The translations under genes were made by a program, and so were the position numbers. Positions 1 through 64,000 of a stretch of DNA of 64,000 nt are shown in pieces (position 1 is the first letter of the stretch; every line of letters starts with the position of its first letter). Below the pieces are notes generated by a model. That model ran no database searches, was not told where the DNA came from, and saw only the letters and a program-made list of their open reading frames with translations. The stretch is from Akkermansia sp. RCC_12PD (GTDB lineage Bacteria > Verrucomicrobiota > Verrucomicrobiia > Verrucomicrobiales > Akkermansiaceae): the NCBI RefSeq assembly GCF_036417355.1, contig NZ_CP143889.1:992001-1056000 (forward strand), written 5' to 3'.

Positions 1-196
1 CATGCTGACCTACTGTGCCACACGCCTGCGCTACGGAGATCGCATGCCCTGCCAGCGTTCCTCCTTCCTGAGCGAAATTCCCCCCCACCTGATGGAATAT
101 TCCAAATGGGAAGACCTGATGAATGCGGAGGCTACGGAAGAGGAATCGGAAAACTTCTTTGATTCCCTCCGCAGCATGCTTCTGGAAGATGAATAG
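1..196 (+). CDS. UvrD/PcrA-type ATP-dependent DNA helicase, C-terminal fragment
   Basis: Only the last ~64 codons are in the window; the reading frame is open from the left edge, so the start lies outside. The fragment reads LTYCATRLRYG followed by SSFLSEIPPHLMEY, matching the C-terminal end of superfamily 1A helicases, where the equivalent stretch (LTYARSR...PSRFLxEIP) closes the 2B/2A region. It ends in an acidic tail (ATEEESENFFDSL...LLEDE). The family unwinds DNA during excision repair and replication. Which member (UvrD, PcrA or Rep) cannot be told from this fragment. Confidence 0.8.
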   Translation, partial: MLTYCATRLRYGDRMPCQRSSFLSEIPPHLMEYSKWEDLMNAEATEEESENFFDSLRSMLLEDE

Positions 197-357
197 GTAG
201 TCGGGATAATCGGTATCTATTCATGAATACAACGTTTTCCTTGATTAACAAACACGGCGGCGCACAGTTCCCATCTGGCACAGAGCCGCCGTTGCGGGCT
301 CAAGAAGGATCGAGGCGGAAACACCGCGCGTTACCGCCATGGGGGAAAATGCCGTAA

Positions 358-582
358 TTGTCATGCGGCCCAAGCAATCCGTTGGAAATCCCTATTGATG
401 AAGGGCTGAAACGCAGAATCCGTTTCCTGCTCCCAGGCCACTACGAAAAGGTCCCCGGACAACAGGATTTCCGGGGCGCCGCTGCCGAAATGCAGCAGCC
501 CCATAACCTGTCCATCCGTATTCGGCAAACAGGCGTCCTGGAAATTGAATACTGTCCTCTTTGCATTTACGGGATGATTTGA
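358..582 (+). CDS. small hypothetical protein (TTG start), possible remnant
   Basis: A 74-codon frame with codon choice like the surrounding genes (GAA, CTG, ATC and GGC preferred) that ends in a CPLC motif (EIEYCPLCIYGMI). An in-frame stop lies directly upstream at 355, so only a TTG start is available. A second frame starting at 340 encodes a short overlapping peptide, which raises the possibility of a frameshifted older gene. An antisense frame covers the same bases. No family is recognised. It may be a real small zinc-binding-like protein or a decayed gene end. Confidence 0.3.
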   Translation: MSCGPSNPLEIPIDEGLKRRIRFLLPGHYEKVPGQQDFRGAAAEMQQPHNLSIRIRQTGVLEIEYCPLCIYGMI

Positions 583-822
583 ATGCCATGCGGAGACAGG
601 GACACACCGCTTCGGTGAAGACGGGGGAATGGCATAGGGACCGTTTTTCCGCAAGCCTCCAAGGAAGATATCACCAGTATCAACCGGGTGCCCTACGTTC
701 CATGCCGGGTTTTCATTTCCTCCCTGGGCCGTCTTTTCTGAATCAAGAGGATAGCCATGAGCTTGCTTCCACAGGTTATGATTTTCATTCCGTTTATTCC
801 AATGACGGAAGTATTCCGGCCA

Positions 823-854
823 CAAAAAATCCTCCCGGCGCAACCGCCGGGAGG
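823..854 (-). terminator. Rho-independent terminator of the symporter gene
   Basis: A perfect 10-bp stem (CCTCCCGGCG at 831-840 with CGCCGGGAGG at 845-854, CAAC loop) lies just beyond the symporter stop. On the minus strand it is followed by a run of six T (824-829). Confidence 0.88.
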
Positions 855-880
855 AGGAAAGAAATCCCTGTCGCCTTACA

Positions 881-3178
881 TCACCAGAAGATGATGTACA
901 AAGCAACCGTCGCGGCAACCACGAACCAGCCAAAAATCTTGGCTCGGGAAGAAGATTGCAACGCTACCGCCCCTCTGTCGGGCAGGACGATGGCCTGGCC
1001 TCCGCGGGCGACGTTCACGGCCGTAAAGATGAATCCGATGATCACTACGGTAATGAAGCAAATGGCCATGCGGTTCAGGAACGCCATTTCCGGTTGCCAG
1101 ATCTTCAGGAAGCCGTACAGGGCGGCATTGATGACGATGCCCAGCCAGCCGAAGATGCGCGGACACTTGGGCACGAAGAAGCCGAAGAGGAACACGCACA
1201 AGGCGCCCGGGCTCAGGAAGCCCTGGAATTCCTGAATGAAGTTGAAGATACCTCCGAAGGCCGGACTATCCAGGAACGGGGCAATGCACAATGCAATCAG
1301 GGCACACACCAGCAGTCCGATCTTGCCAACGGTAACGAGTTCCGTCGGCTTCGCGTTTCTGCGCAGCTTGTTGTAAATATCCATCGTGAAGATGGTGGAT
1401 GCGGAGTTCAGCATGGACGCCAGGGAAGACACCACTGCCCCGAAAAGGGCAGCGAGTACGAACCAGGTCCACCCCGTACCGGGCAGCAGTTTCCTGATCA
1501 GCGTGCCGAAAGCGGAATCATAGTCGAAACCTACCAGCGTATCCGTCAAATAATAATTGTCCGTATCGTTCGCAGCAGGCTTGATGATCTCGTCATTGAG
1601 AGTGGCGATTTTTGCCACAAAGGGAGCGCGTTCCGCCAGCGTAGTCTGTTCATTGGCGGCATCCGCCTTGAGTTCGTCACAGGCCTGTTTCAACTCGGCC
1701 ATCACATCTTCGCCGGCCTTCATGACCGCAGCGTTGTGCAGGGCGTGGGCGCAGCCGGCTTCCACGTTTTCTACCAGGAAGCTGTCCGTGATCCTGTAAA
1801 TGACAGGACGCCCCTTGACGACGGCGGCATCCTTCGACTTGTCGATTTGCTTCTCATACTTTACTTCCGCCTGTTCCCTCAGATCATTGCGGTACAGATT
1901 GTAGGCCAGAATGCCGGGTACCACTACCACGAACGGGATGATCAGTTTGAGGAAAGCGGCGAACACGATGCCCATCTGGCCTTCCGCCAGGGACTTGGAA
2001 GCGAGCGTACGCTGCATGATGTACTGGTTGAGGCCCCAGTAAAAAAAGTTGGGAATCCACAGGCCCAGGCAAAGGGCCGTCCACGGGATTTCGGCATCGT
2101 CCGCCGGACGGATCATATGCAGCTTGCCGCCCACAGTGTTCACGCCGCTGGTCGCATCCCCGGAATTAAGTTCAAAGAAACGCGTTACCCCGTGCCAGAG
2201 GCTGTTGGACGGATCCCCCAGGGAAGCCACCGTAGCCCCGGAATTGGCGGCTGCGGACTGCACCAGGTGATTCGGATCTGCTCCGCTCAGGGCCATCAGG
2301 GCAAAATAGGCCACTACGCCGCCGCCTACAATCAGGGCGGCGCCCCAGAACAGGTCCGTCCAGGCACAGGCCTTCAAACCGCCCACGAATACATACACGG
2401 TACTGCAGAATGCGATGATGATGCAGCCGACGGTAATATTGCCAAAGTCGATACCCATGGCGCTGTAGCCGGTAAAGAATACGGAAATCACCTTGGCCCC
2501 GGCGTAAATAACGCCGGCGGTCGGCACGCCCACCAGAATCAGGAGCGTAGCAATAGCCATCAAGGAACGTGCCGCAGTATCATAGCGCTGTTCCAAGAAT
2601 TCCGGAATGGTATACACCCCGCCTTTCAACAGTTTGGGAAGGAAACAGAAAGCCACGACCACCAGCGTAATGGCGGCCAGCCATTCATAACCGGCAATCG
2701 CCATGCCCACCCAGTTGGCGGCCTTGCCGGACATGCCCACAAACTGCTCCGTGGAAATATTGGCGGCAATCAGGGAAAAGCCGACGAGCCACCAGGTCAG
2801 GCCGCGGCCGGCCAGGAAATAGTCGGAAGCGCCCTTTGTTTTCTTTTCTTCTTCCGTCTCTTGCGGATCACGGCTCTTCCAGATACCCAGAGCAATGACA
2901 CCTACGACCACCACACAGAATAAAATGACTTCCGTCGCGGAAAGTGGAGCCGGAGTCGGTTCACTGGACTCATCAGCTTTTGGGACGGCGTTTTCCACAG
3001 CCACGGGAGAGGCTGGCTGGATGTCAGCGGCTGGCTGCATTTCCGCAGCAGGCGTCAAAGCCGGAGCGGCCAGCGTGGGCTGGGCGTCCGGAGCTGTTGC
3101 GGGAACGGCCCCCTCCTGGGCGGCGGCGCCCCACGTCATCAGGGCTACGGCCCCGAGTATGGTTGCTAGTTTTCTCAT
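881..3178 (-). CDS. sodium/solute symporter (SSS family), probable Na+/galactose or glucose transporter
   Basis: A 765-residue inner-membrane protein of the sodium:solute symporter family. The core begins at about residue 80 (ATEVILFCVVVVGVIALGIW) and carries the family's early region SDYFLAGRGLTWWLVGFSLIAAN. Two parts are unusual: an N-terminal signal-peptide-like segment (1-20) followed by an Ala/Pro-rich linker (21-79), and a soluble insert of about 115 residues (431-548) between hydrophobic segments. The neighbouring galactokinase gene starts only 12 bases away in the same direction (galK stop at 3191), so galK and this gene look like one operon and galactose is the likeliest substrate; that assignment is an inference. 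A strong terminator follows. Confidence 0.9.
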   Translation of the reverse strand: MRKLATILGAVALMTWGAAAQEGAVPATAPDAQPTLAAPALTPAAEMQPAADIQPASPVAVENAVPKADESSEPTPAPLSATEVILFCVVVVGVIALGIWKSRDPQETEEEKKTKGASDYFLAGRGLTWWLVGFSLIAANISTEQFVGMSGKAANWVGMAIAGYEWLAAITLVVVAFCFLPKLLKGGVYTIPEFLEQRYDTAARSLMAIATLLILVGVPTAGVIYAGAKVISVFFTGYSAMGIDFGNITVGCIIIAFCSTVYVFVGGLKACAWTDLFWGAALIVGGGVVAYFALMALSGADPNHLVQSAAANSGATVASLGDPSNSLWHGVTRFFELNSGDATSGVNTVGGKLHMIRPADDAEIPWTALCLGLWIPNFFYWGLNQYIMQRTLASKSLAEGQMGIVFAAFLKLIIPFVVVVPGILAYNLYRNDLREQAEVKYEKQIDKSKDAAVVKGRPVIYRITDSFLVENVEAGCAHALHNAAVMKAGEDVMAELKQACDELKADAANEQTTLAERAPFVAKIATLNDEIIKPAANDTDNYYLTDTLVGFDYDSAFGTLIRKLLPGTGWTWFVLAALFGAVVSSLASMLNSASTIFTMDIYNKLRRNAKPTELVTVGKIGLLVCALIALCIAPFLDSPAFGGIFNFIQEFQGFLSPGALCVFLFGFFVPKCPRIFGWLGIVINAALYGFLKIWQPEMAFLNRMAICFITVVIIGFIFTAVNVARGGQAIVLPDRGAVALQSSSRAKIFGWFVVAATVALYIIFW

Positions 3179-3190
3179 AATCAGTATGGA

Positions 3191-4369
3191 TTAAGCTTGG
3201 TACAGTACACGCGCGCCTTCACCGGCACTCGTCACGAGGTAGGTGGTTTCAATCCCTGTTTCCTGACAATAGGCCTGGAGCAGTTCCTGCGCTACCTTGT
3301 CAACATCTTCCGTCTTGACCAGGGCGACGATGCAACCGCCGAAGCCGCCGCCCGTCATGCGGGCTCCGTAAATGGAAGAAGCGGAAGGAATGCGGTCGCA
3401 AAGGGAAACCAGAGTATCCACCTCCGCACAGGAAACTTCATAATCATCGCGCAGGGAGGCATGGCTGCCGCGCATGGCGACGCCGGCTTCATCCCAGTCG
3501 CCGCGGGCGAGGGCATCCGCAAAAACAGCCACCCGCGCGTTTTCACCGATGACGTGGCGAGCACGGCGGTAACGCACGTCGCCAAGCTGTTCCTTGAAAG
3601 ATTCCAGCAATTCCAGGGAAGCTTCGCGCAGGGAAGGCACCCCCATGATGGCGGAGGCTTCTTCGCACTGCTTGCGGCGCTGGCCATAAGCTCCGTCCGC
3701 CAGGGAATGCTTCACGGCACTGTCCAGAACCAGTACGGAAACGGAATCGTTATTCATCGGCACCAGCTCATATTCCAAAGTGGCGCAATCCAGCTTGAGG
3801 GCCATGCCCTTCTTGCCGTTGGCGGAAATGAACTGGTCCATGATTCCGCAGGGCACATTCACGAACTCATGTTCCACGGCCTGCCCGATCAAGGCAACCT
3901 CCTTGGGATCAATCCTGACGCCGGCAAAGGCGGCCAGCGCGGTGCAGACGGCAACTTCAAGAGCAGCGCTGGAAGAAAGACCGCCGCCGCGGGGCACGTT
4001 GCTGTCAATCAGCATGTCCACCGGGCCGATTTCTACGCCGCGACGGTGCAGATTGGCCAGCACGCCGCGTACGTAATTGGACCAGAACGGCTCGCCGGGA
4101 ACCAGGGCGTCCTCCACGGCAATTTCATGTATCTGGTCTCCCAGCGAACCGCAGAAGCGATGCTTGCCGACAGGAGAAGGAGCTACCGCGACGACACAAT
4201 GATTGTCCAGAGCCATGGGCATCACAAAACCATTATTATAATCCGTGTGTTCGCCAATGAGGTTCACACGTCCCGGTGCCGCTGCCACATGAGTTGGAGC
4301 CTGACCGAAATACTCGATGAAATACGGAGTCACCGTTTCTTTAGAGATTTCTCGCTGAACTAAATCCAT
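3191..4369 (-). CDS. galK: galactokinase
   Basis: Phosphorylates galactose to galactose-1-phosphate, the entry to the Leloir pathway, in the cytoplasm. It carries the galactokinase signature GRVNLIGEHTDYNNGFVMPMA near the N-terminus, the GHMP-kinase ATP-binding loop GGGLSSSAALEVA in the middle and the C-terminal motif ARMTGGGFGGC. I chose ATG at 4369 (392 residues, normal length). A longer in-frame TTG start at 4432 would add 21 residues without similarity to the family; neither start has a clear Shine-Dalgarno sequence. It is followed 12 bases later by the sugar symporter, consistent with a galactose uptake operon. Galactose is a major mucin O-glycan sugar. Confidence 0.95.
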   Translation of the reverse strand: MDLVQREISKETVTPYFIEYFGQAPTHVAAAPGRVNLIGEHTDYNNGFVMPMALDNHCVVAVAPSPVGKHRFCGSLGDQIHEIAVEDALVPGEPFWSNYVRGVLANLHRRGVEIGPVDMLIDSNVPRGGGLSSSAALEVAVCTALAAFAGVRIDPKEVALIGQAVEHEFVNVPCGIMDQFISANGKKGMALKLDCATLEYELVPMNNDSVSVLVLDSAVKHSLADGAYGQRRKQCEEASAIMGVPSLREASLELLESFKEQLGDVRYRRARHVIGENARVAVFADALARGDWDEAGVAMRGSHASLRDDYEVSCAEVDTLVSLCDRIPSASSIYGARMTGGGFGGCIVALVKTEDVDKVAQELLQAYCQETGIETTYLVTSAGEGARVLYQA

Positions 4370-4470
4370 AGTGGGCTGATTCTGCCCCAACGCCTCCCGC
4401 ACCTCAAGGTTAAAGTCTCCGCCCGGCCTCAAATCACTTCATTTTTTACCAAACTTTTGAGTTTTTTCAG

Positions 4471-4498
4471 AAAAAGACCGCCTGATGCCACGGCGGAC
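4471..4498 (-). terminator. probable terminator of the sugar transferase gene
   Basis: On the minus strand, CCGCC and GGCGG arms (4492-4496 and 4478-4482) enclose a 9-base loop and are followed by TC and a run of five T. It lies between the sugar transferase stop and the galactokinase start. Confidence 0.55.
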
Positions 4499-4587
4499 AT
4501 GAGGCAGAAAGCCGAAAAACACCCTCCCAAACGCATGCCAGGCCCGTAAACAGGGCATTTCCGTACCCTCCCAGCTGCCGGAAATCC

Positions 4588-5964
4588 TTACTTGGCCCCG
4601 CGGGCAAACAATACGGCGGGGACTGTTTTCAGCAGCAATTTGACATCCAGCCACAGGGACCAGTGGTCGATGTAATACATGTCCAGCTCCACCAGCTTTT
4701 CAAATTCCTTGATGTTGCTGCGCCCCGCTATCTGCCAGTATCCGGTGACTCCAGGAAGCACGCTCAACCTGCGGCGGTGTGCATCACTGGTAAAAGCCTC
4801 CGTTTCATAAACGGGCAGTGGCCGGGGGCCCGTCAGGCTCATCTCTCCTTTCAGTACATTGATGAGCTGAGGCAGTTCATCAATGCTGAATTTGCGCAGA
4901 ATGCGGCCGAAAGGAAAGATACGGGGATCATTCCCCAGCTTGAAAATGGGGCCGTCCATCTCATTGCCGTGGCTGGCCTTTACTTCATCCAGCCTTTTGT
5001 CTGCATCCTGATACATGGTGCGGAATTTCCACATGCCGAATTCCTTTCCATACAATCCGGAACGCTTCTGGCAGTAGAAAACGGGACCGGGAGCAGACAG
5101 CTTGATGCCGGCGGCCGCAACCAGCCACAAAGGCGAAGTAAGCACCAGCAGGACAAGGGAACCGAGCCAGTCCATGGTTTTCTTTATCTGCCAGGACGTG
5201 GTGTAGGGAATGGGGGTGGACTTGTACACCAGCATTCTGACCTCTCCCATCACTCCAAAGTAAGTTTTGTGGACGGTTGGCATCCTCACCATCATGGAAG
5301 CATAAAAGTCCACTCCCATCTTGCCGCAAAGATCGGCCAGGCACTTCGCGACGGAAACATCCACCCCTTCCGGCAAAAATACGACTTTGCTGATGCATTT
5401 CCTGATCATCACATCCCGCGTTGTGACAGAATCCACGGATTTGGGAGAAATCACCGTCAGGGCTCCCTGAATATCCACGCGGTCCCGCTTCATCTGCTTC
5501 AGGAATGTGTCCACATATTCCGGAGCGCCTACCAGAAGCATGGGAGCCTCTTCTTCCAGCTTCTTTTCCGACCGGAACCGGAAAATACACAGCCACAGCA
5601 CTCCAAGAAAAGTCAGCAGATACCCCAGTATTTGAACGGCAGGATCTCCGGAAAATGGGACCAGATACTTCCAGATGATGGAACTCAGCACCACAAAGCA
5701 TGCGTAGGCCAGCACCAGTCGCCAAACGGTGCCGCTCAACGTCATGCAGCGGTAATACACCCCAAACTGGTCACAGCAAAAATACAACAGCAGGGACATG
5801 GTCAGAGGGGCGAGCACCAGTGTGCGGAGCCGCCAGGGTTCAGGCTGGACGCCCAGTGAACTCCAGGAAATGAACCCAACAACCATAAAAACGACAAACG
5901 CCAGAACAGTGACCGCCATTTTATTGATTCCGTAAGTTGTACGGTCTGCGTTTTGGATAAGCAT
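4588..5964 (-). CDS. polyprenyl-phosphate sugar-1-phosphate transferase (WbaP/WcaJ type)
   Basis: A 458-residue inner-membrane enzyme expected to move a hexose-1-phosphate from UDP-sugar onto undecaprenyl phosphate, the first step of capsule, exopolysaccharide or O-antigen repeat assembly. The N-terminal half has four to five hydrophobic segments and a soluble CoA-binding-like middle domain. A further membrane segment (about 270-290) precedes the C-terminal bacterial sugar transferase domain with the motifs KRSGLYGKEFGMWKFRTM, DELPQLINVLKGEMSLTGPRP and PGVTGYWQIAGRS. Length and layout are typical. It stands alone here, 29 kb from the other glycan genes in the window, and is followed by galK. 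Sugar specificity cannot be read from sequence. Confidence 0.92.
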   Translation of the reverse strand: MLIQNADRTTYGINKMAVTVLAFVVFMVVGFISWSSLGVQPEPWRLRTLVLAPLTMSLLLYFCCDQFGVYYRCMTLSGTVWRLVLAYACFVVLSSIIWKYLVPFSGDPAVQILGYLLTFLGVLWLCIFRFRSEKKLEEEAPMLLVGAPEYVDTFLKQMKRDRVDIQGALTVISPKSVDSVTTRDVMIRKCISKVVFLPEGVDVSVAKCLADLCGKMGVDFYASMMVRMPTVHKTYFGVMGEVRMLVYKSTPIPYTTSWQIKKTMDWLGSLVLLVLTSPLWLVAAAGIKLSAPGPVFYCQKRSGLYGKEFGMWKFRTMYQDADKRLDEVKASHGNEMDGPIFKLGNDPRIFPFGRILRKFSIDELPQLINVLKGEMSLTGPRPLPVYETEAFTSDAHRRRLSVLPGVTGYWQIAGRSNIKEFEKLVELDMYYIDHWSLWLDVKLLLKTVPAVLFARGAK

Positions 5965-6362
5965 CGAGAATGAAGGAGCTAGCGGACCACATAGTTAATG
6001 ATGCCAAAGTTTTTGTCAAGTTTCATCCAATTCCGGACTGCCTTCCCGTCACAAGACCAGTTTTCGCAAACGGGTTTTCGTCTCCGCGGGGCTGGAAAGC
6101 CCAAAATGACGGGATACCGGCTTGCAAGAAACGGCCTCCGTGTGCATTGGTATACGCGTCAATCCGCCGGACTGACACCGCACACAGCCGGATCGCTCCT
6201 TATCAGACCATGCACGGACCGTTGATCGGGGCACGGGGCATCCGCATTTCTGTCTTTCCTTACGGAAACGGAACACCCCGGCGATTCGCCGGACGGAACC
6301 TATTGCATGGGGCATGAAAATCCGGCATGACACCAACATAATCATCAACTTAGCATATAAGT
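5965..6362. other. intergenic region between divergent genes
   Basis: About 400 bases separating the sugar transferase (-) from the RRM gene (+). It becomes A+T-rich near 6330-6362 (TTAGCATATAAG just before the RRM start), where a promoter or upstream element for the RRM gene may lie. I see no RNA gene or repeat. A 110-codon minus-strand frame overlaps the RRM start and looks spurious. Confidence 0.4.
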
Positions 6363-7013
6363 ATGTCGCAACACCACACACAGGGAAGACAAGGCCAAGG
6401 CCCCCGTCGCCGCTATCACAAGGGCGGCCATTCCTATGGCAATGACCGCCGGGAATCCGGCGGATACCGTCCCAAATATAAAAAAGAAGCTCCTGCCAAG
6501 CTCTCTTTATGGCAGCGTTTCCTGGGCATCTTCGGCATCCGCCCGGCCAAGGGCAAGCCTGCCGTCAAAGACAAAAACGCCTCCAAAACAAATACCAGGG
6601 TGGCCCGCACCAAGCAGGAACGCATCATCACTCCCAAGCAGCCTGTCTCCAACCGCAGGCTGTATGTGGGCAACCTCTCCTACGAAGCTACGGAAAGCGA
6701 CCTTGAAGACGTGTTCAAGGGCATTGGCGAAGTCACCTCCGTGGAAATCATTTACAATCCCCGCACTCACAAATCCAAGGGCTACGCCTTCGTGGAAATG
6801 AAGAAACTGGAAGATGCCGTCCGCTCCGTGGACATTCTTCACAACCAGCCTTTCATGGGCAGAAACCTGCTGGTCAGCGGCGCCAACGAACGCCAGGAAC
6901 AGTCCAGGCCGGCCCGCGAGCCCCGCGCCCCGCAGGAAGAACAGGATTCTAGGGAAGAAATAAAGGAAACTTCTACCCCCCTGATTCAGCCGGAAACCCA
7001 GCCTCAGGCATAA
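6363..7013 (+). CDS. RRM-domain RNA-binding protein
   Basis: A 216-residue protein with one RNA recognition motif at about residues 98-175, showing RNP2 (LYVGNL, 100-105) and RNP1 (KGYAFVEM, 139-146). The first ~95 residues are basic and rich in Gly, Arg, His and Lys (RGG-like start GRQGQGPRRRYHKGG), and the tail is acidic and Glu/Pro-rich. Single-RRM proteins of this kind in bacteria bind RNA and are often cold-responsive, but the target here is unknown. The N-terminal basic extension and acidic tail make it longer than the ~90-residue RRM proteins of cyanobacteria. It is monocistronic, with a strong terminator directly after it. Confidence 0.9.
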   Translation: MSQHHTQGRQGQGPRRRYHKGGHSYGNDRRESGGYRPKYKKEAPAKLSLWQRFLGIFGIRPAKGKPAVKDKNASKTNTRVARTKQERIITPKQPVSNRRLYVGNLSYEATESDLEDVFKGIGEVTSVEIIYNPRTHKSKGYAFVEMKKLEDAVRSVDILHNQPFMGRNLLVSGANERQEQSRPAREPRAPQEEQDSREEIKETSTPLIQPETQPQA

Positions 7014-7032
7014 AACAAGTTTTTACGAATCA

Positions 7033-7065
7033 AGAGCCGGCTCTCCCTCAGGGAAAGCCGGCTCT
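7033..7065 (+). terminator. terminator of the RRM gene
   Basis: AGAGCCGGCT and AGCCGGCTCT form a perfect 10-bp stem with an additional inner TCCC/GGGA pairing, followed by TTTGCTTT. It sits about 20 bases after the stop codon. Confidence 0.85.
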
Positions 7066-7141
7066 TTGCTTTCCTGCCGCTTACGCCGCCTCCAGAAGCC
7101 TGTAAATTGCGGGGGAACCCGTCATACGAAGAACGGCCATA

Positions 7142-7876
7142 TCACGGCAGCCCCCATGCCTTGCGCAGCCTCAGGTATTCCCTGGAAGGCAGCAGGATGT
7201 ACAAAGGATGCTTGGAAGGGTCCAGCCATGCGATCATGGCACGTAAATTTTCCTCGCTCATGGCGGTGCATCCGGCCGTGGGGGCCTGGCCGTCCCTCCT
7301 CCAGATATGGAAGAAAATGGAAGACCCTCCCCCTGCTACGGGGCGCCCCTGATCTCCGGTGGCGTTATGCCTGATGAACAGCTTCAGGCTGTGGGCGTAA
7401 TCGTTCAGCTTCATCTGCTGCTTGAACTCCCAGGGAGTCACGGGATCATGCTTCAGCACGAAATGCTGGTTGTAAAGAGGGGAGGACGGGTCATCGACCC
7501 ACATGTCCCGGGGCGTGATGCGGCGGTATGGCATGGAACGCTTCTTGTTGGGAACGGGCACGGTGCCGTACACTCCGCCCAATTCAAAAATTCCGGCGGG
7601 AGAACGCAAATCCCCCTCCTTCTTCACGGGACCTTCCGCGGGAGGGCTGCTGACCCCCCTGCCCCATACCAGTCCGGACTTCCCCAAGCGGGCCGGAAAC
7701 GGCCCCTTCACCATCATCCACCCCTGGGGACCTTTCTCCAGAAGGCTCAATTTCACATGCGAACTGTTCCAGCCGTCGGACGTCCCCACAATTACCTGGC
7801 GGCAGTCTTCAGGGAGAGCCATGGCCGCAGCGCAAAACATCGCCAGCATGCACACGCATACATAGATACCCTTCAT
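7142..7876 (-). CDS. secreted L,D-transpeptidase (YkuD) family protein
   Basis: Expected to act on peptidoglycan in the periplasm by forming or altering L,D-cross-links. After a signal peptide (MKGIYVCVCMLAMFCAAAMA) comes an N-terminal strand-rich region, then the catalytic stretch IFFHIWRRDGQAPTAGCTAM near the C-terminus, with the His and the nucleophilic Cys of the family in the expected order. I chose ATG at 7876 because the signal peptide follows at once; an in-frame ATG at 7888 is a close alternative and a frame extends to 7954. It resembles the YkuD group that has the catalytic domain at the C-terminal end rather than the ErfK/YbiS group. The next gene downstream of 7142 is convergent. 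Confidence 0.85.
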   Translation of the reverse strand: MKGIYVCVCMLAMFCAAAMALPEDCRQVIVGTSDGWNSSHVKLSLLEKGPQGWMMVKGPFPARLGKSGLVWGRGVSSPPAEGPVKKEGDLRSPAGIFELGGVYGTVPVPNKKRSMPYRRITPRDMWVDDPSSPLYNQHFVLKHDPVTPWEFKQQMKLNDYAHSLKLFIRHNATGDQGRPVAGGGSSIFFHIWRRDGQAPTAGCTAMSEENLRAMIAWLDPSKHPLYILLPSREYLRLRKAWGLP

Positions 7877-7960
7877 GCGCCGTAGCATACCGGGGAAGCT
7901 CCGGAAGGGAAGCAAATACTCCGTCCTTCCCCGGCATCCGGCAGACGTACACAAGAGTAC

Positions 7961-9865
7961 CTACTTCAACGGAAGCACCTCGTCCAGCAGCGATTCTATC
8001 CCCTCCTTGGCAAATCGGGAATGCAGGTAAAGCTTCTTGGCTTCCATGTACTTGCCGAGGGCGGAACCGACTTCCTTGGCATTCCGCGCATTTTCCGCAT
8101 CGTCCAGCAGCTTGACCAGCCTGCTTGCCTTGGTCGTCAGATCCAGATACTGGGAATTCAGCTCCTGGTCATTGACAAACAATTCCTGGTCGCGCAGGCG
8201 CAGCTGCTGCAATTCCTCCCAGGCGCCGTAAACGTCCTGCATGGCCTCACGCTGACGCGCCGCGCCCAGTGCCCGCTCAATGACCGCCATTTTAGCCAGG
8301 TCATCCACAAACTGGGCCTGCAGTTCCGGGTCATCCTTCACCAGCACGGCAAACTCGTGCTGATTGTCGAAAATACGCCGATAGTTCTTGTTCTTGTGGA
8401 AACGCTTGAAATCCTCCAGGGCATGGGACTGCTGGCCTGCGGCCATCATGGCATTGCGCAGGGGGAGCAGGCGCGGATTCTTGGGCCAGATCTCAATGGC
8501 CTTCTTCAGGCATTCTTCCAGCTTGACGCGGTCCCCCTTGGCAAGGGCTTCCTGCCCTTGGGCGATATAGGCGTCGCTGGCGAACACGGCAGCGCTGATG
8601 GCGGATTCTGCCCGGCCCGTGCTGAAATCCCGGGAAGTCTTCTTGAGGTCCTCCACCAGCGTGAGGGCTTCCTCGTAATCCTTGCCGTTCATCAGCTCAA
8701 ACAGTTTCTCCACATCCCGCTTGAACACATACAGCTTCTGCTTCTTCTCGTACGGGAACGTACTGACGGGCGCCATGAATTCGCCGATCAGGAGAGCTTC
8801 ATTCAACCGTTCCAAGGCATCCACGTAATGGTGGGAATCCACCAGATTGTTCACGGCCTTCATGTGGCGGTCCGAATCCCGCGCCAATTCCCGGGAAAGA
8901 TTGTCCAGAACAGCCACGGTAGGAGGTACGCCCAGCGTACTTCCGAACATCTTGGCCGCATCGGAACCCTTCTCCAGGCGCAATTTCGTATCGCCGTCAT
9001 TGAACAGGCGGCTGTACACGCCGCAGCCGATGGACACATGGTCAAAACGGCGCTGGGCAAACAACTGGACAAGTGTGGACTGGAACACGATTTTGGCTTC
9101 CGTTACGGTAAGCACCTGCTCGGTTTCCAGTTTCAGTTTGCGGGCCTGCATCTCCACCACGCGCTTTTCCAAATACTTGTAGCGCGGATTGTCCCGCGCC
9201 GGATTGGAAGAGGAATTCCCCTTCCTGCCCCCTTTCTGGTTGGAGGGAGAGCCGGAGGATACCGTCACACCGCTTTCCATCAGGCTCATTTTCTGGGTAT
9301 TGGTGCGGATTTCGCGTTCCATCGCGTCCATCATCTTTCCCTTGTTCTTCCCGTTGGTCTTGGCCTGCCATGCGGTATAGATGGCCTGGCACAGAGCGTC
9401 GGAAACACCGCCGTCCAGCGGATTGCTGGAAGCGGCGGTCAGCAGGTCCACCACCTGCCGCAGGACATTGTCCGCCGCCAGCCTTTCCTTGCGCATGGAA
9501 AGCACATCGTGAATCTTGTTGAAAATCTTCTGGTATTCACGAGCATCCTCCGTATTCTCCTCCGGCTGGCTCAGGTACTTGTTGAAGCGGGCCTCAATTT
9601 CCCGGAAGCTGCCCATGTTCAGGGTCTGCCCGTTGATGGTTACCGTGCCGTCCTGAGGATTCAGAAACGGCAGTTCATTGCCGTACAGGGATTTGGCATC
9701 TCCCTGGCTGCCCGGCTGGTAGGCGTTGGGCTGAATGGAGCCGGATGGATTGGCCGGCTGTGGAGACGCAGGAGCGGGGGTTCCTCCCGTTGCCGGAGGA
9801 TTGTACATCATCTGCCCCATCGCAGGAAACGTACAGGCCAAGGTCAGAAGAAAGCAGTATTTCAT
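7961..9865 (-). CDS. secreted helical-repeat (TPR-like) protein of unknown function
   Basis: A 634-residue protein starting with a signal peptide (MKYCFLLTLACTFPAMG), then a Pro/Asn/Gly-rich spacer to about residue 60, then almost entirely helical sequence. Segments around residues 340-500 (ALERLNEALLIGEF, DYEEALTLVEDLKK, LEECLKKAIEIWPKNP) look like degenerate TPR units. It has no enzyme motif that I recognise. It ends 85 bases before the L,D-transpeptidase start and follows the small membrane-anchored protein at 9884-10315 by 18 bases, so the three may be co-transcribed envelope genes. It could be a scaffold or a peptidoglycan-associated protein; function is unknown. Confidence 0.75.
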   Translation of the reverse strand: MKYCFLLTLACTFPAMGQMMYNPPATGGTPAPASPQPANPSGSIQPNAYQPGSQGDAKSLYGNELPFLNPQDGTVTINGQTLNMGSFREIEARFNKYLSQPEENTEDAREYQKIFNKIHDVLSMRKERLAADNVLRQVVDLLTAASSNPLDGGVSDALCQAIYTAWQAKTNGKNKGKMMDAMEREIRTNTQKMSLMESGVTVSSGSPSNQKGGRKGNSSSNPARDNPRYKYLEKRVVEMQARKLKLETEQVLTVTEAKIVFQSTLVQLFAQRRFDHVSIGCGVYSRLFNDGDTKLRLEKGSDAAKMFGSTLGVPPTVAVLDNLSRELARDSDRHMKAVNNLVDSHHYVDALERLNEALLIGEFMAPVSTFPYEKKQKLYVFKRDVEKLFELMNGKDYEEALTLVEDLKKTSRDFSTGRAESAISAAVFASDAYIAQGQEALAKGDRVKLEECLKKAIEIWPKNPRLLPLRNAMMAAGQQSHALEDFKRFHKNKNYRRIFDNQHEFAVLVKDDPELQAQFVDDLAKMAVIERALGAARQREAMQDVYGAWEELQQLRLRDQELFVNDQELNSQYLDLTTKASRLVKLLDDAENARNAKEVGSALGKYMEAKKLYLHSRFAKEGIESLLDEVLPLK

Positions 9866-9883
9866 GGATCGAAAAAGCTCGGG

Positions 9884-10315
9884 TTATTTAGGCAGGATGG
9901 AGGTAGCCATACACACGCCGCGCACGTTCGGGCTGATATCCTCCACCCGGAATTCTATTCTGTATTGCTGGTCTCTGTTGATGTTCATTCCATTTCTGGC
10001 TTCTGCGGAAACGCAGATGGGAATAATGTATTCCCGTCCGGACGCATCCTTGTACAAAAAGGAAATCAATTCCGACTCGCCGCGGGGAAAACGGTCAATC
10101 ACGGTGCCGTCCAGCACGTAATTGTTGTTGGAAAGCTGGGAGGCGTTCATCGCCAGAATATCCAGCGGGATGTCGGATCCCGCCTGGGGCTTGTTGCTGG
10201 AGCGCGTCACGGCATAGCCGATGACAAGCGCCAGCACAAGAACCACCGCCCCGATGACCAGCATCGGAGCAGATGATGATGAACTCTTCTTTTTCGCTGT
10301 ACGTCGTCTCGCCAT
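9884..10315 (-). CDS. membrane-anchored small protein of unknown function
   Basis: A 143-residue protein with a basic, Ser-rich cytoplasmic start (MARRRTAKKKSSSSS), one membrane segment (about 18-40, PMLVIGAVVLVLALVIGYAV) and a soluble region outside the membrane of ~100 residues. I chose ATG at 10315 because a basic start plus anchor follows; a longer frame starts at 10360. AAGAGA upstream may serve as a weak ribosome-binding site. The soluble part mentions no motif I can name. It sits 18 bases upstream of the secreted TPR-like gene and 53 bases downstream of the ABC transporter gene, suggesting one transcription unit. Confidence 0.7.
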   Translation of the reverse strand: MARRRTAKKKSSSSSAPMLVIGAVVLVLALVIGYAVTRSSNKPQAGSDIPLDILAMNASQLSNNNYVLDGTVIDRFPRGESELISFLYKDASGREYIIPICVSAEARNGMNINRDQQYRIEFRVEDISPNVRGVCMATSILPK

Positions 10316-10368
10316 AATCTCTTGTCGAGAAAATGTATAACGAACACGCAACGATTGCACGCATTAAA

Positions 10369-12192
10369 TTACAGTTCCCAGCGGGAACGGCGGATGCCGA
10401 TGTAGGAGGCGGCGATGCCGCATGCAACATGCGCGCCGAGGACAATATAGCAGATCAGGGCCGGGGTCAGCCCCGTATCCAGCACATTCTTGACGGCATT
10501 GTACACGTCCGGCTTCAGAGCTGAAATGCTTCCGGACCAGGACCAGTACGCGGAAATGAACGGCCGGATGAAGCTTTCCACCTGCTCCGGGAGAGCCAGT
10601 ACCGCCCCTGAGAGGGGAAGCTGGAAGCCCACCAGGTAAATGCTCAGCAGGGAGGCTTGGTCCGCGCTCTTGGCCAGGGAGGAAATACCCAGGCAGACAA
10701 ACGTCATGGCGGCATTGGCCAGTATCAGGAAAAACAAATGCGTCAGGCTGCCGCCCCGGTCCCAGAAGAAATCCACGAAGGCGAACATCCACACGGACTG
10801 AACCAGCACCAGCACGCTCAAATACGCCAGCTTGCTCGCCAGATAGGAGGAAGGCCGCATGCCCGCATACTTCTCCTTCTCCATGATGGCGCGTTCCCCG
10901 GCCACCTCCCTTGCGGCATTGTTGGACCCCATCAGCCCCAGCAGGATCACCTCAAACATGATGATGCCGGAAACGGCGGAACCGGTCTTCATATTCAACT
11001 GCTGCGCCTCAATATCCTTCTGCAGCGTCTGCACGTCCTGCGTGGCGGAAAGCCCTACGATCTGCCCGGTTCCCTTATCCGTGAACATGGCTACCAGCAC
11101 GGGAAACAAAAGCACCATTACCAGTTGGAGGACAAGCTGGGAGCGGTCACGGAAGAAAATGCGCCACCGGCGCCCCAGCAGGCAGAAAAACTGGGTGAAG
11201 AAACCGGGCACTTCGGGAATGGCTTCCTCCCCGCCCTCAAATGCGGCGGCAATTTCTTTTCCGGCTGAAGCTCGTTCAGAAGATCCCCGTTCCCCATCTT
11301 CCTCTCCGGCAGGAGCCGGCGTTACTCCGTTCTCTTCGTCAAAAGGCTTGGCATTTGGGTCCGGCAACTCTCCGGAAAGAATCTTCTGCTCCCTTTCCTT
11401 CTCCAGCCGGGCATAATAGGACTCCCGATGCTTGGCCCAGGACCGGGACCAGGAAGCTCCGGTCCGGTCCTGAAGCTTGGGATAAATCTCTTCAAGAGCG
11501 GAAACACCGAAGTAATGCAGGATCGTCTTGGGGGAACCGTGGTAGACCACGCATCCCTGATGCATGACCAGGATGGAATCGTAACTGTCCAGATGAGCCA
11601 GGCTGTGCGTAACGGAAATGACGATGCGCTCGTCGGAACGGGACACCTCATGCAGAAGGTTCACGATATCGTGCTCGGACCGCGGATCAAGGCCGGAAGT
11701 CACCTCGTCGCAAATCAGGAGCCGGGGATCGGACACCAGCTCCATAGCCAGCGCCAGGCGCCGCTTCTGGCCCCCGGAAAGAATCTTCACGTCCCTGTCT
11801 GCAATTCCCTCCATGCCCGTTACCTCCAGGGCGTTGTCAATGCTGTCGTCCAGATCGTCAAGAGACTCGAACTTGCAGCGGAGCTTCGCGGCGCTTTCCA
11901 CATTCTCATCCACGCTCAACTGGTCATAGGCAATGCTGAATTGGGGGACAAACCCGATCTCCGTCGGTTCAAAATCCTCTTCCGCCAAATCATGCCCATT
12001 CCAGAAAAAACGGCCGTCTGTCTCCGCGACCATGCCCGCGATAGCCTTCAACAACGTGGTCTTTCCGCAGCCGGACGGCCCCACGACCGCCATGAAATGC
12101 CCCTTGGGCACATTAAAGCTCACATTGTCCAGCAATTTCAAAGGACCGTCCTGGGCCTCTATCTCGTACGTAATGCCGTCCGCCTGCAACAT
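10369..12192 (-). CDS. ABC transporter with fused ATPase and permease (ABCG-type half transporter)
   Basis: A 607-residue protein with an N-terminal nucleotide-binding domain and C-terminal ABC-2 membrane domain, the order used by the ABCG/White family. Walker A is GPSGCGKTT (38-46), the signature is LSGGQKRRLALAMEL and Walker B is LLICDEVTSGLD, so the ATPase looks intact. A charged, low-complexity linker (about 255-325) leads to roughly six membrane segments from about residue 350. Such proteins work as dimers to export lipids, drugs or glycans. The substrate cannot be inferred; its downstream neighbours are envelope proteins. Confidence 0.88.
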   Translation of the reverse strand: MLQADGITYEIEAQDGPLKLLDNVSFNVPKGHFMAVVGPSGCGKTTLLKAIAGMVAETDGRFFWNGHDLAEEDFEPTEIGFVPQFSIAYDQLSVDENVESAAKLRCKFESLDDLDDSIDNALEVTGMEGIADRDVKILSGGQKRRLALAMELVSDPRLLICDEVTSGLDPRSEHDIVNLLHEVSRSDERIVISVTHSLAHLDSYDSILVMHQGCVVYHGSPKTILHYFGVSALEEIYPKLQDRTGASWSRSWAKHRESYYARLEKEREQKILSGELPDPNAKPFDEENGVTPAPAGEEDGERGSSERASAGKEIAAAFEGGEEAIPEVPGFFTQFFCLLGRRWRIFFRDRSQLVLQLVMVLLFPVLVAMFTDKGTGQIVGLSATQDVQTLQKDIEAQQLNMKTGSAVSGIIMFEVILLGLMGSNNAAREVAGERAIMEKEKYAGMRPSSYLASKLAYLSVLVLVQSVWMFAFVDFFWDRGGSLTHLFFLILANAAMTFVCLGISSLAKSADQASLLSIYLVGFQLPLSGAVLALPEQVESFIRPFISAYWSWSGSISALKPDVYNAVKNVLDTGLTPALICYIVLGAHVACGIAASYIGIRRSRWEL

Positions 12193-12545
12193 AATGCATG
12201 TACCTTATCCCATCAGTCTCCGCATCATCAAGGAAAATCGGGACTCTTCCCTCACATGTTGAACCCATGCGCAAACTTGTTATTTTGAAAAGGTTCCGCC
12301 CCGGACGACGAAACACCTGACTACCCTCATGTTGTGGATTTGCGACTTCCGCGCCGCGAAGAATCTTCCCTCCACTCCTCCCCTGCTCATCAGGATTACT
12401 TGTGATTCCTGTGAGGTCCTCTTTTTAACGGATTTCCAGGGTGCCGGAACTCCGGAAAAAGAATTCCATGTCAACCTCTTGATTGAATCGGAAGAAAAAG
12501 CTGAACCTTTCTTTTTCCTCGCTTCCCCGCCCGGATGGAGGCATC
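12193..12545. other. divergent intergenic region
   Basis: About 350 bases between the ABC transporter (-) and the acetyltransferase (+). Promoters for both genes should be here, but I see no clear pair of hexamers, repeat or RNA. A frame of 64 codons on the minus strand has no recognisable content. Confidence 0.35.
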
Positions 12546-13007
12546 ATGGGCTTCATGATCAGCCGGACGGTAAAAGACGATCTTCCGGAAATCCTGGATC
12601 TCCAGCTCCGGGCCTTTGGAGAAGTTGCCCGGCGCCTGAACGCCGCCACTCTGCCTCCGCTGGAACAAACCATTGAACAATTGCTGGAAGAAGAGCAGAA
12701 CTCTGTATTTCTTAAATATACGGAGGACGGGCATATCATCGGTTCGGTCAGAGGGAGCCTGGATGCCTCCGGCACCTGCCATGTGGGCAAGCTGATTGTG
12801 GACCCGTACTGCCGGAACCGGGGAATCGGACGGCAGCTCATGCAGGCGCTGGAAGAATACTTCCGCGGAAAAGCCTCCCGGTACCTCCTGTTCACGTCGG
12901 AGGAAACTCCGGAAACCCTGCACTTGTACGGCAAACTGGGTTACGAAAAGCTGTACACGCGGAATGCCGGAAGCACCGTCATGGCGTTTCTGGAAAAGAA
13001 GGCTTGA
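12546..13007 (+). CDS. GNAT-family N-acetyltransferase
   Basis: A ~153-residue cytoplasmic acetyltransferase of the GNAT fold. The acetyl-CoA-binding motif A is visible as VGKLIVDPYCRNRGIGRQLM, with the R/Q-x-x-G-x-G/A pattern as RNRGIG, and the C-terminal motif B region LHLYGKLGYEKLYTR follows. I chose ATG at 12546 with GGAGG four bases upstream; ATG at 12555 gives a spacing of 13 and is a near alternative, while a TTG at 12483 would add an unlikely Lys-rich extension. Substrate unknown. It is monocistronic and faces the ABC transporter. Confidence 0.85.
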   Translation: MGFMISRTVKDDLPEILDLQLRAFGEVARRLNAATLPPLEQTIEQLLEEEQNSVFLKYTEDGHIIGSVRGSLDASGTCHVGKLIVDPYCRNRGIGRQLMQALEEYFRGKASRYLLFTSEETPETLHLYGKLGYEKLYTRNAGSTVMAFLEKKA

Positions 13008-13037
13008 AAAAACGGCCCCCGCAGGAAGAGGAACACT

Positions 13038-13187
13038 TCATTCCAACATTTTCCCTACGGCCAGCCGGATCAAGCACCCGGCCAGAAAAATCCCCGCCGC
13101 TACCCAAAAGGAAAACCATTCCAGCAATACCCCGCATACCAGGAATATCAACGCACACCACAGCAAAAATGTGTTGATCACACGCAT
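13038..13187 (-). CDS. small two-helix membrane protein (49 residues)
   Basis: A short frame beginning MRVINTFLLWC and ending LIRLAVGKMLE. It has two hydrophobic segments (about NTFLLWCALIFLVCGVLL and WFSFWVAAGIFLAGCLI) separated by a Glu-Trp turn, and a basic end, so it should be a small inner-membrane hairpin. GGAGG lies 10 bases before ATG 13187; an in-frame ATG at 13196 is almost on top of it and less likely. The start overlaps the stop of the upstream 34-codon frame as TGATG, the usual signature of translational coupling. No homologue is recognised by eye. It is too short to be certain. Confidence 0.5.
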   Translation of the reverse strand: MRVINTFLLWCALIFLVCGVLLEWFSFWVAAGIFLAGCLIRLAVGKMLE

Positions 13188-13291
13188 CAGGTCCATTCCT
13201 CCGGGTAGAAGGGAGAAATAAGGAAAACCTTCATCAGGATGTCCTCCAAAAATCCCATCATGTGCCGCAAGATGAATTCCAAAACACTCAT
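13187..13291 (-). CDS. possible 34-residue leader or small peptide coupled to the next gene
   Basis: A 34-codon frame beginning MSVLEFILRHMMGFLEDIL and ending SPFYPEEWT. Its sequence is amphipathic and hydrophobic. The stop codon overlaps the start of the two-helix membrane protein as TGATG. Upstream is an A+T-rich stretch (13292-13320) that could hold a promoter, but no clear Shine-Dalgarno sequence is seen. It may be a real microprotein, a regulatory leader peptide, or a chance frame. Confidence 0.35.
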   Translation of the reverse strand: MSVLEFILRHMMGFLEDILMKVFLISPFYPEEWT

Positions 13292-13472
13292 GGACTTTAA
13301 TATTTAATAATTAACCACACAGTCCATTTTACACCCTTCTCCGCAAAAGCACAAGCAGGGGCACGGCATGGAACATCATGCCTTTCATCCTCTCCTGCCG
13401 GATAGGAGAACAAACCGCGAAAAAACAACGGATAAATGAACAAGGCCCAAGTACCGCCCTGCGGCAACCGCA

Positions 13473-15080
13473 TCAGAACGGGAAATCCGTATCGCCCACC
13501 GGGTCCACGGCTTTTTCCTCAAATTTCTTTACGGCCTTCTGCTGGGGATTCACGGCCCGCACCACAATGGCTCTCGGGGGCACCGCTTCCCGCTTTTTGA
13601 ATTCGCACTTTTCCTCGCACAAATTGCAGGGGCCTACCCGCACGCGTTCCTCCGGCTTTTCCGTCGTAACGGGACAGGCGTGCTCACACGCCCCGCAGCC
13701 GATGCACAGGGTAGGATCCAGCTTCGGCAGGCGGTGTTCCTGGCCGTCGCGCCCGATGTAGGGCACTGTGTAAAGCGCCTTGGTGGGACAGTGTTCCGTA
13801 CAGGCGCCGCAGTCCATGTCCTCCCTCCTGACCAGGCAGCGGCACACGTAAAACTGGGCCACGGCAATGCGCGTGGTATCCTTCGTGATTTCCGTCGTAT
13901 CCTTTTCAGCGGTAATAGGGAGTTTTCTGATGGCCCCGGTGGGGCACACTTCCGCGCAGCGGTGGCAGTCGTAAAGACAATACTTGGTGCTGAAATCCAT
14001 CCGGGGCTTCATGAATCCCTTAATGCCCATCTGGAAATAAGCGGGCTGGAGCACGTGGGTGGGGCAGCTGGCGATGCACATCTGGCAGCCGGTGCATACG
14101 TCCAGAAACCGTTCCAGGGAACCGGCTCCGGGCGGAAGAACGCACTGGGTGGGGTCCAGCCTCTGGGCTGCATCCCCACGGCATCCCGACAGGGCGGCTC
14201 CGGCAAGCCCGACGGCGGTAGCCCCCAGGAATTCACGACGGGAACTTTTCGCGACAACCGGAGAAAACGCCGCCGAAGGGCGGGAAGAAGCCTCTTTCCT
14301 TTCCTTTTTGGCAGGAATCAATCTCCGGGCCCTGGTGAACCAGCGGTAGCGGATTCCTCCCTCATCACAGGCGCGCACGCAATCGTAGCACGCCACGCAG
14401 CGGGAGGCGTCTATCCGGTATTCCTTGAGATTCAGGCATTGGGCCTTGCAGGATTTGATACACTTGCCGCACTTTTTGCAAGATGCGGGATCAAAACCCA
14501 GCCGGAAAAGGGAAACCCGGGAAAGGAGCCCCAGCAGGGTGCCGACGGGACACACCGTATTGCAATACAAACGTCCCCTCCAGGCACTCATGGCGACAAC
14601 CAGCCCGAGCATTCCGGCGGAAGCCAGCAAGGCGGGAAGAGCCACGGGATAATAATCCATGCGGACCAGGTCCGCGGAAGCGCTGTCCGCCGCGAGCAGG
14701 TTGTTGCCCCAGACGGCGGCAGGCCATGCAAGCACGTACATGATGCGCCCAAAGATGCTGTACGGATCCAGCCAATTGAGCGTCAACCCGGCAAAACCGA
14801 TTATACAGCAGACGGCCAGCGCAGCCAGAATGGAATACCGCACCCACGGCACGGGCCGGGAGAACTTCAAAAAAACTTTGGGCCTGATCCATCTGCGCAT
14901 CCTGAACACAATGTCCTGCAAAATCCCCAGGGGACAAAGGAAAGAGCAATACACACGGCCGAAAAGCAAGGTCAGCGCCAGCAGGAGGGCCAGAGCCGCC
15001 ACGGAAACGCCCACCCAGTTCAACGTCCCCAGCACGGAAGGGACAAACTGCCACTGCGCCAGCGCAAAGGAGTCTTCCAT
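13473..15080 (-). CDS. membrane polyferredoxin, NapH-like domain fused to NapG-like ferredoxin domain (main frame)
   Basis: A 535-residue frame. Residues 1-190 are a NapH/NosR-type membrane domain with CSFLCPLG (45-52) and CNTVCPVG (173-180). Residues 200-240 hold two 4Fe-4S motifs (CKKCGKCIKSC and CVACYDCVRAC). An internal Tat-like signal follows at 281-300 (RREFLGATAV, ending in LSGC), then at least four more cluster motifs (CTGCQMCIASCP, CHRCAEVCP, CGACTEHCP, CIGCGACEHACP). This predicts a quinol-linked electron-transfer protein at the membrane. The frame appears to have lost its first ~46 codons through a one-base shift in a G7 run (see 15081-15228). It lies downstream of a DUF362 gene with a perfect hairpin between. 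The electron acceptor is unknown. Confidence 0.82.
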   Translation of the reverse strand: MEDSFALAQWQFVPSVLGTLNWVGVSVAALALLLALTLLFGRVYCSFLCPLGILQDIVFRMRRWIRPKVFLKFSRPVPWVRYSILAALAVCCIIGFAGLTLNWLDPYSIFGRIMYVLAWPAAVWGNNLLAADSASADLVRMDYYPVALPALLASAGMLGLVVAMSAWRGRLYCNTVCPVGTLLGLLSRVSLFRLGFDPASCKKCGKCIKSCKAQCLNLKEYRIDASRCVACYDCVRACDEGGIRYRWFTRARRLIPAKKERKEASSRPSAAFSPVVAKSSRREFLGATAVGLAGAALSGCRGDAAQRLDPTQCVLPPGAGSLERFLDVCTGCQMCIASCPTHVLQPAYFQMGIKGFMKPRMDFSTKYCLYDCHRCAEVCPTGAIRKLPITAEKDTTEITKDTTRIAVAQFYVCRCLVRREDMDCGACTEHCPTKALYTVPYIGRDGQEHRLPKLDPTLCIGCGACEHACPVTTEKPEERVRVGPCNLCEEKCEFKKREAVPPRAIVVRAVNPQQKAVKKFEEKAVDPVGDTDFPF

Positions 15081-15228
15081 TCCTTCCCCGCCCCCCCGTC
15101 ATATTCGGCACGTTCCACGCAGGAATGCCGCGCAGGAAAGCATAGGCAATCCCCACGAAGAAAATAACGGCCACGGTCACGCGGAGCCATTTCAACGGAC
15201 TCACAAAAAAAGCTTTAATGATTGACAT
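15081..15228 (-). pseudogene. 5' part of the polyferredoxin gene in another frame (apparent frameshift)
   Basis: The frame starting ATG 15228 encodes MSIIKAFFVSPLKWLRVTVA and IFFVGIAYAFLRGIPAWNVPN, a good first membrane segment for a NapH-like protein, then continues out of frame for 200 more codons of low-quality sequence. The switch point is a run of seven C on the plus strand (15091-15097). With six instead of seven, the protein would read NMTGGGEG-MEDSFALAQW and join the main frame. So the intact gene is most likely 13473-15228. The extra base may be a sequencing error, a true mutation, or slippage giving on/off expression. Confidence 0.7.
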
Positions 15229-15265
15229 ACCAATCTATGAAACACCGCCCGCAGCGAAAAGTTGG

Positions 15266-15294
15266 CGTCCGTCCGCAATAGTTGCGGACGGACG
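15266..15294 (-). other. perfect 13-bp intercistronic hairpin
   Basis: CGTCCGTCCGCAA (15266-15278) pairs with TTGCGGACGGACG (15282-15294) around a TAG loop. It lies between the DUF362 stop and the polyferredoxin start. No immediate T-run follows on the minus strand (CCAACTTTT), so it looks more like an mRNA stabiliser or partial attenuator than a full terminator. Confidence 0.65.
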
Positions 15295-15302
15295 GGAAAA
15301 CA

Positions 15303-16217
15303 TCAGGCCATGTTGATGCGGCGAATGTTGATCTTGGTGAGGTCCGCCGTTCCCAGCCCCATTTCCTCTCCCAGCAATACATGGCGGATCTTGCCCGCCT
15401 TGTTCAGCAGGGCCGCACCCGCAGAGTCAATCGCCACGATGTCGCGGGAGGCAAGGAGAGTCTTGCGCTCCACCAGATCGTTCGTGTCCTTGCCTACGGG
15501 GCCGTTGCGCACCATGGGCATGTAGGCGTCCAGCACGCACAGGTCCGGCTTGCGGAAATACACGGCGTCCGCAATGCACTGGTGCAGGTCGTTCTTATGC
15601 ATGGCGCCGCGGTCCCACACGGTTCCCATGACGTTCTTCATGCAGGCGGTCATTTCAGATCCGCTGTGGTGCTTGAGCGGAGGGCAGGTGATATAAACGT
15701 CTGCTTCCAGAACAGCCTTGTGCACCTTGGCGGAGGTGAATTTTTTGGCCTTCGGATTTTCCTTCTGAACATATTGCCCTTCATTGCCGCCGTCCACCAT
15801 CACGCCTCCGGCTTTTTCCACAGCCTCTTTCACGCCGCTGCCTTCATACGCGCCATTATGGCAGCAGTGGTCAAAAACCTTTACTTCCTTTGCGCCGGCC
15901 TGCTTGCACAGTTCCACCAGCGTGGCGACTGTTTCCGGGTGGGTGTTGGACCCGAACTCCGGAGCCTTGTTCCAGCCGATGTTCGGCTTGATCACCACGG
16001 TCTGGCCCGGCTTCACGAACGCCTGCATGCCGCCGAGCGTTTCCACTGCCTTTTTAACCATTTCCGCGCGAGTCCCGTTGCGGACGGCAACCAGGTCGGG
16101 AATGCCGGAAGCCGTTTGGGGAGACGCCTCCTGGGCGAAGAGGGTTTCCATGTCCGTAATGGCCGCTAAAGCGCCCACGGCGGCGGTCCCCTTCAAAAAT
16201 GTACGTCTGTCAGTCAT
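15303..16217 (-). CDS. DUF362 family protein with Tat signal
   Basis: A 304-residue protein with a twin-arginine signal (MTDRRTFLKGTAAVGALAA) and the DUF362 core, including KPNIGWNKAPEFGSNTHPE, a motif CPPLKHHSGSEMTACMKNVMG, and DLCVLDAYMPMVRNGP. DUF362 proteins are often found beside or fused to ferredoxin domains; their reaction is not settled. The Tat signal predicts export of a folded, possibly cofactor-bearing protein. It precedes the polyferredoxin gene by 75 bases in the same direction, so the two probably form one redox operon, and the polyferredoxin's internal Tat-like motif points to the same export route. Confidence 0.88.
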   Translation of the reverse strand: MTDRRTFLKGTAAVGALAAITDMETLFAQEASPQTASGIPDLVAVRNGTRAEMVKKAVETLGGMQAFVKPGQTVVIKPNIGWNKAPEFGSNTHPETVATLVELCKQAGAKEVKVFDHCCHNGAYEGSGVKEAVEKAGGVMVDGGNEGQYVQKENPKAKKFTSAKVHKAVLEADVYITCPPLKHHSGSEMTACMKNVMGTVWDRGAMHKNDLHQCIADAVYFRKPDLCVLDAYMPMVRNGPVGKDTNDLVERKTLLASRDIVAIDSAGAALLNKAGKIRHVLLGEEMGLGTADLTKINIRRINMA

Positions 16218-16382
16218 ATTGGTGCAAAGTCAAATGTTCATCTTTCCGGCAACGGAGCATTTCCGATGCCTTAGTGCCTACCTTATCATACGGAAAATGG
16301 AAAAACAACCTGTCAATCATTTTCCCTGCGGGAAATTCACAAACTAATTGTCATACACGCCAGGCTCCTATAAAACCCGGTC

Positions 16383-16958
16383 ATGAAGTGTTCCCTGCTC
16401 AGCCGGCCCATGACCTGCGCGCACGACTGGATCAGCCGTCTCGTCCTGCCCGGAGACACGGTGGTGGACGCCACAGCGGGAAACGGGCACGATACTGCAT
16501 TTCTGGCACGCCTGGTCGGCCCGGAAGGGAAAGTGCACGCCTTCGACATTCAGGAAGAGGCGATCCGCTCCGCCAGGGAACGCCTGAGGGAAGAGGGGCT
16601 GCTTACGGACGCCGTCTGTTTCCATCTGGCCAGCCACTCGCGCCTCGCGGAACTGGTCCGCGGCCCGGTCAAAGCAATCATGTTCAACCTGGGCTACCTG
16701 CCCGGCGGGGACAGGAACCTCGTCACCCGTACGGATTCCACTCTGGCGGCCCTGGAACAGGCCGTGAACCTGACAGCCCCCAACGGAATCCTCAGCGTCA
16801 TGTGCTATCCGGGCCATGAGGGAGGAGACATGGAAGCGGCCGCCGTGGAACAATTCCTTTCCCGGCTTCCCCATCACCTGTGGAGAACAGGCAAATACCA
16901 GCTTCTGAACACTTCCACGCCCGCACCGTTCCAAATTTGTGCATTCAGGCTGGATTGA
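16383..16958 (+). CDS. mnmM: class I SAM methyltransferase, MnmM/YtqB-like tRNA wobble-uridine methyltransferase
   Basis: A 191-residue cytoplasmic methyltransferase. The SAM-binding motif I reads VDATAGNGHDTAFLA (about residues 29-43), followed by the acidic motif II VHAFDIQEEAI and the family motif MFNLGYLPGGDRNLVTR (about 100-116). This NLGYLPGGD-K/R pattern is characteristic of the YtqB/MnmM group, which methylates 5-aminomethyl-2-thiouridine at tRNA position 34. Length fits the family. It is preceded by the divergent DUF362 gene and followed by the convergent RdgB gene. The function rests on family resemblance. Confidence 0.82.
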   Translation: MKCSLLSRPMTCAHDWISRLVLPGDTVVDATAGNGHDTAFLARLVGPEGKVHAFDIQEEAIRSARERLREEGLLTDAVCFHLASHSRLAELVRGPVKAIMFNLGYLPGGDRNLVTRTDSTLAALEQAVNLTAPNGILSVMCYPGHEGGDMEAAAVEQFLSRLPHHLWRTGKYQLLNTSTPAPFQICAFRLD

Positions 16959-17017
16959 CATTCCTTCAGCTTCCGGAAGGCGAACACAGACCGGAAGATA
17001 TTCAAGGAATACCCTTC

Positions 17018-17629
17018 TCACGCACGGCCCATCCACTCCACCACCTGCGCCAGCGCACGGCCCCGGTGGGACATGGAATTCTTCACCTCCATGGGGAGCT
17101 GGGCGAAACTCTGCTCATACCCTTCCGGCACAAACAGGGGGTCATATCCAAATCCTCCCTCCCCGGTCAATTCCGTCAGCATGTGGCCTTCTATGGAACC
17201 GGAAAATTCCGCCAGCACCGCACCTTCGCGGGCCAAAACCATCACACAGCGAAAGCGGGCGGCAGGCTTGCCTCCCGGGCGCACTCCGGCCTTCCGCAAC
17301 TCTTCCAGCATACGGCGGTTGTTCCGTTCATGATTACCTTCCTCTCCCCCGAAGGAAGAAGACCAGACGCCCGGACGGCCATCCAGAACATCCACCTCCA
17401 GCCCGGAATCGTCCGCCAGGACAATGCCGGGAATGCATTTGGAGGCGGAGACTGCCTTGAGCGTGGCGTTTTCCGTAAACGTAACGCCGGTTTCTTCCAC
17501 GGGTGGGGCCTGGGGATAGTCGGAAAGGTCCCTTACCTCCCATTTTCCGGCCAGCATGGCGCGGATTTCCCCGGTTTTATGGGCGTTGCGCGTGGCAACC
17601 ACCAGCAATGGCAATTCCTGTTGCATCAT
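17018..17629 (-). CDS. rdgB: non-canonical purine NTP pyrophosphatase, RdgB/HAM1 family
   Basis: A 203-residue cytoplasmic enzyme that hydrolyses ITP, dITP and XTP to monophosphates and so keeps damaged purines out of nucleic acids. The N-terminal substrate motif LVVATRNAHKTGEIRAML (about 8-25), the catalytic ADDSGLEVDVL, and the closing region GGFGYDPLFVPEGYEQSFAQL...MSHRGRAL are all present. Length is normal. It lies 27 bases downstream of the exonuclease III gene start-side neighbour, in the same direction (exoIII stop at 17657 is upstream of nothing else), so the pair may be co-transcribed as DNA-maintenance genes. Confidence 0.93.
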   Translation of the reverse strand: MMQQELPLLVVATRNAHKTGEIRAMLAGKWEVRDLSDYPQAPPVEETGVTFTENATLKAVSASKCIPGIVLADDSGLEVDVLDGRPGVWSSSFGGEEGNHERNNRRMLEELRKAGVRPGGKPAARFRCVMVLAREGAVLAEFSGSIEGHMLTELTGEGGFGYDPLFVPEGYEQSFAQLPMEVKNSMSHRGRALAQVVEWMGRA

Positions 17630-17656
17630 GTTGAAATTCTCGTGTCGTGTTTTTTC

Positions 17657-18418
17657 TCAGCAGTCAATCTCCAGGCTTACGGGGCAATGGTCGGAACCCA
17701 TCACGTCCATATGGATGGCCGCGCTCTTCACCCTGGGAGCCAGAGAATCGGAAACGCAGAAATAATCAATGCGCCAGCCGATGTTCCGGGCACGCGCGCC
17801 CCCGCGGTACGACCACCAGCTGTACCAGGACGGTTCCTCCGGATGCAGCAGGCGGAACGTATCGGTAAATCCGGCTTTCAGCAACTGCGTGAACCCGGAG
17901 CGTTCTTCGTCGGTGAACCCGGCGGAGAAACGGTTGTCCTTGGGCCGCGCGATGTCGATCTCCTGATGGGCCACGTTCAAATCGCCGCAGAAAATGACCG
18001 GCTTGACAGCCGCCAGGCCGGCCACGTAATTGCGGAACGCCTGATCCCACTGCTGCCGGTAGGGCAGCCTTGCCAGTTCGCTCTGGGAATTGGGCGTATA
18101 GCAGTTGACCAGATAAAATTGCTCAAACTCCATGGTGCACACGCGCCCTTCCCGGTCATGTTCCTGCCAGCCCATGCCCATGGATGTGGACAGGGGCTTC
18201 ACGCGGCTGAGGACCAGCACCCCGGAATAACCTGCCTTTTCCGCCGGATTCCAGAGCTGGTACGGCCAGGAAGACAGCCACAAATCATCCACCTGCTCCG
18301 GACGCGCCTTGATCTCCTGAAGGCAAAGAATGTCCGCATCCAGCGCATCCGCGGCTTCTCCCAGCCCCTTGCCCAGAATCGCACGCAATCCGTTCACGTT
18401 CCAAGAAACGAGTTTCAT
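17657..18418 (-). CDS. xth: exodeoxyribonuclease III (AP endonuclease)
   Basis: A 253-residue enzyme of the exonuclease III/APE family that cuts DNA at abasic sites and removes 3' blocking groups. The start MKLVSWNVNGLRA contains the conserved Asn, LCLQEIKA the metal-binding Glu, GDLNVAHQEIDIARP the Asp-Asn pair, and the end DVMGSDHCPVSLEI the catalytic Asp-His. All key residues are present and length is normal. Its stop is 27 bases before the rdgB start in the same direction, suggesting a two-gene unit. Its start faces the nusA operon leader. Confidence 0.95.
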   Translation of the reverse strand: MKLVSWNVNGLRAILGKGLGEAADALDADILCLQEIKARPEQVDDLWLSSWPYQLWNPAEKAGYSGVLVLSRVKPLSTSMGMGWQEHDREGRVCTMEFEQFYLVNCYTPNSQSELARLPYRQQWDQAFRNYVAGLAAVKPVIFCGDLNVAHQEIDIARPKDNRFSAGFTDEERSGFTQLLKAGFTDTFRLLHPEEPSWYSWWSYRGGARARNIGWRIDYFCVSDSLAPRVKSAAIHMDVMGSDHCPVSLEIDC

Positions 18419-18558
18419 GCGGGCATACTTCCCGTTTTTCCCCTTCCCGTCAAGCCCTCAAACTCCCCTTCAGCGGCCCTGCTTCACCCCTCCGCGCAAA
18501 CCCTTCTTCCGGAATCATCCCCAGTATCTTGCATGCCGCACGGAACAAGTGTTTTTTC

Positions 18559-18591
18559 TTGCCAACCGGCGGGGGCCATGCTTACTTAGAT
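18559..18591 (+). promoter_or_regulatory. candidate promoter of nusA-infB-rbfA
   Basis: TTGCCA (18559-18564) is followed after 18 bases by TACTTA (18583-18588), a reasonable sigma-70-like pair about 85 bases before nusA and just before the leader hairpin. Weak evidence only. Confidence 0.35.
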
Positions 18592-18617
18592 AGGCAAACA
18601 CCCCGAGAGGCACTCGA

Positions 18618-18645
18618 GAGTGGGTCTGTCGACCCGCTCTTTTTT
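18618..18645 (+). terminator. terminator-like attenuator hairpin in the nusA leader
   Basis: GAGTGGGTC (18618-18626) pairs with GACCCGCTC (18631-18639) around TGTC, with one G-T pair, and is followed by six T (18640-18645). It lies 27 bases before the nusA ATG and after the candidate promoter, where full termination would silence the operon. Upstream CACT (18611-18614) can pair instead with AGTG that overlaps the first arm (18619-18622), a weak competing fold. NusA itself acts at such hairpins, so autoregulation is an attractive inference. Confidence 0.65.
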
Positions 18646-18672
18646 GTCTATCCATCACACATCTCTACGCTC

Positions 18673-19968
18673 ATGACAAACGACATTAAAGCTTTGATCG
18701 ACTACTACGAGAGGGAAAAAGGGCTCTCCCGTGAAAAAATTCTCCTCGCTCTGGAATCTGCCTTCCTGTCCGCCTACCGCAAGATGGTCCCCGGTTCCGG
18801 CTCCATCAACTACCTCCGGGCTGAAATCAACGTGGACAAGGGCAAGGTGCGTATCTTTGCTGATCTGGAAGTAGTTCCGGATGAAGAATACAAAGACAAA
18901 TTCAATCAGATTCCCCTCTCCCTGGCCGTCAAGCTGGACAAAAATGCCGTCCTGCACGATCTGCTGGCTACCAACATCACCCCCAAAGGATTCGGCCGCA
19001 TTGCCGTGCAGACGGCACGCCAGACGATGCTCCAGAAACTGCTGGATGCGGAAAAGGAAATGCTTTATGACGAATTCAAGGACCGCGCCGGCGATCTGGT
19101 CACGGGCACCATCCGCCGCTTTGAAAAAGGAGACATCTTTGTGGACCTTGGAAAATTCGAGGGCGTCATGACCTCCCGCGAGCGCGTGCCGAATGAAGAC
19201 TACAGCGTAGGCGACCGCATGCGCTTCTACGTGGTGGAAGTGCGCACGGAAGGCCGCGGACCGGAAGTCATCCTCTCCCGCAGCCATCCGAACCTGGTGC
19301 GCCGCCTCTTTGAATCGGAAGTGGTGGAAATCGGGGACCAGACGGTGGAAATCCACGGCATCGCCCGCGAAGCCGGTTACCGCACCAAGGTGGCCGTCAT
19401 CAGCCATGACGACAAGGTGGACCCGGTGGGGGCATGCGTGGGTATGCGCGGAGCCCGCGTTAAAAACATCGTCCGGGAGCTCAACAATGAAAAGGTGGAC
19501 ATCCTGGAATGGACGGAAGACCCCGTCGAATTCGTCCGGGAAGCCCTCAGCCCCGTGGAGCCCCGGGAAATCACCGTGGATGAAGACGCCAAACGGGTCT
19601 TCGTCATCGTCCAGGACGACAAAGACCTCTCCAAGGCCATCGGTCGCAGGGGCCAGAACGCCCGCCTCACCTCCCGCCTGATGGGCTGGGACGTCCAGGT
19701 GCGTGTCTTTGACGTTCAGGAAGCTGAAAAACTCCAGAGCCAGGCTGCCGCTGAAGAAGTGATGCGCCAGTGCCAGGCCGCGGCGAAAACCCTCAGCGAA
19801 CAACTGGAAATCCCGGAAGAAACCGCCATGGGCCTCGTGACCATGGGGGGAACGGACCTGGTGGCCCTCACCGGATTTGAAGCTTCCGACATCGCGGAAA
19901 GCATGGGCATTCCCGCAGAGGAAGCCGCCCAGATTCTGGACAAGGCCCGGGACCTCATTTCCCAATAA
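18673..19968 (+). CDS. nusA: transcription termination/antitermination factor NusA
   Basis: A 431-residue RNA polymerase-associated factor. ATG 18673 begins MTNDIKALIDYYEREKGLSR, the normal NusA start; a longer frame to 18529 overlaps the leader hairpin and is rejected. The N-terminal polymerase-binding domain is followed by an S1 domain (about 125-200, GTIRRFEKGDIFVDLGKFEG), two KH domains (about 210-345, GACVGMRGARVKNIVREL and KAIGRRGQNARLTSRL) and a C-terminal helix-hairpin-helix-like region (ETAMGLVTMGG to ARDLISQ). It is followed by infB and rbfA, the conserved nusA-infB-rbfA order; rimP is not directly upstream. Confidence 0.97.
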   Translation: MTNDIKALIDYYEREKGLSREKILLALESAFLSAYRKMVPGSGSINYLRAEINVDKGKVRIFADLEVVPDEEYKDKFNQIPLSLAVKLDKNAVLHDLLATNITPKGFGRIAVQTARQTMLQKLLDAEKEMLYDEFKDRAGDLVTGTIRRFEKGDIFVDLGKFEGVMTSRERVPNEDYSVGDRMRFYVVEVRTEGRGPEVILSRSHPNLVRRLFESEVVEIGDQTVEIHGIAREAGYRTKVAVISHDDKVDPVGACVGMRGARVKNIVRELNNEKVDILEWTEDPVEFVREALSPVEPREITVDEDAKRVFVIVQDDKDLSKAIGRRGQNARLTSRLMGWDVQVRVFDVQEAEKLQSQAAAEEVMRQCQAAAKTLSEQLEIPEETAMGLVTMGGTDLVALTGFEASDIAESMGIPAEEAAQILDKARDLISQ

Positions 19969-20011
19969 ACCATTGAGCATGGCGCTCAATATCTAACCAA
20001 TTTAAAATCAA

Positions 20012-22072
20012 ATGCCTAATAAACAAGAAGAGAACGAACCCAAAAAAGAAGTGCTGGATCTGATCGGCGGATCTCCCAAAAAGAAACGCGCACCGCTGCC
20101 CGAACCCGTTCCGGCCCCGGCGCCCACCCCCCGTCCGGCTCCGGCCAAGAAAGAAGCTCTCGACTTGCTTTCCGGCCCCAAGAAAAAAGCGCCTGCTCCC
20201 GTTCCCGCCAAACCGGCTCCCGAATCCGTCCAGCCAGCCCCTGCCGCCGCACCCGCGCCGCAGGAAGAGGAACTGTCTTCCAGGGATAAGGTCATCAACC
20301 TCAAGCCGCCCGTTTCCGTCTCCGAACTGGCCGCTCTGCTTCAAGCCAAGCCTTTCCAGATCATCAAGGACCTGATGGGCATGGGCATCTTCGCCAACCC
20401 GAACACGCCGCTGGACGCTGACGCCGTCAGTTCCATCTGTGACCTGCACGGCTACACCTTCGCCCGTGAAAAACGGGAAAAAGGAGGTGGAGTCAAGGCC
20501 CAGCAGGAACCGGTGAAGGAGCCGGAACCAGTGCCGGTCGTGGAAGAACCCAAGGCCACCCTCATCACCCGCACGCCCATCATCACGGTCATGGGCCATG
20601 TAGACCACGGGAAAACCTCCCTGCTGGACTACATCCGCAAGGCCCACGTAGCGAAGGGGGAAGCCGGCGGCATCACGCAGCATATCGGCGCCTATACGGT
20701 AGACTACAACGGCAACACCCTCACCTTCCTGGACACGCCCGGTCACGCCATCTTTACGGAAATGCGCGCCCGCGGAGCGGACGTGACGGACATTGTCGTG
20801 CTCGTCGTAGCCGCCAATGACGGCATCATGCCCCAGACGCGGGAAGCCATCGCCCATTCCAAGGCGGCCGGCAAAACCATCATCGTGGCCATCAACAAAT
20901 GCGACCTCCCTGCGGCAGATCCCATGAAAGCCAAGAGCGGCCTGATGGAAGAAGGGCTGGTCCCCACGGACTTCGGCGGCGATGTGGAATGTGTGGAAGT
21001 CTCCGCCCTGACCGGGGACGGCATTGACGACCTGCTCGGCCTCCTTTCCCTCCAGTCGGAAGTGCTTGAACTCCAAGCCAATCCCAAGGCCAACTGCCGG
21101 GCATCCATCATTGAAGCCCGCGTGGAACCCGGTACCGGCAGTTCCGCCACGGCCATTGTGGAAAGCGGCACCATCCGCATCGGCATGCCCTTCATCTGCG
21201 GCCCTTACGCCGGCAAGGTGCGCGCCCTGGTCAACGACCACGGCGAACGCGTCAAAAAAGTCGGCCCCGGGATGCCCGTGGAAATCATCGGCTTTTCCGA
21301 GACCCCGAACGTGGGTGACGAACTCGTGGAAATGGAATCCGAACGCGCCGCCAAGAAACTGGGCGAAGAACGCCAGGAGGAACTGCGCAAGCAGCGCCTG
21401 GCCCAGCCCCGCAAGGCCCGCATGGAGGAACTGCTCGCCATGATGGGCGACGGTACCCAGAAGGCCCAGCTCAAGATTCTCCTGAAGGGGGACGTCCAGG
21501 GTTCCGTGGAAGCCATTAAAAAGGCAATCATGGACATCCAGTCGGACAAGGTGGAATGTGTCTTCCTGAATGCCGCCGCCGGTCCCATCTCGGAATCTGA
21601 TGTCCTGCTGGCTTCCTCTTCCGACGCCGTCATCCTGGGCTTCAACGTCAAGGTGGAATCCAACGCCGTGAAACTTCTCAAACGTGAAGGCGTGCAGGTG
21701 AAGCTGTACTCCATCGTGTACGAACTCATCGACCAGGTGAGGGACGCCATGCTGGGCCTGCTGGAACCGGAAACGCGTGAAACCATCATCGGCCACGCCA
21801 AGGTTCTCCAGGTCTTCAAGCTCAACAAGGGTCGCGCCGCAGGCTGCATGGTTGAGGACGGCAAGATCCTCCGCAGCTGTGAAGCGCGCGTCATCCGCGA
21901 CAAAACTCCCGTTTTCGACGGCAAGATGTCCACTCTCCGCCGCTTCCAGGACGAAGTGGAAGAAGTCAAGGCCGGTCTGGAATGCGGCATTCGCCTGGGC
22001 GACTTCAACGAATATGAGGCTGGCGACATCATCGAATGCTACACGCTGGAAAAAATCCAGCAGACGCTGTAA
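20012..22072 (+). CDS. infB: translation initiation factor IF-2
   Basis: A 686-residue GTPase that places initiator tRNA on the 30S subunit. The N-terminus (1-90) is a short Lys/Pro/Ala-rich linker, well below the length in Escherichia coli (890 residues overall), followed by an IF-2N-like segment (about 100-150). The G domain has G1 GHVDHGKT (195-202), G3 DTPGH and G4 NKCD. Domains II to IV follow, ending GDIIECYTLEKIQQTL. The gene starts 43 bases after nusA and belongs to the same operon. Confidence 0.97.
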   Translation: MPNKQEENEPKKEVLDLIGGSPKKKRAPLPEPVPAPAPTPRPAPAKKEALDLLSGPKKKAPAPVPAKPAPESVQPAPAAAPAPQEEELSSRDKVINLKPPVSVSELAALLQAKPFQIIKDLMGMGIFANPNTPLDADAVSSICDLHGYTFAREKREKGGGVKAQQEPVKEPEPVPVVEEPKATLITRTPIITVMGHVDHGKTSLLDYIRKAHVAKGEAGGITQHIGAYTVDYNGNTLTFLDTPGHAIFTEMRARGADVTDIVVLVVAANDGIMPQTREAIAHSKAAGKTIIVAINKCDLPAADPMKAKSGLMEEGLVPTDFGGDVECVEVSALTGDGIDDLLGLLSLQSEVLELQANPKANCRASIIEARVEPGTGSSATAIVESGTIRIGMPFICGPYAGKVRALVNDHGERVKKVGPGMPVEIIGFSETPNVGDELVEMESERAAKKLGEERQEELRKQRLAQPRKARMEELLAMMGDGTQKAQLKILLKGDVQGSVEAIKKAIMDIQSDKVECVFLNAAAGPISESDVLLASSSDAVILGFNVKVESNAVKLLKREGVQVKLYSIVYELIDQVRDAMLGLLEPETRETIIGHAKVLQVFKLNKGRAAGCMVEDGKILRSCEARVIRDKTPVFDGKMSTLRRFQDEVEEVKAGLECGIRLGDFNEYEAGDIIECYTLEKIQQTL

Positions 22073-22172
22073 GCCAATACGTAATCTCACCGAAGCGGGA
22101 ATGGAACCGCCCCAGGGCTCCGGCAGGGTCTCTAGGGAGCTTCCATTTCTGCCATTCGTGTACATCCCTCCT

Positions 22173-22190
22173 TCCGATTGAACAATCGGA
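22173..22190 (+). other. small hairpin upstream of rbfA
   Basis: TCCGATT and AATCGGA form a 7-bp stem with a GAAC tetraloop, 24 bases before the rbfA ATG. It may influence translation of rbfA or processing of the operon mRNA. Confidence 0.4.
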
Positions 22191-22214
22191 CAGCCCCTTA
22201 CTCTATTTCTTCAT

Positions 22215-22592
22215 ATGAGCAGACGCACAGACAAGGTTAATGAACTCCTCCGCCGGGAAATAGGCACCACCATCCAGCGGGACTTTGAATTCCCCGGAAC
22301 GATTGTCACCGTAATTGAAGTGGAAGTGACGGATGACCTGAAAGAAGCCAGGGTCTGGGTGGGCGTCGTGGGCCGCATGGCTCCTCCCCAGGTTCTGGAA
22401 AAGCTGAACTCCCGCCACGGTCTCATTCAGTCGGCCGTAGCCAAAAGAGTCGTTCTGCGCAACACTCCGCGGCTCTCCTTCCGGCTGGACGACTCCGCGC
22501 AGCGCGGGGTTGATCTGGTCAACCTGCTGGACGACATTGACAAAAATCTGCCTAAAGCCCCTCCCGCAGATCAGGAGGAAGAACAGGCCTGA
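22215..22592 (+). CDS. rbfA: 30S ribosome-binding factor A
   Basis: A 125-residue KH-like cytoplasmic protein that matures the 30S subunit and 16S rRNA 5' end. The start MSRRTDKVNELLRREIGTTI and the core TVIEVEVTDDLKEARVWVGV, then RVVLRNTPRLSFRLDDSAQRGVDL match the family. It follows infB after 142 bases that contain a small hairpin. It ends in an acidic tail (DQEEEQA). Confidence 0.95.
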   Translation: MSRRTDKVNELLRREIGTTIQRDFEFPGTIVTVIEVEVTDDLKEARVWVGVVGRMAPPQVLEKLNSRHGLIQSAVAKRVVLRNTPRLSFRLDDSAQRGVDLVNLLDDIDKNLPKAPPADQEEEQA

Positions 22593-22836
22593 ATCCCGCG
22601 GCCCCCTGGAATAACACTCCGGATACTGGAAATCAGCGATTCTTCCACCTGTTGAAGGCAAAAAAATCTGTCCGTCAAAAACAGGATACTCTCGCCCCGG
22701 ACACCGGAGCCGTGACTCCCGGCAAACAGACATTTCCGGAGGTATCTTTCCATAAGCGTCTTTGGGAGTACACATTTGGTCACTGCTTCCCACGGTCGCT
22801 TTATCCTTCGTGAATCTCGCGTGGCGCAATCCGTGC

Positions 22837-22867
22837 AGCCGGGCTTGCGGCCCGTGCCCGGTTTTTT
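22837..22867 (+). terminator. Rho-independent terminator after rbfA
   Basis: AGCCGGGC (22837-22844) pairs with GCCCGGTT (22856-22863) around an 11-base loop, followed by a T-run to 22867. It is about 245 bases after the rbfA stop. Confidence 0.7.
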
Positions 22868-22996
22868 GCTTTTCGGTCGGAAATAGACCTCGGCAAAGAG
22901 AAGGAATTCCGGAGAAATCTTCCGAAGAGCTCCGGAACGGTGATTCGCTATTAATAAAAGGTAACCGGATCACGAAAAATCCCGGCATGGAGTACC

Positions 22997-23034
22997 GCCT
23001 GTATCGGCATTCAATTTTCGATGCCAATACAGGC
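22997..23034 (-). terminator. 3' hairpin of the sulfatase gene
   Basis: GCCTGTATCGGCAT (22997-23010) pairs with ATGCCAATACAGGC (23021-23034), 13 pairs with one mismatch, ending 8 bases beyond the sulfatase stop. No T-run follows directly on the minus strand, so it may protect the mRNA end rather than stop transcription by itself. Confidence 0.55.
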
Positions 23035-23041
23035 CCAGATT

Positions 23042-26000
23042 CTACTCTCTCGTTACTTTCAAACGCAGGAAGCGGCGTTGCGGCGCATTTTCATCAATGG
23101 CCACCGTGTCCCGGTATTCTCCCTTGCTGCCTGCCGGAACTACCGTTTCCTCCTCATTCCAGGTCTTCAGGTCCGCGGAGCTTTCCACGCTGAAAACCAC
23201 ATCCACGGCTTCCGTATTGACCGGCCAGTCCAGCACCAGATATTCCTGGCTGCCCTCTTCCTTCCGCACCGTCAGCGTTGTTACACTGCCGCACGGTTTC
23301 AAAGGATCCAGGCCGGTAGCATACTTCATCAAATTGCTGATTCCGTCGCCTGCAGGGCTGGCTCCCGGAGCCATGTCGTCTTCCGTCGTTCCGGCGGGGA
23401 ACTTATCCTTCTTCCACTTATCGTATCCGGTCAATGGCGGCGCGGCACTTTGAGTCAGCGTGAAGGTCCTTTGTTCGCCGTCACACGTAATGGTCACAAC
23501 TGCCGTACGATGTGTTTCCTGGCTATTGGCGTCCACGCTGACAGCCAGCGTAGCGGTACTGTTCCCGGAAGCGGGAATGACCGTGACCCAGGGCTGGTCG
23601 CAGGAAGCGGTCCAGGGCAGCTGGGTCTGCACGGTCAGCGTCGTCTCCGCAGCGGCAAAGCCCACGGCCTCCTCCGTTTTATCAATATTGAAAGGATTCA
23701 CGTATTCATACGCAAACGCGCTGGCGGGGATCTCCTGCTTGGAAATGCCCGCATCGGCGCTTTCCCACTGCATGGAAAGGGAAGACGACGAACCCTGGCC
23801 CACATAGCCGATGCGGATCGGATGAACGCCCGCCGTAAGCTTGACCGTCTGTACGGCATTGGGCTGTACATCGCTGGAAACGCCTTCCCGCGCATTGGAG
23901 GCAACTTCCGTTCCCGGCGTATAGGCATAATCCGCGTCAAGGAGCTGCATGTCGTGCAAATGGACAAAAGCCTTGGAACCTTTGTTGGAATCCGTTTTCA
24001 GGTAGAATTTATATTCCCCCGTAGCAGGCACGGTGAGATAACCGGTAAGTTCCACGCCCTTCTGGCCGGAAATTGCGGGGTTGACATCCAGCACGCCGGA
24101 AGCGCCCGTAGCTCCTGTGACGGCCGGGGCTTCCTCCATCTGGCGGAAATCCGGCACCCAGTCGAACCCGCGGTTCCACGCGCGCTGGCGCAACCGCCCC
24201 TGCCGGAGGTTGGAGGGAGGCGCGACGGGTGCAACGTAAGCAGTGTCAAAGTTCGTAGCTGCCGTGGGAGAAGGACGGCGCATGCGCAATGCCTGCGCCT
24301 TCATTTTCTCCTGAAGGTCCGGACGGGAGGAAGCCAGGTTGTTGGCCTCCTGCGGGTCCTTTTCCGTATCATAGATTTCAAAGTCCGTAGCGGGAGCGGC
24401 ATTGCCCATCCGCAGGCCCTTGAAACCGTCCGCAAACACAATCTGCTGCTGCTGCCTGCCGCGGTTCCTGTGGGCCTGGAGGAAGTCACTGTAGCCCGGA
24501 GTATTTCCGCCGTAGGCATATTCCGTGTAAATGACGCCGGTTCTCTGGCGCTCCGGAACGCCTACCAGCGTGGGCAGCAGGGAAACGCCGTCACAGCGGG
24601 ACGGAACGGGTACCCCCGCCACATCCGCGAAGGTGGCCATCCAGTCATGGAACTGGCTGGCGCCCAGGCTGATCCCGCTGGGAACCACTCCGGGCCAGCG
24701 CACCACCGCAGGCACGCGCATGCCGCCCTCCCAGCAGTCCCGCTTGATGCCGTCCATCATTCCATAACTCATGAAGTACCGCGGGTCTTGGGCCCCGTTG
24801 TTGTAATTACCTGAGCCCGACTCATTGTGGGGGCCGTTGTCGGAGGTGAACACGATCATCGTATTGCTGTCAAGGTTCAGCTCCTTGAGCAGCTGGATCA
24901 TATCCTTCAGAACATCGTCCACGCGGCGGATCATCGTGGCGTGCCGGGATTCCGTCTTGCCGAAAACCGTGTGTTCCGGATAAATGTACGTATCCGGGCC
25001 AAAATCCCCCTGCACGCCAGTCCAGCCGTCCGCGGCGGTATTGCAGGCTTCATAGCCATCTTTCTTCTCCCATTGCAGGCCGCCGGTTTTTCCCAATCCC
25101 TCCGGATAGGCGCAGGCAGGAGCAGACAGGCAGCCGTGGGGGGCGGGGAAAGCCAGGTACAGGAAGAAAGGCTGTGAAGGGGCCTTTTCATGGTGCTCCA
25201 TAATCCACTGCTTGGCCCGGGCGCCGAAGAGGTCCGTATCATAGGCGGTGCCGGGGACCTTGGCGCTGACGTTCGTCCACGCCGGGGCTGCGGACTGGTC
25301 ATCATATTCGTAAATCTCCTGGGAACCCGCCGTCAAATAGTGGAAGTGGCCCGCCAGATGCTTGATGATTCCGTAAAAGTAGTCAAACCCGCGCATATGG
25401 GGCGCTCCGGTCAGCCCCTTGCCGCTTTGCCCTCCGCCGCCCACGCCCCATTTCCCGATGGCCGCCGTGTGGTAACCCGCGCCCTTCAGCAGCGTTCCCA
25501 GGGTGTGGGAGTTTTCAATGGGGTAGTCAAAGGTGTTGTTGCGCACCACGCGTGAGTGGCCCTGGTGCACGCCGAGAAGCAGTGAGGCGCGCGCCGGAGC
25601 GCACACCGGAGCGGCGCTGTAATGGCGCCGGAGCTGCATGCCTTCCGTAGCCATCGTATCCAGGGTCGGAGTCTTGAATTCATTCCTGCGCGTCACCTGG
25701 CGCCCGTTTTTATCCTGCTGCGTCCAGTTGACGCTCAGGTCCCCCCAGCCCATGTCATCCACCAGCACAAAGATGATGTTCGGCCTGGAGCCGGATACAC
25801 CGGAAGGCATGGAAGGCTTTTCCGCCACATTCGTCACCAGGTTCAGCCTTCTGGAAGCGCGGTCATAGCTCCAGGAAACGGCTCCCTTCGGAAGGTCCTT
25901 CACGGTAATTTCCGCTTCCATCCCTTCCGCAAACTGCACCGTCAGCGTATGGCTTCCGGGCCATTCGGCAATCAAGTCTTCAAAAGACGAATCAAACAGG

Positions 26001-27292
26001 ATGACGTATTCCTGCGCCTGCAGGGAGGAATTTTCCGGCGGCACGGCCCCGGCCTGCGGCACGCCGTCCAGGGCGGTCACATGGGAACGGCCCAAGGCCA
26101 GGGAAGAACTGGGAAGGGTAATGTCCCCTTTCACAGCGAGAGTGCCGCCCGGAGCATATGTAATCGTGCCGTTGAAATTTCCGCTTCCCGCCAGGGAACA
26201 ATTCCCTTGAACGACCAGATTTACTTCCGGAACTTCTCCGTTAAAATCAACGGAGGAATTATTCAGGGTAATGGTGACGTTTTTCCCTACGGACTGAATT
26301 TCTCCCGGCTTGCCTTCCCTGTTCGTGTAGGTGATCCGGGCATCATCCAGAATCGTCTGCTTCAGCGTTCCCTGTGAACCTGAAACTCCGGATGTTCCGG
26401 AAAGAATCGCTTCAGCCTCCACTCCCGCTTCAGACATGTCCAGTGTGGAACTTTCCAGCGTGATGGCCGTATTTTTCCCGATGTTCCATAAGCTGGAAAC
26501 CTTTGCCGTAGTCCCGGAGAAAGTCACGGAAGAATTTTCCCGGGTAATCAGAGAGCCCTGATACAGGGCCATGCCCTCCAGCCGCGCGGCGTCCTCCACC
26601 GTAATCGTATTGCTCATTCCCCGGTCCGCCAGGTCCAGCGTGGGCGTTCCCTGCCCCGCATTCATCACGAAGCCGATCACGCCGGAAATATTGTTCAGCA
26701 GCATTCCCTCCCCGATGCGCACGGCGCCGGCGCCCGTCAGCGTTACCACCCGGGCGGCATCGTTTTCAGAAGTCAGGGAATAGAGACCGCCGGCGGGGGC
26801 CGTTTCATCGCTCCCCACATAAAAACTGCGGCCCTCCTCCACATGCCAGGTCTGGTCCGAGGCTACGCGCAACTGGGCAATCCCGAAATCCGCATTGTAT
26901 CCCCCCGTTCTTGTATTTGATACAGTAATGCCGCCATCCTGGATACGAAGGTAAACCTTTTCGTTTGTATTCTTGATGAACAACTGAATTTTCCCTCCGG
27001 GCTGGTTATTGACACCCTCCACCCGGACACCCTTCAGATACCTTCCGTCGGAACCCAGGCCTCCCACGTCCGTTCTTCCCACGGAATCCGCTCCATTAGT
27101 GGTCATCCAGTGCGTGTAGGCAGAAGATTGGGCTCCCGGAGCAACTGACGGGCTCCAATTGGACAAGGTCCCCCAGGCATTTCCTCCCGTCCCTCTCCAG
27201 ACATATTCTGCATCCTCTCCTTTTACAGGAGACAGAATCAGCAGGGAGGAAATCAGAGCGGATAAGAAGCGAAACATGAACATGGCAGTCAA
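23042..27292 (-). CDS. large secreted multidomain sulfatase
   Basis: A 1416-residue exported protein. After a signal peptide (about 1-25) comes a ~470-residue beta-rich region resembling autotransporter-type strand repeats (ANNx-like segments such as NNISGVIGFVMNAGQG, TITVEDAARLEGMALYQG). The sulfatase domain starts at about 503 (RPNIIFVLVDDMGWGDL, metal-binding DD at 512-513), with the formylglycine motif CAPAR at 564-568 and later FTSDNGPHNESG. A PA14-like module (about 1070-1220, YLTVPATGEYKFYLKTD), a BACON-like module (about 1235-1300, LPWTASCDQPWVTVIPASG) and a Verrucomicrobia-type end (DGISNLMKYATGLDP) follow. Likely removes sulfate from mucin or other host glycans. A maturase gene is not in the window. 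Confidence 0.9.
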   Translation of the reverse strand: MTAMFMFRFLSALISSLLILSPVKGEDAEYVWRGTGGNAWGTLSNWSPSVAPGAQSSAYTHWMTTNGADSVGRTDVGGLGSDGRYLKGVRVEGVNNQPGGKIQLFIKNTNEKVYLRIQDGGITVSNTRTGGYNADFGIAQLRVASDQTWHVEEGRSFYVGSDETAPAGGLYSLTSENDAARVVTLTGAGAVRIGEGMLLNNISGVIGFVMNAGQGTPTLDLADRGMSNTITVEDAARLEGMALYQGSLITRENSSVTFSGTTAKVSSLWNIGKNTAITLESSTLDMSEAGVEAEAILSGTSGVSGSQGTLKQTILDDARITYTNREGKPGEIQSVGKNVTITLNNSSVDFNGEVPEVNLVVQGNCSLAGSGNFNGTITYAPGGTLAVKGDITLPSSSLALGRSHVTALDGVPQAGAVPPENSSLQAQEYVILFDSSFEDLIAEWPGSHTLTVQFAEGMEAEITVKDLPKGAVSWSYDRASRRLNLVTNVAEKPSMPSGVSGSRPNIIFVLVDDMGWGDLSVNWTQQDKNGRQVTRRNEFKTPTLDTMATEGMQLRRHYSAAPVCAPARASLLLGVHQGHSRVVRNNTFDYPIENSHTLGTLLKGAGYHTAAIGKWGVGGGGQSGKGLTGAPHMRGFDYFYGIIKHLAGHFHYLTAGSQEIYEYDDQSAAPAWTNVSAKVPGTAYDTDLFGARAKQWIMEHHEKAPSQPFFLYLAFPAPHGCLSAPACAYPEGLGKTGGLQWEKKDGYEACNTAADGWTGVQGDFGPDTYIYPEHTVFGKTESRHATMIRRVDDVLKDMIQLLKELNLDSNTMIVFTSDNGPHNESGSGNYNNGAQDPRYFMSYGMMDGIKRDCWEGGMRVPAVVRWPGVVPSGISLGASQFHDWMATFADVAGVPVPSRCDGVSLLPTLVGVPERQRTGVIYTEYAYGGNTPGYSDFLQAHRNRGRQQQQIVFADGFKGLRMGNAAPATDFEIYDTEKDPQEANNLASSRPDLQEKMKAQALRMRRPSPTAATNFDTAYVAPVAPPSNLRQGRLRQRAWNRGFDWVPDFRQMEEAPAVTGATGASGVLDVNPAISGQKGVELTGYLTVPATGEYKFYLKTDSNKGSKAFVHLHDMQLLDADYAYTPGTEVASNAREGVSSDVQPNAVQTVKLTAGVHPIRIGYVGQGSSSSLSMQWESADAGISKQEIPASAFAYEYVNPFNIDKTEEAVGFAAAETTLTVQTQLPWTASCDQPWVTVIPASGNSTATLAVSVDANSQETHRTAVVTITCDGEQRTFTLTQSAAPPLTGYDKWKKDKFPAGTTEDDMAPGASPAGDGISNLMKYATGLDPLKPCGSVTTLTVRKEEGSQEYLVLDWPVNTEAVDVVFSVESSADLKTWNEEETVVPAGSKGEYRDTVAIDENAPQRRFLRLKVTRE

Positions 27293-27410
27293 TGGAAAAA
27301 AGACCCCGGATGAAAAGGACCGGGACAGGAAATTCTAGCGGAGAAAACGGATTGGATGATGGCAACAAGCATCAGTTAAGCAAACAACATGTGAGAGTCC
27401 CGTTTGAAAG

Positions 27411-27450
27411 AAAAAAGCCGCCTGCTTCGGAAAATCCACAGGACGGCTTG
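27411..27450 (-). terminator. terminator of the PEP-CTERM gene
   Basis: On the minus strand AAGCCGTCCTG and CAGGCGGCTT pair with one bulged base and are followed by TTTTTTCTTT. It lies about 20 bases after the PEP-CTERM stop and separates it from the sulfatase gene. Confidence 0.8.
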
Positions 27451-27470
27451 ATGAAATGTTGCTGAAATGG

Positions 27471-28235
27471 TCAGGCCCTGCGGCGGCGCACCATCAATGC
27501 CGCCAGCCCCAGAAGTCCAAGGGACGCCGTGGCCGGTTCGGGAACCAGCTCCCCATTGATCTGAATGCCGGATAACCCTGCAAAACACCCCTTGTTATAG
27601 GCTTCATGCTGGGAAGCGTCAATCGTGATGGTCAGCGACTCTCCCGCCTTCAGAACAAAGCCATCGAGAAAATCGTAGCCTCCCGTTCTGGGGGTGTCCC
27701 AGTTCCCTGAACTGCCCCCACCCGTAGCAGCATTGAACACAAGAGTTTGCGAACCGACACTATCTATGGAAAGGGCCAAGTTGATAGGCTTGTTGCTCAA
27801 GCCCGTAGTCGTGCCAATCCATCCGTCCTGGCCTGCTACACCACCACCGGTATTCTGAGCAGCTCCACCGCCGGTCACCCCTATCATGGTCAGGTCAATG
27901 GAAGAAATCTGCATGTCCTGGGCAGCGGTGTTGGTAAACGTAAAGGACATGCTCCAGGAACCGCCGCTTGCCACATTGGAATTGGGAGTTACCACGGAGG
28001 ACGGAATGGAACTCTGTCCCAGCAGATCTCCGCTTTGGCCTCCAGCCGGATTTCCTCCTTTGCTGAAAGAGGAAATGGAAGTGGGGCCTTCCAGCCCGTA
28101 TCCAGACTCGTTATTAATCGTTACCGATCCAAGGCTGTTACCCGTCCGGTTGAATGTCGTCGTGCACAAGACCGCCGCCTGAGCCGATGCCGCAGCCAGG
28201 GCAAGAGATGAGAGCAGGAACAAAGTTTTCTTCAT
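27471..28235 (-). CDS. exported PEP-CTERM anchored protein of unknown function
   Basis: A 254-residue protein with a signal peptide (MKKTLFLLSSLALAAASAQA), a Gly/Ser/Thr-rich beta-sandwich-like body, and a C-terminal PEP-CTERM tail (VPEPATASLGLLGLAALMV followed by RRRRA). The tail is cut and the protein sorted by exosortase in exopolysaccharide-producing Gram-negative bacteria. The body has no motif I can name. A promoter-like pair (TTGACT 28303-28308, 17 bases, TAAGAA 28280-28285) lies 45 bases upstream, its spacer being the left dyad of the element at 28281-28476. It is separated from the sulfatase gene by a terminator. Confidence 0.82.
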   Translation of the reverse strand: MKKTLFLLSSLALAAASAQAAVLCTTTFNRTGNSLGSVTINNESGYGLEGPTSISSFSKGGNPAGGQSGDLLGQSSIPSSVVTPNSNVASGGSWSMSFTFTNTAAQDMQISSIDLTMIGVTGGGAAQNTGGGVAGQDGWIGTTTGLSNKPINLALSIDSVGSQTLVFNAATGGGSSGNWDTPRTGGYDFLDGFVLKAGESLTITIDASQHEAYNKGCFAGLSGIQINGELVPEPATASLGLLGLAALMVRRRRA

Positions 28236-28280
28236 GATACTGCAAGTGTAAGTTAAAGTGCCAAAGAGTCAGCCTCATCT

Positions 28281-28476
28281 TCTTAGCGGATTGCAAATTC
28301 GAAGTCAACATGTTTTTTTCAGACAAAACGATTTATAAGGATTAACCCTGAGAAAATAGTCAGATTACCCAAGTCTAGTTTTTCATTTTATCAATATTCA
28401 TGTTACTTTATTATTAAGTAATTATATCATTCATCGGACAAGGCTTCTCCTTGGACGAATTTGCAATCCGCTCAGA
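28281..28476. repeat. 196-bp element bounded by inverted CGGATT dyads, copy 1
   Basis: AGCGGATTGCAAATTCG (28285-28301) recurs exactly inverted at 28456-28472; allowing one mismatch the arms are 21 bases. Each arm is itself a near-palindrome (CGGATT-GCA-AATTCG). The core is A+T-rich without a gene. The same design occurs at 40229-40415. On the minus strand the left arm sits exactly between TTGACT and TAAGAA; on the plus strand the right arm is followed by GATTAT (28475-28480). It could be a small mobile element with outward promoters or a pair of operators in a divergent promoter region. Confidence 0.6.
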
Positions 28477-28631
28477 TTATCTGGAAATTGACGTTGTGTT
28501 TCTTTTCATTTTCCGGGCAAAAAATCCGGAATCTACAGATCAATAACGTCTTGCCAGAATGCAATGGAAAAGTTACGTTTCACACGCGGACGGCCTCTTG
28601 TTATTTCTGCCCGGGAGTCCTCCTTTTCAAC

Positions 28632-30101
28632 ATGAACGGTTACTGCTACTTCATTCTGGGAATGCTGGTCCTGGCGGCCGGCTATTTTACGTACGGCCGC
28701 GTGCTGGAGCGGATTTTCCAGCCGGACTCGGAACGCCGGACACCGGCCGTGGCGTACACGGACGGCGTGGATTACGTGGTCATGCCGCGCTGGCGCATCT
28801 TCCTGATTCAATTGCTGAACATCGCAGGGCTGGGCCCCATTTTCGGAGCCGTGATGGGGGTGCTGTACGGCCCCGCCGCCCTGCTCTGGATCGTGTTCGG
28901 CTGCATCTTCGGCGGCATGGTGCACGACTATTTCTCCGGCATGATCTCCCTGCGGCACAAGGGGGAGAACCTTCCGGAAATCCTGGGCCGCTATCTGGGA
29001 AGCCAGGCCCAGTGGATCAGCCGCGCGGCCTGCATTGTGTTCAGTGTGCTGGTGGGGGTGGTATTCGCCGTGGGGCCTGCCGCCATTCTGGCCCCGATGA
29101 CGGGGTGGAACGTCTCCACATGGGTATGGATCATCTTCGGCTACTACTTTCTGGCTACCATTCTGCCCATCCAGGCCATCATGGGGCGGGTGTACCCCCT
29201 GTTTTCCGTAGCGCTGATCATCATGGTGGCCGGCATTCTGGGCGTGATGCTGCTGATGCCCTTTGCGGAATCCATGCCGTACTGGATGCACATTCCCCGC
29301 ATGGAGGTGCTGCCGGACATGGACTTTTTCCACAACCTCCACCCGGCGGACTTCCCGCTGTTCCCGGTCATGTTCATCACGATTGCCTGCGGAGCCGTGA
29401 GCGGCTTCCACGCCACCCAGTCCCCCCTGATGGCCCGCTGCCTGAAAACGGAAAAGGAAGGCCTGCCCGTCTTCGGCGGAGCCATGATTACGGAAGGCGT
29501 CATCGCCTTCATCTGGGCCGCAGCCGCCCTGACCTTCTACGGTTCTCCGGAGGCGCTGGGCATAGCTACCGCCAACGGGAAAGCCCCTGCCCTGGCCATC
29601 CAGATGATTTCGGAATCCTGGATGGGGCACGCAGGTTCCATTCTGGTGATGATCGGCGTCGTGATCCTGCCCATCAGCACGGGAGACGGAGCCCTGCGGG
29701 TAACGCGCCTGATGATTGCCGACTGCTTCAAGCTGAACCAGGAGCAGTTGAGCCGCCGCCTGATGATCGCTATCCCCCTGTTTGCCGTGGCCATCGCCGT
29801 GAGCAGCATGGATTACAACATTATCTGGCAGTACTTCGGCTGGGCAAACCAGCTCCTGGCGGCATCCACGCTGTGGGCTGTCTCCATCTATCTGCGCAGC
29901 AAAACCCGCTGCTGCTGGATAGCCGCCGTTCCCGCCGCGTTCCTGAGCCTGGTCGTCTTCCAATACCTGTTTTCCAGCCCGGAAATGTGCGGGTTCGGTT
30001 ATGAGGCGTCGCTTATCGCCAGCGTCGTGGCGGTAGTCGTTATCGGTGTTCTCTGCCTGTTCCGCAGTTCCGGGCTGAGGGAATCGGAAGAAATTGCATA
30101 A
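28632..30101 (+). CDS. cstA: carbon starvation CstA family transporter
   Basis: A 489-residue membrane protein with about 13 hydrophobic segments. The CstA motifs include AGLGPIFGAVMGVLYGPAALLWI, GGMVHDYFSGMISLRHKGE and ISTGDGALRVTR. Family members import peptides or pyruvate during carbon limitation. At 489 residues it belongs to the shorter CstA group, not the ~700-residue Escherichia coli form. I chose ATG 28632 because the first membrane helix follows at once; the frame runs back to 28461 but that part overlaps the dyad element. It lies in a divergent region with the PEP-CTERM gene. Confidence 0.9.
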   Translation: MNGYCYFILGMLVLAAGYFTYGRVLERIFQPDSERRTPAVAYTDGVDYVVMPRWRIFLIQLLNIAGLGPIFGAVMGVLYGPAALLWIVFGCIFGGMVHDYFSGMISLRHKGENLPEILGRYLGSQAQWISRAACIVFSVLVGVVFAVGPAAILAPMTGWNVSTWVWIIFGYYFLATILPIQAIMGRVYPLFSVALIIMVAGILGVMLLMPFAESMPYWMHIPRMEVLPDMDFFHNLHPADFPLFPVMFITIACGAVSGFHATQSPLMARCLKTEKEGLPVFGGAMITEGVIAFIWAAAALTFYGSPEALGIATANGKAPALAIQMISESWMGHAGSILVMIGVVILPISTGDGALRVTRLMIADCFKLNQEQLSRRLMIAIPLFAVAIAVSSMDYNIIWQYFGWANQLLAASTLWAVSIYLRSKTRCCWIAAVPAAFLSLVVFQYLFSSPEMCGFGYEASLIASVVAVVVIGVLCLFRSSGLRESEEIA

Positions 30102-30119
30102 AATACCGGAAGCCAAAAC

Positions 30120-30154
30120 GGGAGGTCCCATGAGCTGAAGGTACGGAGCCTCCC
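30120..30154 (+). terminator. possible terminator after cstA
   Basis: GGGAGG (30120-30125) and CCTCCC (30149-30154) can pair with an additional TCC/GGA step inside, followed by TTCTG. It is 18 bases after the cstA stop. The T-tract is poor. Confidence 0.35.
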
Positions 30155-30379
30155 TTCTGCGTCCTTCCACAGCATCTCCCCCGGGAGCGGCATCCCTTCC
30201 ACCTACAGCCCCCGGATACTGATGACCCCCTGGGATGCGGCTCCCTGGGCTCTTCCGGCTTGCCAGCAACACGGGGAAAAGTTAAGCTCCGCGGACAGGC
30301 GCCCTTTGCCGGGCCGCCCTGCCTGGTCCGGAATCCCGTACTGAATCCAGAAAAACGGAGGAACCAAGCATATGATTTC

Positions 30380-31723
30380 ATGAAACATGACTCCCACACC
30401 CCCGGACCGGTTGACAAGGTGCCTTGGGGTGCCTTCTGGCGGCTCGTGCTGATCCAGGCGCAGAACTCCTTCAACGAAAAGGGGGCCCAGTTCCTGCTGA
30501 TTCCCCTGGGCGTATGGCTGTACGGTACGCAGGGAGACCTGGAATATCCGCTGGGGGCCATCATCGTTCTTCCCTTCATCCTGTTTTCCCCCTTTGTCGG
30601 GTGGCTGTCCGACCGCTTCTGCAAGGCTCGCATCATTCAATTCATGGCCCTTCTCCAAATATGCGTGCTGGGGGGAATGTACTGGAGCCTGCGCTCCCAC
30701 AACCTGAACGGAGCCATCCTGTGGTTCTGCGTCTTTGCCTTGCAGGCCACCATTTTCAGTCCGTCAAAAAAGGGAATCGTGAAGGACATTGTGGGAACGT
30801 CCCGCATGGGATTTGCCAGCGGCATTGTGGAAATGGCCTCCATCCTCAGCCTGCTGATCGGCCAGATAGGCGTCTTCGTCTGGTTCCGCTACCTGCTGGA
30901 GCCTTCCACGGACACCGTCTGGCATCATTTGCTGGGGGACGGCTTCTTCCAGTGGTTTGACGCATGGCTAAAACCCTCCGGCCTCAGCGACGGCTGGTAC
31001 GCCGCCTCCTTCCCGTGCCTGGTGTTCCTTCTGCTGGCCATTCCCGTGGCAATTTCCAGCTTCTATCTTCCGCGGTACGCTCCGGAAGGGTTCAGGCCCT
31101 TTTCCTGGTCCCTGTTTTACGAGCACTTCCACCAGCTTTCCAAAATGTGGAAAAACAGGAACTTGCGCGTCAGCGAAATGGGCATAGGCTACTTCTGGTT
31201 TTTTGGGGGCACCGTGATGCTGATGACCATCCAGATGGCCAAGGAAATCTCCGGCGGCGGCGACGATTTCAGCTCCGTGGGGGCCGTGCTGATGGCCTGG
31301 ATGAGCGGCGGTACCGTACTGGGGGGCATCCTCGCCTCCCTGATGTGCAGACACCACATCCGCATGAAAGTCTCCGTGGCGGGGGGGGCGCTGATGGCCT
31401 TGAGCTGCCTGGCCCTTTCCACGGTCTCCATGACCTCATCCGTCTTCTACGCCCTGCTGATGGCGGCCGGCATCTCCGCCGCCCTGTTCCTGGTGCCGCT
31501 GAACGCCTTCTTTCAAGACCGGGCGGACAACGACAAGCGCGGCGACATGATTGCCGCCGGAAACCTGGTGGACTGTGTTCTGGGTCTTGCGGCCGTGGGA
31601 TTCCAGTACGCCATGATGCTGGTCATCCCCCCATCCTGGCAGTTCGTCGTGATGGGCGTCCTGAGCCTGTGCATGACCTGGCTGATCTTCCGTTTTTCCC
31701 GTGCAGCCGGAGGAGTAGTATGA
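30380..31723 (+). CDS. MFS transporter, LplT-like (lysophospholipid transporter type)
   Basis: A 447-residue major facilitator protein with about 12 membrane segments. The regions QNSFNEKGAQFLLIPLG, LFSPFVGWLSDRFCKARI and TIFSPSKKGIVKDIVG resemble LplT, which flips lysophospholipids to the cytoplasmic side of the inner membrane. I chose ATG 30380. GGAGG at 30357-30361 is 10 bases before an out-of-frame ATG (30372) whose three-codon frame ends in a TGA overlapping ATG 30380, a small upstream ORF that may set expression. A TTG frame starting at 30260 seems too long. No acyltransferase partner gene is adjacent. Confidence 0.82.
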   Translation: MKHDSHTPGPVDKVPWGAFWRLVLIQAQNSFNEKGAQFLLIPLGVWLYGTQGDLEYPLGAIIVLPFILFSPFVGWLSDRFCKARIIQFMALLQICVLGGMYWSLRSHNLNGAILWFCVFALQATIFSPSKKGIVKDIVGTSRMGFASGIVEMASILSLLIGQIGVFVWFRYLLEPSTDTVWHHLLGDGFFQWFDAWLKPSGLSDGWYAASFPCLVFLLLAIPVAISSFYLPRYAPEGFRPFSWSLFYEHFHQLSKMWKNRNLRVSEMGIGYFWFFGGTVMLMTIQMAKEISGGGDDFSSVGAVLMAWMSGGTVLGGILASLMCRHHIRMKVSVAGGALMALSCLALSTVSMTSSVFYALLMAAGISAALFLVPLNAFFQDRADNDKRGDMIAAGNLVDCVLGLAAVGFQYAMMLVIPPSWQFVVMGVLSLCMTWLIFRFSRAAGGVV

Positions 31724-31883
31724 AAAATCATTTAAAAACAGCATATTGAGATTAAAAATGCCTTTGATGCCTCTGATCCCCCGCTTCCAATTCCCGTTGG
31801 CGTGCGGCACTCTCCCGCCAGGGCACGCGATTTACTTGCAAACCGGCCTCTCTTAGGGCAACATGGGGGAACAACAAGAAGCC

Positions 31884-32477
31884 ATGAAAAAGTATTTTAC
31901 CCTTCTGCTGTGTTCCTTGTGCGCCCTGGCGGCCTTTACGGCCTGCGCCGACTCCACCGCCGGACTCAAGGACGTGAAAGTAGTCATGTCCACCACCAAG
32001 GGGGACATTGAACTGGCCCTCTATCCCTGCAAGGCACCAGTTACTGTCGCCAACTTCCTGAACCTCATTAACAGGGGCTATTACAAGGGAGTAACCTTCC
32101 ACCGCGTGATTCCGGACTTCATGATCCAGGGAGGCGATCCCCAGGGCACGGGCATGGGCGGTCCCGGCTATGAGTTTGAAGACGAATTCTCCCCCGACCT
32201 CAAACACGACGGTCCCGGTATCCTTTCCATGGCAAACCGCGGTCCCCGGACCAACGGCTCCCAGTTCTTCATCACCCACGTGGCTACGCCCCATCTTGAC
32301 GGACGCCATACCGTCTTCGGGAAAGTGCTGAAAGGGCAAGCCGTCGTCAACGCCATTGCCCGCGGAGACAAAATCAAGGACATCCGCATTCTGGACAAGG
32401 CCGAGGCAGACGCCGTTCTGAAAGTGGAAGCCGCCCGGGTGGCCGAGTGGAACAAGACGCTGGACGCACAGAAGTAA
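31884..32477 (+). CDS. exported cyclophilin-type peptidyl-prolyl isomerase
   Basis: A ~197-residue protein catalysing cis/trans isomerisation of Xaa-Pro bonds. It starts with a lipoprotein-like signal ([21 protein letters not shown], lipobox AFTAC), so it should be tethered in the periplasm. The cyclophilin core contains [40 protein letters not shown] and [12 protein letters not shown], all catalytic residues present. I chose ATG 31884 because the signal peptide follows; a frame from 31863 adds seven residues. It is followed by the zinc-ribbon gene 31 bases later. Confidence 0.9.
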
Positions 32478-32508
32478 TTCATGCCGACCGTCCCGTATTG
32501 CCCCTCCC

Positions 32509-32766
32509 ATGGCTCCCAACATCTTCACCCGGCTGATCGACTACATTTCCATACCCAGGGAAGTGGAGGCAACGCCGGAAAACCTGGCCAAATGGGAGAA
32601 AAGGGCGCCCGGCTGGGTAATGCACTGCAACAAGTGCGGTCTGGAAGAACCCTTCGGGAAATACGGCATCCTTTACAAATCATCCGGCAGGAAGAGGAAC
32701 TTCGGCCGTTGCCCCCGGTGCCGCAAATGGTCCTGGCTTGTCATTGACAAAAGAAAGGAACTGTAA
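32509..32766 (+). CDS. small zinc-ribbon protein of unknown function
   Basis: An 85-residue protein with two Cys pairs (HCNKCGLEE around residue 39 and RCPRCRKW around 67) spaced as in a zinc ribbon, and a basic end (KRKEL). No family is recognised beyond the fold. It follows the cyclophilin gene by 31 bases and may share its transcript. Confidence 0.72.
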   Translation: MAPNIFTRLIDYISIPREVEATPENLAKWEKRAPGWVMHCNKCGLEEPFGKYGILYKSSGRKRNFGRCPRCRKWSWLVIDKRKEL

Positions 32767-32828
32767 CATCTCTTCCCCATCATTCATCAAACATACTTAT
32801 CCATTCCACCAAACAATTATTTATTTTT

Positions 32829-33977
32829 ATGAAAACACTCATTAAAAACGCACGCATCATTTCCCCCGGCATCGACCTGCCCGGGGCAGCCGTGGAAATC
32901 GAAGGAACGGTCATCACCGCCGTTTATCCCGCCGGGAGCGAACTTCCCGCGGCGGACAAGGTGGTGGACGCGGAAGGCAAGATGCTCCTTCCCGGATTCA
33001 TCGACATCCACAGCCACGGTGCCGGCGGCTGCGACACCTGCGACGCAAAGCTGGAAAGCCTCCGCACCATCGCGGAATGCAAAATGAAGGAAGGCGTCAC
33101 CTCCTGGCTGCCGACCACCCTCACCCTGTCTCCCAAGGTGCTGGAAAACGTGTGCGCCTCCGTAGCGGAATACATGAAGAACCAGGAATTTGCGAAAACC
33201 CCCGGCGTTCATCTGGAAGGGCCGTTCATCAATCCCAAGTGCTGCGGTGCGCAAAACCCCGCCTTTGTCCGCCAGCCGGACTATGATGAAGTAGCCAATC
33301 TCAATTCCATCGCCAAGGTGCTGCTGGTCTCCCTGGCGCCGGAAATGCCCGGCGCCGTGGACTTCATTTCGAAAGCATCCGCCGCAGGCATCCGCTGCTC
33401 CGCCGGCCACAGCGCGGCTACCCACGAGGATTTCAACAAGGCGAAAGCCGCCGGCCTGGTCCACCTGACCCACTACTGCAACCAGATGTCCCCCCTGCAC
33501 CACCGTGAAATCGGCCTTGTGGGCTCCGGACTGCTGGACAGGGAAATCAAGATCGAAATCATTTGCGACACCATCCACCTCTGCGCGGACATGCTCAAAA
33601 CCGTATTCAAGAACAAGGAAACGGACCAGATGATGATGATCACGGACTCCCTGGCCTGCTCCTGGATGCCGGACGGCCCCGGCGACCTCGGCGGCCTGCC
33701 CATCATCGTGAAGGACGGCGTGGCTCGCTTGCAGGAATCCGGCGCCCTGGCCGGCAGCACCCTCAAATATGCCCACGGCCTGAAAAACGTGCACCGCCTG
33801 ACCGGCAAGCCCCTCAGCGAGCTGGTCAAGGCTACCTCCTGGAACCAGGCCCAGTCCCTGGGACTGGAAGGCCTCGGCAAGATCGCGCCCGGCTTCACGG
33901 CGGACATGGTCCTGCTGGACGATGATTTCAACACCTCCAGGGTGTTCATCGACGGCGTAGAAAAATACAGCGCCTGA
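32829..33977 (+). CDS. nagA: N-acetylglucosamine-6-phosphate deacetylase
   Basis: A 382-residue cytoplasmic amidohydrolase that converts GlcNAc-6-phosphate to glucosamine-6-phosphate, the first committed step of GlcNAc use and of amino-sugar recycling. The metal-site motif PGFIDIHSHGAGG (about 55-67), GVHLEGPFINPKCCGA (about 128-143), SAGHSAAT and the closing Asp region MITDSLACSW are present. Length is normal. It is preceded by 62 bases of A+T-rich DNA and followed by a perfect 16-bp hairpin. With galK and the sulfatase it fits a mucin-glycan diet. Confidence 0.94.
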   Translation: MKTLIKNARIISPGIDLPGAAVEIEGTVITAVYPAGSELPAADKVVDAEGKMLLPGFIDIHSHGAGGCDTCDAKLESLRTIAECKMKEGVTSWLPTTLTLSPKVLENVCASVAEYMKNQEFAKTPGVHLEGPFINPKCCGAQNPAFVRQPDYDEVANLNSIAKVLLVSLAPEMPGAVDFISKASAAGIRCSAGHSAATHEDFNKAKAAGLVHLTHYCNQMSPLHHREIGLVGSGLLDREIKIEIICDTIHLCADMLKTVFKNKETDQMMMITDSLACSWMPDGPGDLGGLPIIVKDGVARLQESGALAGSTLKYAHGLKNVHRLTGKPLSELVKATSWNQAQSLGLEGLGKIAPGFTADMVLLDDDFNTSRVFIDGVEKYSA

Positions 33978-33988
33978 ATGCGCACACT

Positions 33989-34023
33989 TGTGTGATGGAG
34001 CGGCTTTGCCGCTCCATCACACA
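33989..34023 (+). other. perfect 16-bp hairpin after nagA
   Basis: TGTGTGATGGAGCGGC (33989-34004) pairs with GCCGCTCCATCACACA (34008-34023) around TTT. It starts 12 bases after the nagA stop and lies before the E2-like gene. Only weak T-richness follows (GCACTTTCCC), so termination may be partial. Confidence 0.7.
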
Positions 34024-34061
34024 GCACTTTCCCATATTCCAACATTCAATATTCACTCTCC

Positions 34062-35105
34062 ATGGCCATTACCATTGAAATGCCCCGCCTTTCCGATTCC
34101 ATGCACGAAGGCATCGTCCTGAGATGGATCAAAAAAATAGGAGACTTTGTGGAAGTGGGAGACCACCTGGCCGACATCGAAACGGAAAAGGCCCACGTGG
34201 AGCTTCAGGCATGCGAGGACGGAACCCTGACGGAAATCCTGGTGCCGGAAGGCGCCACAGCCGCCGTGGGCACTCCCATTGCCCTGCTGCAGTCGGAATT
34301 CGGTGCGGCCTCCTGTGACTGCCCCCCTTCCTCCCCCGTGGTAAAATTCAGTCCTCTGGCTGCCAAACTGGCGGCGGAAGCCGGGATGGACCCCGCCAGC
34401 CTGCACGGCACCGGTCCGCACGGCAGAATCATGGCGGCGGACGTACGCGCCGCGGTTCGCCGGACTGAAGGCCCCGCGCGGAAGGTGCATACCCCCCTGG
34501 CGCCGAAGGATACGCGCCATGCCACGCGCGTGGACAACTTTTATCTTTATACTCTGGGGGCCAACATGTCCTATCTGGCCGCCATCAGCACGCCCATTGC
34601 CGTCCAGTGTGAAAAGCTCATCGGGGGGCGCTACAGTCTGTTCGACTACGTCGTGCGCGCCGCCGTCAAGGCATGTCTCAGCGAACCGGAATGGCTGGCG
34701 GGAGACGCTTCCGCGGAACTCCTCATGGTGCTGGACAAGGGGGAAAAATACGTCCTCATTGAAAACGCTGGCGCCAAGACCATCTACAACATTGCCATGG
34801 AACGGTTCGCCGCATCCAAATCCGGTGCGCCCGCTCCGGGAACCGTGGCGCCCAACATCCTGCTCTGTGACAGCGGCGTGAATGTGGAAGCCCAGCGCTC
34901 CGTCATACGCGACATGCCCCACAGCATCATCAGCATCGGAGGCACGACACCAAAAACGGGCATTGAAGCGGGACGCCCCGTTTCCAAGCTCATCCTGCCC
35001 GTCACCCTGTACGTAAACGCCAACATTCTTCCGGAATGCAAGGCCTCCAAAATCGCCGCCGAATTCAAAACCCTGCTGGAAAACCCGGTCTTGCTGCTCC
35101 TGTAG
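34062..35105 (+). CDS. E2-like (lipoyl-domain acyltransferase) protein without the catalytic motif
   Basis: A 347-residue protein with the domain order of 2-oxo acid dehydrogenase E2 subunits: lipoyl domain (1-76, modifiable Lys43 in DIETEKAHVELQA), an E3-binding domain (about 96-132, FSPLAAKLAAEAG to GRIMAADVRAAV) and a C-terminal acyltransferase-type domain (about 160-347). In true E2 enzymes the end carries DHRxxDG with the catalytic His and Asp; here the equivalent region is TLYVNANILPECKASKIAA, so both are missing although the final LLENPVLLL remains. The Pro/Ala linker is also short. No E1 or E3 gene is nearby. It may be a non-catalytic lipoyl carrier or scaffold. Confidence 0.82.
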   Translation: MAITIEMPRLSDSMHEGIVLRWIKKIGDFVEVGDHLADIETEKAHVELQACEDGTLTEILVPEGATAAVGTPIALLQSEFGAASCDCPPSSPVVKFSPLAAKLAAEAGMDPASLHGTGPHGRIMAADVRAAVRRTEGPARKVHTPLAPKDTRHATRVDNFYLYTLGANMSYLAAISTPIAVQCEKLIGGRYSLFDYVVRAAVKACLSEPEWLAGDASAELLMVLDKGEKYVLIENAGAKTIYNIAMERFAASKSGAPAPGTVAPNILLCDSGVNVEAQRSVIRDMPHSIISIGGTTPKTGIEAGRPVSKLILPVTLYVNANILPECKASKIAAEFKTLLENPVLLLL

Positions 35106-35156
35106 AGGCTGCCTGTTTCCTTGAACATTCCATCCTGCCATTCTGTCTTACCAAGC

Positions 35157-35720
35157 ATGAAAAAAGTCGCCATTCTTGCCGCACCCGGATTTGAAGAAAT
35201 CGAACTCATTGCCCCGCTGGACATCCTGCGCCGGCTGAATATGGAAGTCCTGCTTGCCGGCGTACAATCAGACAAGGTGGTTAGCACCCACGACGTAACC
35301 GTCACTACGGACACCATGCTGGACAAGCTCCACGCCGACAAGCTGGATGCCCTAGTTCTGCCCGGCGGCGCAGGCTCCTGGATTCTGCGGGATACGCCGG
35401 AAGTCATTCATCTGGTAAAGAAAATGAATGAAGCGGGCAAACTGGTGGCCGCCATCTGCGCCGCCCCCATCGTTCTGGCAAAAGCCGGACTGGTCAAGGA
35501 CAAGGACATCACGGCCTACCCGGCCCAGGACGTCTACCGGGAGCTCAACGAGGCTGGGGCCCACATCATCAAGGATGAAAATGTGGTTCTGGACGGCAAC
35601 GTGCTCACCGCTAACGGCCCCGGAGCCGCCATGCTCTTCGGCTACTCCATCGGGGAATACCTGGGAGAAGACCTCCAGGTGGCCCAGCTTAAGGAGCAAA
35701 TGTGCTACACCGGGGTGTAA
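35157..35720 (+). CDS. DJ-1/PfpI family protein
   Basis: A 187-residue protein of the DJ-1/ThiJ/PfpI fold. The conserved Glu is in FEEIE (about 12-16) and the nucleophilic-elbow Cys is C101 in LVAAICAAPIVLAK, with LPGGAGSWILRD preceding it. Members are deglycases, chaperones or oxidative-stress proteins; a specific role cannot be given. I chose ATG 35157, where the family's first strand starts; the frame extends to 35121. It follows the E2-like gene by 51 bases in the same direction. Confidence 0.88.
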   Translation: MKKVAILAAPGFEEIELIAPLDILRRLNMEVLLAGVQSDKVVSTHDVTVTTDTMLDKLHADKLDALVLPGGAGSWILRDTPEVIHLVKKMNEAGKLVAAICAAPIVLAKAGLVKDKDITAYPAQDVYRELNEAGAHIIKDENVVLDGNVLTANGPGAAMLFGYSIGEYLGEDLQVAQLKEQMCYTGV

Positions 35721-35772
35721 TCTCCGGCAATCATGCCATTTTTACCTCCAAACACTTCCCCCTGAACACGCG

Positions 35773-36861
35773 TTATACACGAGCCAAGTCCAGGAGTTGT
35801 TTCCTCAAAGTGTAATAAGCACCGCGGCGTCCTTTGCAGAAGGACATGAGCTGGCATTGCCAAAAGGCGGCCTTATTCCAATTTAACGGGAATTTTCTCA
35901 GAAGAAAACAAAATGTTCGATCCCACTTGTCCAGCCGCTCCAAACTGTTTTCTCCACCAATCAACTCCAACCATTCATTCCATTTTTTCAACAGGCTCAC
36001 GCGGTCTTCCTTGGAGGCTTTGAAAAAGGCTCCCTCTTGCATGATGAAATGCCGGCGGAGGAATTCCATGTAGTAGTCAATCAACCCATATTTTACTTCC
36101 GCCGTCCATAAACCTTTTTCCTGCCAGAATCGTGTGACCGCATTCATGTTGAGCAAATCCATACGGTAATCATTAAGCAGAATGTTTCTCCCGTAAGTGG
36201 CTGAACCGGCTCTTTCACGGCGATAATGATAAAAACGATTTCCCATTGTTAGTAACCGTGGGGCAAAAGGGAGAAGCATCAGCAAAAAAGCCATGTCTTC
36301 CCCCTCTTTCAGACCAGGAATAAACCGCACGTAATGTTCTTCTAGCACGCTTCTGCGTATCAGCTTGTTGCATACCGGGCCCACACAACGGCTCCAGATA
36401 GAACCCCGCCGGAATTTCTCCACATGCTCCTCTGGATAAAACATGGTATCGGGAGACCAGCTTTCCTCTTCCAACACAGCACCCGTCTTATCAGAAAAAG
36501 CGGTGTATCCGCATACGGCAACGTCGGCCTGGTTCTCCACGGCATTCTGGAACAAGCATGCAAACATGTCCTTTTCCACCAAGTCATCCGGATCAACGAA
36601 CCCTACATAACTCCCTCGAGAAATCTCTAACCCGGCATTTCGTGCCATGGATACGCCAAAATTTGACTGGTCAATAATCCGGATGTGCGGGAATTGTTGC
36701 GCCCATATCTGCAAGCGGGACAAAGTTCCATCCGTGGAACCGTCATTCACGCAAATGATTTCCATTTGGTGCAAGGTCTGAGCCGTCAGTGCCTCTAGGC
36801 AATTATCCACATACGACTCTACGTTATAGCATGGAACAATAATGGAAACATCAATATTCAT
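35773..36861 (-). CDS. glycosyltransferase family 2 (array member 4)
   Basis: A ~362-residue cytoplasmic GT2 enzyme expected to add a sugar from a nucleotide donor during surface-glycan synthesis. The GT-A fold motifs are IIVPCYNVESYVDNCLEAL, CVNDGSTDGT and the metal-binding VDPDD region. The C-terminal ~150 residues are family-specific and rich in Trp and Arg. I chose ATG 36861 because it overlaps the stop of the upstream paralogue as ATGA; the frame runs back to 36918. It is the last of four tandem paralogues and the most diverged. Donor and acceptor are unknown. Confidence 0.9.
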   Translation of the reverse strand: MNIDVSIIVPCYNVESYVDNCLEALTAQTLHQMEIICVNDGSTDGTLSRLQIWAQQFPHIRIIDQSNFGVSMARNAGLEISRGSYVGFVDPDDLVEKDMFACLFQNAVENQADVAVCGYTAFSDKTGAVLEEESWSPDTMFYPEEHVEKFRRGSIWSRCVGPVCNKLIRRSVLEEHYVRFIPGLKEGEDMAFLLMLLPFAPRLLTMGNRFYHYRRERAGSATYGRNILLNDYRMDLLNMNAVTRFWQEKGLWTAEVKYGLIDYYMEFLRRHFIMQEGAFFKASKEDRVSLLKKWNEWLELIGGENSLERLDKWDRTFCFLLRKFPLNWNKAAFWQCQLMSFCKGRRGAYYTLRKQLLDLARV

Positions 36862-37943
36862 AAACAGGAGGACAAGTACAACTTCAAGCGGTAATAACGG
36901 CCACGGCGACCACTGCAAAATCCCATGAGGCGATAAATCAAACGAGGGAACACCAACTTTTCAGGCCCCCTCCCATCCAGTAACCGGCAAAACTTTCGGT
37001 CCCAGGATCGCAGTCCTTTAAATTCCGGCGACAAACCGGAAACAGCAAACCATTCACGGTATCTTTTCACCAATTCCTTCCGGCTGCAGTCATCCAGCAC
37101 ACGAAAGATTTCTTCTGCTGATGAAACGTGCGCCAGCAGAAAGCGCTTCAGCAAATAAGCCATCCAGCCACGGGAAAGGGCAGACTCCTGCCAACTAATG
37201 TTACACCAATAAGAAGTAACGTATTCCAGCCGTTCCATGTCCAAACCATAAGGACAACCGCAAATTTCCCACTGGTAGGAAATAGCTCCCTTCCTCTGCT
37301 TGCGGTACCAATACAAACGATCCGGAATAACGGCAAGACGGCCCATATGGGGGAGCAACATCAGCCAAAAAACATCATCTTCTCCCTTTCGAAATGAAGG
37401 CACAAATTTAAGAGCGCACTTTTCCAGAAACGAGCGAAGATACAATTTGTTACAGGCTATAGATTCCATCCGGCACCAGACGGAATCCGAGTGAAAAACA
37501 CTTTCCCGCACGCATTCCTCCACTCCGGCAGCAGGAGATCTGCTCCACTCCTCCATAATAGTGCCGTTACAATCAGAGAAGGCAACATAACCGCATGCAG
37601 TAACATCAGCTCTGGAGGATCTGGCAGTTTCTAACAGGCGTTCGTACATGGAATATTCCACATAATCATCAGGGTCTACAAAACCGATATATTCTCCCTG
37701 TGCCAAATCCATACCGGCATTGCGTGCGGCGGAAAGGCCGCCGTTCTCCTGATTGATTACCCGGATGCGGTGGTCTTTCCTCTCCCAGCACTGGAGTACC
37801 GCCAATGTACTGTCCGTAGAGCCGTCATTCACACAAATGATCTCAATATCCTGCAAAGTCTGGTTCACCAGGCTGTTCAAGCAAACATCCAGGTACGGAG
37901 CTACATTATAGCAGGGAAGAATAACGGAAACCGTATTATTCAT
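36858..37943 (-). CDS. glycosyltransferase family 2 (array member 3)
   Basis: A 361-residue GT2 enzyme starting MNNTVSVILPCYNVAPYLD with CVNDGSTDST and DPDDYVEYSMY as donor and metal motifs. Its first ~100 coding bases are almost identical to those of the next paralogue (99 of 101 bases match 38980-39080), while the C-terminal half has diverged. It overlaps the next gene by four bases (ATGA) and follows the preceding one after 15 bases, so the four genes form one operon. The shared N-terminus implies the same donor class. Confidence 0.92.
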   Translation of the reverse strand: MNNTVSVILPCYNVAPYLDVCLNSLVNQTLQDIEIICVNDGSTDSTLAVLQCWERKDHRIRVINQENGGLSAARNAGMDLAQGEYIGFVDPDDYVEYSMYERLLETARSSRADVTACGYVAFSDCNGTIMEEWSRSPAAGVEECVRESVFHSDSVWCRMESIACNKLYLRSFLEKCALKFVPSFRKGEDDVFWLMLLPHMGRLAVIPDRLYWYRKQRKGAISYQWEICGCPYGLDMERLEYVTSYWCNISWQESALSRGWMAYLLKRFLLAHVSSAEEIFRVLDDCSRKELVKRYREWFAVSGLSPEFKGLRSWDRKFCRLLDGRGPEKLVFPRLIYRLMGFCSGRRGRYYRLKLYLSSCL

Positions 37944-37958
37944 GGGTCATCTATCTTA

Positions 37959-39101
37959 TTACAGTTTCTTATTCAGAGGGACACCAGTATCTTCCGTTTG
38001 CAGGCGGCTGGCCTCTGCCGCTGCAAGAGCCAGCTTTCTCCGCATCACGTAATAGCGTCCGCGACGTCCACGGCAATGGGAAAGAAGATTCCACCAAGCC
38101 AGGGAAAGGGGACCAGCACGTTCCGGAGGACATGCAAGCAAGCGGCAAAAGGCATAATCCCATTTACCCAGATTGCAGAAGACATCTGTATCCCCTACCA
38201 TTGAAAACCATTTCCGGCACTTATTGCGGAACAATGCCCATTCCTGTTCATCCAGAGACGGGAGAGGGTGGTTCATGGAAATCAAATGCGCCAGCAGATA
38301 ATGTTGCAAAACGTGGGATACCCAGCCCAGACTTACACCCGATTCCCACCAGCCCGCCTTTTTCCAATACATCGTTGCATACTCCAACCGTTCCAATACC
38401 ACTAGGAAAGAAGTTCCATCTTTTCCGCAAAAGGAAGAAACAGAACCTTTCCTTTGCCTGCGATACCAATACAAACGGTCTGGGATAACAGCAAGGCGGG
38501 TTACGTGCGGTAACAACATCATCCAAAACACATCATCTTCCACGGAACGGAATGAAGGTTCAAACCGAAGACGGTTTTTTCTCAAAAAATCATTCCTGTA
38601 CAGTTTGTTCCACACAACGACATCCGCCTGCATCCAAAGAGCATTCCATTGGAATGGACTTTCTTTCATGTTTTCCTCTACTCCGGCATCTGGAGAAAGG
38701 CTCCATTCTTCCAGCACTGCCTCATCAGAATCGGAAAAACCTGTATAACCGCAAACCGCTACGTCTGCATCATATCTACGAGCTTCTTCCAGCAGACGGG
38801 CATACATGGAATGTTCCACATAATCGTCCGGGTCTACAAAACCGATATATTCTCCCTGTGCCCAATCCATGCCGTCGTTGCGGGCGGCAGCCTGCCCTCC
38901 ATTTTTGCGGTTAAACACATGCACACGGCTGTCTTTTAAAGCCCATGCATTTAATAGAGACGGCGTATCATCCATAGAACCGTCATTCACACAGATGATC
39001 TCAATATCCTGCAAAGTCTGGTTCACCAGGCTGTTCAAGCAAACATCCAGGTACGGAGCCACATTATAGCAGGGAAGAATGATGGAGACGGAGGGGTGCA
39101 T
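37959..39101 (-). CDS. glycosyltransferase family 2 (array member 2)
   Basis: A 380-residue GT2 enzyme starting MHPSVSIILPCYNVAPYLD. Motifs CVNDGSMDDT and VDPDDYVEHSMYARLLEEA are intact except that the usual STDGT is SMDDT. I chose ATG 39101, which begins the family's first strand 12 bases after the upstream paralogue's stop; the frame extends to 39269 inside that gene and is rejected. The N-terminal 101 coding bases match those of array member 3 almost exactly. The end (ASRLQTEDTGVPLNKKL) extends beyond its paralogues. Confidence 0.92.
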   Translation of the reverse strand: MHPSVSIILPCYNVAPYLDVCLNSLVNQTLQDIEIICVNDGSMDDTPSLLNAWALKDSRVHVFNRKNGGQAAARNDGMDWAQGEYIGFVDPDDYVEHSMYARLLEEARRYDADVAVCGYTGFSDSDEAVLEEWSLSPDAGVEENMKESPFQWNALWMQADVVVWNKLYRNDFLRKNRLRFEPSFRSVEDDVFWMMLLPHVTRLAVIPDRLYWYRRQRKGSVSSFCGKDGTSFLVVLERLEYATMYWKKAGWWESGVSLGWVSHVLQHYLLAHLISMNHPLPSLDEQEWALFRNKCRKWFSMVGDTDVFCNLGKWDYAFCRLLACPPERAGPLSLAWWNLLSHCRGRRGRYYVMRRKLALAAAEASRLQTEDTGVPLNKKL

Positions 39102-39112
39102 ACTATTGAAAA

Positions 39113-40225
39113 TTATTTTTTCGGGTATTCCTGTGCCAAAAGAACTCGCAGGGTATAATAGCGGCCCCGGCGTCCACCGCGGCGGGAAAGAAGTTTCCAC
39201 CACATACGGCGCATCCAGTACGGAGTTTTTGCGGGCTGGGATAATAGACGGCAAAACGCTGTCTCCCATTTATCCAATATCTGCAACCTGTCCACCTTGT
39301 CCCCGGCCAGCGCAAACCACTCTTGGAATTTTCCGTGGAAAGCCCGCCATTCCTCTCTGCTTAAAGGGGGAAACGGCTTATGCACGGGCACCAGGCGTTG
39401 CAACAGGTAGCACCGCAGGAAATAAACCACCCATCCTCTTTCCAGGCCGGATTCCAGCCATCCGAATTTTTTCCAGTAAACGGTAGCACATGCCAGACGA
39501 TCTATCAAAAGAAGAACGGGGGCCCCTTCTTCTTCCCATTTCAGGGAAAGGGCTCCCTCCCTTTCTTTCCTGTACCAGTATAAACGGTCGGGAATTACTG
39601 CCAGACGGGAAACATGCGCCAGCAGCATCAGCCAGAAAAGAACGTCCTCCGCCTGCCTGCAGGAAGGTTCAAAGCAGAGGTTGTTTCTTTCCAGAAACCC
39701 TCTCTTATATAGCTTGTTCCAAGCGACTATATCCATTCTTTCACAGGCAGACCCTGATCCAAATACACTTGACTGTGCATCTTCCTCCACTCCGAAATCC
39801 GGCGAGATATTCCATTTCTCAAAAACCTTCCCGCCATGAACTGAAAAACATGTATAACCACACGCCACGACATCCGAGTCATGCCTGCGGGCTTCCTCCA
39901 GCAGACGGGCATACATGGAATGTTCCACGTAGTCGTCCGGGTCCACAAAGCCGATATATTCCCCTGCCGCCAGTTCCATACCAGTGTTACGGGCCACGGA
40001 AAGGCCGCCGTTTTCACGGTCAATCACCCGTACACGGCTGTCCCGTTCCTCCCAGGCGCGCAGCAACGCCGGGGTACCGTCCGTGGACCCGTCATTCACA
40101 CAAATAATTTCAATATCCCGGAGAGTCTGGCACACCAGGCTGTCCATGCAGGCATCCACATAAGGAGCTACATTATAACAAGGGACAATGATGGATACGC
40201 TTACCGCATGCAATGCAATCTCCAT
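39113..40225 (-). CDS. glycosyltransferase family 2 (array member 1)
   Basis: A 370-residue GT2 enzyme starting MEIALHAVSVSIIVPCYN. CVNDGSTDGT and FVDPDDYVEHSMYARLLEEA give the donor-binding and metal sites. It is the first gene of the four-gene array. A promoter-like pair upstream (TTGACT 40246-40251, 17 bases, TACATG 40223-40228) would place the -10 on the start codon, so either that pair is not the promoter or the start is misjudged. The left arm of the dyad element at 40229 lies four bases before the ATG. Confidence 0.92.
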   Translation of the reverse strand: MEIALHAVSVSIIVPCYNVAPYVDACMDSLVCQTLRDIEIICVNDGSTDGTPALLRAWEERDSRVRVIDRENGGLSVARNTGMELAAGEYIGFVDPDDYVEHSMYARLLEEARRHDSDVVACGYTCFSVHGGKVFEKWNISPDFGVEEDAQSSVFGSGSACERMDIVAWNKLYKRGFLERNNLCFEPSCRQAEDVLFWLMLLAHVSRLAVIPDRLYWYRKEREGALSLKWEEEGAPVLLLIDRLACATVYWKKFGWLESGLERGWVVYFLRCYLLQRLVPVHKPFPPLSREEWRAFHGKFQEWFALAGDKVDRLQILDKWETAFCRLLSQPAKTPYWMRRMWWKLLSRRGGRRGRYYTLRVLLAQEYPKK

Positions 40226-40228
40226 GTA

Positions 40229-40415
40229 ACGGATTAGAAATCCGAAGTCAAACCAAACAGCCGGACAGAAAAGGGCATACGCATTGCCAGACGCATGTTC
40301 CTGAAAAAAGATTTTCCTATGAGCTTCTTTCCAGAATTTAACATAATTGTTTTATTAACAAATGGTAATCAACCTTGGGAAAAATCGGAAACAACCTTCC
40401 GGATTTCTAATCCGT
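40229..40415. repeat. 187-bp element bounded by inverted CGGATT dyads, copy 2
   Basis: ACGGATTAGAAATCCG (40229-40244) recurs inverted at 40400-40415. Each arm is a perfect palindrome CGGATT-NNN-AATCCG. Inside the left arm both copies continue as AAGTCAA, and the right arms of both are preceded by CCTT, so the two elements (here and at 28281-28476) are related beyond the dyad. The core has no gene. Both copies lie between divergent genes about 400 bases apart. Confidence 0.6.
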
Positions 40416-40420
40416 ATAAT
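40392..40420 (+). promoter_or_regulatory. candidate promoter for the GT8 genes
   Basis: A perfect TATAAT (40415-40420) follows a 17-base spacer that contains the right CGGATT dyad (40400-40414); the -35 position CAACCT (40392-40397) is poor, as expected if an activator binds. Transcription would proceed towards the GT8 genes. Confidence 0.45.
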
Positions 40421-40648
40421 TAATTCCGTATCATGAGCGTTTTTACCGCAGAAGTTGTCCTATGCTGTGAATAACGGAAAAAGCAGTTGCAGACGTGTTT
40501 TTACGCTTCCTCCCCAGCGCACCGGAATTCATCCTCATCATGAAACTGAAACTTCCTTCTTCCACCATTCCCTGCATAAGGATTCTTCACAGGCAACGGA
40601 ACCTCTCCTCATTCCGCCCATTTTTCGTTTCCTGTTGAAATCCAGCCC

Positions 40649-41737
40649 ATGCCGACTTCATCTTCTCCTTGCCAGAAAAAGGGGCATCCCGTTCCCATCA
40701 TGTTTGCCGTCACTTCCTCCTGGCTTGTTCCTTTGGCGGTGACCCTTTATTCTCTCTGCCTTCATTCCAATCCCCGCCGCCTTTATGAAATCCAGATCGT
40801 TCATGACGGCCTGAGAGCTTCAGAAATGAAGGAACTGCACAAGGCCATCTCCGGCCATCCCCATATATCAATTCATTTTGCCACGCTCCCGGAAAAACTG
40901 TTCCAATCCCTCCAGAACAGGGATTGCGGCCGATTTTCCTCCCTGTCCTACGTCCGCCTTCTGGCTGCCGGCCTGTTTCCCCAGTATGACCGGCTCCTGT
41001 ATCTGGATGCAGACATCCTGCTGAACGGAGACGTAGCTGAACTTTACGATACCGAACTTCAGGGAAAACCGATAGCCGCCGTCCGGGATTGCGCTGTCCT
41101 GCAGAGCATCTGCACGGGAAGGCTCGCGCCCCATCTGGAATGCGTGGCTGGCACGGGCGTAACTTTCCCGCTGCTGTACTGCAATACAGGAGTAATGGTC
41201 ATGGATCTCCGTCAAATGCGGCAAAAAGACATGGAAAATACTCTTTTCCGGATACTCCGCTCCCGCCCGGATTCTTTTCCGTACGGGGATCAGGACATTT
41301 TAAACATCGCCTTTCACGGCAGCATGATGCCCCTGCCCGTAGAGTGGAATTACCACTTCCAATTCGAACTGCACCACAAAGGAATGCAGGCCCTCATCAC
41401 CGGAACCGAATTCGAGAAAGTGCATGCCCTGTTCAACAACCGTTCATGGAAGCTGTTCCATCTGGTCGGCGACTACAAGCCCTGGCTCCCGCCGGACATG
41501 GAAAAGATTTACCACCGCCTCTACCTCTCCCTCTGGTGGCCGGCCGGCCGGCAGACTCCCGCATTCCGCGCCGAACTGCGTTCCCTCTACCGGGAATTCA
41601 CACGCCCCATCCGTTCCCGGATGCACCGCCATCAATGGAGGCTGCTCATCTCCCCCGCCAAAGTCTTCCGGAAACGCCGGATAAAGATCAAAGGTCTTCA
41701 ACGACTGCTGGCCGTCTTTGACGGCAGCTGGCAATAA
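40649..41737 (+). CDS. glycosyltransferase family 8 (first of two)
   Basis: A 362-residue retaining GT8 enzyme of the LgtC/WaaJ type. The N-terminal region PIMFAVTSSWLVPLAVTLYSL and the metal-binding YLDADILLNGDVAELYD (DxD), then FNNRSWKLFHLVGDYKPW near 265, match the family, which adds galactose or glucose to lipopolysaccharide cores. The basic C-terminal segment (FRKRRIKIKGLQRLL) may bind the membrane. It is followed by a paralogue 37 bases later. Sugar specificity is unknown. Confidence 0.9.
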   Translation: MPTSSSPCQKKGHPVPIMFAVTSSWLVPLAVTLYSLCLHSNPRRLYEIQIVHDGLRASEMKELHKAISGHPHISIHFATLPEKLFQSLQNRDCGRFSSLSYVRLLAAGLFPQYDRLLYLDADILLNGDVAELYDTELQGKPIAAVRDCAVLQSICTGRLAPHLECVAGTGVTFPLLYCNTGVMVMDLRQMRQKDMENTLFRILRSRPDSFPYGDQDILNIAFHGSMMPLPVEWNYHFQFELHHKGMQALITGTEFEKVHALFNNRSWKLFHLVGDYKPWLPPDMEKIYHRLYLSLWWPAGRQTPAFRAELRSLYREFTRPIRSRMHRHQWRLLISPAKVFRKRRIKIKGLQRLLAVFDGSWQ

Positions 41738-41774
41738 TACTATATTTTTCAACAATTTTCCCTTTTTTACCCTT

Positions 41775-42860
41775 ATGCAATCTACATCAATCCATTCCCC
41801 GCACGGACAGGCTGCCGTTGCTGTCATGTTTGCCGTTACTGCGCCATGGACCGTCTGCCTGGCCGTCACCCTTCACTCCCTGTGCGTCCACGCCAATCCG
41901 GACCGGAGCTATGAAATCTGGATCGTCCACGACGGTCTGACCGGAGAAAACATACAGGAATTGCGTAAAGCCGTTGCCGCATATCCTCATGTGCTCCTGC
42001 ATTTCAGCACGATGCCGGACAAACTGGCGGCTGTGCTGGACCACCGGGACGTCAAACGCTTCTCTTCCCTGGCATATGCACGTCTGCTGGCCGCCAGCCT
42101 TTTGCCCTCTCACAACCGAATAGTGTATCTGGATGCGGATACGGTCATCTATGCGGATGTAGCGGAACTTTACGATGCCGACCTCGGCGGAAATCCTCTG
42201 GGTGCCGTTCGGGACGTATCTGTACTGAGCAGCCTGATTGCAGGCTATCCGCGCCTCCAGCTTAGAAAACTGGAACCGCTCGGCCTGAGCAATCCCCGCC
42301 ATTACTTCAACTCGGGCGTTTTGGTTCTGGATCTGGCCCTGATACGGGCGGAAAATGCGGAACCGCGCCTCCTTCAGGTGATTGAAGAATACAACGAACA
42401 ACTGGAGCATCCGGACCAGGACGCCCTGAACATCGTGTTTCACGACCGGATATCCCCTCTCCCCGTTGAATGGAATTATCACTTCCAGTTTGAGCTGAAA
42501 AAAGACGGCTTGGAAGCCGCAGCGGAGGGAACGGAATTCTCCGGCATTTCCACGATTTACGCCAACCGCTCATGGAAGCTCTTTCATATGATCGGCTCCA
42601 AAAAACCCTGGCTTCAGCCTGAAAAGACGGAAGAATACCTTATGTCCACGAATGTCTGGTGGGAAGCGGCCATGGAAACCCCTTCCCACCAGCCCTACGT
42701 AAAGAATTTGCTGGATGAATTCACACGCTGGACGCGCAAGCAGCTCCGCTACAACCAATGGCACCTTCCCTTCTCCTTCGGAAAGAATTTCCGCAAACGC
42801 CAGAAAAGAATCCGCTTGTTGAAACGCCTGCTGCACGCTTTTGAAAACGGCAGGGCATGA
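41775..42860 (+). CDS. glycosyltransferase family 8 (second of two)
   Basis: A 361-residue GT8 paralogue of the preceding gene, with AVMFAVTAPWTVCLAVTLHSL, the DxD motif in YLDADTVIYADVAELYD, and a C-terminal basic segment (FRKRQKRIRLLKRLL). ATG 41775 gives a start equivalent to that of its paralogue; the frame runs back to 41718 into the previous gene and that extension is rejected. The two genes are about equally long and clearly arose by duplication but have diverged at DNA level. Ends 45 bases before the convergent VIT/VWA gene. Confidence 0.9.
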   Translation: MQSTSIHSPHGQAAVAVMFAVTAPWTVCLAVTLHSLCVHANPDRSYEIWIVHDGLTGENIQELRKAVAAYPHVLLHFSTMPDKLAAVLDHRDVKRFSSLAYARLLAASLLPSHNRIVYLDADTVIYADVAELYDADLGGNPLGAVRDVSVLSSLIAGYPRLQLRKLEPLGLSNPRHYFNSGVLVLDLALIRAENAEPRLLQVIEEYNEQLEHPDQDALNIVFHDRISPLPVEWNYHFQFELKKDGLEAAAEGTEFSGISTIYANRSWKLFHMIGSKKPWLQPEKTEEYLMSTNVWWEAAMETPSHQPYVKNLLDEFTRWTRKQLRYNQWHLPFSFGKNFRKRQKRIRLLKRLLHAFENGRA

Positions 42861-42904
42861 TCGGGCATGTATGGGATGTAAGGAACACGCTCCATCATTT
42901 TTCT

Positions 42905-46666
<3,762 letters not shown>

Positions 46667-46791
46667 TTACATTCCAATCCCGTTAACACATAAAGCCCCA
46701 CATGACAAGTTGTTTGTTACAAATGCATCCCGGATTCCGCTGCAGGCTGTCCATAATCCAACCTCATGGAGAAGGAGGAAGGCCATCCCGT

Positions 46792-48105
46792 TCAGAAATG
46801 AAAACGGACGGCGGTGAACCAGGTCCAGCCGTTGAAACATTTGGCTCCGCCGCGCGCGCCGCTGGTAGCGGTGTATTCGCCGCCCACCATGAATTTCAGC
46901 ATGTCCGGGTCTTTCGGGAACACATAATAATTCAACCCAAAGTAAAACGAGTTCATCGTACTCACCCATTTGGGATAAGTCGTCACGGCGGGAACGTAGC
47001 GGACAAACATCTTGACCGCATCCCTTCCGTGGGAAAGCTGATACCGGAAGATGCCCTCCAGATGGGGGGAAAACCTATAGGAAGGCAGAAGGACAAGCCC
47101 GTAAACATTCTCTCCGTAGGCATCCCCCACCACACGGAAGCCGGACATCAGTTCCGTCACCATGGAAAACTTCCCCTGGGACATTACCCAGTCCATCGTC
47201 ACCACATCCCTGGCCCCCAGCCCCGAATAGTAGGAGTCTTCCGGCAGGGCACGCCCCGCGTAATGGGTGAAATTATGCGCATAAGTCAGCCAGACACGGC
47301 TTTTCTCCCCCGGCAGAAAGCCGCGGGCATCCATATGGACGGAGGCTTTGGCAAAGGCGTTGTCCTCCGTATTGAACTGGATTTCATGGGCCAGGCTGGT
47401 ACTCGTGTCATTCAGGAAAACAGCCGCTTCCCACCCCACGGGAACATCCTGCCGCGGGTTTTCCAGCACGATGCCCCAGTTGGAAATGCTGCCGAGCTGG
47501 TTGACAAGGTCCGAACGTTCCAGAGTCTTGATCTCGCTGGCCGTCTCCCGGAATTCGGTCATCATCTTCGTAGTGATCTTTCCGGTGCGTACAAAAAAGG
47601 AGGGGTTGACCTTGTACTTGAGATAAAGCTCAAAAATGCCCCAGTCCGTCTTTGTGCGGCTCCACCGGCCGTTTTCCAGCTTGTACATGCCGTCCGTCTC
47701 CCCCATGTTGGTCAGACTGTGCAGAGTCAGGCGGTTTTTCAGGAAAACGGCTTCAAAGCCGATCTGAAGGCGCCGCCACTCATCCTCATGGCCGCCGGAA
47801 CCCTTCCGGAATTTATTGGCTCCGGACGGAGCCACCCATGCCGCCTGATACTGTCCGGTCAGCAGAAGCTTGAACTGGTTTAGAAATTCCGAATCCTTGT
47901 TCTTGTAAAGATAGGGCATCTCCTTCAACCGGGCATAAAGCCCGTCCTCCGCCAGATGCTCGGGAGCCTTCACGGCAGCACCCGGTCCCGCAGGACCGGA
48001 GGCTTTCCAAGCGGAGCCTTCAGCCTTTGCAGTAACAGGCCCCAGAGCCAAAACCGCAAAAAGAAAACAGAAGATACGGGTACACATGTCTTCATAAGAA
48101 GACAT
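46792..48105 (-). CDS. outer-membrane porin, OprO/OprP-like (phosphate-selective type)
   Basis: A ~437-residue beta-barrel protein with a signal peptide (MCTRIFCFLFAVLALGPVTAKA from ATG 48087, or six residues longer from ATG 48105) and a C-terminal aromatic residue (FTAVRFHF), as in outer-membrane barrels. Many alternating hydrophobic strands occur through the body, and the region YLKYKVNPSFFVRTGKITTKM resembles the OprO/OprP porin family. Ppk and a Ppx-like gene lie directly upstream in the same direction, so phosphate or polyphosphate transport is the favoured inference. Both ATGs lie in a perfect inverted repeat (48085-48106), so the start is uncertain. Confidence 0.8.
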   Translation of the reverse strand: MSSYEDMCTRIFCFLFAVLALGPVTAKAEGSAWKASGPAGPGAAVKAPEHLAEDGLYARLKEMPYLYKNKDSEFLNQFKLLLTGQYQAAWVAPSGANKFRKGSGGHEDEWRRLQIGFEAVFLKNRLTLHSLTNMGETDGMYKLENGRWSRTKTDWGIFELYLKYKVNPSFFVRTGKITTKMMTEFRETASEIKTLERSDLVNQLGSISNWGIVLENPRQDVPVGWEAAVFLNDTSTSLAHEIQFNTEDNAFAKASVHMDARGFLPGEKSRVWLTYAHNFTHYAGRALPEDSYYSGLGARDVVTMDWVMSQGKFSMVTELMSGFRVVGDAYGENVYGLVLLPSYRFSPHLEGIFRYQLSHGRDAVKMFVRYVPAVTTYPKWVSTMNSFYFGLNYYVFPKDPDMLKFMVGGEYTATSGARGGAKCFNGWTWFTAVRFHF

Positions 48106-48106
48106 G
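48085..48106 (-). other. 9-bp inverted repeat spanning the porin start codons
   Basis: CATGTCTTC (48085-48093) and GAAGACATG (48098-48106) flank ATAA. Both possible porin ATGs lie within the arms, so an mRNA hairpin here could hide the start. It may be chance or a translational control. Confidence 0.45.
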
Positions 48107-48418
48107 CCCTTGCCCTTGCCCTGTTGAATGCATGCCGGAAGATGCCAGGCTTACCGGACTGAGAAATCCGGACAAAATTCTCCATTTCCGCCCTGCCATC
48201 AGGAAGGAGAAAATCGCCCGGCAGGCACGGTCTTACGGAGGCGGAAACGGACATTCTCCAACGGGGCGGCATCAAGGCCGGATATATCCAACATACTCAT
48301 TATCAAAATAAAAAAAGAAAGAAAAATCATGCCGGCTCCCGTGTACCTGCAAACAGACGGAAACAAGGCAAGCACGCTTCCCTGCTCCCAACTCTTGCAA
48401 AACGCGTGGAATCATCCG
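48106..48418. other. 313-base gap between porin and ppk
   Basis: Between the ppk stop and the porin start, both on the minus strand. A T-rich stretch on the minus strand (48300-48330) may mark the end of the ppk transcript, and a porin promoter should follow. No clear hexamers, hairpin or gene is seen. Confidence 0.35.
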
Positions 48419-50509
48419 CTACTCATGCGGCTTGTGCGGCTCCAGCATTTGCTGGCGCTCCCGCTCCTTGTCCTTGGCAAGCCGACGCGCCTCCTTGGTC
48501 AGGTACTGCTGCAGGCGGAAGGCCTTCTGGCCCTTTTTGCGCACAACGTGCTCGGAAGAGCCGTCCGGCAGAATGCTGCATGCCTGCACGTTATCCCTGA
48601 AGCAGGCATCCAGAATGGACTTGAGGCGCCGCGCCAGCCTGCCGTTGATCACCGGAACCATGAGTTCCACCCTCTTATCCAAATTGCGGGTCATCCAGTC
48701 CGCGCTGGCGATGAAGAGCTGATGGTTGCCGCCGTGGTGGAAAAAGAAAATGCGGGCATGTTCCAGATAACGGTCCACAATGCTGACGACGCGAATGACT
48801 TTCCCGTTGGGACGCGGCCCCGTTTTCAAACAGCAGATGCCGCGCACGTTCAGTTCAATGTCCACTCCGGCATCGGCGGCCCTGTACAGGGCGTCAATAA
48901 TTTCCACATCCTGAAGGCTGTTCATTTTGGCAGAAATGCGTGCAGGTTCGCCCTGCCGGGCGCGCTCCGCCTCCCCCTCAATCAGCTCAATGAGACGGGC
49001 CTTCATCAGCGCCGGAGAGGGATACAGCTTGCGGAACCGCATGAGCTTGGTGCGGCCCGTCACGGAATTGAAAAACTGGGAGGCGTCCGCCCCGAGCTGG
49101 TCATCGCAGGTGAGGTAGGAAATATCCGTGTAAATCTTGGCCGTGACTTCATTGTAATTTCCCGTGCCGAAATGGCAATAGCGGCGCAGCATGCCCTGTT
49201 CCCTGCGTACGACCAGGCAGATTTTTGCATGGGTTTTCAGCCCCTTGACGCCATAAACCACCTGCACCCCGGAACGCTGGAGCTCCTCCGCCTTTTCCAG
49301 ATTGCGCGCTTCGTCGAACCTGGCCTTCAATTCCACCAGGGCCGTCACCTGCTTGCCGCTCTCCGCCGCCTTTTTCAGCGCGGCCACAATGCGGGAATTC
49401 CTGGCGGTACGGTACAGCACCTGCTTGATGGCGATGACGTCCGGATCTTCCGCCGCTTCCTCCACCAGACGCAGAACCGGCTCAAAACTTTCATAAGGAT
49501 GGTTGAGCAGAATGTCCCCGTTGGCGATGTTTTCAAAGATGCTGACGGCGGGATCCACCGCGGGCGATGGCTGCGGAGACCATTGTTCCACCTTGAGCTG
49601 GTCATTGCCGGGGGCAAAGGCCATTTCCATGAAGTCGGAAAGCATCAAAGGCCCCTTGAGGTCGTAGGTCTCCGCCTTGCCTGCGCCGACGATCAGCATG
49701 ATCCGGTCATGAAGGGGAACGGGAGCGGAAGATTCTATTTCCAGCCGCACGCATTCGGAGAATTTGCGGGCTACAAGCACTTCCTCCATTTCATCCGCCA
49801 GGTCCAGCGCATCTTCCTCCTGCACGGCGATATCTCCATTGCGCGTGACGCGGAACACGGCGGCGGAAAGAACGGTTTCTCCCGGGAAAACGGAACCTAT
49901 GCATTCCCGCACCAGGTCTTCCAGCATCACGTAGCGCTCCGTCTCCGCAGAGGGCACGGGAACGCGGCGCGGCAGGCCGTCCGGGAGGGCTACCACGCTC
50001 ACGCGTACGTCCCCGGTCTCATTGTCCCGCAATTCCACCCCCATCAGGAGCTTGAGGGACGGAAGGGCCGGCGCTTCCGGCGCATCCATGTCCAACGGAG
50101 TCAGAAGGGGGAAAATCTGGTTGTTAAAATATTGTTCCAGCGTCAGCCTCTGGGAAGTGCTGAGGTCTTCCAGAGCCAGGGGATTAATGCCGTTGACTTC
50201 CATCCACGGCAGGATTTCCTCATGGAAAAGCCGGTACTGGTCTTCAATCATGCGCCCTACCCGGGTACGGATAGCCTTCAACTGGCGCGTCGGAGTCATT
50301 CCGGAAATGTCCTTTACGCGGGAACCGGAATGCCTGAGCATTTGGAGGCCGCCCACGCGCACCATGAAAAATTCGTCCAGGTTGGAGGCGGTAATGGCCA
50401 GGAACTTGAGCCGTTCCAGAAGAGGAAGATCCGTCCTTACAGCCTGGTCCAGCACGCGCTGATTGAATTCCAGCCAGGAAAGTTCTCTGTTGATATATTC
50501 GTTAGACAT
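48419..50509 (-). CDS. ppk: polyphosphate kinase
   Basis: A ~696-residue enzyme that reversibly moves the terminal phosphate of ATP onto polyphosphate, at or near the inner membrane. The start MSNEYINRELSWLEFNQRVL, the catalytic His region VVYGVKGLKTHAKICLVVRRE and CHFGTGNYNEVTAKIYTDISY, and the conserved arginines are all present. I chose ATG 50509. A GTG at 50545 overlaps the upstream stop (GTGA) and would add 12 residues; translational coupling argues for it, but no Shine-Dalgarno sequence decides. It forms an operon with the upstream Ppx-like gene. Confidence 0.95.
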   Translation of the reverse strand: MSNEYINRELSWLEFNQRVLDQAVRTDLPLLERLKFLAITASNLDEFFMVRVGGLQMLRHSGSRVKDISGMTPTRQLKAIRTRVGRMIEDQYRLFHEEILPWMEVNGINPLALEDLSTSQRLTLEQYFNNQIFPLLTPLDMDAPEAPALPSLKLLMGVELRDNETGDVRVSVVALPDGLPRRVPVPSAETERYVMLEDLVRECIGSVFPGETVLSAAVFRVTRNGDIAVQEEDALDLADEMEEVLVARKFSECVRLEIESSAPVPLHDRIMLIVGAGKAETYDLKGPLMLSDFMEMAFAPGNDQLKVEQWSPQPSPAVDPAVSIFENIANGDILLNHPYESFEPVLRLVEEAAEDPDVIAIKQVLYRTARNSRIVAALKKAAESGKQVTALVELKARFDEARNLEKAEELQRSGVQVVYGVKGLKTHAKICLVVRREQGMLRRYCHFGTGNYNEVTAKIYTDISYLTCDDQLGADASQFFNSVTGRTKLMRFRKLYPSPALMKARLIELIEGEAERARQGEPARISAKMNSLQDVEIIDALYRAADAGVDIELNVRGICCLKTGPRPNGKVIRVVSIVDRYLEHARIFFFHHGGNHQLFIASADWMTRNLDKRVELMVPVINGRLARRLKSILDACFRDNVQACSILPDGSSEHVVRKKGQKAFRLQQYLTKEARRLAKDKERERQQMLEPHKPHE

Positions 50510-50541
50510 GGGAAAAAGAGGATAGGGGTTCTGCAGCAGGG

Positions 50542-52098
50542 TCACCTCTGCGGGACCAGCACGACGTCATAGCCAAAAATATCCGCAAACAGGTCACCCT
50601 TCAGCCGCAGGGCCAGGTCTTCCACGGCGGTTTCCCGCACGCCCTGAAGTTCCAGCTCCAGCATCCGGCCGCGGATATGGGCTCTGACGCCGTTCACGCG
50701 CTGGGCGTGCCCGCGCTCCAGGGCATCCGCCACGCGCAGGATGGCGGCCATTTTCGCCACGCGCATGCGGTCCGTGAGTTCCAGCTCCCCGTACATGGGA
50801 TCAGAATTGGAAGGAACCTCATGCCGGTGGTAGCGGGCCAGCAGAGCCACGGTTTCCACGTCGTCACGCGAAAGGCCAAAAATTTCACTGTTCAGAATGA
50901 TGTACTGGGAATGAAGCTGGTGGTTCTGCTGGCTGATGAAAGACCCTACTTCATGGAGGATGGAGGCTACCTCCAACAGCAACCGGTCATGCTCCGAAAG
51001 ACGGTGCAGGTCCTGGAGCTGGTCAAACATTTCCATGCACAGGTGCGCCACATGCTCCCGGTGCCCCTTGTCTGCCTTGTACCTGTCCGCCAGAATGCCG
51101 GCAAAGTGGAGCACTTCCGCCTCCAGATCCTCCGGATGCCGTTCCGCACGGATGAGACTGCCGAGGAATTCCTCCTCATAGCCGCTATCGGGAATAATGA
51201 CGTCATTCAGGTTCAGACTGCGGGCAATCATTTCCGTCATCAACACGGCGGGCAGCAGGGAATCCACCCCGGCAAAGTCGGCACCGTAAACGTTCATGCG
51301 CTGCTCCATCGTGGTGCGGGACATTTTTTCAGCTTCCGCCACCAGCGCGGAACAGGAAACCTTGCCCTCCGCAGACGGATTCAGGCGCTCCCGCAACTGC
51401 TGCATTTCCTGCCCGATGACAACGAGGCCGGCCAATCCCTTGACGCCGCCGTAATCCAGGCAGATCTGGTCCACCTGCCCGCGCATGTGCTCCCGGAGCA
51501 GGGAAAGTTCCGTTACGTCGTCCCCATATTCGATTTCTCCGACGGCTTCACCCGTGCGGTGCGTTCCCAGGCGGTAGCAGGAATAGCGCATGATGCGCCC
51601 CTTCTGGAACAGAAGCACGCGGGTATTTCCCGGTCCGGTATGGACCACAAGCACCTTTTTCTTGCTGAATCCGGGATACCGGGCCAGCGTTTCCTGCACC
51701 TTCACATAAATGAGGCGCGTCATTTTGCCGTCGTCAATGCGCCGGCCGCGCAAACCGTGGGCCACATGCATCCGGTTCACGAATACATCCACATTATCCG
51801 CTTCCGAGATGATGTTAGAAATCATCAGCCGTACGGAAAGCCGGACGCCGGTTCCATATTCCTTGAGAATTTCCAGGTAGTCCCCGATGATCTGCACGCA
51901 GCGGTCCATCGTATGGCGGGAAATGCGGTGAAGGCGGAAAATATCCCGGGCCATGGGAACGGGCTGCTGGAGGAAATCCAGCATGCGTATCCTGTTCTCG
52001 GCCACCTCCGCCACCATCAGGCTCATGGAGCTGGGCCCCAGGTAGATGACCGCCTGCGTTGATATTTCAGAATCCTGAGCCTGATCGCCTTGCATCAT
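50542..52098 (-). CDS. Ppx/GppA-family protein with degenerate active-site motifs and HD-like end
   Basis: A ~518-residue protein with the fold of exopolyphosphatase/guanosine pentaphosphatase and a C-terminal HD-like domain (LHEVGSFISQQNHQLHSQYII and LLARYHRHEV). The catalytic motifs are altered: the N-terminal phosphate loop reads IYLGPSSMSLMVAE instead of IDIGSNSxRLxV, the second loop HTGPGNTRVLLF replaces GGGSTE, and the EEAR region is DDGKMTRLIYVKV without the catalytic Glu. It is probably inactive or altered, perhaps a regulator of Ppk. ATG 52098 or 52095 follows AAGG and starts before the first strand; the frame runs to 52230. It is first in the ppk operon. Confidence 0.82.
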   Translation of the reverse strand: MMQGDQAQDSEISTQAVIYLGPSSMSLMVAEVAENRIRMLDFLQQPVPMARDIFRLHRISRHTMDRCVQIIGDYLEILKEYGTGVRLSVRLMISNIISEADNVDVFVNRMHVAHGLRGRRIDDGKMTRLIYVKVQETLARYPGFSKKKVLVVHTGPGNTRVLLFQKGRIMRYSCYRLGTHRTGEAVGEIEYGDDVTELSLLREHMRGQVDQICLDYGGVKGLAGLVVIGQEMQQLRERLNPSAEGKVSCSALVAEAEKMSRTTMEQRMNVYGADFAGVDSLLPAVLMTEMIARSLNLNDVIIPDSGYEEEFLGSLIRAERHPEDLEAEVLHFAGILADRYKADKGHREHVAHLCMEMFDQLQDLHRLSEHDRLLLEVASILHEVGSFISQQNHQLHSQYIILNSEIFGLSRDDVETVALLARYHRHEVPSNSDPMYGELELTDRMRVAKMAAILRVADALERGHAQRVNGVRAHIRGRMLELELQGVRETAVEDLALRLKGDLFADIFGYDVVLVPQR

Positions 52099-52239
52099 TG
52101 CCTTACCATGTATTGTTTCCCCTGCCGTACGACAAGAACGGCAGCGTGACAACAATGTCACGCCGGCCCTTCCAGCAAGCTGAAGAATAAGGGATTTGCC
52201 ATTTGACGGCAAGAGATAAGCGCGGCTCACAACCAGCTT

Positions 52240-53634
52240 TTAGACATGCTTGTGGCGACGATGGGAGTTGAATCCAAAAATGATTAAAATTGCCATGTTG
52301 AAAATTCCAAACATTACACTGGTCAAATGGAACCGTATATCGGGCGAGGGTGTAGCCACCAAGAAGGAAAGAAGGTAAGCCACGGCCATTAAAGAAGTCG
52401 ACTTCACAAATCGCAATTCTATTTCTCTCGGAGGGTGCCGCATAACTAATATAAAAAATGACGCTGTCAGCACCGAGAAAACATTGATGATAAAAACTAC
52501 TCTTGAAACCGGTACCCAGTTAAAATATTTCCAGTTAAAGATTTTATCGGAATAATGCTCATGAACAAGCATATTGCCGTACAACTTATGATAAATGAAC
52601 ATATGGGGTTCGGGCAATTTAACGTCAGGATAGTGCTTCCTGATTATATTGCATATACTTTCAGGCAGCATCCCTATGAATAAAAATTGCAGATAATTAA
52701 TACTTCTTGTCGCCACAAATTCTCGAGGATGATTATTGATCGTTTCTTTCCACTGGCTACATAAATCAGAAAATTGCTCCTCCTTTGTTTTCCCGTCATT
52801 ATTCCATCCATACCAATAAAGAGGGAACAATACTCTTTCCTCTTTAGATTGATCCTCAGTATTTTCTTTAGCAAGAAGCTGCGTACACAAAATATCGCTT
52901 TTCATCAAAACGCGAATAGGATACTCCCTGTCCACAGGCAAAACACTCTGAATCAGAAAAACGACAATTATCAGCAAGACGGATAAAAAGATCTGTCTCC
53001 AACGCCCCATTTTAACAAACTTTGGCAGTAAAGGAGTCATGTAACAAACCAAAAACGGCAATAATACCAAGGCATTGCTTCGATATGACAATGCATTCAG
53101 TATCAATAAAATACTCCCAATAAATATCCACACTGATTTAATACGTTTGCTTATCAAATAGGTGGATAGCCCCAGCAAAAATAATAGATTGGCATACAGA
53201 GCCAAATCCGTCCGAATGACAGTAAATGCAGTATAAGAATTAAGCATTGTCATGGGCAGTATAAACACAATCCAACGGTAACGAGTGGATGAGGAGTCCA
53301 GAGCTCTAACCAGAAATAAACATCCCACGCCCACTAATAAAATCCATAGATGATAAAAAAGCAGGAACACAAGTTTTACTGCTGTCGCCTGAAACCACGG
53401 CAATAGAGAGCACAAGGCGATCAACGGATATGACTTGAGAGCCAGAACAGGAGAATGTTGATCCGATAACTGCGAATAGTTGTCTACCATTCGTTGTGAC
53501 GGAGAATAGCATGCCACAAAAACCAACAAGGTCACCACAATGACATAAAACGGCCAATACCGCAGGCAAAAGATTACTTTCCCCTTCAGGACTTCAAATA
53601 TTGCCGCGCTGGCTCTCGGTTTATTTGGATTCAT
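52240..53634 (-). CDS. multi-spanning membrane protein of unknown function, possible glycosyltransferase (GtrC-like)
   Basis: A ~464-residue membrane protein with about 10-12 hydrophobic segments and one large loop on the outer side (about 270-370). No catalytic motif is clear. ATG 53634 is preceded by AAGGA at the right distance, within the last codons of the FAD oxidoreductase gene (14-base overlap), so translation is coupled. Its position after GtrA and an FAD-dependent sugar-type enzyme matches the third gene of gtr clusters, in which a membrane glycosyltransferase adds glucose to O-antigen. The A+T content is visibly higher than in neighbouring genes. Confidence 0.72.
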
Positions 53635-55189
53635 GGTATTCCTTTTCCGTATTGACATTCCATATATTGGATTTATCCATACGGCCAGAAATAATATTTT
53701 TGACCGCTTCCATAGCAGACAACATGGAATGATCCATATTGTTGTAGCGATGCATGCCATTGCGGCCTATTAAATACAAATTGGAAAAACCATCCAAGTA
53801 TTCCCTGATTTTTTGAAACTGAGGATAAGTTCCAAAATAGGCCGGGTAAGCTTTGTTAATGCGGAATACAGTTTGATCAATAACATCTTTCTGATCGATA
53901 ACGCCTATCTTTTCCAATTCCTCAATCGCAAATTGACAGAAATCTTTATCTTCCATCTTCCACAAATCGTCTCCTTCATTAACAAAATATTCCAAACCAA
54001 TCCAAACAAAATTCCTGTTATGAACCAAATAAGGACTCCAATTGTTAAAAATCTGAAGTCTCCCCACCTTGACATCAGGTTCTTGAATATAAATCCAGTT
54101 ATCGAAAACCACACCATCTTCACCCACACTGGTATTCATATATTTACTCTTGATCTTCAGTTTATGAAGCAATAGCCCTGCAGTCATAAAATCCCTGTAA
54201 ACCAATCCCGCAGCAACATGCTGCACAGGTTCGGGAACTGGAATATCCATTTTTGCAATAAGCTCTTTTACCGGCATGGTGGAAATAACGTAATCAGCGT
54301 AAATTGTTCTGTAGGTTTGAGCATCCAAAGACAAAACTTCCACCCCTGCAACACGATCTCCTTTTAACAGAATTTTGGCAACTTCCTGGTGTAATTGTAT
54401 AGACACGCCTAATTGGGAGGCTTCGCGGCCCACTTTTTCCCACAACTGTCCCGGTCCCAATTTTGGATACCAAAACTCCTCAATCAATGACGTTTCCGTT
54501 TTTGTTCCTTTCAGCTTTTTCCAAAAAAACAGTTTCTGACACGCATGGCCCAGGACTTTGGCCACAGATACTCCCTTGACACGCTGAGAACCCCAGTCAG
54601 CGCCTATTTCCCTGCAGGGCACCCCCCAAACCTTGGCTGTATAATCTCTGAAAAACGTTTTATAAAGTTCCTCTCCAAAACGGTTTACGAAAAAATCTTC
54701 CAACGTTTTTTCCTCCCGTTTATGAAAAACAGAATAAAGATAGGAACACCCCATCTTAAACACGCGCATCATACCCAGGTTCCTTATTGTCTCTACACTT
54801 AGGGAAATCGGATAAGCGAAAAATTTTCTCAAAAAATAAATCCGGGACAATCTGGACCTAACCAGCATAACCTCTTCTTCCTTTTCCGGATCAGGGGTTT
54901 CTCTGTCCCCCGTCAAGGCAACCCGCCGTTTGAGAGCAATATCATCACAAGATGGAGCTCCTTGCAGAGGGAGCATGTTTTTCCACCAGTCCATTACTAC
55001 CCTTGATTTGGAAAAGAACCGATGCCCTCCGATGTCAATGCGGTTACCCTGATACATCAGTGTTCGGGAAATTCCTCCAAGCTGCTTCTCCTTTTCCAAG
55101 ACAACTACATGAAATTTTCCTGTTTTTCCAAGCTCATAAGCAGCCGTTAACCCGGCAGGACCACCTCCGATAATCAAAACTGTTTTCAT
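53621..55189 (-). CDS. FAD-dependent oxidoreductase, UDP-galactopyranose mutase/amine-oxidase-like
   Basis: A ~522-residue flavoprotein with an N-terminal dinucleotide-binding motif ([19 protein letters not shown]) followed by [19 protein letters not shown]. It resembles the UDP-galactopyranose mutase/protoporphyrinogen-oxidase superfamily common in GtrA-linked glycan clusters. I chose ATG 55189, eight bases after the GtrA stop; a TTG at 55201 is in frame but unlikely. The final codons contain the Shine-Dalgarno sequence for the next gene. Its substrate is unknown; a sugar-lipid or sugar nucleotide is likely. A+T-rich. Confidence 0.85.
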
Positions 55190-55197
55190 TAAAATTA

Positions 55198-55611
55198 TCA
55201 ATATAAAATGTATTTCCTAACTCCAAAATTCCATATTAGCACAACGGAGGTAGTCAGGCACTTGGATATTTCCACAGAAATAAGACATTGACCTACAAAC
55301 AACCACATCAACAATTGCGTTAACAGGAGTCCCACGATGCCTATGAAAGCAAAAATAATAAATTCGATAGCAGGTTTTGAGCCTATTTTCCGTCGCTCAA
55401 ATACCCATGTATTACTTGCAATATACACAACCACTAACCCAGCCACAAAACCAAAAGCCGAAGATACCAAGTAATATAATCCGAAAATTCTAAAGCATAT
55501 AACAAGAATTCCAAAATCAATAAAAAATCCAATTCCGCCAACAAGCAAATACCGTAAAAAAACGTTCCATAACGCTTTTATATTGCCGTCCTGTTGGCAA
55601 AATAATCTCAT
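55198..55611 (-). CDS. GtrA family membrane protein
   Basis: A 137-residue protein with four membrane segments in two pairs ([20 protein letters not shown], then [36 protein letters not shown] and a last one), the GtrA fold with the family's SNTWVF motif. GtrA proteins are proposed to flip polyprenyl-linked glucose or other sugars across the inner membrane. It is the first gene of the A+T-rich gtr-like group. A TTGACT (55641-55646), 17 bases, TTTACT (55618-55623) pair would put the mRNA start at the ATG. Confidence 0.9.
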
Positions 55612-55617
55612 TCGTTC

Positions 55618-55646
55618 AGTAAAACGGATTTAAAATTTATAGTCAA
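55618..55646 (-). promoter_or_regulatory. candidate promoter of the gtr-like genes
   Basis: On the minus strand TTGACT (55641-55646), a 17-base A+T-rich spacer and TTTACT (55618-55623). The predicted start of transcription is at or beside the GtrA ATG, which would make the mRNA leaderless. Confidence 0.35.
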
Positions 55647-55725
55647 CAGCAAATGATACGGACAGGACTCACCGAAAAAACTGGTTGAAATCACTAACAT
55701 AGATGCCTACAAATAACTAAAATTA

Positions 55726-56805
55726 CTATTTATCAATCAATATCCTGTATGCCCCCAATAAGGGAACTAGGCGTGGAACAAACCGCTTCATGCAGAAAAA
55801 CAGCCCCGCCAGCACGCTGAAAATGACAGGCACCAAGCAAAGCCAGAAAACGTCCCAGGAGGTTCCCTTCAGCGTGATCCAACCGCTTTCCCGCAACAGG
55901 ATAATAACAATGTAATGCGTTCCGAAGATGAAGAAGCAGGCCGGCGCAAGCCCCGCCATCCATTTGGCGGAGCGCGGGAACCACTCCGTAAACAGAATGG
56001 CCAGGGACATCAGGCCCAGCATACCCAGCGCAATGAGCATGGAATTGTGCTGGTCCCTGTGGCCTACCAGCCACCAGGTAAGCACCAGCGTGCAGAGAAG
56101 GAAAGCTACGGCATGGCGGCGCACGGCGGCCGTCAAATCCGGCAGGGGATAACGGGAAATAAACATCCCCAACAGGAAAAAGCCGAGGCTGTTGGCAATC
56201 GGATAGTCATGGTCCGCCAAATCCAGCGCAAAATAGTTCAGGGAAAGCATGAGCAGCCCCATCCAGAGCAAATAGCTCCCCAGCCGGTGCAGGAGAGGGG
56301 CAATAGCGGTATAAATGATGATGTCCCGTAGAAACCACATGGGAGCGTCCACAGGATGTCCCGCAATGCCCATGCAGCGAGCAAATGCCGCCAAGGCGGG
56401 CCAGAAACCGCTCCCCGGCTCCCCGCGCAGCCACCCGTACAGGGGGACGTAGGATTCATAATATTCATGCAACGGGGACCAGCCGATCAGGACGACCGCC
56501 GTCAATCCCCAGATCAGGTAGGGGCGCAGCAGAAACCAGCTGCGTTTCCACAGGAAAAAGCGCCCATCCAGAGAACCGAACGAACCGCGCCCGACAAAAT
56601 ATCCGGCAACCAGCAGGAAGAAAGGGGTGCGCGCCGCCAGAAACTCCGCCCAGACCCAGCGGTAGAGTTCCGCCGAATAAAAAGCCATGTGATTGGCAAT
56701 GATCAGGAGGCAGGCAACGACCCGCGCCACATCCACCCAGACCATGCGATGAGTAGCCGTTTTTTCAAAAATCACGGAATCGGGAATGGGAGCGGCGGGC
56801 GTCAT
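55726..56805 (-). CDS. membrane acyltransferase, family 3
   Basis: A 359-residue protein with about 10 membrane segments of the acyltransferase-3 family (OafA/OatA/WecH type), which acetylate or otherwise acylate surface sugars or peptidoglycan. The start VWVDVARVVACLLIIANHMAF carries the family's early Arg and His region, and RTPFFLLVAGYFVGRG follows. It lacks a fused extracellular SGNH domain. It lies between the gtr-like island and map, both on the same strand, with only 23 bases to map. Acceptor unknown; O-antigen decoration is a reasonable guess given its neighbours. Confidence 0.87.
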   Translation of the reverse strand: MTPAAPIPDSVIFEKTATHRMVWVDVARVVACLLIIANHMAFYSAELYRWVWAEFLAARTPFFLLVAGYFVGRGSFGSLDGRFFLWKRSWFLLRPYLIWGLTAVVLIGWSPLHEYYESYVPLYGWLRGEPGSGFWPALAAFARCMGIAGHPVDAPMWFLRDIIIYTAIAPLLHRLGSYLLWMGLLMLSLNYFALDLADHDYPIANSLGFFLLGMFISRYPLPDLTAAVRRHAVAFLLCTLVLTWWLVGHRDQHNSMLIALGMLGLMSLAILFTEWFPRSAKWMAGLAPACFFIFGTHYIVIILLRESGWITLKGTSWDVFWLCLVPVIFSVLAGLFFCMKRFVPRLVPLLGAYRILIDK

Positions 56806-56828
56806 GATTCCCTTTCCGGCAGGATTTT

Positions 56829-57626
56829 TTAGAGGGGGGCAATCCCGAGCTGTTCGGGAAGCGCGATCCGGGGGCGCTCCGTCACAATGAGGGGTGCGCC
56901 GTCCGTCACGATGACAGTATGCTCAAAGTGGGCGGAAGGCTTGCCATCCGCCGTGACCACCGTCCAGCCATCATCCAGGATTTTGACGGAAGGCCTGCCG
57001 GCGTTCACCATGGGTTCAATCGCCAGAGCCATGCCTTTTTTCAGGCGCGGCAACTTGTAATGGGGGCGGTAATTCGGAATCTGGGGCTCCTCATGCAGAT
57101 GACGGCCTATGCCGTGTCCGACAAAGTCTCTCACCACCGTAAAGCCGCGGGGGCGCACAAAGGCTTCCACCGCGCCGCACACGTCTGCCAGCAGAGCCCC
57201 GGGCCTCACCAAGTCAATGGCGCGGAACAGGGATTCCTCCGTGGCAGCCAGAAGGCGGAGCGTTTCAGGAGCCACCATGCCCACAGGCACAGTCATGGCA
57301 TTGTCCCCATACCAGCCGTCCACAATGGCACCCACGTCCAGGCTCACAATGTCACCATTTTCAATACGGCGGGGGCCGCCGCTGCCGTGCACGACCTCCT
57401 CATTCACGGAAATGCAGAGCTGGCCGGGAAAACCGCGGTACTGGTAGAAGGCGTTGCCTACCTTGTATTTTTTGAAAATTTCGCGAGCAATGTCGTCTAT
57501 TTCCCGCGTCGTGCGGCCCGCGTGGACCTCCGCCCCGATCTCCATCAAGATTTCCGCCGTAACGGCACCGGCTTTCTGCATTTTGGCGATTTCACCGGGA
57601 GACTTGATGTGGATTCGTTCTGCCAT
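56829..57626 (-). CDS. map: type I methionine aminopeptidase
   Basis: A 265-residue metalloenzyme that removes the initiator methionine from new proteins. The metal ligands appear in order: SLDVGAIVDGWYGDNAMT (two Asp), FVGHGIGRHLHEEPQIPNY (His), AIEPMVN (Glu) and SAHFEHTVIV (Glu). Length is normal. It follows adk by 13 bases and continues the secY-adk-map order known from many bacteria; infA and rpmJ, which often come next, are replaced by the acyltransferase. Confidence 0.96.
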   Translation of the reverse strand: MAERIHIKSPGEIAKMQKAGAVTAEILMEIGAEVHAGRTTREIDDIAREIFKKYKVGNAFYQYRGFPGQLCISVNEEVVHGSGGPRRIENGDIVSLDVGAIVDGWYGDNAMTVPVGMVAPETLRLLAATEESLFRAIDLVRPGALLADVCGAVEAFVRPRGFTVVRDFVGHGIGRHLHEEPQIPNYRPHYKLPRLKKGMALAIEPMVNAGRPSVKILDDGWTVVTADGKPSAHFEHTVIVTDGAPLIVTERPRIALPEQLGIAPL

Positions 57627-57639
57627 GAGATTCGGTTTT

Positions 57640-58290
57640 CTATTGTCGGTACTCCTCCAGCTTGCAGGCCAGATCCCGGGAAACCTCGGCAGGTTCCCGT
57701 TCCTCAGTCACGGTCATCTTGACCACCATGCCGCGCGCTTCGTAATATTTGGCCACTGGAAGGGTCATGGCCTCAAAGTCTTTCCAGCGGCGGGCGAAGG
57801 CTTCCAGGTTGTCATCCTTGCGGGAGACCATCTTCCCGCCGCATCTCGTGCACACTTCATCGGGAGTCTGCACTACGTAGCCGCAGGTGGAGCATTCCCG
57901 ACGACGCAAAATGCGCTGTTCGATGAGCTCCCTGGCTACGTCCATCCAGACAACCACGTCCACGGCGGTTCCGCGCTGGGTCAGGAAATGGTCCAGAGCT
58001 TCCGCCTGGGCAACAGTACGGGGATAACCGTCCAGCAGCCATGCATCGTTGTCCACCTCGGAAAGCCAACCGCGCACCATATCGTTGACGATCTCGTCCG
58101 GCACCAGCATAGCCTTGTCCATATAGCTGAGCGCCTTGCGGCCCAGCTCCGTGCAGGATTCAATCTCCCGGCGCAGCATGGAACCCGTGCTCAGGGAATT
58201 CAGATTGAAAGCATCGGTCAGGAACCGCCCCTGGGTTCCTTTCCCGGATGCGGGAGCCCCAACCAGAATAAAATGCTTGAGATCCTTCAT
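57640..58290 (-). CDS. adk: adenylate kinase
   Basis: A ~216-residue enzyme that equilibrates ATP + AMP with 2 ADP. It has the P-loop GAPASGKGT (about 10-18), the AMP-binding LSTGSMLRREI, and WLLDGYPRTVAQAEAL. The LID domain has four Cys (CSTCGY and CTRCGG), so it should bind zinc, as in Gram-positive and many other bacteria. I chose ATG 58290; a longer start at 58329 overlaps secY. It sits between secY and map. Confidence 0.95.
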   Translation of the reverse strand: MKDLKHFILVGAPASGKGTQGRFLTDAFNLNSLSTGSMLRREIESCTELGRKALSYMDKAMLVPDEIVNDMVRGWLSEVDNDAWLLDGYPRTVAQAEALDHFLTQRGTAVDVVVWMDVARELIEQRILRRRECSTCGYVVQTPDEVCTRCGGKMVSRKDDNLEAFARRWKDFEAMTLPVAKYYEARGMVVKMTVTEEREPAEVSRDLACKLEEYRQ

Positions 58291-58325
58291 ATCTGTCACT
58301 TTCAGAAAGGTTGTAAAGCTCTGCT

Positions 58326-59828
58326 TCACTGCATGGCATTATATGCTACGGCGCCAGCCAACACAAGCACGGCGATGATAACCCACATCACAGCGACCGT
58401 GCGGCTGCCTGCGGCAGAGCCGGTGCCCTGCACATGGCCGTACTTGCCCTTAAGCTTGCCTTTCTTCAAGAAGCCGTCGTAGTTGCGGGAAAGAAGCGTG
58501 GTTTCCACCTGGCGCATCATGTCAAGCAGCACGCCGACGAGAATCAGAAGGCTGGTGCCGCCGAAAAACTGGGTAACCAGGTAGGGAATGCTACCGCCGA
58601 TGTTCAGCAGGGACGGCAGGAAGTAAATGAGGGTCAGGAAGGCGGAACCGGCAAAGGTCAGCCTCTGCATGGTCTGGTCCAGGAAAAGGGCGGTGGGGGG
58701 GCCGGGACGAATGCCGGGGATATAGCCGCCGTTGCGTTTCAGGTCTTCCGCAATCTGGGAGGGCTGGAACATCGTAGCCACCCAGAAGTAGGAGAAGAAG
58801 AAGATCATGAGACCGGAAATAATGTAATAACCGGAGGAAGCAGGGTTCATCCAGTCGCTCATCTTGGTCGCAATCCACTGCAGCGTGGTGTTGTAATGGG
58901 CGATCTGGGAAAAGAGCACCTGCGGCAGGGACAAAATGGCCGTGGCAAAAATGACGGGCATCACGCCGGAATAGTTGAGCTTGAGCGGCAGGTACTGCGT
59001 GGCTCCGCTGAACATCTTGTTGCCCATGACCCGCTTGGCGTACTGCACGGGTATTCGCCGCTGGGCCTGCGTCACCGTGACGACAAGGGCCACGACAATG
59101 ATGAGGAAGGCTATCAGGGCCACAAGTAGCATGGCGCCCATGGGAACAACCGCTCCATCCTTGTACACGAGGGTTTTCCACGCCAGAGTGACCGCACCGG
59201 GAAGGGCGTGAATGATGTTGACGGAGATAATGAGGGAAACGCCGTTGCCTACCCCCCGTTCCGTGATCTGATCACCGATCCACATCAGAAACATGGTGCC
59301 GGCCACCATGATGAGCACGGTCATCAGCGCAAACTGCATGCCGGGGTTGATGACAAGTTGGCAGTCTGCGGGAATGTTGAGGCCGAGGGATTTCAAGCGC
59401 TCCGGATGTTCCAGAGTGCCTACCAGGAACCAGCCCTGCACAATGGCAATGACAATGGCAATGGCGCGCGTCCACTTGGTCATTTTCTGGCGGCCGCCTT
59501 CCTCCCGCACCATCTTGGCCCACTGGGGAACCACGGCGGAAAGGAGCTGGGTCATGATGGAAGCGGAAATGTAAGGCATGATGCCGAGGGCAAAAATGCC
59601 GCACTGCTGCAAGCCGCCGCCGGAAAAGATGGTCAGGACCGTAGCCAGCCCCGCTCCAGGACCGCTGGCATTGGCGGAGGCCTCAATCACCTTTTGCAGC
59701 TCCATGACGTCAATACCCGGCAGGGGTATCTGCACCCCGAGGCGGACAACGACGATCATCGCCAATGTGAACAAAATCCGGTGCCTGAGCTCCGGTACTT
59801 TCATGGAGTTTGCAAATGCGGATATCAT
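58326..59828 (-). CDS. secY: preprotein translocase subunit SecY
   Basis: A 500-residue ten-helix protein that forms the Sec channel. It begins MISAFANSMKVPELRHRILFTL, has RLGVQIPLPGI, ITERGVGNGVSLIISVNII in helix 5 and GGYIPGIRPGPPTALFLD near helix 8-9. It is somewhat longer than the Escherichia coli protein (443). It is separated from rplO by 140 bases holding a perfect 13-bp hairpin, larger than the usual close junction, so its expression may be uncoupled from the ribosomal genes. Confidence 0.97.
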   Translation of the reverse strand: MISAFANSMKVPELRHRILFTLAMIVVVRLGVQIPLPGIDVMELQKVIEASANASGPGAGLATVLTIFSGGGLQQCGIFALGIMPYISASIMTQLLSAVVPQWAKMVREEGGRQKMTKWTRAIAIVIAIVQGWFLVGTLEHPERLKSLGLNIPADCQLVINPGMQFALMTVLIMVAGTMFLMWIGDQITERGVGNGVSLIISVNIIHALPGAVTLAWKTLVYKDGAVVPMGAMLLVALIAFLIIVVALVVTVTQAQRRIPVQYAKRVMGNKMFSGATQYLPLKLNYSGVMPVIFATAILSLPQVLFSQIAHYNTTLQWIATKMSDWMNPASSGYYIISGLMIFFFSYFWVATMFQPSQIAEDLKRNGGYIPGIRPGPPTALFLDQTMQRLTFAGSAFLTLIYFLPSLLNIGGSIPYLVTQFFGGTSLLILVGVLLDMMRQVETTLLSRNYDGFLKKGKLKGKYGHVQGTGSAAGSRTVAVMWVIIAVLVLAGAVAYNAMQ

Positions 59829-59926
59829 GGTCCTGTTTTATAAAAGTTGTCGGGCAGCTTGGAGTTCCTGTCGCGGCGGCTTGTACCCGGGGCATCCATG
59901 GGAGCCGCAACAGTAAACACAATGAT

Positions 59927-59959
59927 GCGAACCGGGTCAAGCTGCATGACCCGGTTCGC
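59927..59959 (-). other. perfect 13-bp hairpin between rplO and secY
   Basis: GCGAACCGGGTCA (59927-59939) pairs with TGACCCGGTTCGC (59947-59959) around seven bases. It begins nine bases after the rplO stop. No T-tract follows on the minus strand, so it may cause partial termination or protect the ribosomal-protein mRNA end. Confidence 0.68.
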
Positions 59960-59968
59960 CAAATGTGA

Positions 59969-60427
59969 TTAGGCTTCGCTAAGCACAGTGACGGAGCCAC
60001 CGGCCTGGGCGACCTTTTCGCGGGCGCTGGCGCTCACGAAGTCCACGACCACGTTCAAGCTCTTGGTCAGAGTCCCGTTGCCGAGAAGTTTCACGGCGTC
60101 ACAGGGGCCCTGGACAAGCTTGGCGGCGCGCAGGGAGTTTTCATCAACCGTAGCGCCGGCCTCAAACACGCGTTCGAGCTGGGAGAGGTTGACGATAAGG
60201 ATTTTGTCCTGGAAGCGGGTGTTGTTGAACCCCTTCTTGGGCAGACGGCGGTGAAGGGGCATCTGGCCACCTTCAAATCCCGGGCGGATGGTGCCGCCGG
60301 AACGGGCCTTCTGGCCCTTATTACCTTTGCCGCAAGTCTTGCCAAGACCGGAGCTTTCCCCGTTGCCAAGGCGCTTCTTGCGGTGCTTGGCGCCCGGATT
60401 GGGCTGGATAGAATGAAGCTGTAACAT
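59969..60427 (-). CDS. rplO: 50S ribosomal protein L15
   Basis: 152 residues, beginning MLQLHSIQPNPGAKHRKKRLGNGESSG, with GKGNKGQKARSG and FEGGQMPLHRRLPKKGFNN, the L15 signature. The gene follows rpsE after 62 bases that contain a 9-bp hairpin; rpmD (L30), which usually lies between them, is absent. Confidence 0.97.
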   Translation of the reverse strand: MLQLHSIQPNPGAKHRKKRLGNGESSGLGKTCGKGNKGQKARSGGTIRPGFEGGQMPLHRRLPKKGFNNTRFQDKILIVNLSQLERVFEAGATVDENSLRAAKLVQGPCDAVKLLGNGTLTKSLNVVVDFVSASAREKVAQAGGSVTVLSEA

Positions 60428-60453
60428 GTTATTTACAATGGTTGGGTTGTCGT

Positions 60454-60481
60454 GGAGGCGGCGGCACGGGCAGCCGCCTCC
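60454..60481 (-). other. 9-bp hairpin between rpsE and rplO
   Basis: GGAGGCGGC (60454-60462) pairs with GCCGCCTCC (60473-60481). It occupies the place where rpmD lies in most bacteria. No T-tract follows. Confidence 0.6.
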
Positions 60482-60489
60482 TTGTCAAA

Positions 60490-61152
60490 TTAGATAGCCT
60501 TTTCCTTCTTTTTGCCGCGGTCGGCAAGCACCTGGTCGCTCGTACGCAGGGAAGCGAGAGCCTGCAGGGTGGCCTTCACCACGTTGGCGTGGTTGGAGGA
60601 ACCCAGAGACTTGGCAACGATGTCGCGCACGCCGGCTGCTTCCAGCACGGCACGGATGGTGTTGCCTGCGATCAGACCGGTACCGGGGGAGGCTGGTTTC
60701 AGGAGCACCTTGCCGCCGCCGAATTCGGAGTAAACTTCGTGCGGAATCGTGCCGTTGACGATGGACACGGGACGAAGCTGACGCTTGGCGGACTCCGTAG
60801 CCTTGCGGATGGCGTCGGCCACTTCGTTAGCCTTGCCGAAGCCGAATCCTACGCGGCCTTCCATATCGCCGCTCACGACGAGGGCGGAGAAGGAGAAGCG
60901 ACGGCCGCCCTTGACGACTTTGGCGCAACGGTTGATGAACACAACCTTTTCAGCCAACTGGGGACCTTCTTCAACAGGAGCTTCAGTCTGGGGACCACGG
61001 CGTCCGTCACGGCGCGGACCGCGGCCATTCTGACCGTCACGACGGGGACCGCGGGGGCCGCGGAAGTCACGACCGGCAGGTGCGGTTTGCTGCGCTTGGG
61101 CGGGAGCGGGAGCTTCCGTAGCAGGAGCAGTGTTTTCCGTTTCGTTATTCAT
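60490..61152 (-). CDS. rpsE: 30S ribosomal protein S5 with long N-terminal extension
   Basis: 220 residues, about 55 longer than usual. The S5 core runs from about residue 64 ([21 protein letters not shown]) to the end and includes [20 protein letters not shown] and the [16 protein letters not shown] region. The extra N-terminus (1-63) is Ala/Pro/Gln-rich and then RGG-like ([20 protein letters not shown]), suggestive of RNA contact. The alternative is an early start in error, but the frame is continuous and the first in-frame ATG near the core is not evident. Confidence 0.95.
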
Positions 61153-61168
61153 TTAGGGAATCTTTCAA

Positions 61169-61531
61169 TTAGAATTTCAAACCAGTTTCACGGGCGGCGT
61201 CGGCCAGGGCCTTCACTTTGCCGCAGAACTTGAACCCACCGCGGTCGAAGACGACTTCGGTGACGTTGGCGGCCTTCGCACGTTCGCCGATCAGGTTGCC
61301 CACCTTGACGGCGGAAGCGCAGTTGGCGAGCTTGGAAGGGTCGGCGATGGAGGCATCGGCCGTGGACGCGGAGCAGATTGTCTTGCCTGCCGTGTCGTCG
61401 ATGATCTGGGCATAGACGTGACGGTTGGAGAAGTAGACAGCCAGCCGGGGGCGGGAAGCCGTACCGGAGAGCTTTCTGCGGATGCGGCGGTGCACCTTGG
61501 CGCGGACGGCTTTGCGATTGATAGTACTCAT
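61169..61531 (-). CDS. rplR: 50S ribosomal protein L18
   Basis: 120 residues with the N-terminal RAKVHRRIRRKLSGTASRPRL and core VYFSNRHVYAQIIDDTAGKT of L18, ending DRGGFKFCGKVKALADAARE. It binds 5S rRNA. It lies between rplF and rpsE as usual. Confidence 0.97.
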   Translation of the reverse strand: MSTINRKAVRAKVHRRIRRKLSGTASRPRLAVYFSNRHVYAQIIDDTAGKTICSASTADASIADPSKLANCASAVKVGNLIGERAKAANVTEVVFDRGGFKFCGKVKALADAARETGLKF

Positions 61532-61566
61532 CGTGTATAAATATGTTGCAATAGTTATTACCTGAA

Positions 61567-62106
61567 TTACTTACCGACGCTCTTGCCTTCCTTGCGGCGG
61601 ATAACTTCACCGGCGAAGCGCACACCCTTGCCCTTGTAGGGTTCCGGGGGATAGTACGCACGGACTTCAGCGGCAAACTGGCCCACGACCTGCTTGTCGA
61701 TGCCTTCAACCGTCACTTTCGTGTTTTCGGTCACGGTCACCTTGAGGCCTTCGGGAATCACCTGGTTAATCGGATGGGACTTGCCCAGGTTCAGGTCCAG
61801 GATGTTGCCCTTGACGGCGGCGCGGAAACCGACGCCGACGATTTCAAGGTTCTTGACGAAACCTTCGGAAACGCCAATGACCATGTTGTTCAGAAGAGAA
61901 CGGTTCGTGCCGTGCAGAGCGCGGAGCTGACGGCTTTCGCCAGCGCGGTCAACGGACAGCTGATTGCCTTCAACGGTAGCGGTGATGCCTTCCGGGAGCG
62001 TCCAGGAAAGCTTGCCTTTGGGGCCTTCCACCTGTACGGAGGAGCCGTTAACCTTTACCGTTACCTTGTCCGGCAATGTGATGGATTTTTTACCAACTCG
62101 GGACAT
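61567..62106 (-). CDS. rplF: 50S ribosomal protein L6
   Basis: 179 residues, beginning MSRVGKKSITLPDKVTV with the two L6 domains and the C-terminal signature VRAYYPPEPYKGKGVRF. Normal length and place between rpsH and rplR. Confidence 0.98.
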   Translation of the reverse strand: MSRVGKKSITLPDKVTVKVNGSSVQVEGPKGKLSWTLPEGITATVEGNQLSVDRAGESRQLRALHGTNRSLLNNMVIGVSEGFVKNLEIVGVGFRAAVKGNILDLNLGKSHPINQVIPEGLKVTVTENTKVTVEGIDKQVVGQFAAEVRAYYPPEPYKGKGVRFAGEVIRRKEGKSVGK

Positions 62107-62127
62107 ATGATTTAGGAAATGTTAAGG

Positions 62128-62529
62128 TTACCAGACAAGGGCGAGAAGTTCGCCGCCGATGCTCTGCTTGCGCGCCTGCGCACCAGTCATCACACCACGG
62201 GAGGTGGAGACGATGGCAATGCCAAGCCCACTGAGGACGCGGGGAATGTCCTGGGAAGAAACGTACTGGCGGCGCCCCGGCTTGGAGCTGCGCTTCACGT
62301 CGGTGACAACCGGCTTGCCCTGGGGGGTAAACTTGGTCTTTACCTTGATTTGCTTCTTCACACCTTCACCGATCACTTCGTAGCTCCAGATGTAGCCTTC
62401 TTCCTGAAGAATACGGGCGATTTCCACCTTGATGCCGGAGCAGGGTGCGGTAAATTCCTCATTGCCGGCCAGGCTGGCATTCTTCAAACGGGTGAGGAAG
62501 TCGGAAATAGGGTCACTTAATACGGCCAT
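62128..62529 (-). CDS. rpsH: 30S ribosomal protein S8
   Basis: 133 residues, beginning MAVLSDPISDFLTRLKNAS with the C-terminal motif STSRGVMTGAQARKQSIGGELL. It follows rplE by 12 bases; rpsN (S14), which normally lies between, is missing here. Confidence 0.98.
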   Translation of the reverse strand: MAVLSDPISDFLTRLKNASLAGNEEFTAPCSGIKVEIARILQEEGYIWSYEVIGEGVKKQIKVKTKFTPQGKPVVTDVKRSSKPGRRQYVSSQDIPRVLSGLGIAIVSTSRGVMTGAQARKQSIGGELLALVW

Positions 62530-62541
62530 AATAAGAAATAG

Positions 62542-63123
62542 TTAAGCGTTAGCGGTTTGAGTTTCTTCAGCCTTCTTCGCTTCGCGCATGGGCACGCCCA
62601 AGGCACGGAGCAGGTCGCGACCTTCATCGTCCGTGGGAGCGGACGTCACGAAAATGATATCGAAACCAATCTGGCGCTTGATCTGGTCAAGCTCGATTTC
62701 AGGGAAGATGGACTGGTCGGAAATACCAATGGCATAGTTCCCGTTGCCGTCAAAGGACTTGTAGGGAAGGCCGCGGAAGTCGCGGATATTGGGGGCGGTG
62801 ATATTGATGAAGCGGTCCAGGAATTCCCACATGCGGGCACCGCGCAGCGTTACGCGGGCTCCCAGAGGTTCGCCTTCGCGCACCTTGAAGTTGGCCACGC
62901 TCTTGCGGGCATAAGTGATGGACGGCTTCTGTCCGGTAATTTTTGCGATTTCGTTGACAGCATCTTCCACGGCCTGCTTGCGGTCCGGGTGCTTGCCCAT
63001 GCAGGAGGTGACAACAATCTTCTCCAGACGGGGAATCTGATGCACGTTCTTGTATGCATGCTTCGCTTGAAGGCCGGGAACGACCTTTTCACGGTAGTAT
63101 GTTTGCAGTGTTGGTGTACTCAT
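62542..63123 (-). CDS. rplE: 50S ribosomal protein L5
   Basis: 193 residues with LQTYYREKVVPGLQ, VVTSCMGKHPDR and the signature region ITGQKPSITYARKSVANFKVREG; the C-terminus is slightly longer than in Escherichia coli, ending AKKAEETQTANA. It contacts 5S rRNA and the P-site tRNA. Confidence 0.98.
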   Translation of the reverse strand: MSTPTLQTYYREKVVPGLQAKHAYKNVHQIPRLEKIVVTSCMGKHPDRKQAVEDAVNEIAKITGQKPSITYARKSVANFKVREGEPLGARVTLRGARMWEFLDRFINITAPNIRDFRGLPYKSFDGNGNYAIGISDQSIFPEIELDQIKRQIGFDIIFVTSAPTDDEGRDLLRALGVPMREAKKAEETQTANA

Positions 63124-63186
63124 TGTTTTAGCGGGTCAGCTCTTGATAATGATTTTATGGCTTAAGCGCAGGGTCAGGCAAAAAGC

Positions 63187-63414
63187 CTAGCCTACTTTCT
63201 TCACGTTGGAGATGTGAATCGGGCCGTTGATCTCCTGAATGCCGCCTTCCGGATTCTGTTCGGTCGGGCGCACGGCTTTTTTCAGTGTGCGGGCGCCTTC
63301 TACGATGACAGTACCTTTAGCAGCATTTACGGCGAGAACGGTGCCGCGCTTGCCCTTGTGGTTACGTCCGGCGATGATTTCTACTTCATCACCTTTTTTC
63401 ACGTGGGTCTTCAT
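63187..63414 (-). CDS. rplX: 50S ribosomal protein L24 (short)
   Basis: 75 residues, about 30 shorter than the typical protein. The KOW motif [22 protein letters not shown] at the N-terminus and [12 protein letters not shown] at the end are present, but the usual C-terminal ~25 residues are lacking. It is the first gene of this ribosomal cluster: rplN, which usually precedes it, is not upstream, and a promoter-like sequence is. Confidence 0.95.
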
Positions 63415-63682
63415 ATATGACTATTTCTTACGCGTTTATGCGATTAAGATCTACCACCCCCTTGGTGGCAGGGCAGGAAGAGTATTATAGGATGTGCCTT
63501 TTCGTCAAGCCCGCATCCTAAAAAAATCGTTTTTAGTTCTTGAACACGAAAAACGCACGCAGAAGAAGGGAGGTTCCCACTGTCTATTTAAATTCTCTTT
63601 TTCCGGCTCCGGTTTTCACGGAAAGGATATCTTCCGGCAACGGACGAACATCGCCGGGGCATCTCTGGCCGCTTTTGTTGCA
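63415..63682. other. intergenic region upstream of rplX
   Basis: About 270 bases between the nadK fragment's stop and rplX, both on the minus strand. It holds the candidate ribosomal promoter at 63484-63508 and about 170 bases beyond it with no gene or hairpin that I can see. Confidence 0.5.
63484..63508 (-). promoter_or_regulatory. candidate promoter of the rplX-secY cluster
   Basis: On the minus strand TTGACG (63503-63508) and a perfect TATAAT (63484-63489), 70 bases before the rplX start. The spacer is only 13 bases, shorter than the usual 16-18, so the -35 assignment is doubtful although the -10 is strong. Confidence 0.5.
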
Positions 63683-64000
63683 TCAGTCCTCATCGGAAGG
63701 AATTTCCGCACCCTGCCAGCGCAACTTGGCGCGCAGGAGGGCGCCGAAGTTCTGTTCCCGGAGATGCACCAGGACCAGGCTTTCCGGGGCCTTGCGGATA
63801 AGCAGGCTTTCTCCCACTTCCATGGGATAGGCGGAACGTCCGTCCAGGGAATACACCATGGAGTCAAAGCGTCCGCGGCGTTCCCTCGGCCTCAGGCGGA
63901 TGGTCATGGTATCCGGCAGAACCACGGACCGGTTGGTGAGACTGTGCGGGCAAATGGGCGTAACGCACACCACGCGGGACATGGGCCATACCAGCGGACC
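63683..64000 (-). CDS. nadK: NAD kinase, C-terminal part
   Basis: About 106 codons at the right edge; the start lies outside the window. The sequence VVCVTPICPHSLTNRSVVLPDTM matches the C-terminal NAD-binding region of ATP-NAD kinases (TPICPHTLSNRP...LP), followed by VYSLDGRSAYPMEVGESLLIRKAPESL. The enzyme makes NADP from NAD. The last residues GAEIPSDED form an acidic tail. Only the downstream third or so can be seen. Confidence 0.85.
   Translation of the reverse strand, partial: GPLVWPMSRVVCVTPICPHSLTNRSVVLPDTMTIRLRPRERRGRFDSMVYSLDGRSAYPMEVGESLLIRKAPESLVLVHLREQNFGALLRAKLRWQGAEIPSDED

Follow-up and report, generated by a model that had tools for sequence, protein, structure and literature searches.

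The analyzed window comprises 64 kb (C1:992001-1056000) of the 3.17-Mb single-contig genome of an Akkermansia strain. It carries the gene of a 347-aa protein with similarity to the E2 subunits of 2-oxoacid dehydrogenase complexes, here referred to as the E2-like protein. The following features were assigned to this gene and its upstream neighbourhood:

32829-33977, plus strand: nagA (N-acetylglucosamine-6-phosphate deacetylase), the conserved upstream neighbour; TIGR00221 above cut-off
33989-34023, no strand assigned: perfect 16-bp hairpin without a U-run between nagA and the E2-like gene; from the sequence
34062-35105, plus strand: gene of the putatively disarmed E2-like protein, 347 aa; orthologues in 50 of 59 genomes of the genus
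34071-34286 (C1:1026071-1026286), plus strand: lipoyl domain, residues 4-75; Pfam Biotin_lipoyl PF00364, E 2.1e-17
34188-34190, plus strand: codon of Lys43, the expected lipoylation site (DIETEKA); from the sequence
34341-34448 (C1:1026341-1026448), plus strand: peripheral-subunit-binding domain (PSBD, E3_binding), residues 94-129; PF02817, E 5.3e-12, 50.1 bits
34530-35102, plus strand: stripped catalytic domain, a predicted E2 core fold without active site; residues 157-347 of the AlphaFold model, and hhalign
34866-34871, plus strand: Cys269-Asp270, replacing Ser-Asn of the E2 motif TISNLG; from alignments
35010-35036, plus strand: YVNANILPE, replacing the DHRxxDG region; Ala320 codon at 35019-35021, Pro324 codon at 35031-35033

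The form of the protein found in the window, here named the long form, shows the domain order of an E2 (lipoyl domain, PSBD, C-terminal domain); a short form found in other genomes has no lipoyl domain. An earlier note on this DNA had described Lys43 and the E3-binding domain as intact; the position of Lys43 in DIETEKA and the Pfam matches to both domains bear this out. The C-terminal part was barely matched by the Pfam model 2-oxoacid_dh (residues 273-347, E 0.02, below cut-off). The best NCBIfam model for the protein was the mitochondrial-type pyruvate dehydrogenase (PDH) E2, reached with 112 of 445 bits and thus far below its cut-off.

The earlier note had also stated that genes of E1 and E3 are not nearby. 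Indeed, an E1-alpha/E1-beta/E2 operon (near C1:1,361,000-1,364,500), SucA-SucB (near C1:2,537,000) and the single PF02852 (E3-type) match of the genome (C1:62,560) are all located outside the window. The E2 and E3 families were searched in the whole genome and E1 was located by reading neighbourhoods. By eye, a series of similar long ORFs further downstream in the window (35773-42860) resembles glycosyltransferase paralogues; the first four, which start with a sequence like SVSIIVPCYN, lie on the minus strand and are followed by two related ones on the plus strand.

Three aligners agreed that Ala320, Pro324 and Glu325 occupy the positions of His, Asp and Gly of DHRxxDG. YVNANILPE was placed on this motif by phmmer against solved E2 chains, by MAFFT with E2s of related genera and by hhalign, where the orthologue alignment A3 (the window protein and 49 of 56 Akkermansia-type loci) matched 17 canonical E2s with 99.9% probability over the whole protein. 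The replacement proposed in the earlier note was thereby reproduced. Additionally, TISNLG reads LLCDSG in the window protein, and in the MAFFT alignment the protein lacks the helix that opens the catalytic domain in related E2s (RKIIADRL) as well as two further stretches. The accompanying statement that the surrounding fold-defining sequence remains was therefore correct only in part: the first helix, about ten mid-domain residues, part of a further helix and TISNLG are lost or changed. The C-terminus NPVxLLL resembles LIENPALML of canonical E2s.

The pattern H-x-x-x-[DN]-G was found neither in the window protein nor in the 50 orthologues, with G037 judged by its C-terminal frame only. This rules out a shifted active-site motif, and since the motif is present in 0 of 50 orthologues a recent mutation or a sequencing error is ruled out as well. 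Relatives with an intact motif, which according to the earlier note would imply a recent mutation, do not occur among the orthologues of the genus; the intact relatives that were read belong to other genera and have a different gene context. In 3 of 47 aligned orthologues (G002, G006 and G030) a His is located one column off (YVHTS[VI]PE), and G032 has ADHRLDRE; none of these has HxxxDG. Judged from its sequence, the window protein is predicted to be catalytically dead.

The AlphaFold model of the protein had a mean pLDDT of 71. Within the C-terminal domain the means of ten-residue blocks were mostly 78-93, with 48-62 in three blocks. The lipoyl part was of low confidence (block means up to 52) and its fold was not used. 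Structure comparison (VIA-align), which covered mostly residues 157-347, gave 7uom as the best match among E2 cores (Z 16.2, rmsd 3.2, 168 residues). The model 6h60 of the human E3-binding protein (E3BP) was matched with Z 14.7 and rmsd 3.0 over 158 residues. In the predicted structure the fold of the E2 catalytic core is retained, apart from the first helix that is missing in the alignment.

In total, the E2-like protein was found in 50 of 59 Akkermansia genomes, with 10 long, lipoyl-bearing forms and 40 short forms starting directly at the PSBD. In G037 the long form is split into two overlapping frames, the N-terminal one showing DIETEKA. The orthologues of G040 and G052 (L097 and L098) retain the PSBD and a C-terminal NPVALLL, but their stripped domain is short by about 20 residues and has diverged strongly. 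These three orthologues were omitted from alignment A1. Within the stripped domain SxPIAVQCEKL, Cys269-Asp270, Gly294 and Lys298 were invariant or near-invariant; Cys269 is present in 46 of the 47 rows of A1, with Ala in G015, and Asp270 in all 47.

Pairwise dN/dS was calculated for hand-chosen pairs, seven of long and twelve of short forms, of which one short pair was saturated. Values for the whole gene ranged from about 0.06 to 0.18 (seven long and eleven short pairs with finite dS) and those of the stripped domain from 0.035 to 0.19 (18 chosen pairs with finite dS). Among the three domains of the long forms, dN was lowest for the lipoyl domain in 6 of the 7 pairs and highest for the PSBD in every pair; in short forms the dN of the stripped domain was lower than that of the PSBD in 7 of 12 pairs. 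The loss of the motif is thus fixed in the sampled genus, and these data support that the protein is under purifying selection. A decaying paralogue under reduced selection, as considered in the earlier note, would be in line with the losses at the active site, the strongly diverged domain in G040 and G052, the split frame in G037 and the absence of the protein from G041 and its relatives. We reject this explanation as very improbable because dN/dS was well below 1 in all 18 pairs with finite dS; moreover, frames are open and synteny is fixed across the sampled genus. The other suggestion of that note, a scaffold with a new role, gains support from the fixed loss and the purifying selection, together with a good PSBD and an E2-like fold.

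In all 47 testable loci nagA directly precedes the E2-like gene in the same orientation, with gaps of 18-201 bp in the 46 measured ones; the entry of G004 was read on record L109, whose last 200 residues are identical. Gaps of this size leave little room for a lipoyl protein encoded on its own between nagA and the genes of the short forms, and this possibility was rejected. The hairpin at 33989-34023 may separate the transcripts of nagA and of the E2-like gene. Strong hairpins of different sequence were found at this place in several relatives and none in others.

The constant position next to nagA might indicate that the site left without its catalytic residues has taken on a new ligand or activity, perhaps in connection with the use of amino sugars. 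The residues that remain invariant or near-invariant in the stripped domain and its low dN/dS point in the same direction; on the other hand, one of these residues, Cys269, is exchanged for Ala in G015, and the domain is shortened and strongly diverged in G040 and G052 next to a kept PSBD. Furthermore, nagA and the gene are set apart by a strong hairpin in several species, and a new ligand site would give no reason for the persistence of the PSBD. We regard this explanation as rather improbable.

To trace the origin of the protein we compared it with E2s outside the genus. Among the best 80 of 99 loci of a contig scan, the E2-like protein occurred only in records of the Akkermansia/Akkermansiaceae type, including one record titled uncultured Verrucomicrobiales and two titled uncultured bacterium. 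The remaining 24 of these 80 were ordinary E2s: DHRxxDG was present in 22, L166 is truncated and L180 reads DHRILYG. Among the matches listed for 189 genomes of the order, no orthologue was present outside the genus; the matches there spanned only the PSBD side of the model and ended at or before position 145.

Eleven loci outside the genus were read. Ten of them, seven in the family and three elsewhere in the order, encode a canonical PDH-type E2 with a PSBD starting SPLARK, a GSGP.GRI-like turn, DHRVVDG and a LIENPALML-like C-terminus. The remaining locus, selected for its SucB, shows DHRLVDG and lacks a PSBD. One of the E2s from related genera (L267) passes the cut-off of TIGR01349, the model of the mitochondrial-type PDH E2. 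E1-alpha and E1-beta genes were found beside the E2 in four of the seven same-family neighbourhoods read (L277, L280, L281 and L283) and not in the other three; nagA was found in none of the seven.

Aligned with nine E2s of related genera, the window protein matched seven over nearly the full length (26-28% identity, E 5e-29 to 2e-40) and two in two pieces. In comparison to the catalytic E2 of its own genome the alignment covered only residues 3-115. In a tree of the lipoyl domain and PSBD, the long forms joined the related-genus E2s with 85/74 support (not starred) and the catalytic E2 of Akkermansia stood apart with 100/100; one of the ten related-genus loci chosen (L269) was left out, and the eukaryotic E3BP was not in the tree. 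With the mitochondrial-type PDH E2 (TIGR01349) of other genera the protein shares the sequence type of the lipoyl domain, PSBD and C-terminus; unlike these family E2s it has no DHRVVDG, T[IV]SNLG or RK[IV]IAxRL-type helix. On account of this kinship in alignment and tree, the E2-like protein is probably the former mitochondrial-type PDH E2 of the family in a disarmed state.

The E1-alpha/E1-beta/E2 operon of Akkermansia encodes a catalytic PDH-type E2 of 424 aa with GDHRVVDG. The earlier note had suggested looking for a second complete E2 in the genome, and this protein is one. We infer that the complex of this E2 and its E1-alpha and E1-beta replaced the former PDH in Akkermansia. The PSBD of the catalytic E2 (L042:8200-9474) is unusual in that it carries an insert of three residues (SPRMKARMDELGMRASDI), and the protein stops a few residues before canonical E2s end (RPEYL).

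A canonical E2 match was present in 49 of the 50 carriers of the E2-like protein, in G056 as a fragment only and with G021 (81% complete) as the exception, in comparison to 4 of the 9 non-carriers. Among the latter, G041 (99% complete) has the PDH-type E2 and G045 (82% complete) has SucB only. In a further genome, G136, likewise 99% complete, SucB and the PDH-type E2 occur without the E2-like protein. G001, G003, G031 and G041 carry an intact nagA without the E2-like gene within the up to 1.5 kb read beside it. These four genomes form one clade, in which G041 keeps the E2 and the other three have no E2 match, so that the joint absence in G001, G003 and G031 counts as one event. Not all nine non-carriers can be taken as true absences, since a clear nagA was found in only five (G001, G003, G031, G041 and G046); the nagA of G046 is cut by the end of its contig, and the nagA match in G045 was weak. 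Fisher tests on the co-occurrence gave p 0.0006 (54 genomes) and 0.00014 (59 genomes), with G021 (E2 missing) and G056 (E2 fragment) included in the counts; they ignore kinship and are not to be taken as probabilities. On the nagA tree of 51 rows, which is without G021 and G044 (no nagA), G012 (too short) and G037, the presence of the E2-like protein changed twice, counting G046 with its contig end, and that of E2 and of SucA once each. Since the PDH-type E2 of G041 and G136 occurs without it, the E2-like protein is not obligatory; as nearly all carriers have an E2 and the E2 does not need the E2-like protein, the latter appears to be an accessory part.

The lipoyl domain, which is well conserved within the A. 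muciniphila group, follows a different distribution. Lipoyl-bearing forms were exactly those of the SucA-positive carriers (10 of 10 long and 0 of 40 short forms), a link that corresponds to one branch of the nagA tree as read by eye. Of the 9 long forms in A1, 8 have the lipoyl Lys. In L020 (G015) it is Tyr (DLQTEYA), and this protein should therefore carry no lipoate at that place. A shared role as lipoyl carrier, as proposed in the earlier note, does not hold, given that 40 of 50 orthologues are without the domain and 1 of 10 long forms has Tyr for Lys.

The SucB of the strain (L041:9320-10411) has no PSBD, and PF02817 gave no match to SucB in any of the 11 SucA-positive genomes among the 59. 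The PSBD was also absent in 29 of the 30 best-scoring SucB loci (L205-L234) of a class sample searched with a local model (112 genomes with a match); this selection is biased to close relatives, with 11 loci from Akkermansia and 19 from outside the genus. Loss of the PSBD in the E2 of the 2-oxoglutarate dehydrogenase complex (OGDH) is described as eukaryotic in the consulted part of PMC9974300. The E2-like protein could hence serve the OGDH and supply a lipoyl arm and a PSBD in trans for the PSBD-less SucB. Such a role would agree with SucB lacking the PSBD in 11 SucA-positive genomes and with the restriction of the lipoyl-bearing forms to these genomes. However, SucA gave no match in 40 carriers, SucB occurs without the E2-like protein in G045 and G136, and the link of lipoyl domain and SucA amounts to a single tree branch. 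PSBD-less SucB is also found in other genera, the source of 19 of the 30 best loci, and no orthologue of the E2-like protein was among the matches listed outside the genus. The SucA-less carriers, the SucB-bearing non-carriers and the PSBD-less SucB of other genera weaken a role confined to the OGDH in particular, and we consider a function in this complex to be improbable.

The PSBD is the domain that long and short forms share in addition to the stripped domain. It scored 38-54 bits against PF02817 in the E2-like proteins (30.6 in G015) and 23-34 bits in the catalytic PDH-type E2s of the genus. Of the two PSBDs, that of the E2-like protein is therefore the closer to the consensus, in line with a division of labour between this protein and the catalytic E2. 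The dead core domain, the kept PSBD and the purifying selection are compatible with a docking subunit. Counting against this are the occurrence of the PDH-type E2 without the E2-like protein in G041 and G136, the location of the gene with nagA and not with genes of E1, E2 or E3, and the PSBD of the long forms, which is less conserved than the two other domains in each of the 7 pairs.

In the mechanism that we propose, the former PDH E2 of the family would have been disarmed through loss of the catalytic His and Asp, the Ser/Asn motif, the first catalytic-domain helix and active-site loops. The E1/E2 chemistry would have been taken over by the other complex in the genome and the disarmed E2 retained in a structural role without catalysis. 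The E2-like domain at its C-terminus may anchor it to a 2-oxoacid dehydrogenase core, either as trimers of its own, in mixed trimers or on the core, and its PSBD may hold a peripheral enzyme, most likely the single E3 of the genome. Docking of E3 would thereby be split from docking of E1 on the catalytic E2, and in the A. muciniphila group the disarmed E2 would bring an extra lipoyl arm as well. Binding to the core is uncertain because the first helix of the catalytic domain is gone. Core binding, E3 binding and an effect on flux are likewise inferred.

Alternatively, the E2-like protein could tether E1 rather than E3, or sequester E3 or E1 as a regulator outside the complex. Among solved chains its PSBD was closest to those of mammalian PDH E2s, with no E3BP chain in that list. 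According to the consulted part of PMC10156792, the E2 PSBD binds E1 in the eukaryotic PDH complex and is unselective in bacteria, which would allow for an E1 tether. The catalytic E2, on the other hand, has a divergent PSBD of its own that could bind E1, and the kept C-terminal E2-like end argues for core binding and against this alternative, which we judge unlikely. By analogy with E3BP, E3 would be the more probable partner for the PSBD of the E2-like protein. Taken together, the chances seem close to even that the protein is a non-catalytic docking subunit which tethers E3, or less likely E1, to a 2-oxoacid dehydrogenase core and works like the eukaryotic E3BP.

E3BP (protein X, PDHX) is a eukaryotic E2 paralogue recruiting E3, and bacteria use one PSBD on E2 for both E1 and E3 (consulted part of PMC10156792). 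Both E3BP and the Akkermansia protein are E2-derived and combine a PSBD with a dead E2 fold, and in the long form also with a lipoyl domain; a reduced C-terminal domain is likewise described for the fungal E3BP in the same part of that source. The Akkermansia protein differs in that it is bacterial and apparently derived from an Akkermansiaceae E2, in that 40 of its 50 members have no lipoyl domain, and in that its binding to E3 and core is putative. It also has no E3BP-specific leucine in the PSBD motif, a marker given in the consulted part of PMC10156792: this leucine is the second residue behind the conserved Asp in helix 2 of the PSBD, where the window protein has Arg (D127-V-R129). The missing leucine, the closeness of the PSBD to those of E2s among solved chains and its high dN in the long forms speak against naming the protein an E3BP, and our claim is limited to a likeness in function. 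The E3BP-like protein of Akkermansia probably arose independently of the eukaryotic one. A second point of comparison is MRPS36/KGD4, the E3 adaptor of the eukaryotic OGDH, which to our knowledge has neither a PSBD nor an E2 fold. It is likewise a separate protein proposed for docking of E3 to a PSBD-less E2, has about 11 kDa and is said to be without prokaryotic orthologues (consulted part of PMC9974300). Among titles and abstract starts of the open-licence literature we found neither a bacterial E3BP nor work on the Akkermansia E2-like protein.

In annotation, Akkermansia should not be credited with a second acyltransferase on account of the E2-like protein. We tentatively propose, at somewhat less than even chances, that Akkermansia replaced its PDH and kept the disarmed E2 as a bacterial E3-binding protein which decouples recruitment of E3 (or E1), convergent with the eukaryotic E3BP and reduced to PSBD and dead core in 40 of 50 carriers. 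If true, this would be an independent bacterial case of an E3BP in a gut genus with cultured members. Why the E2 is disarmed in a docking subunit is left open for mammals in the consulted part of PMC10156792, and a bacterial case would let one test why this happens when an E2 becomes one. The findings suggest that bacteria, like animals and fungi, can convert a disarmed E2 into a docking subunit.
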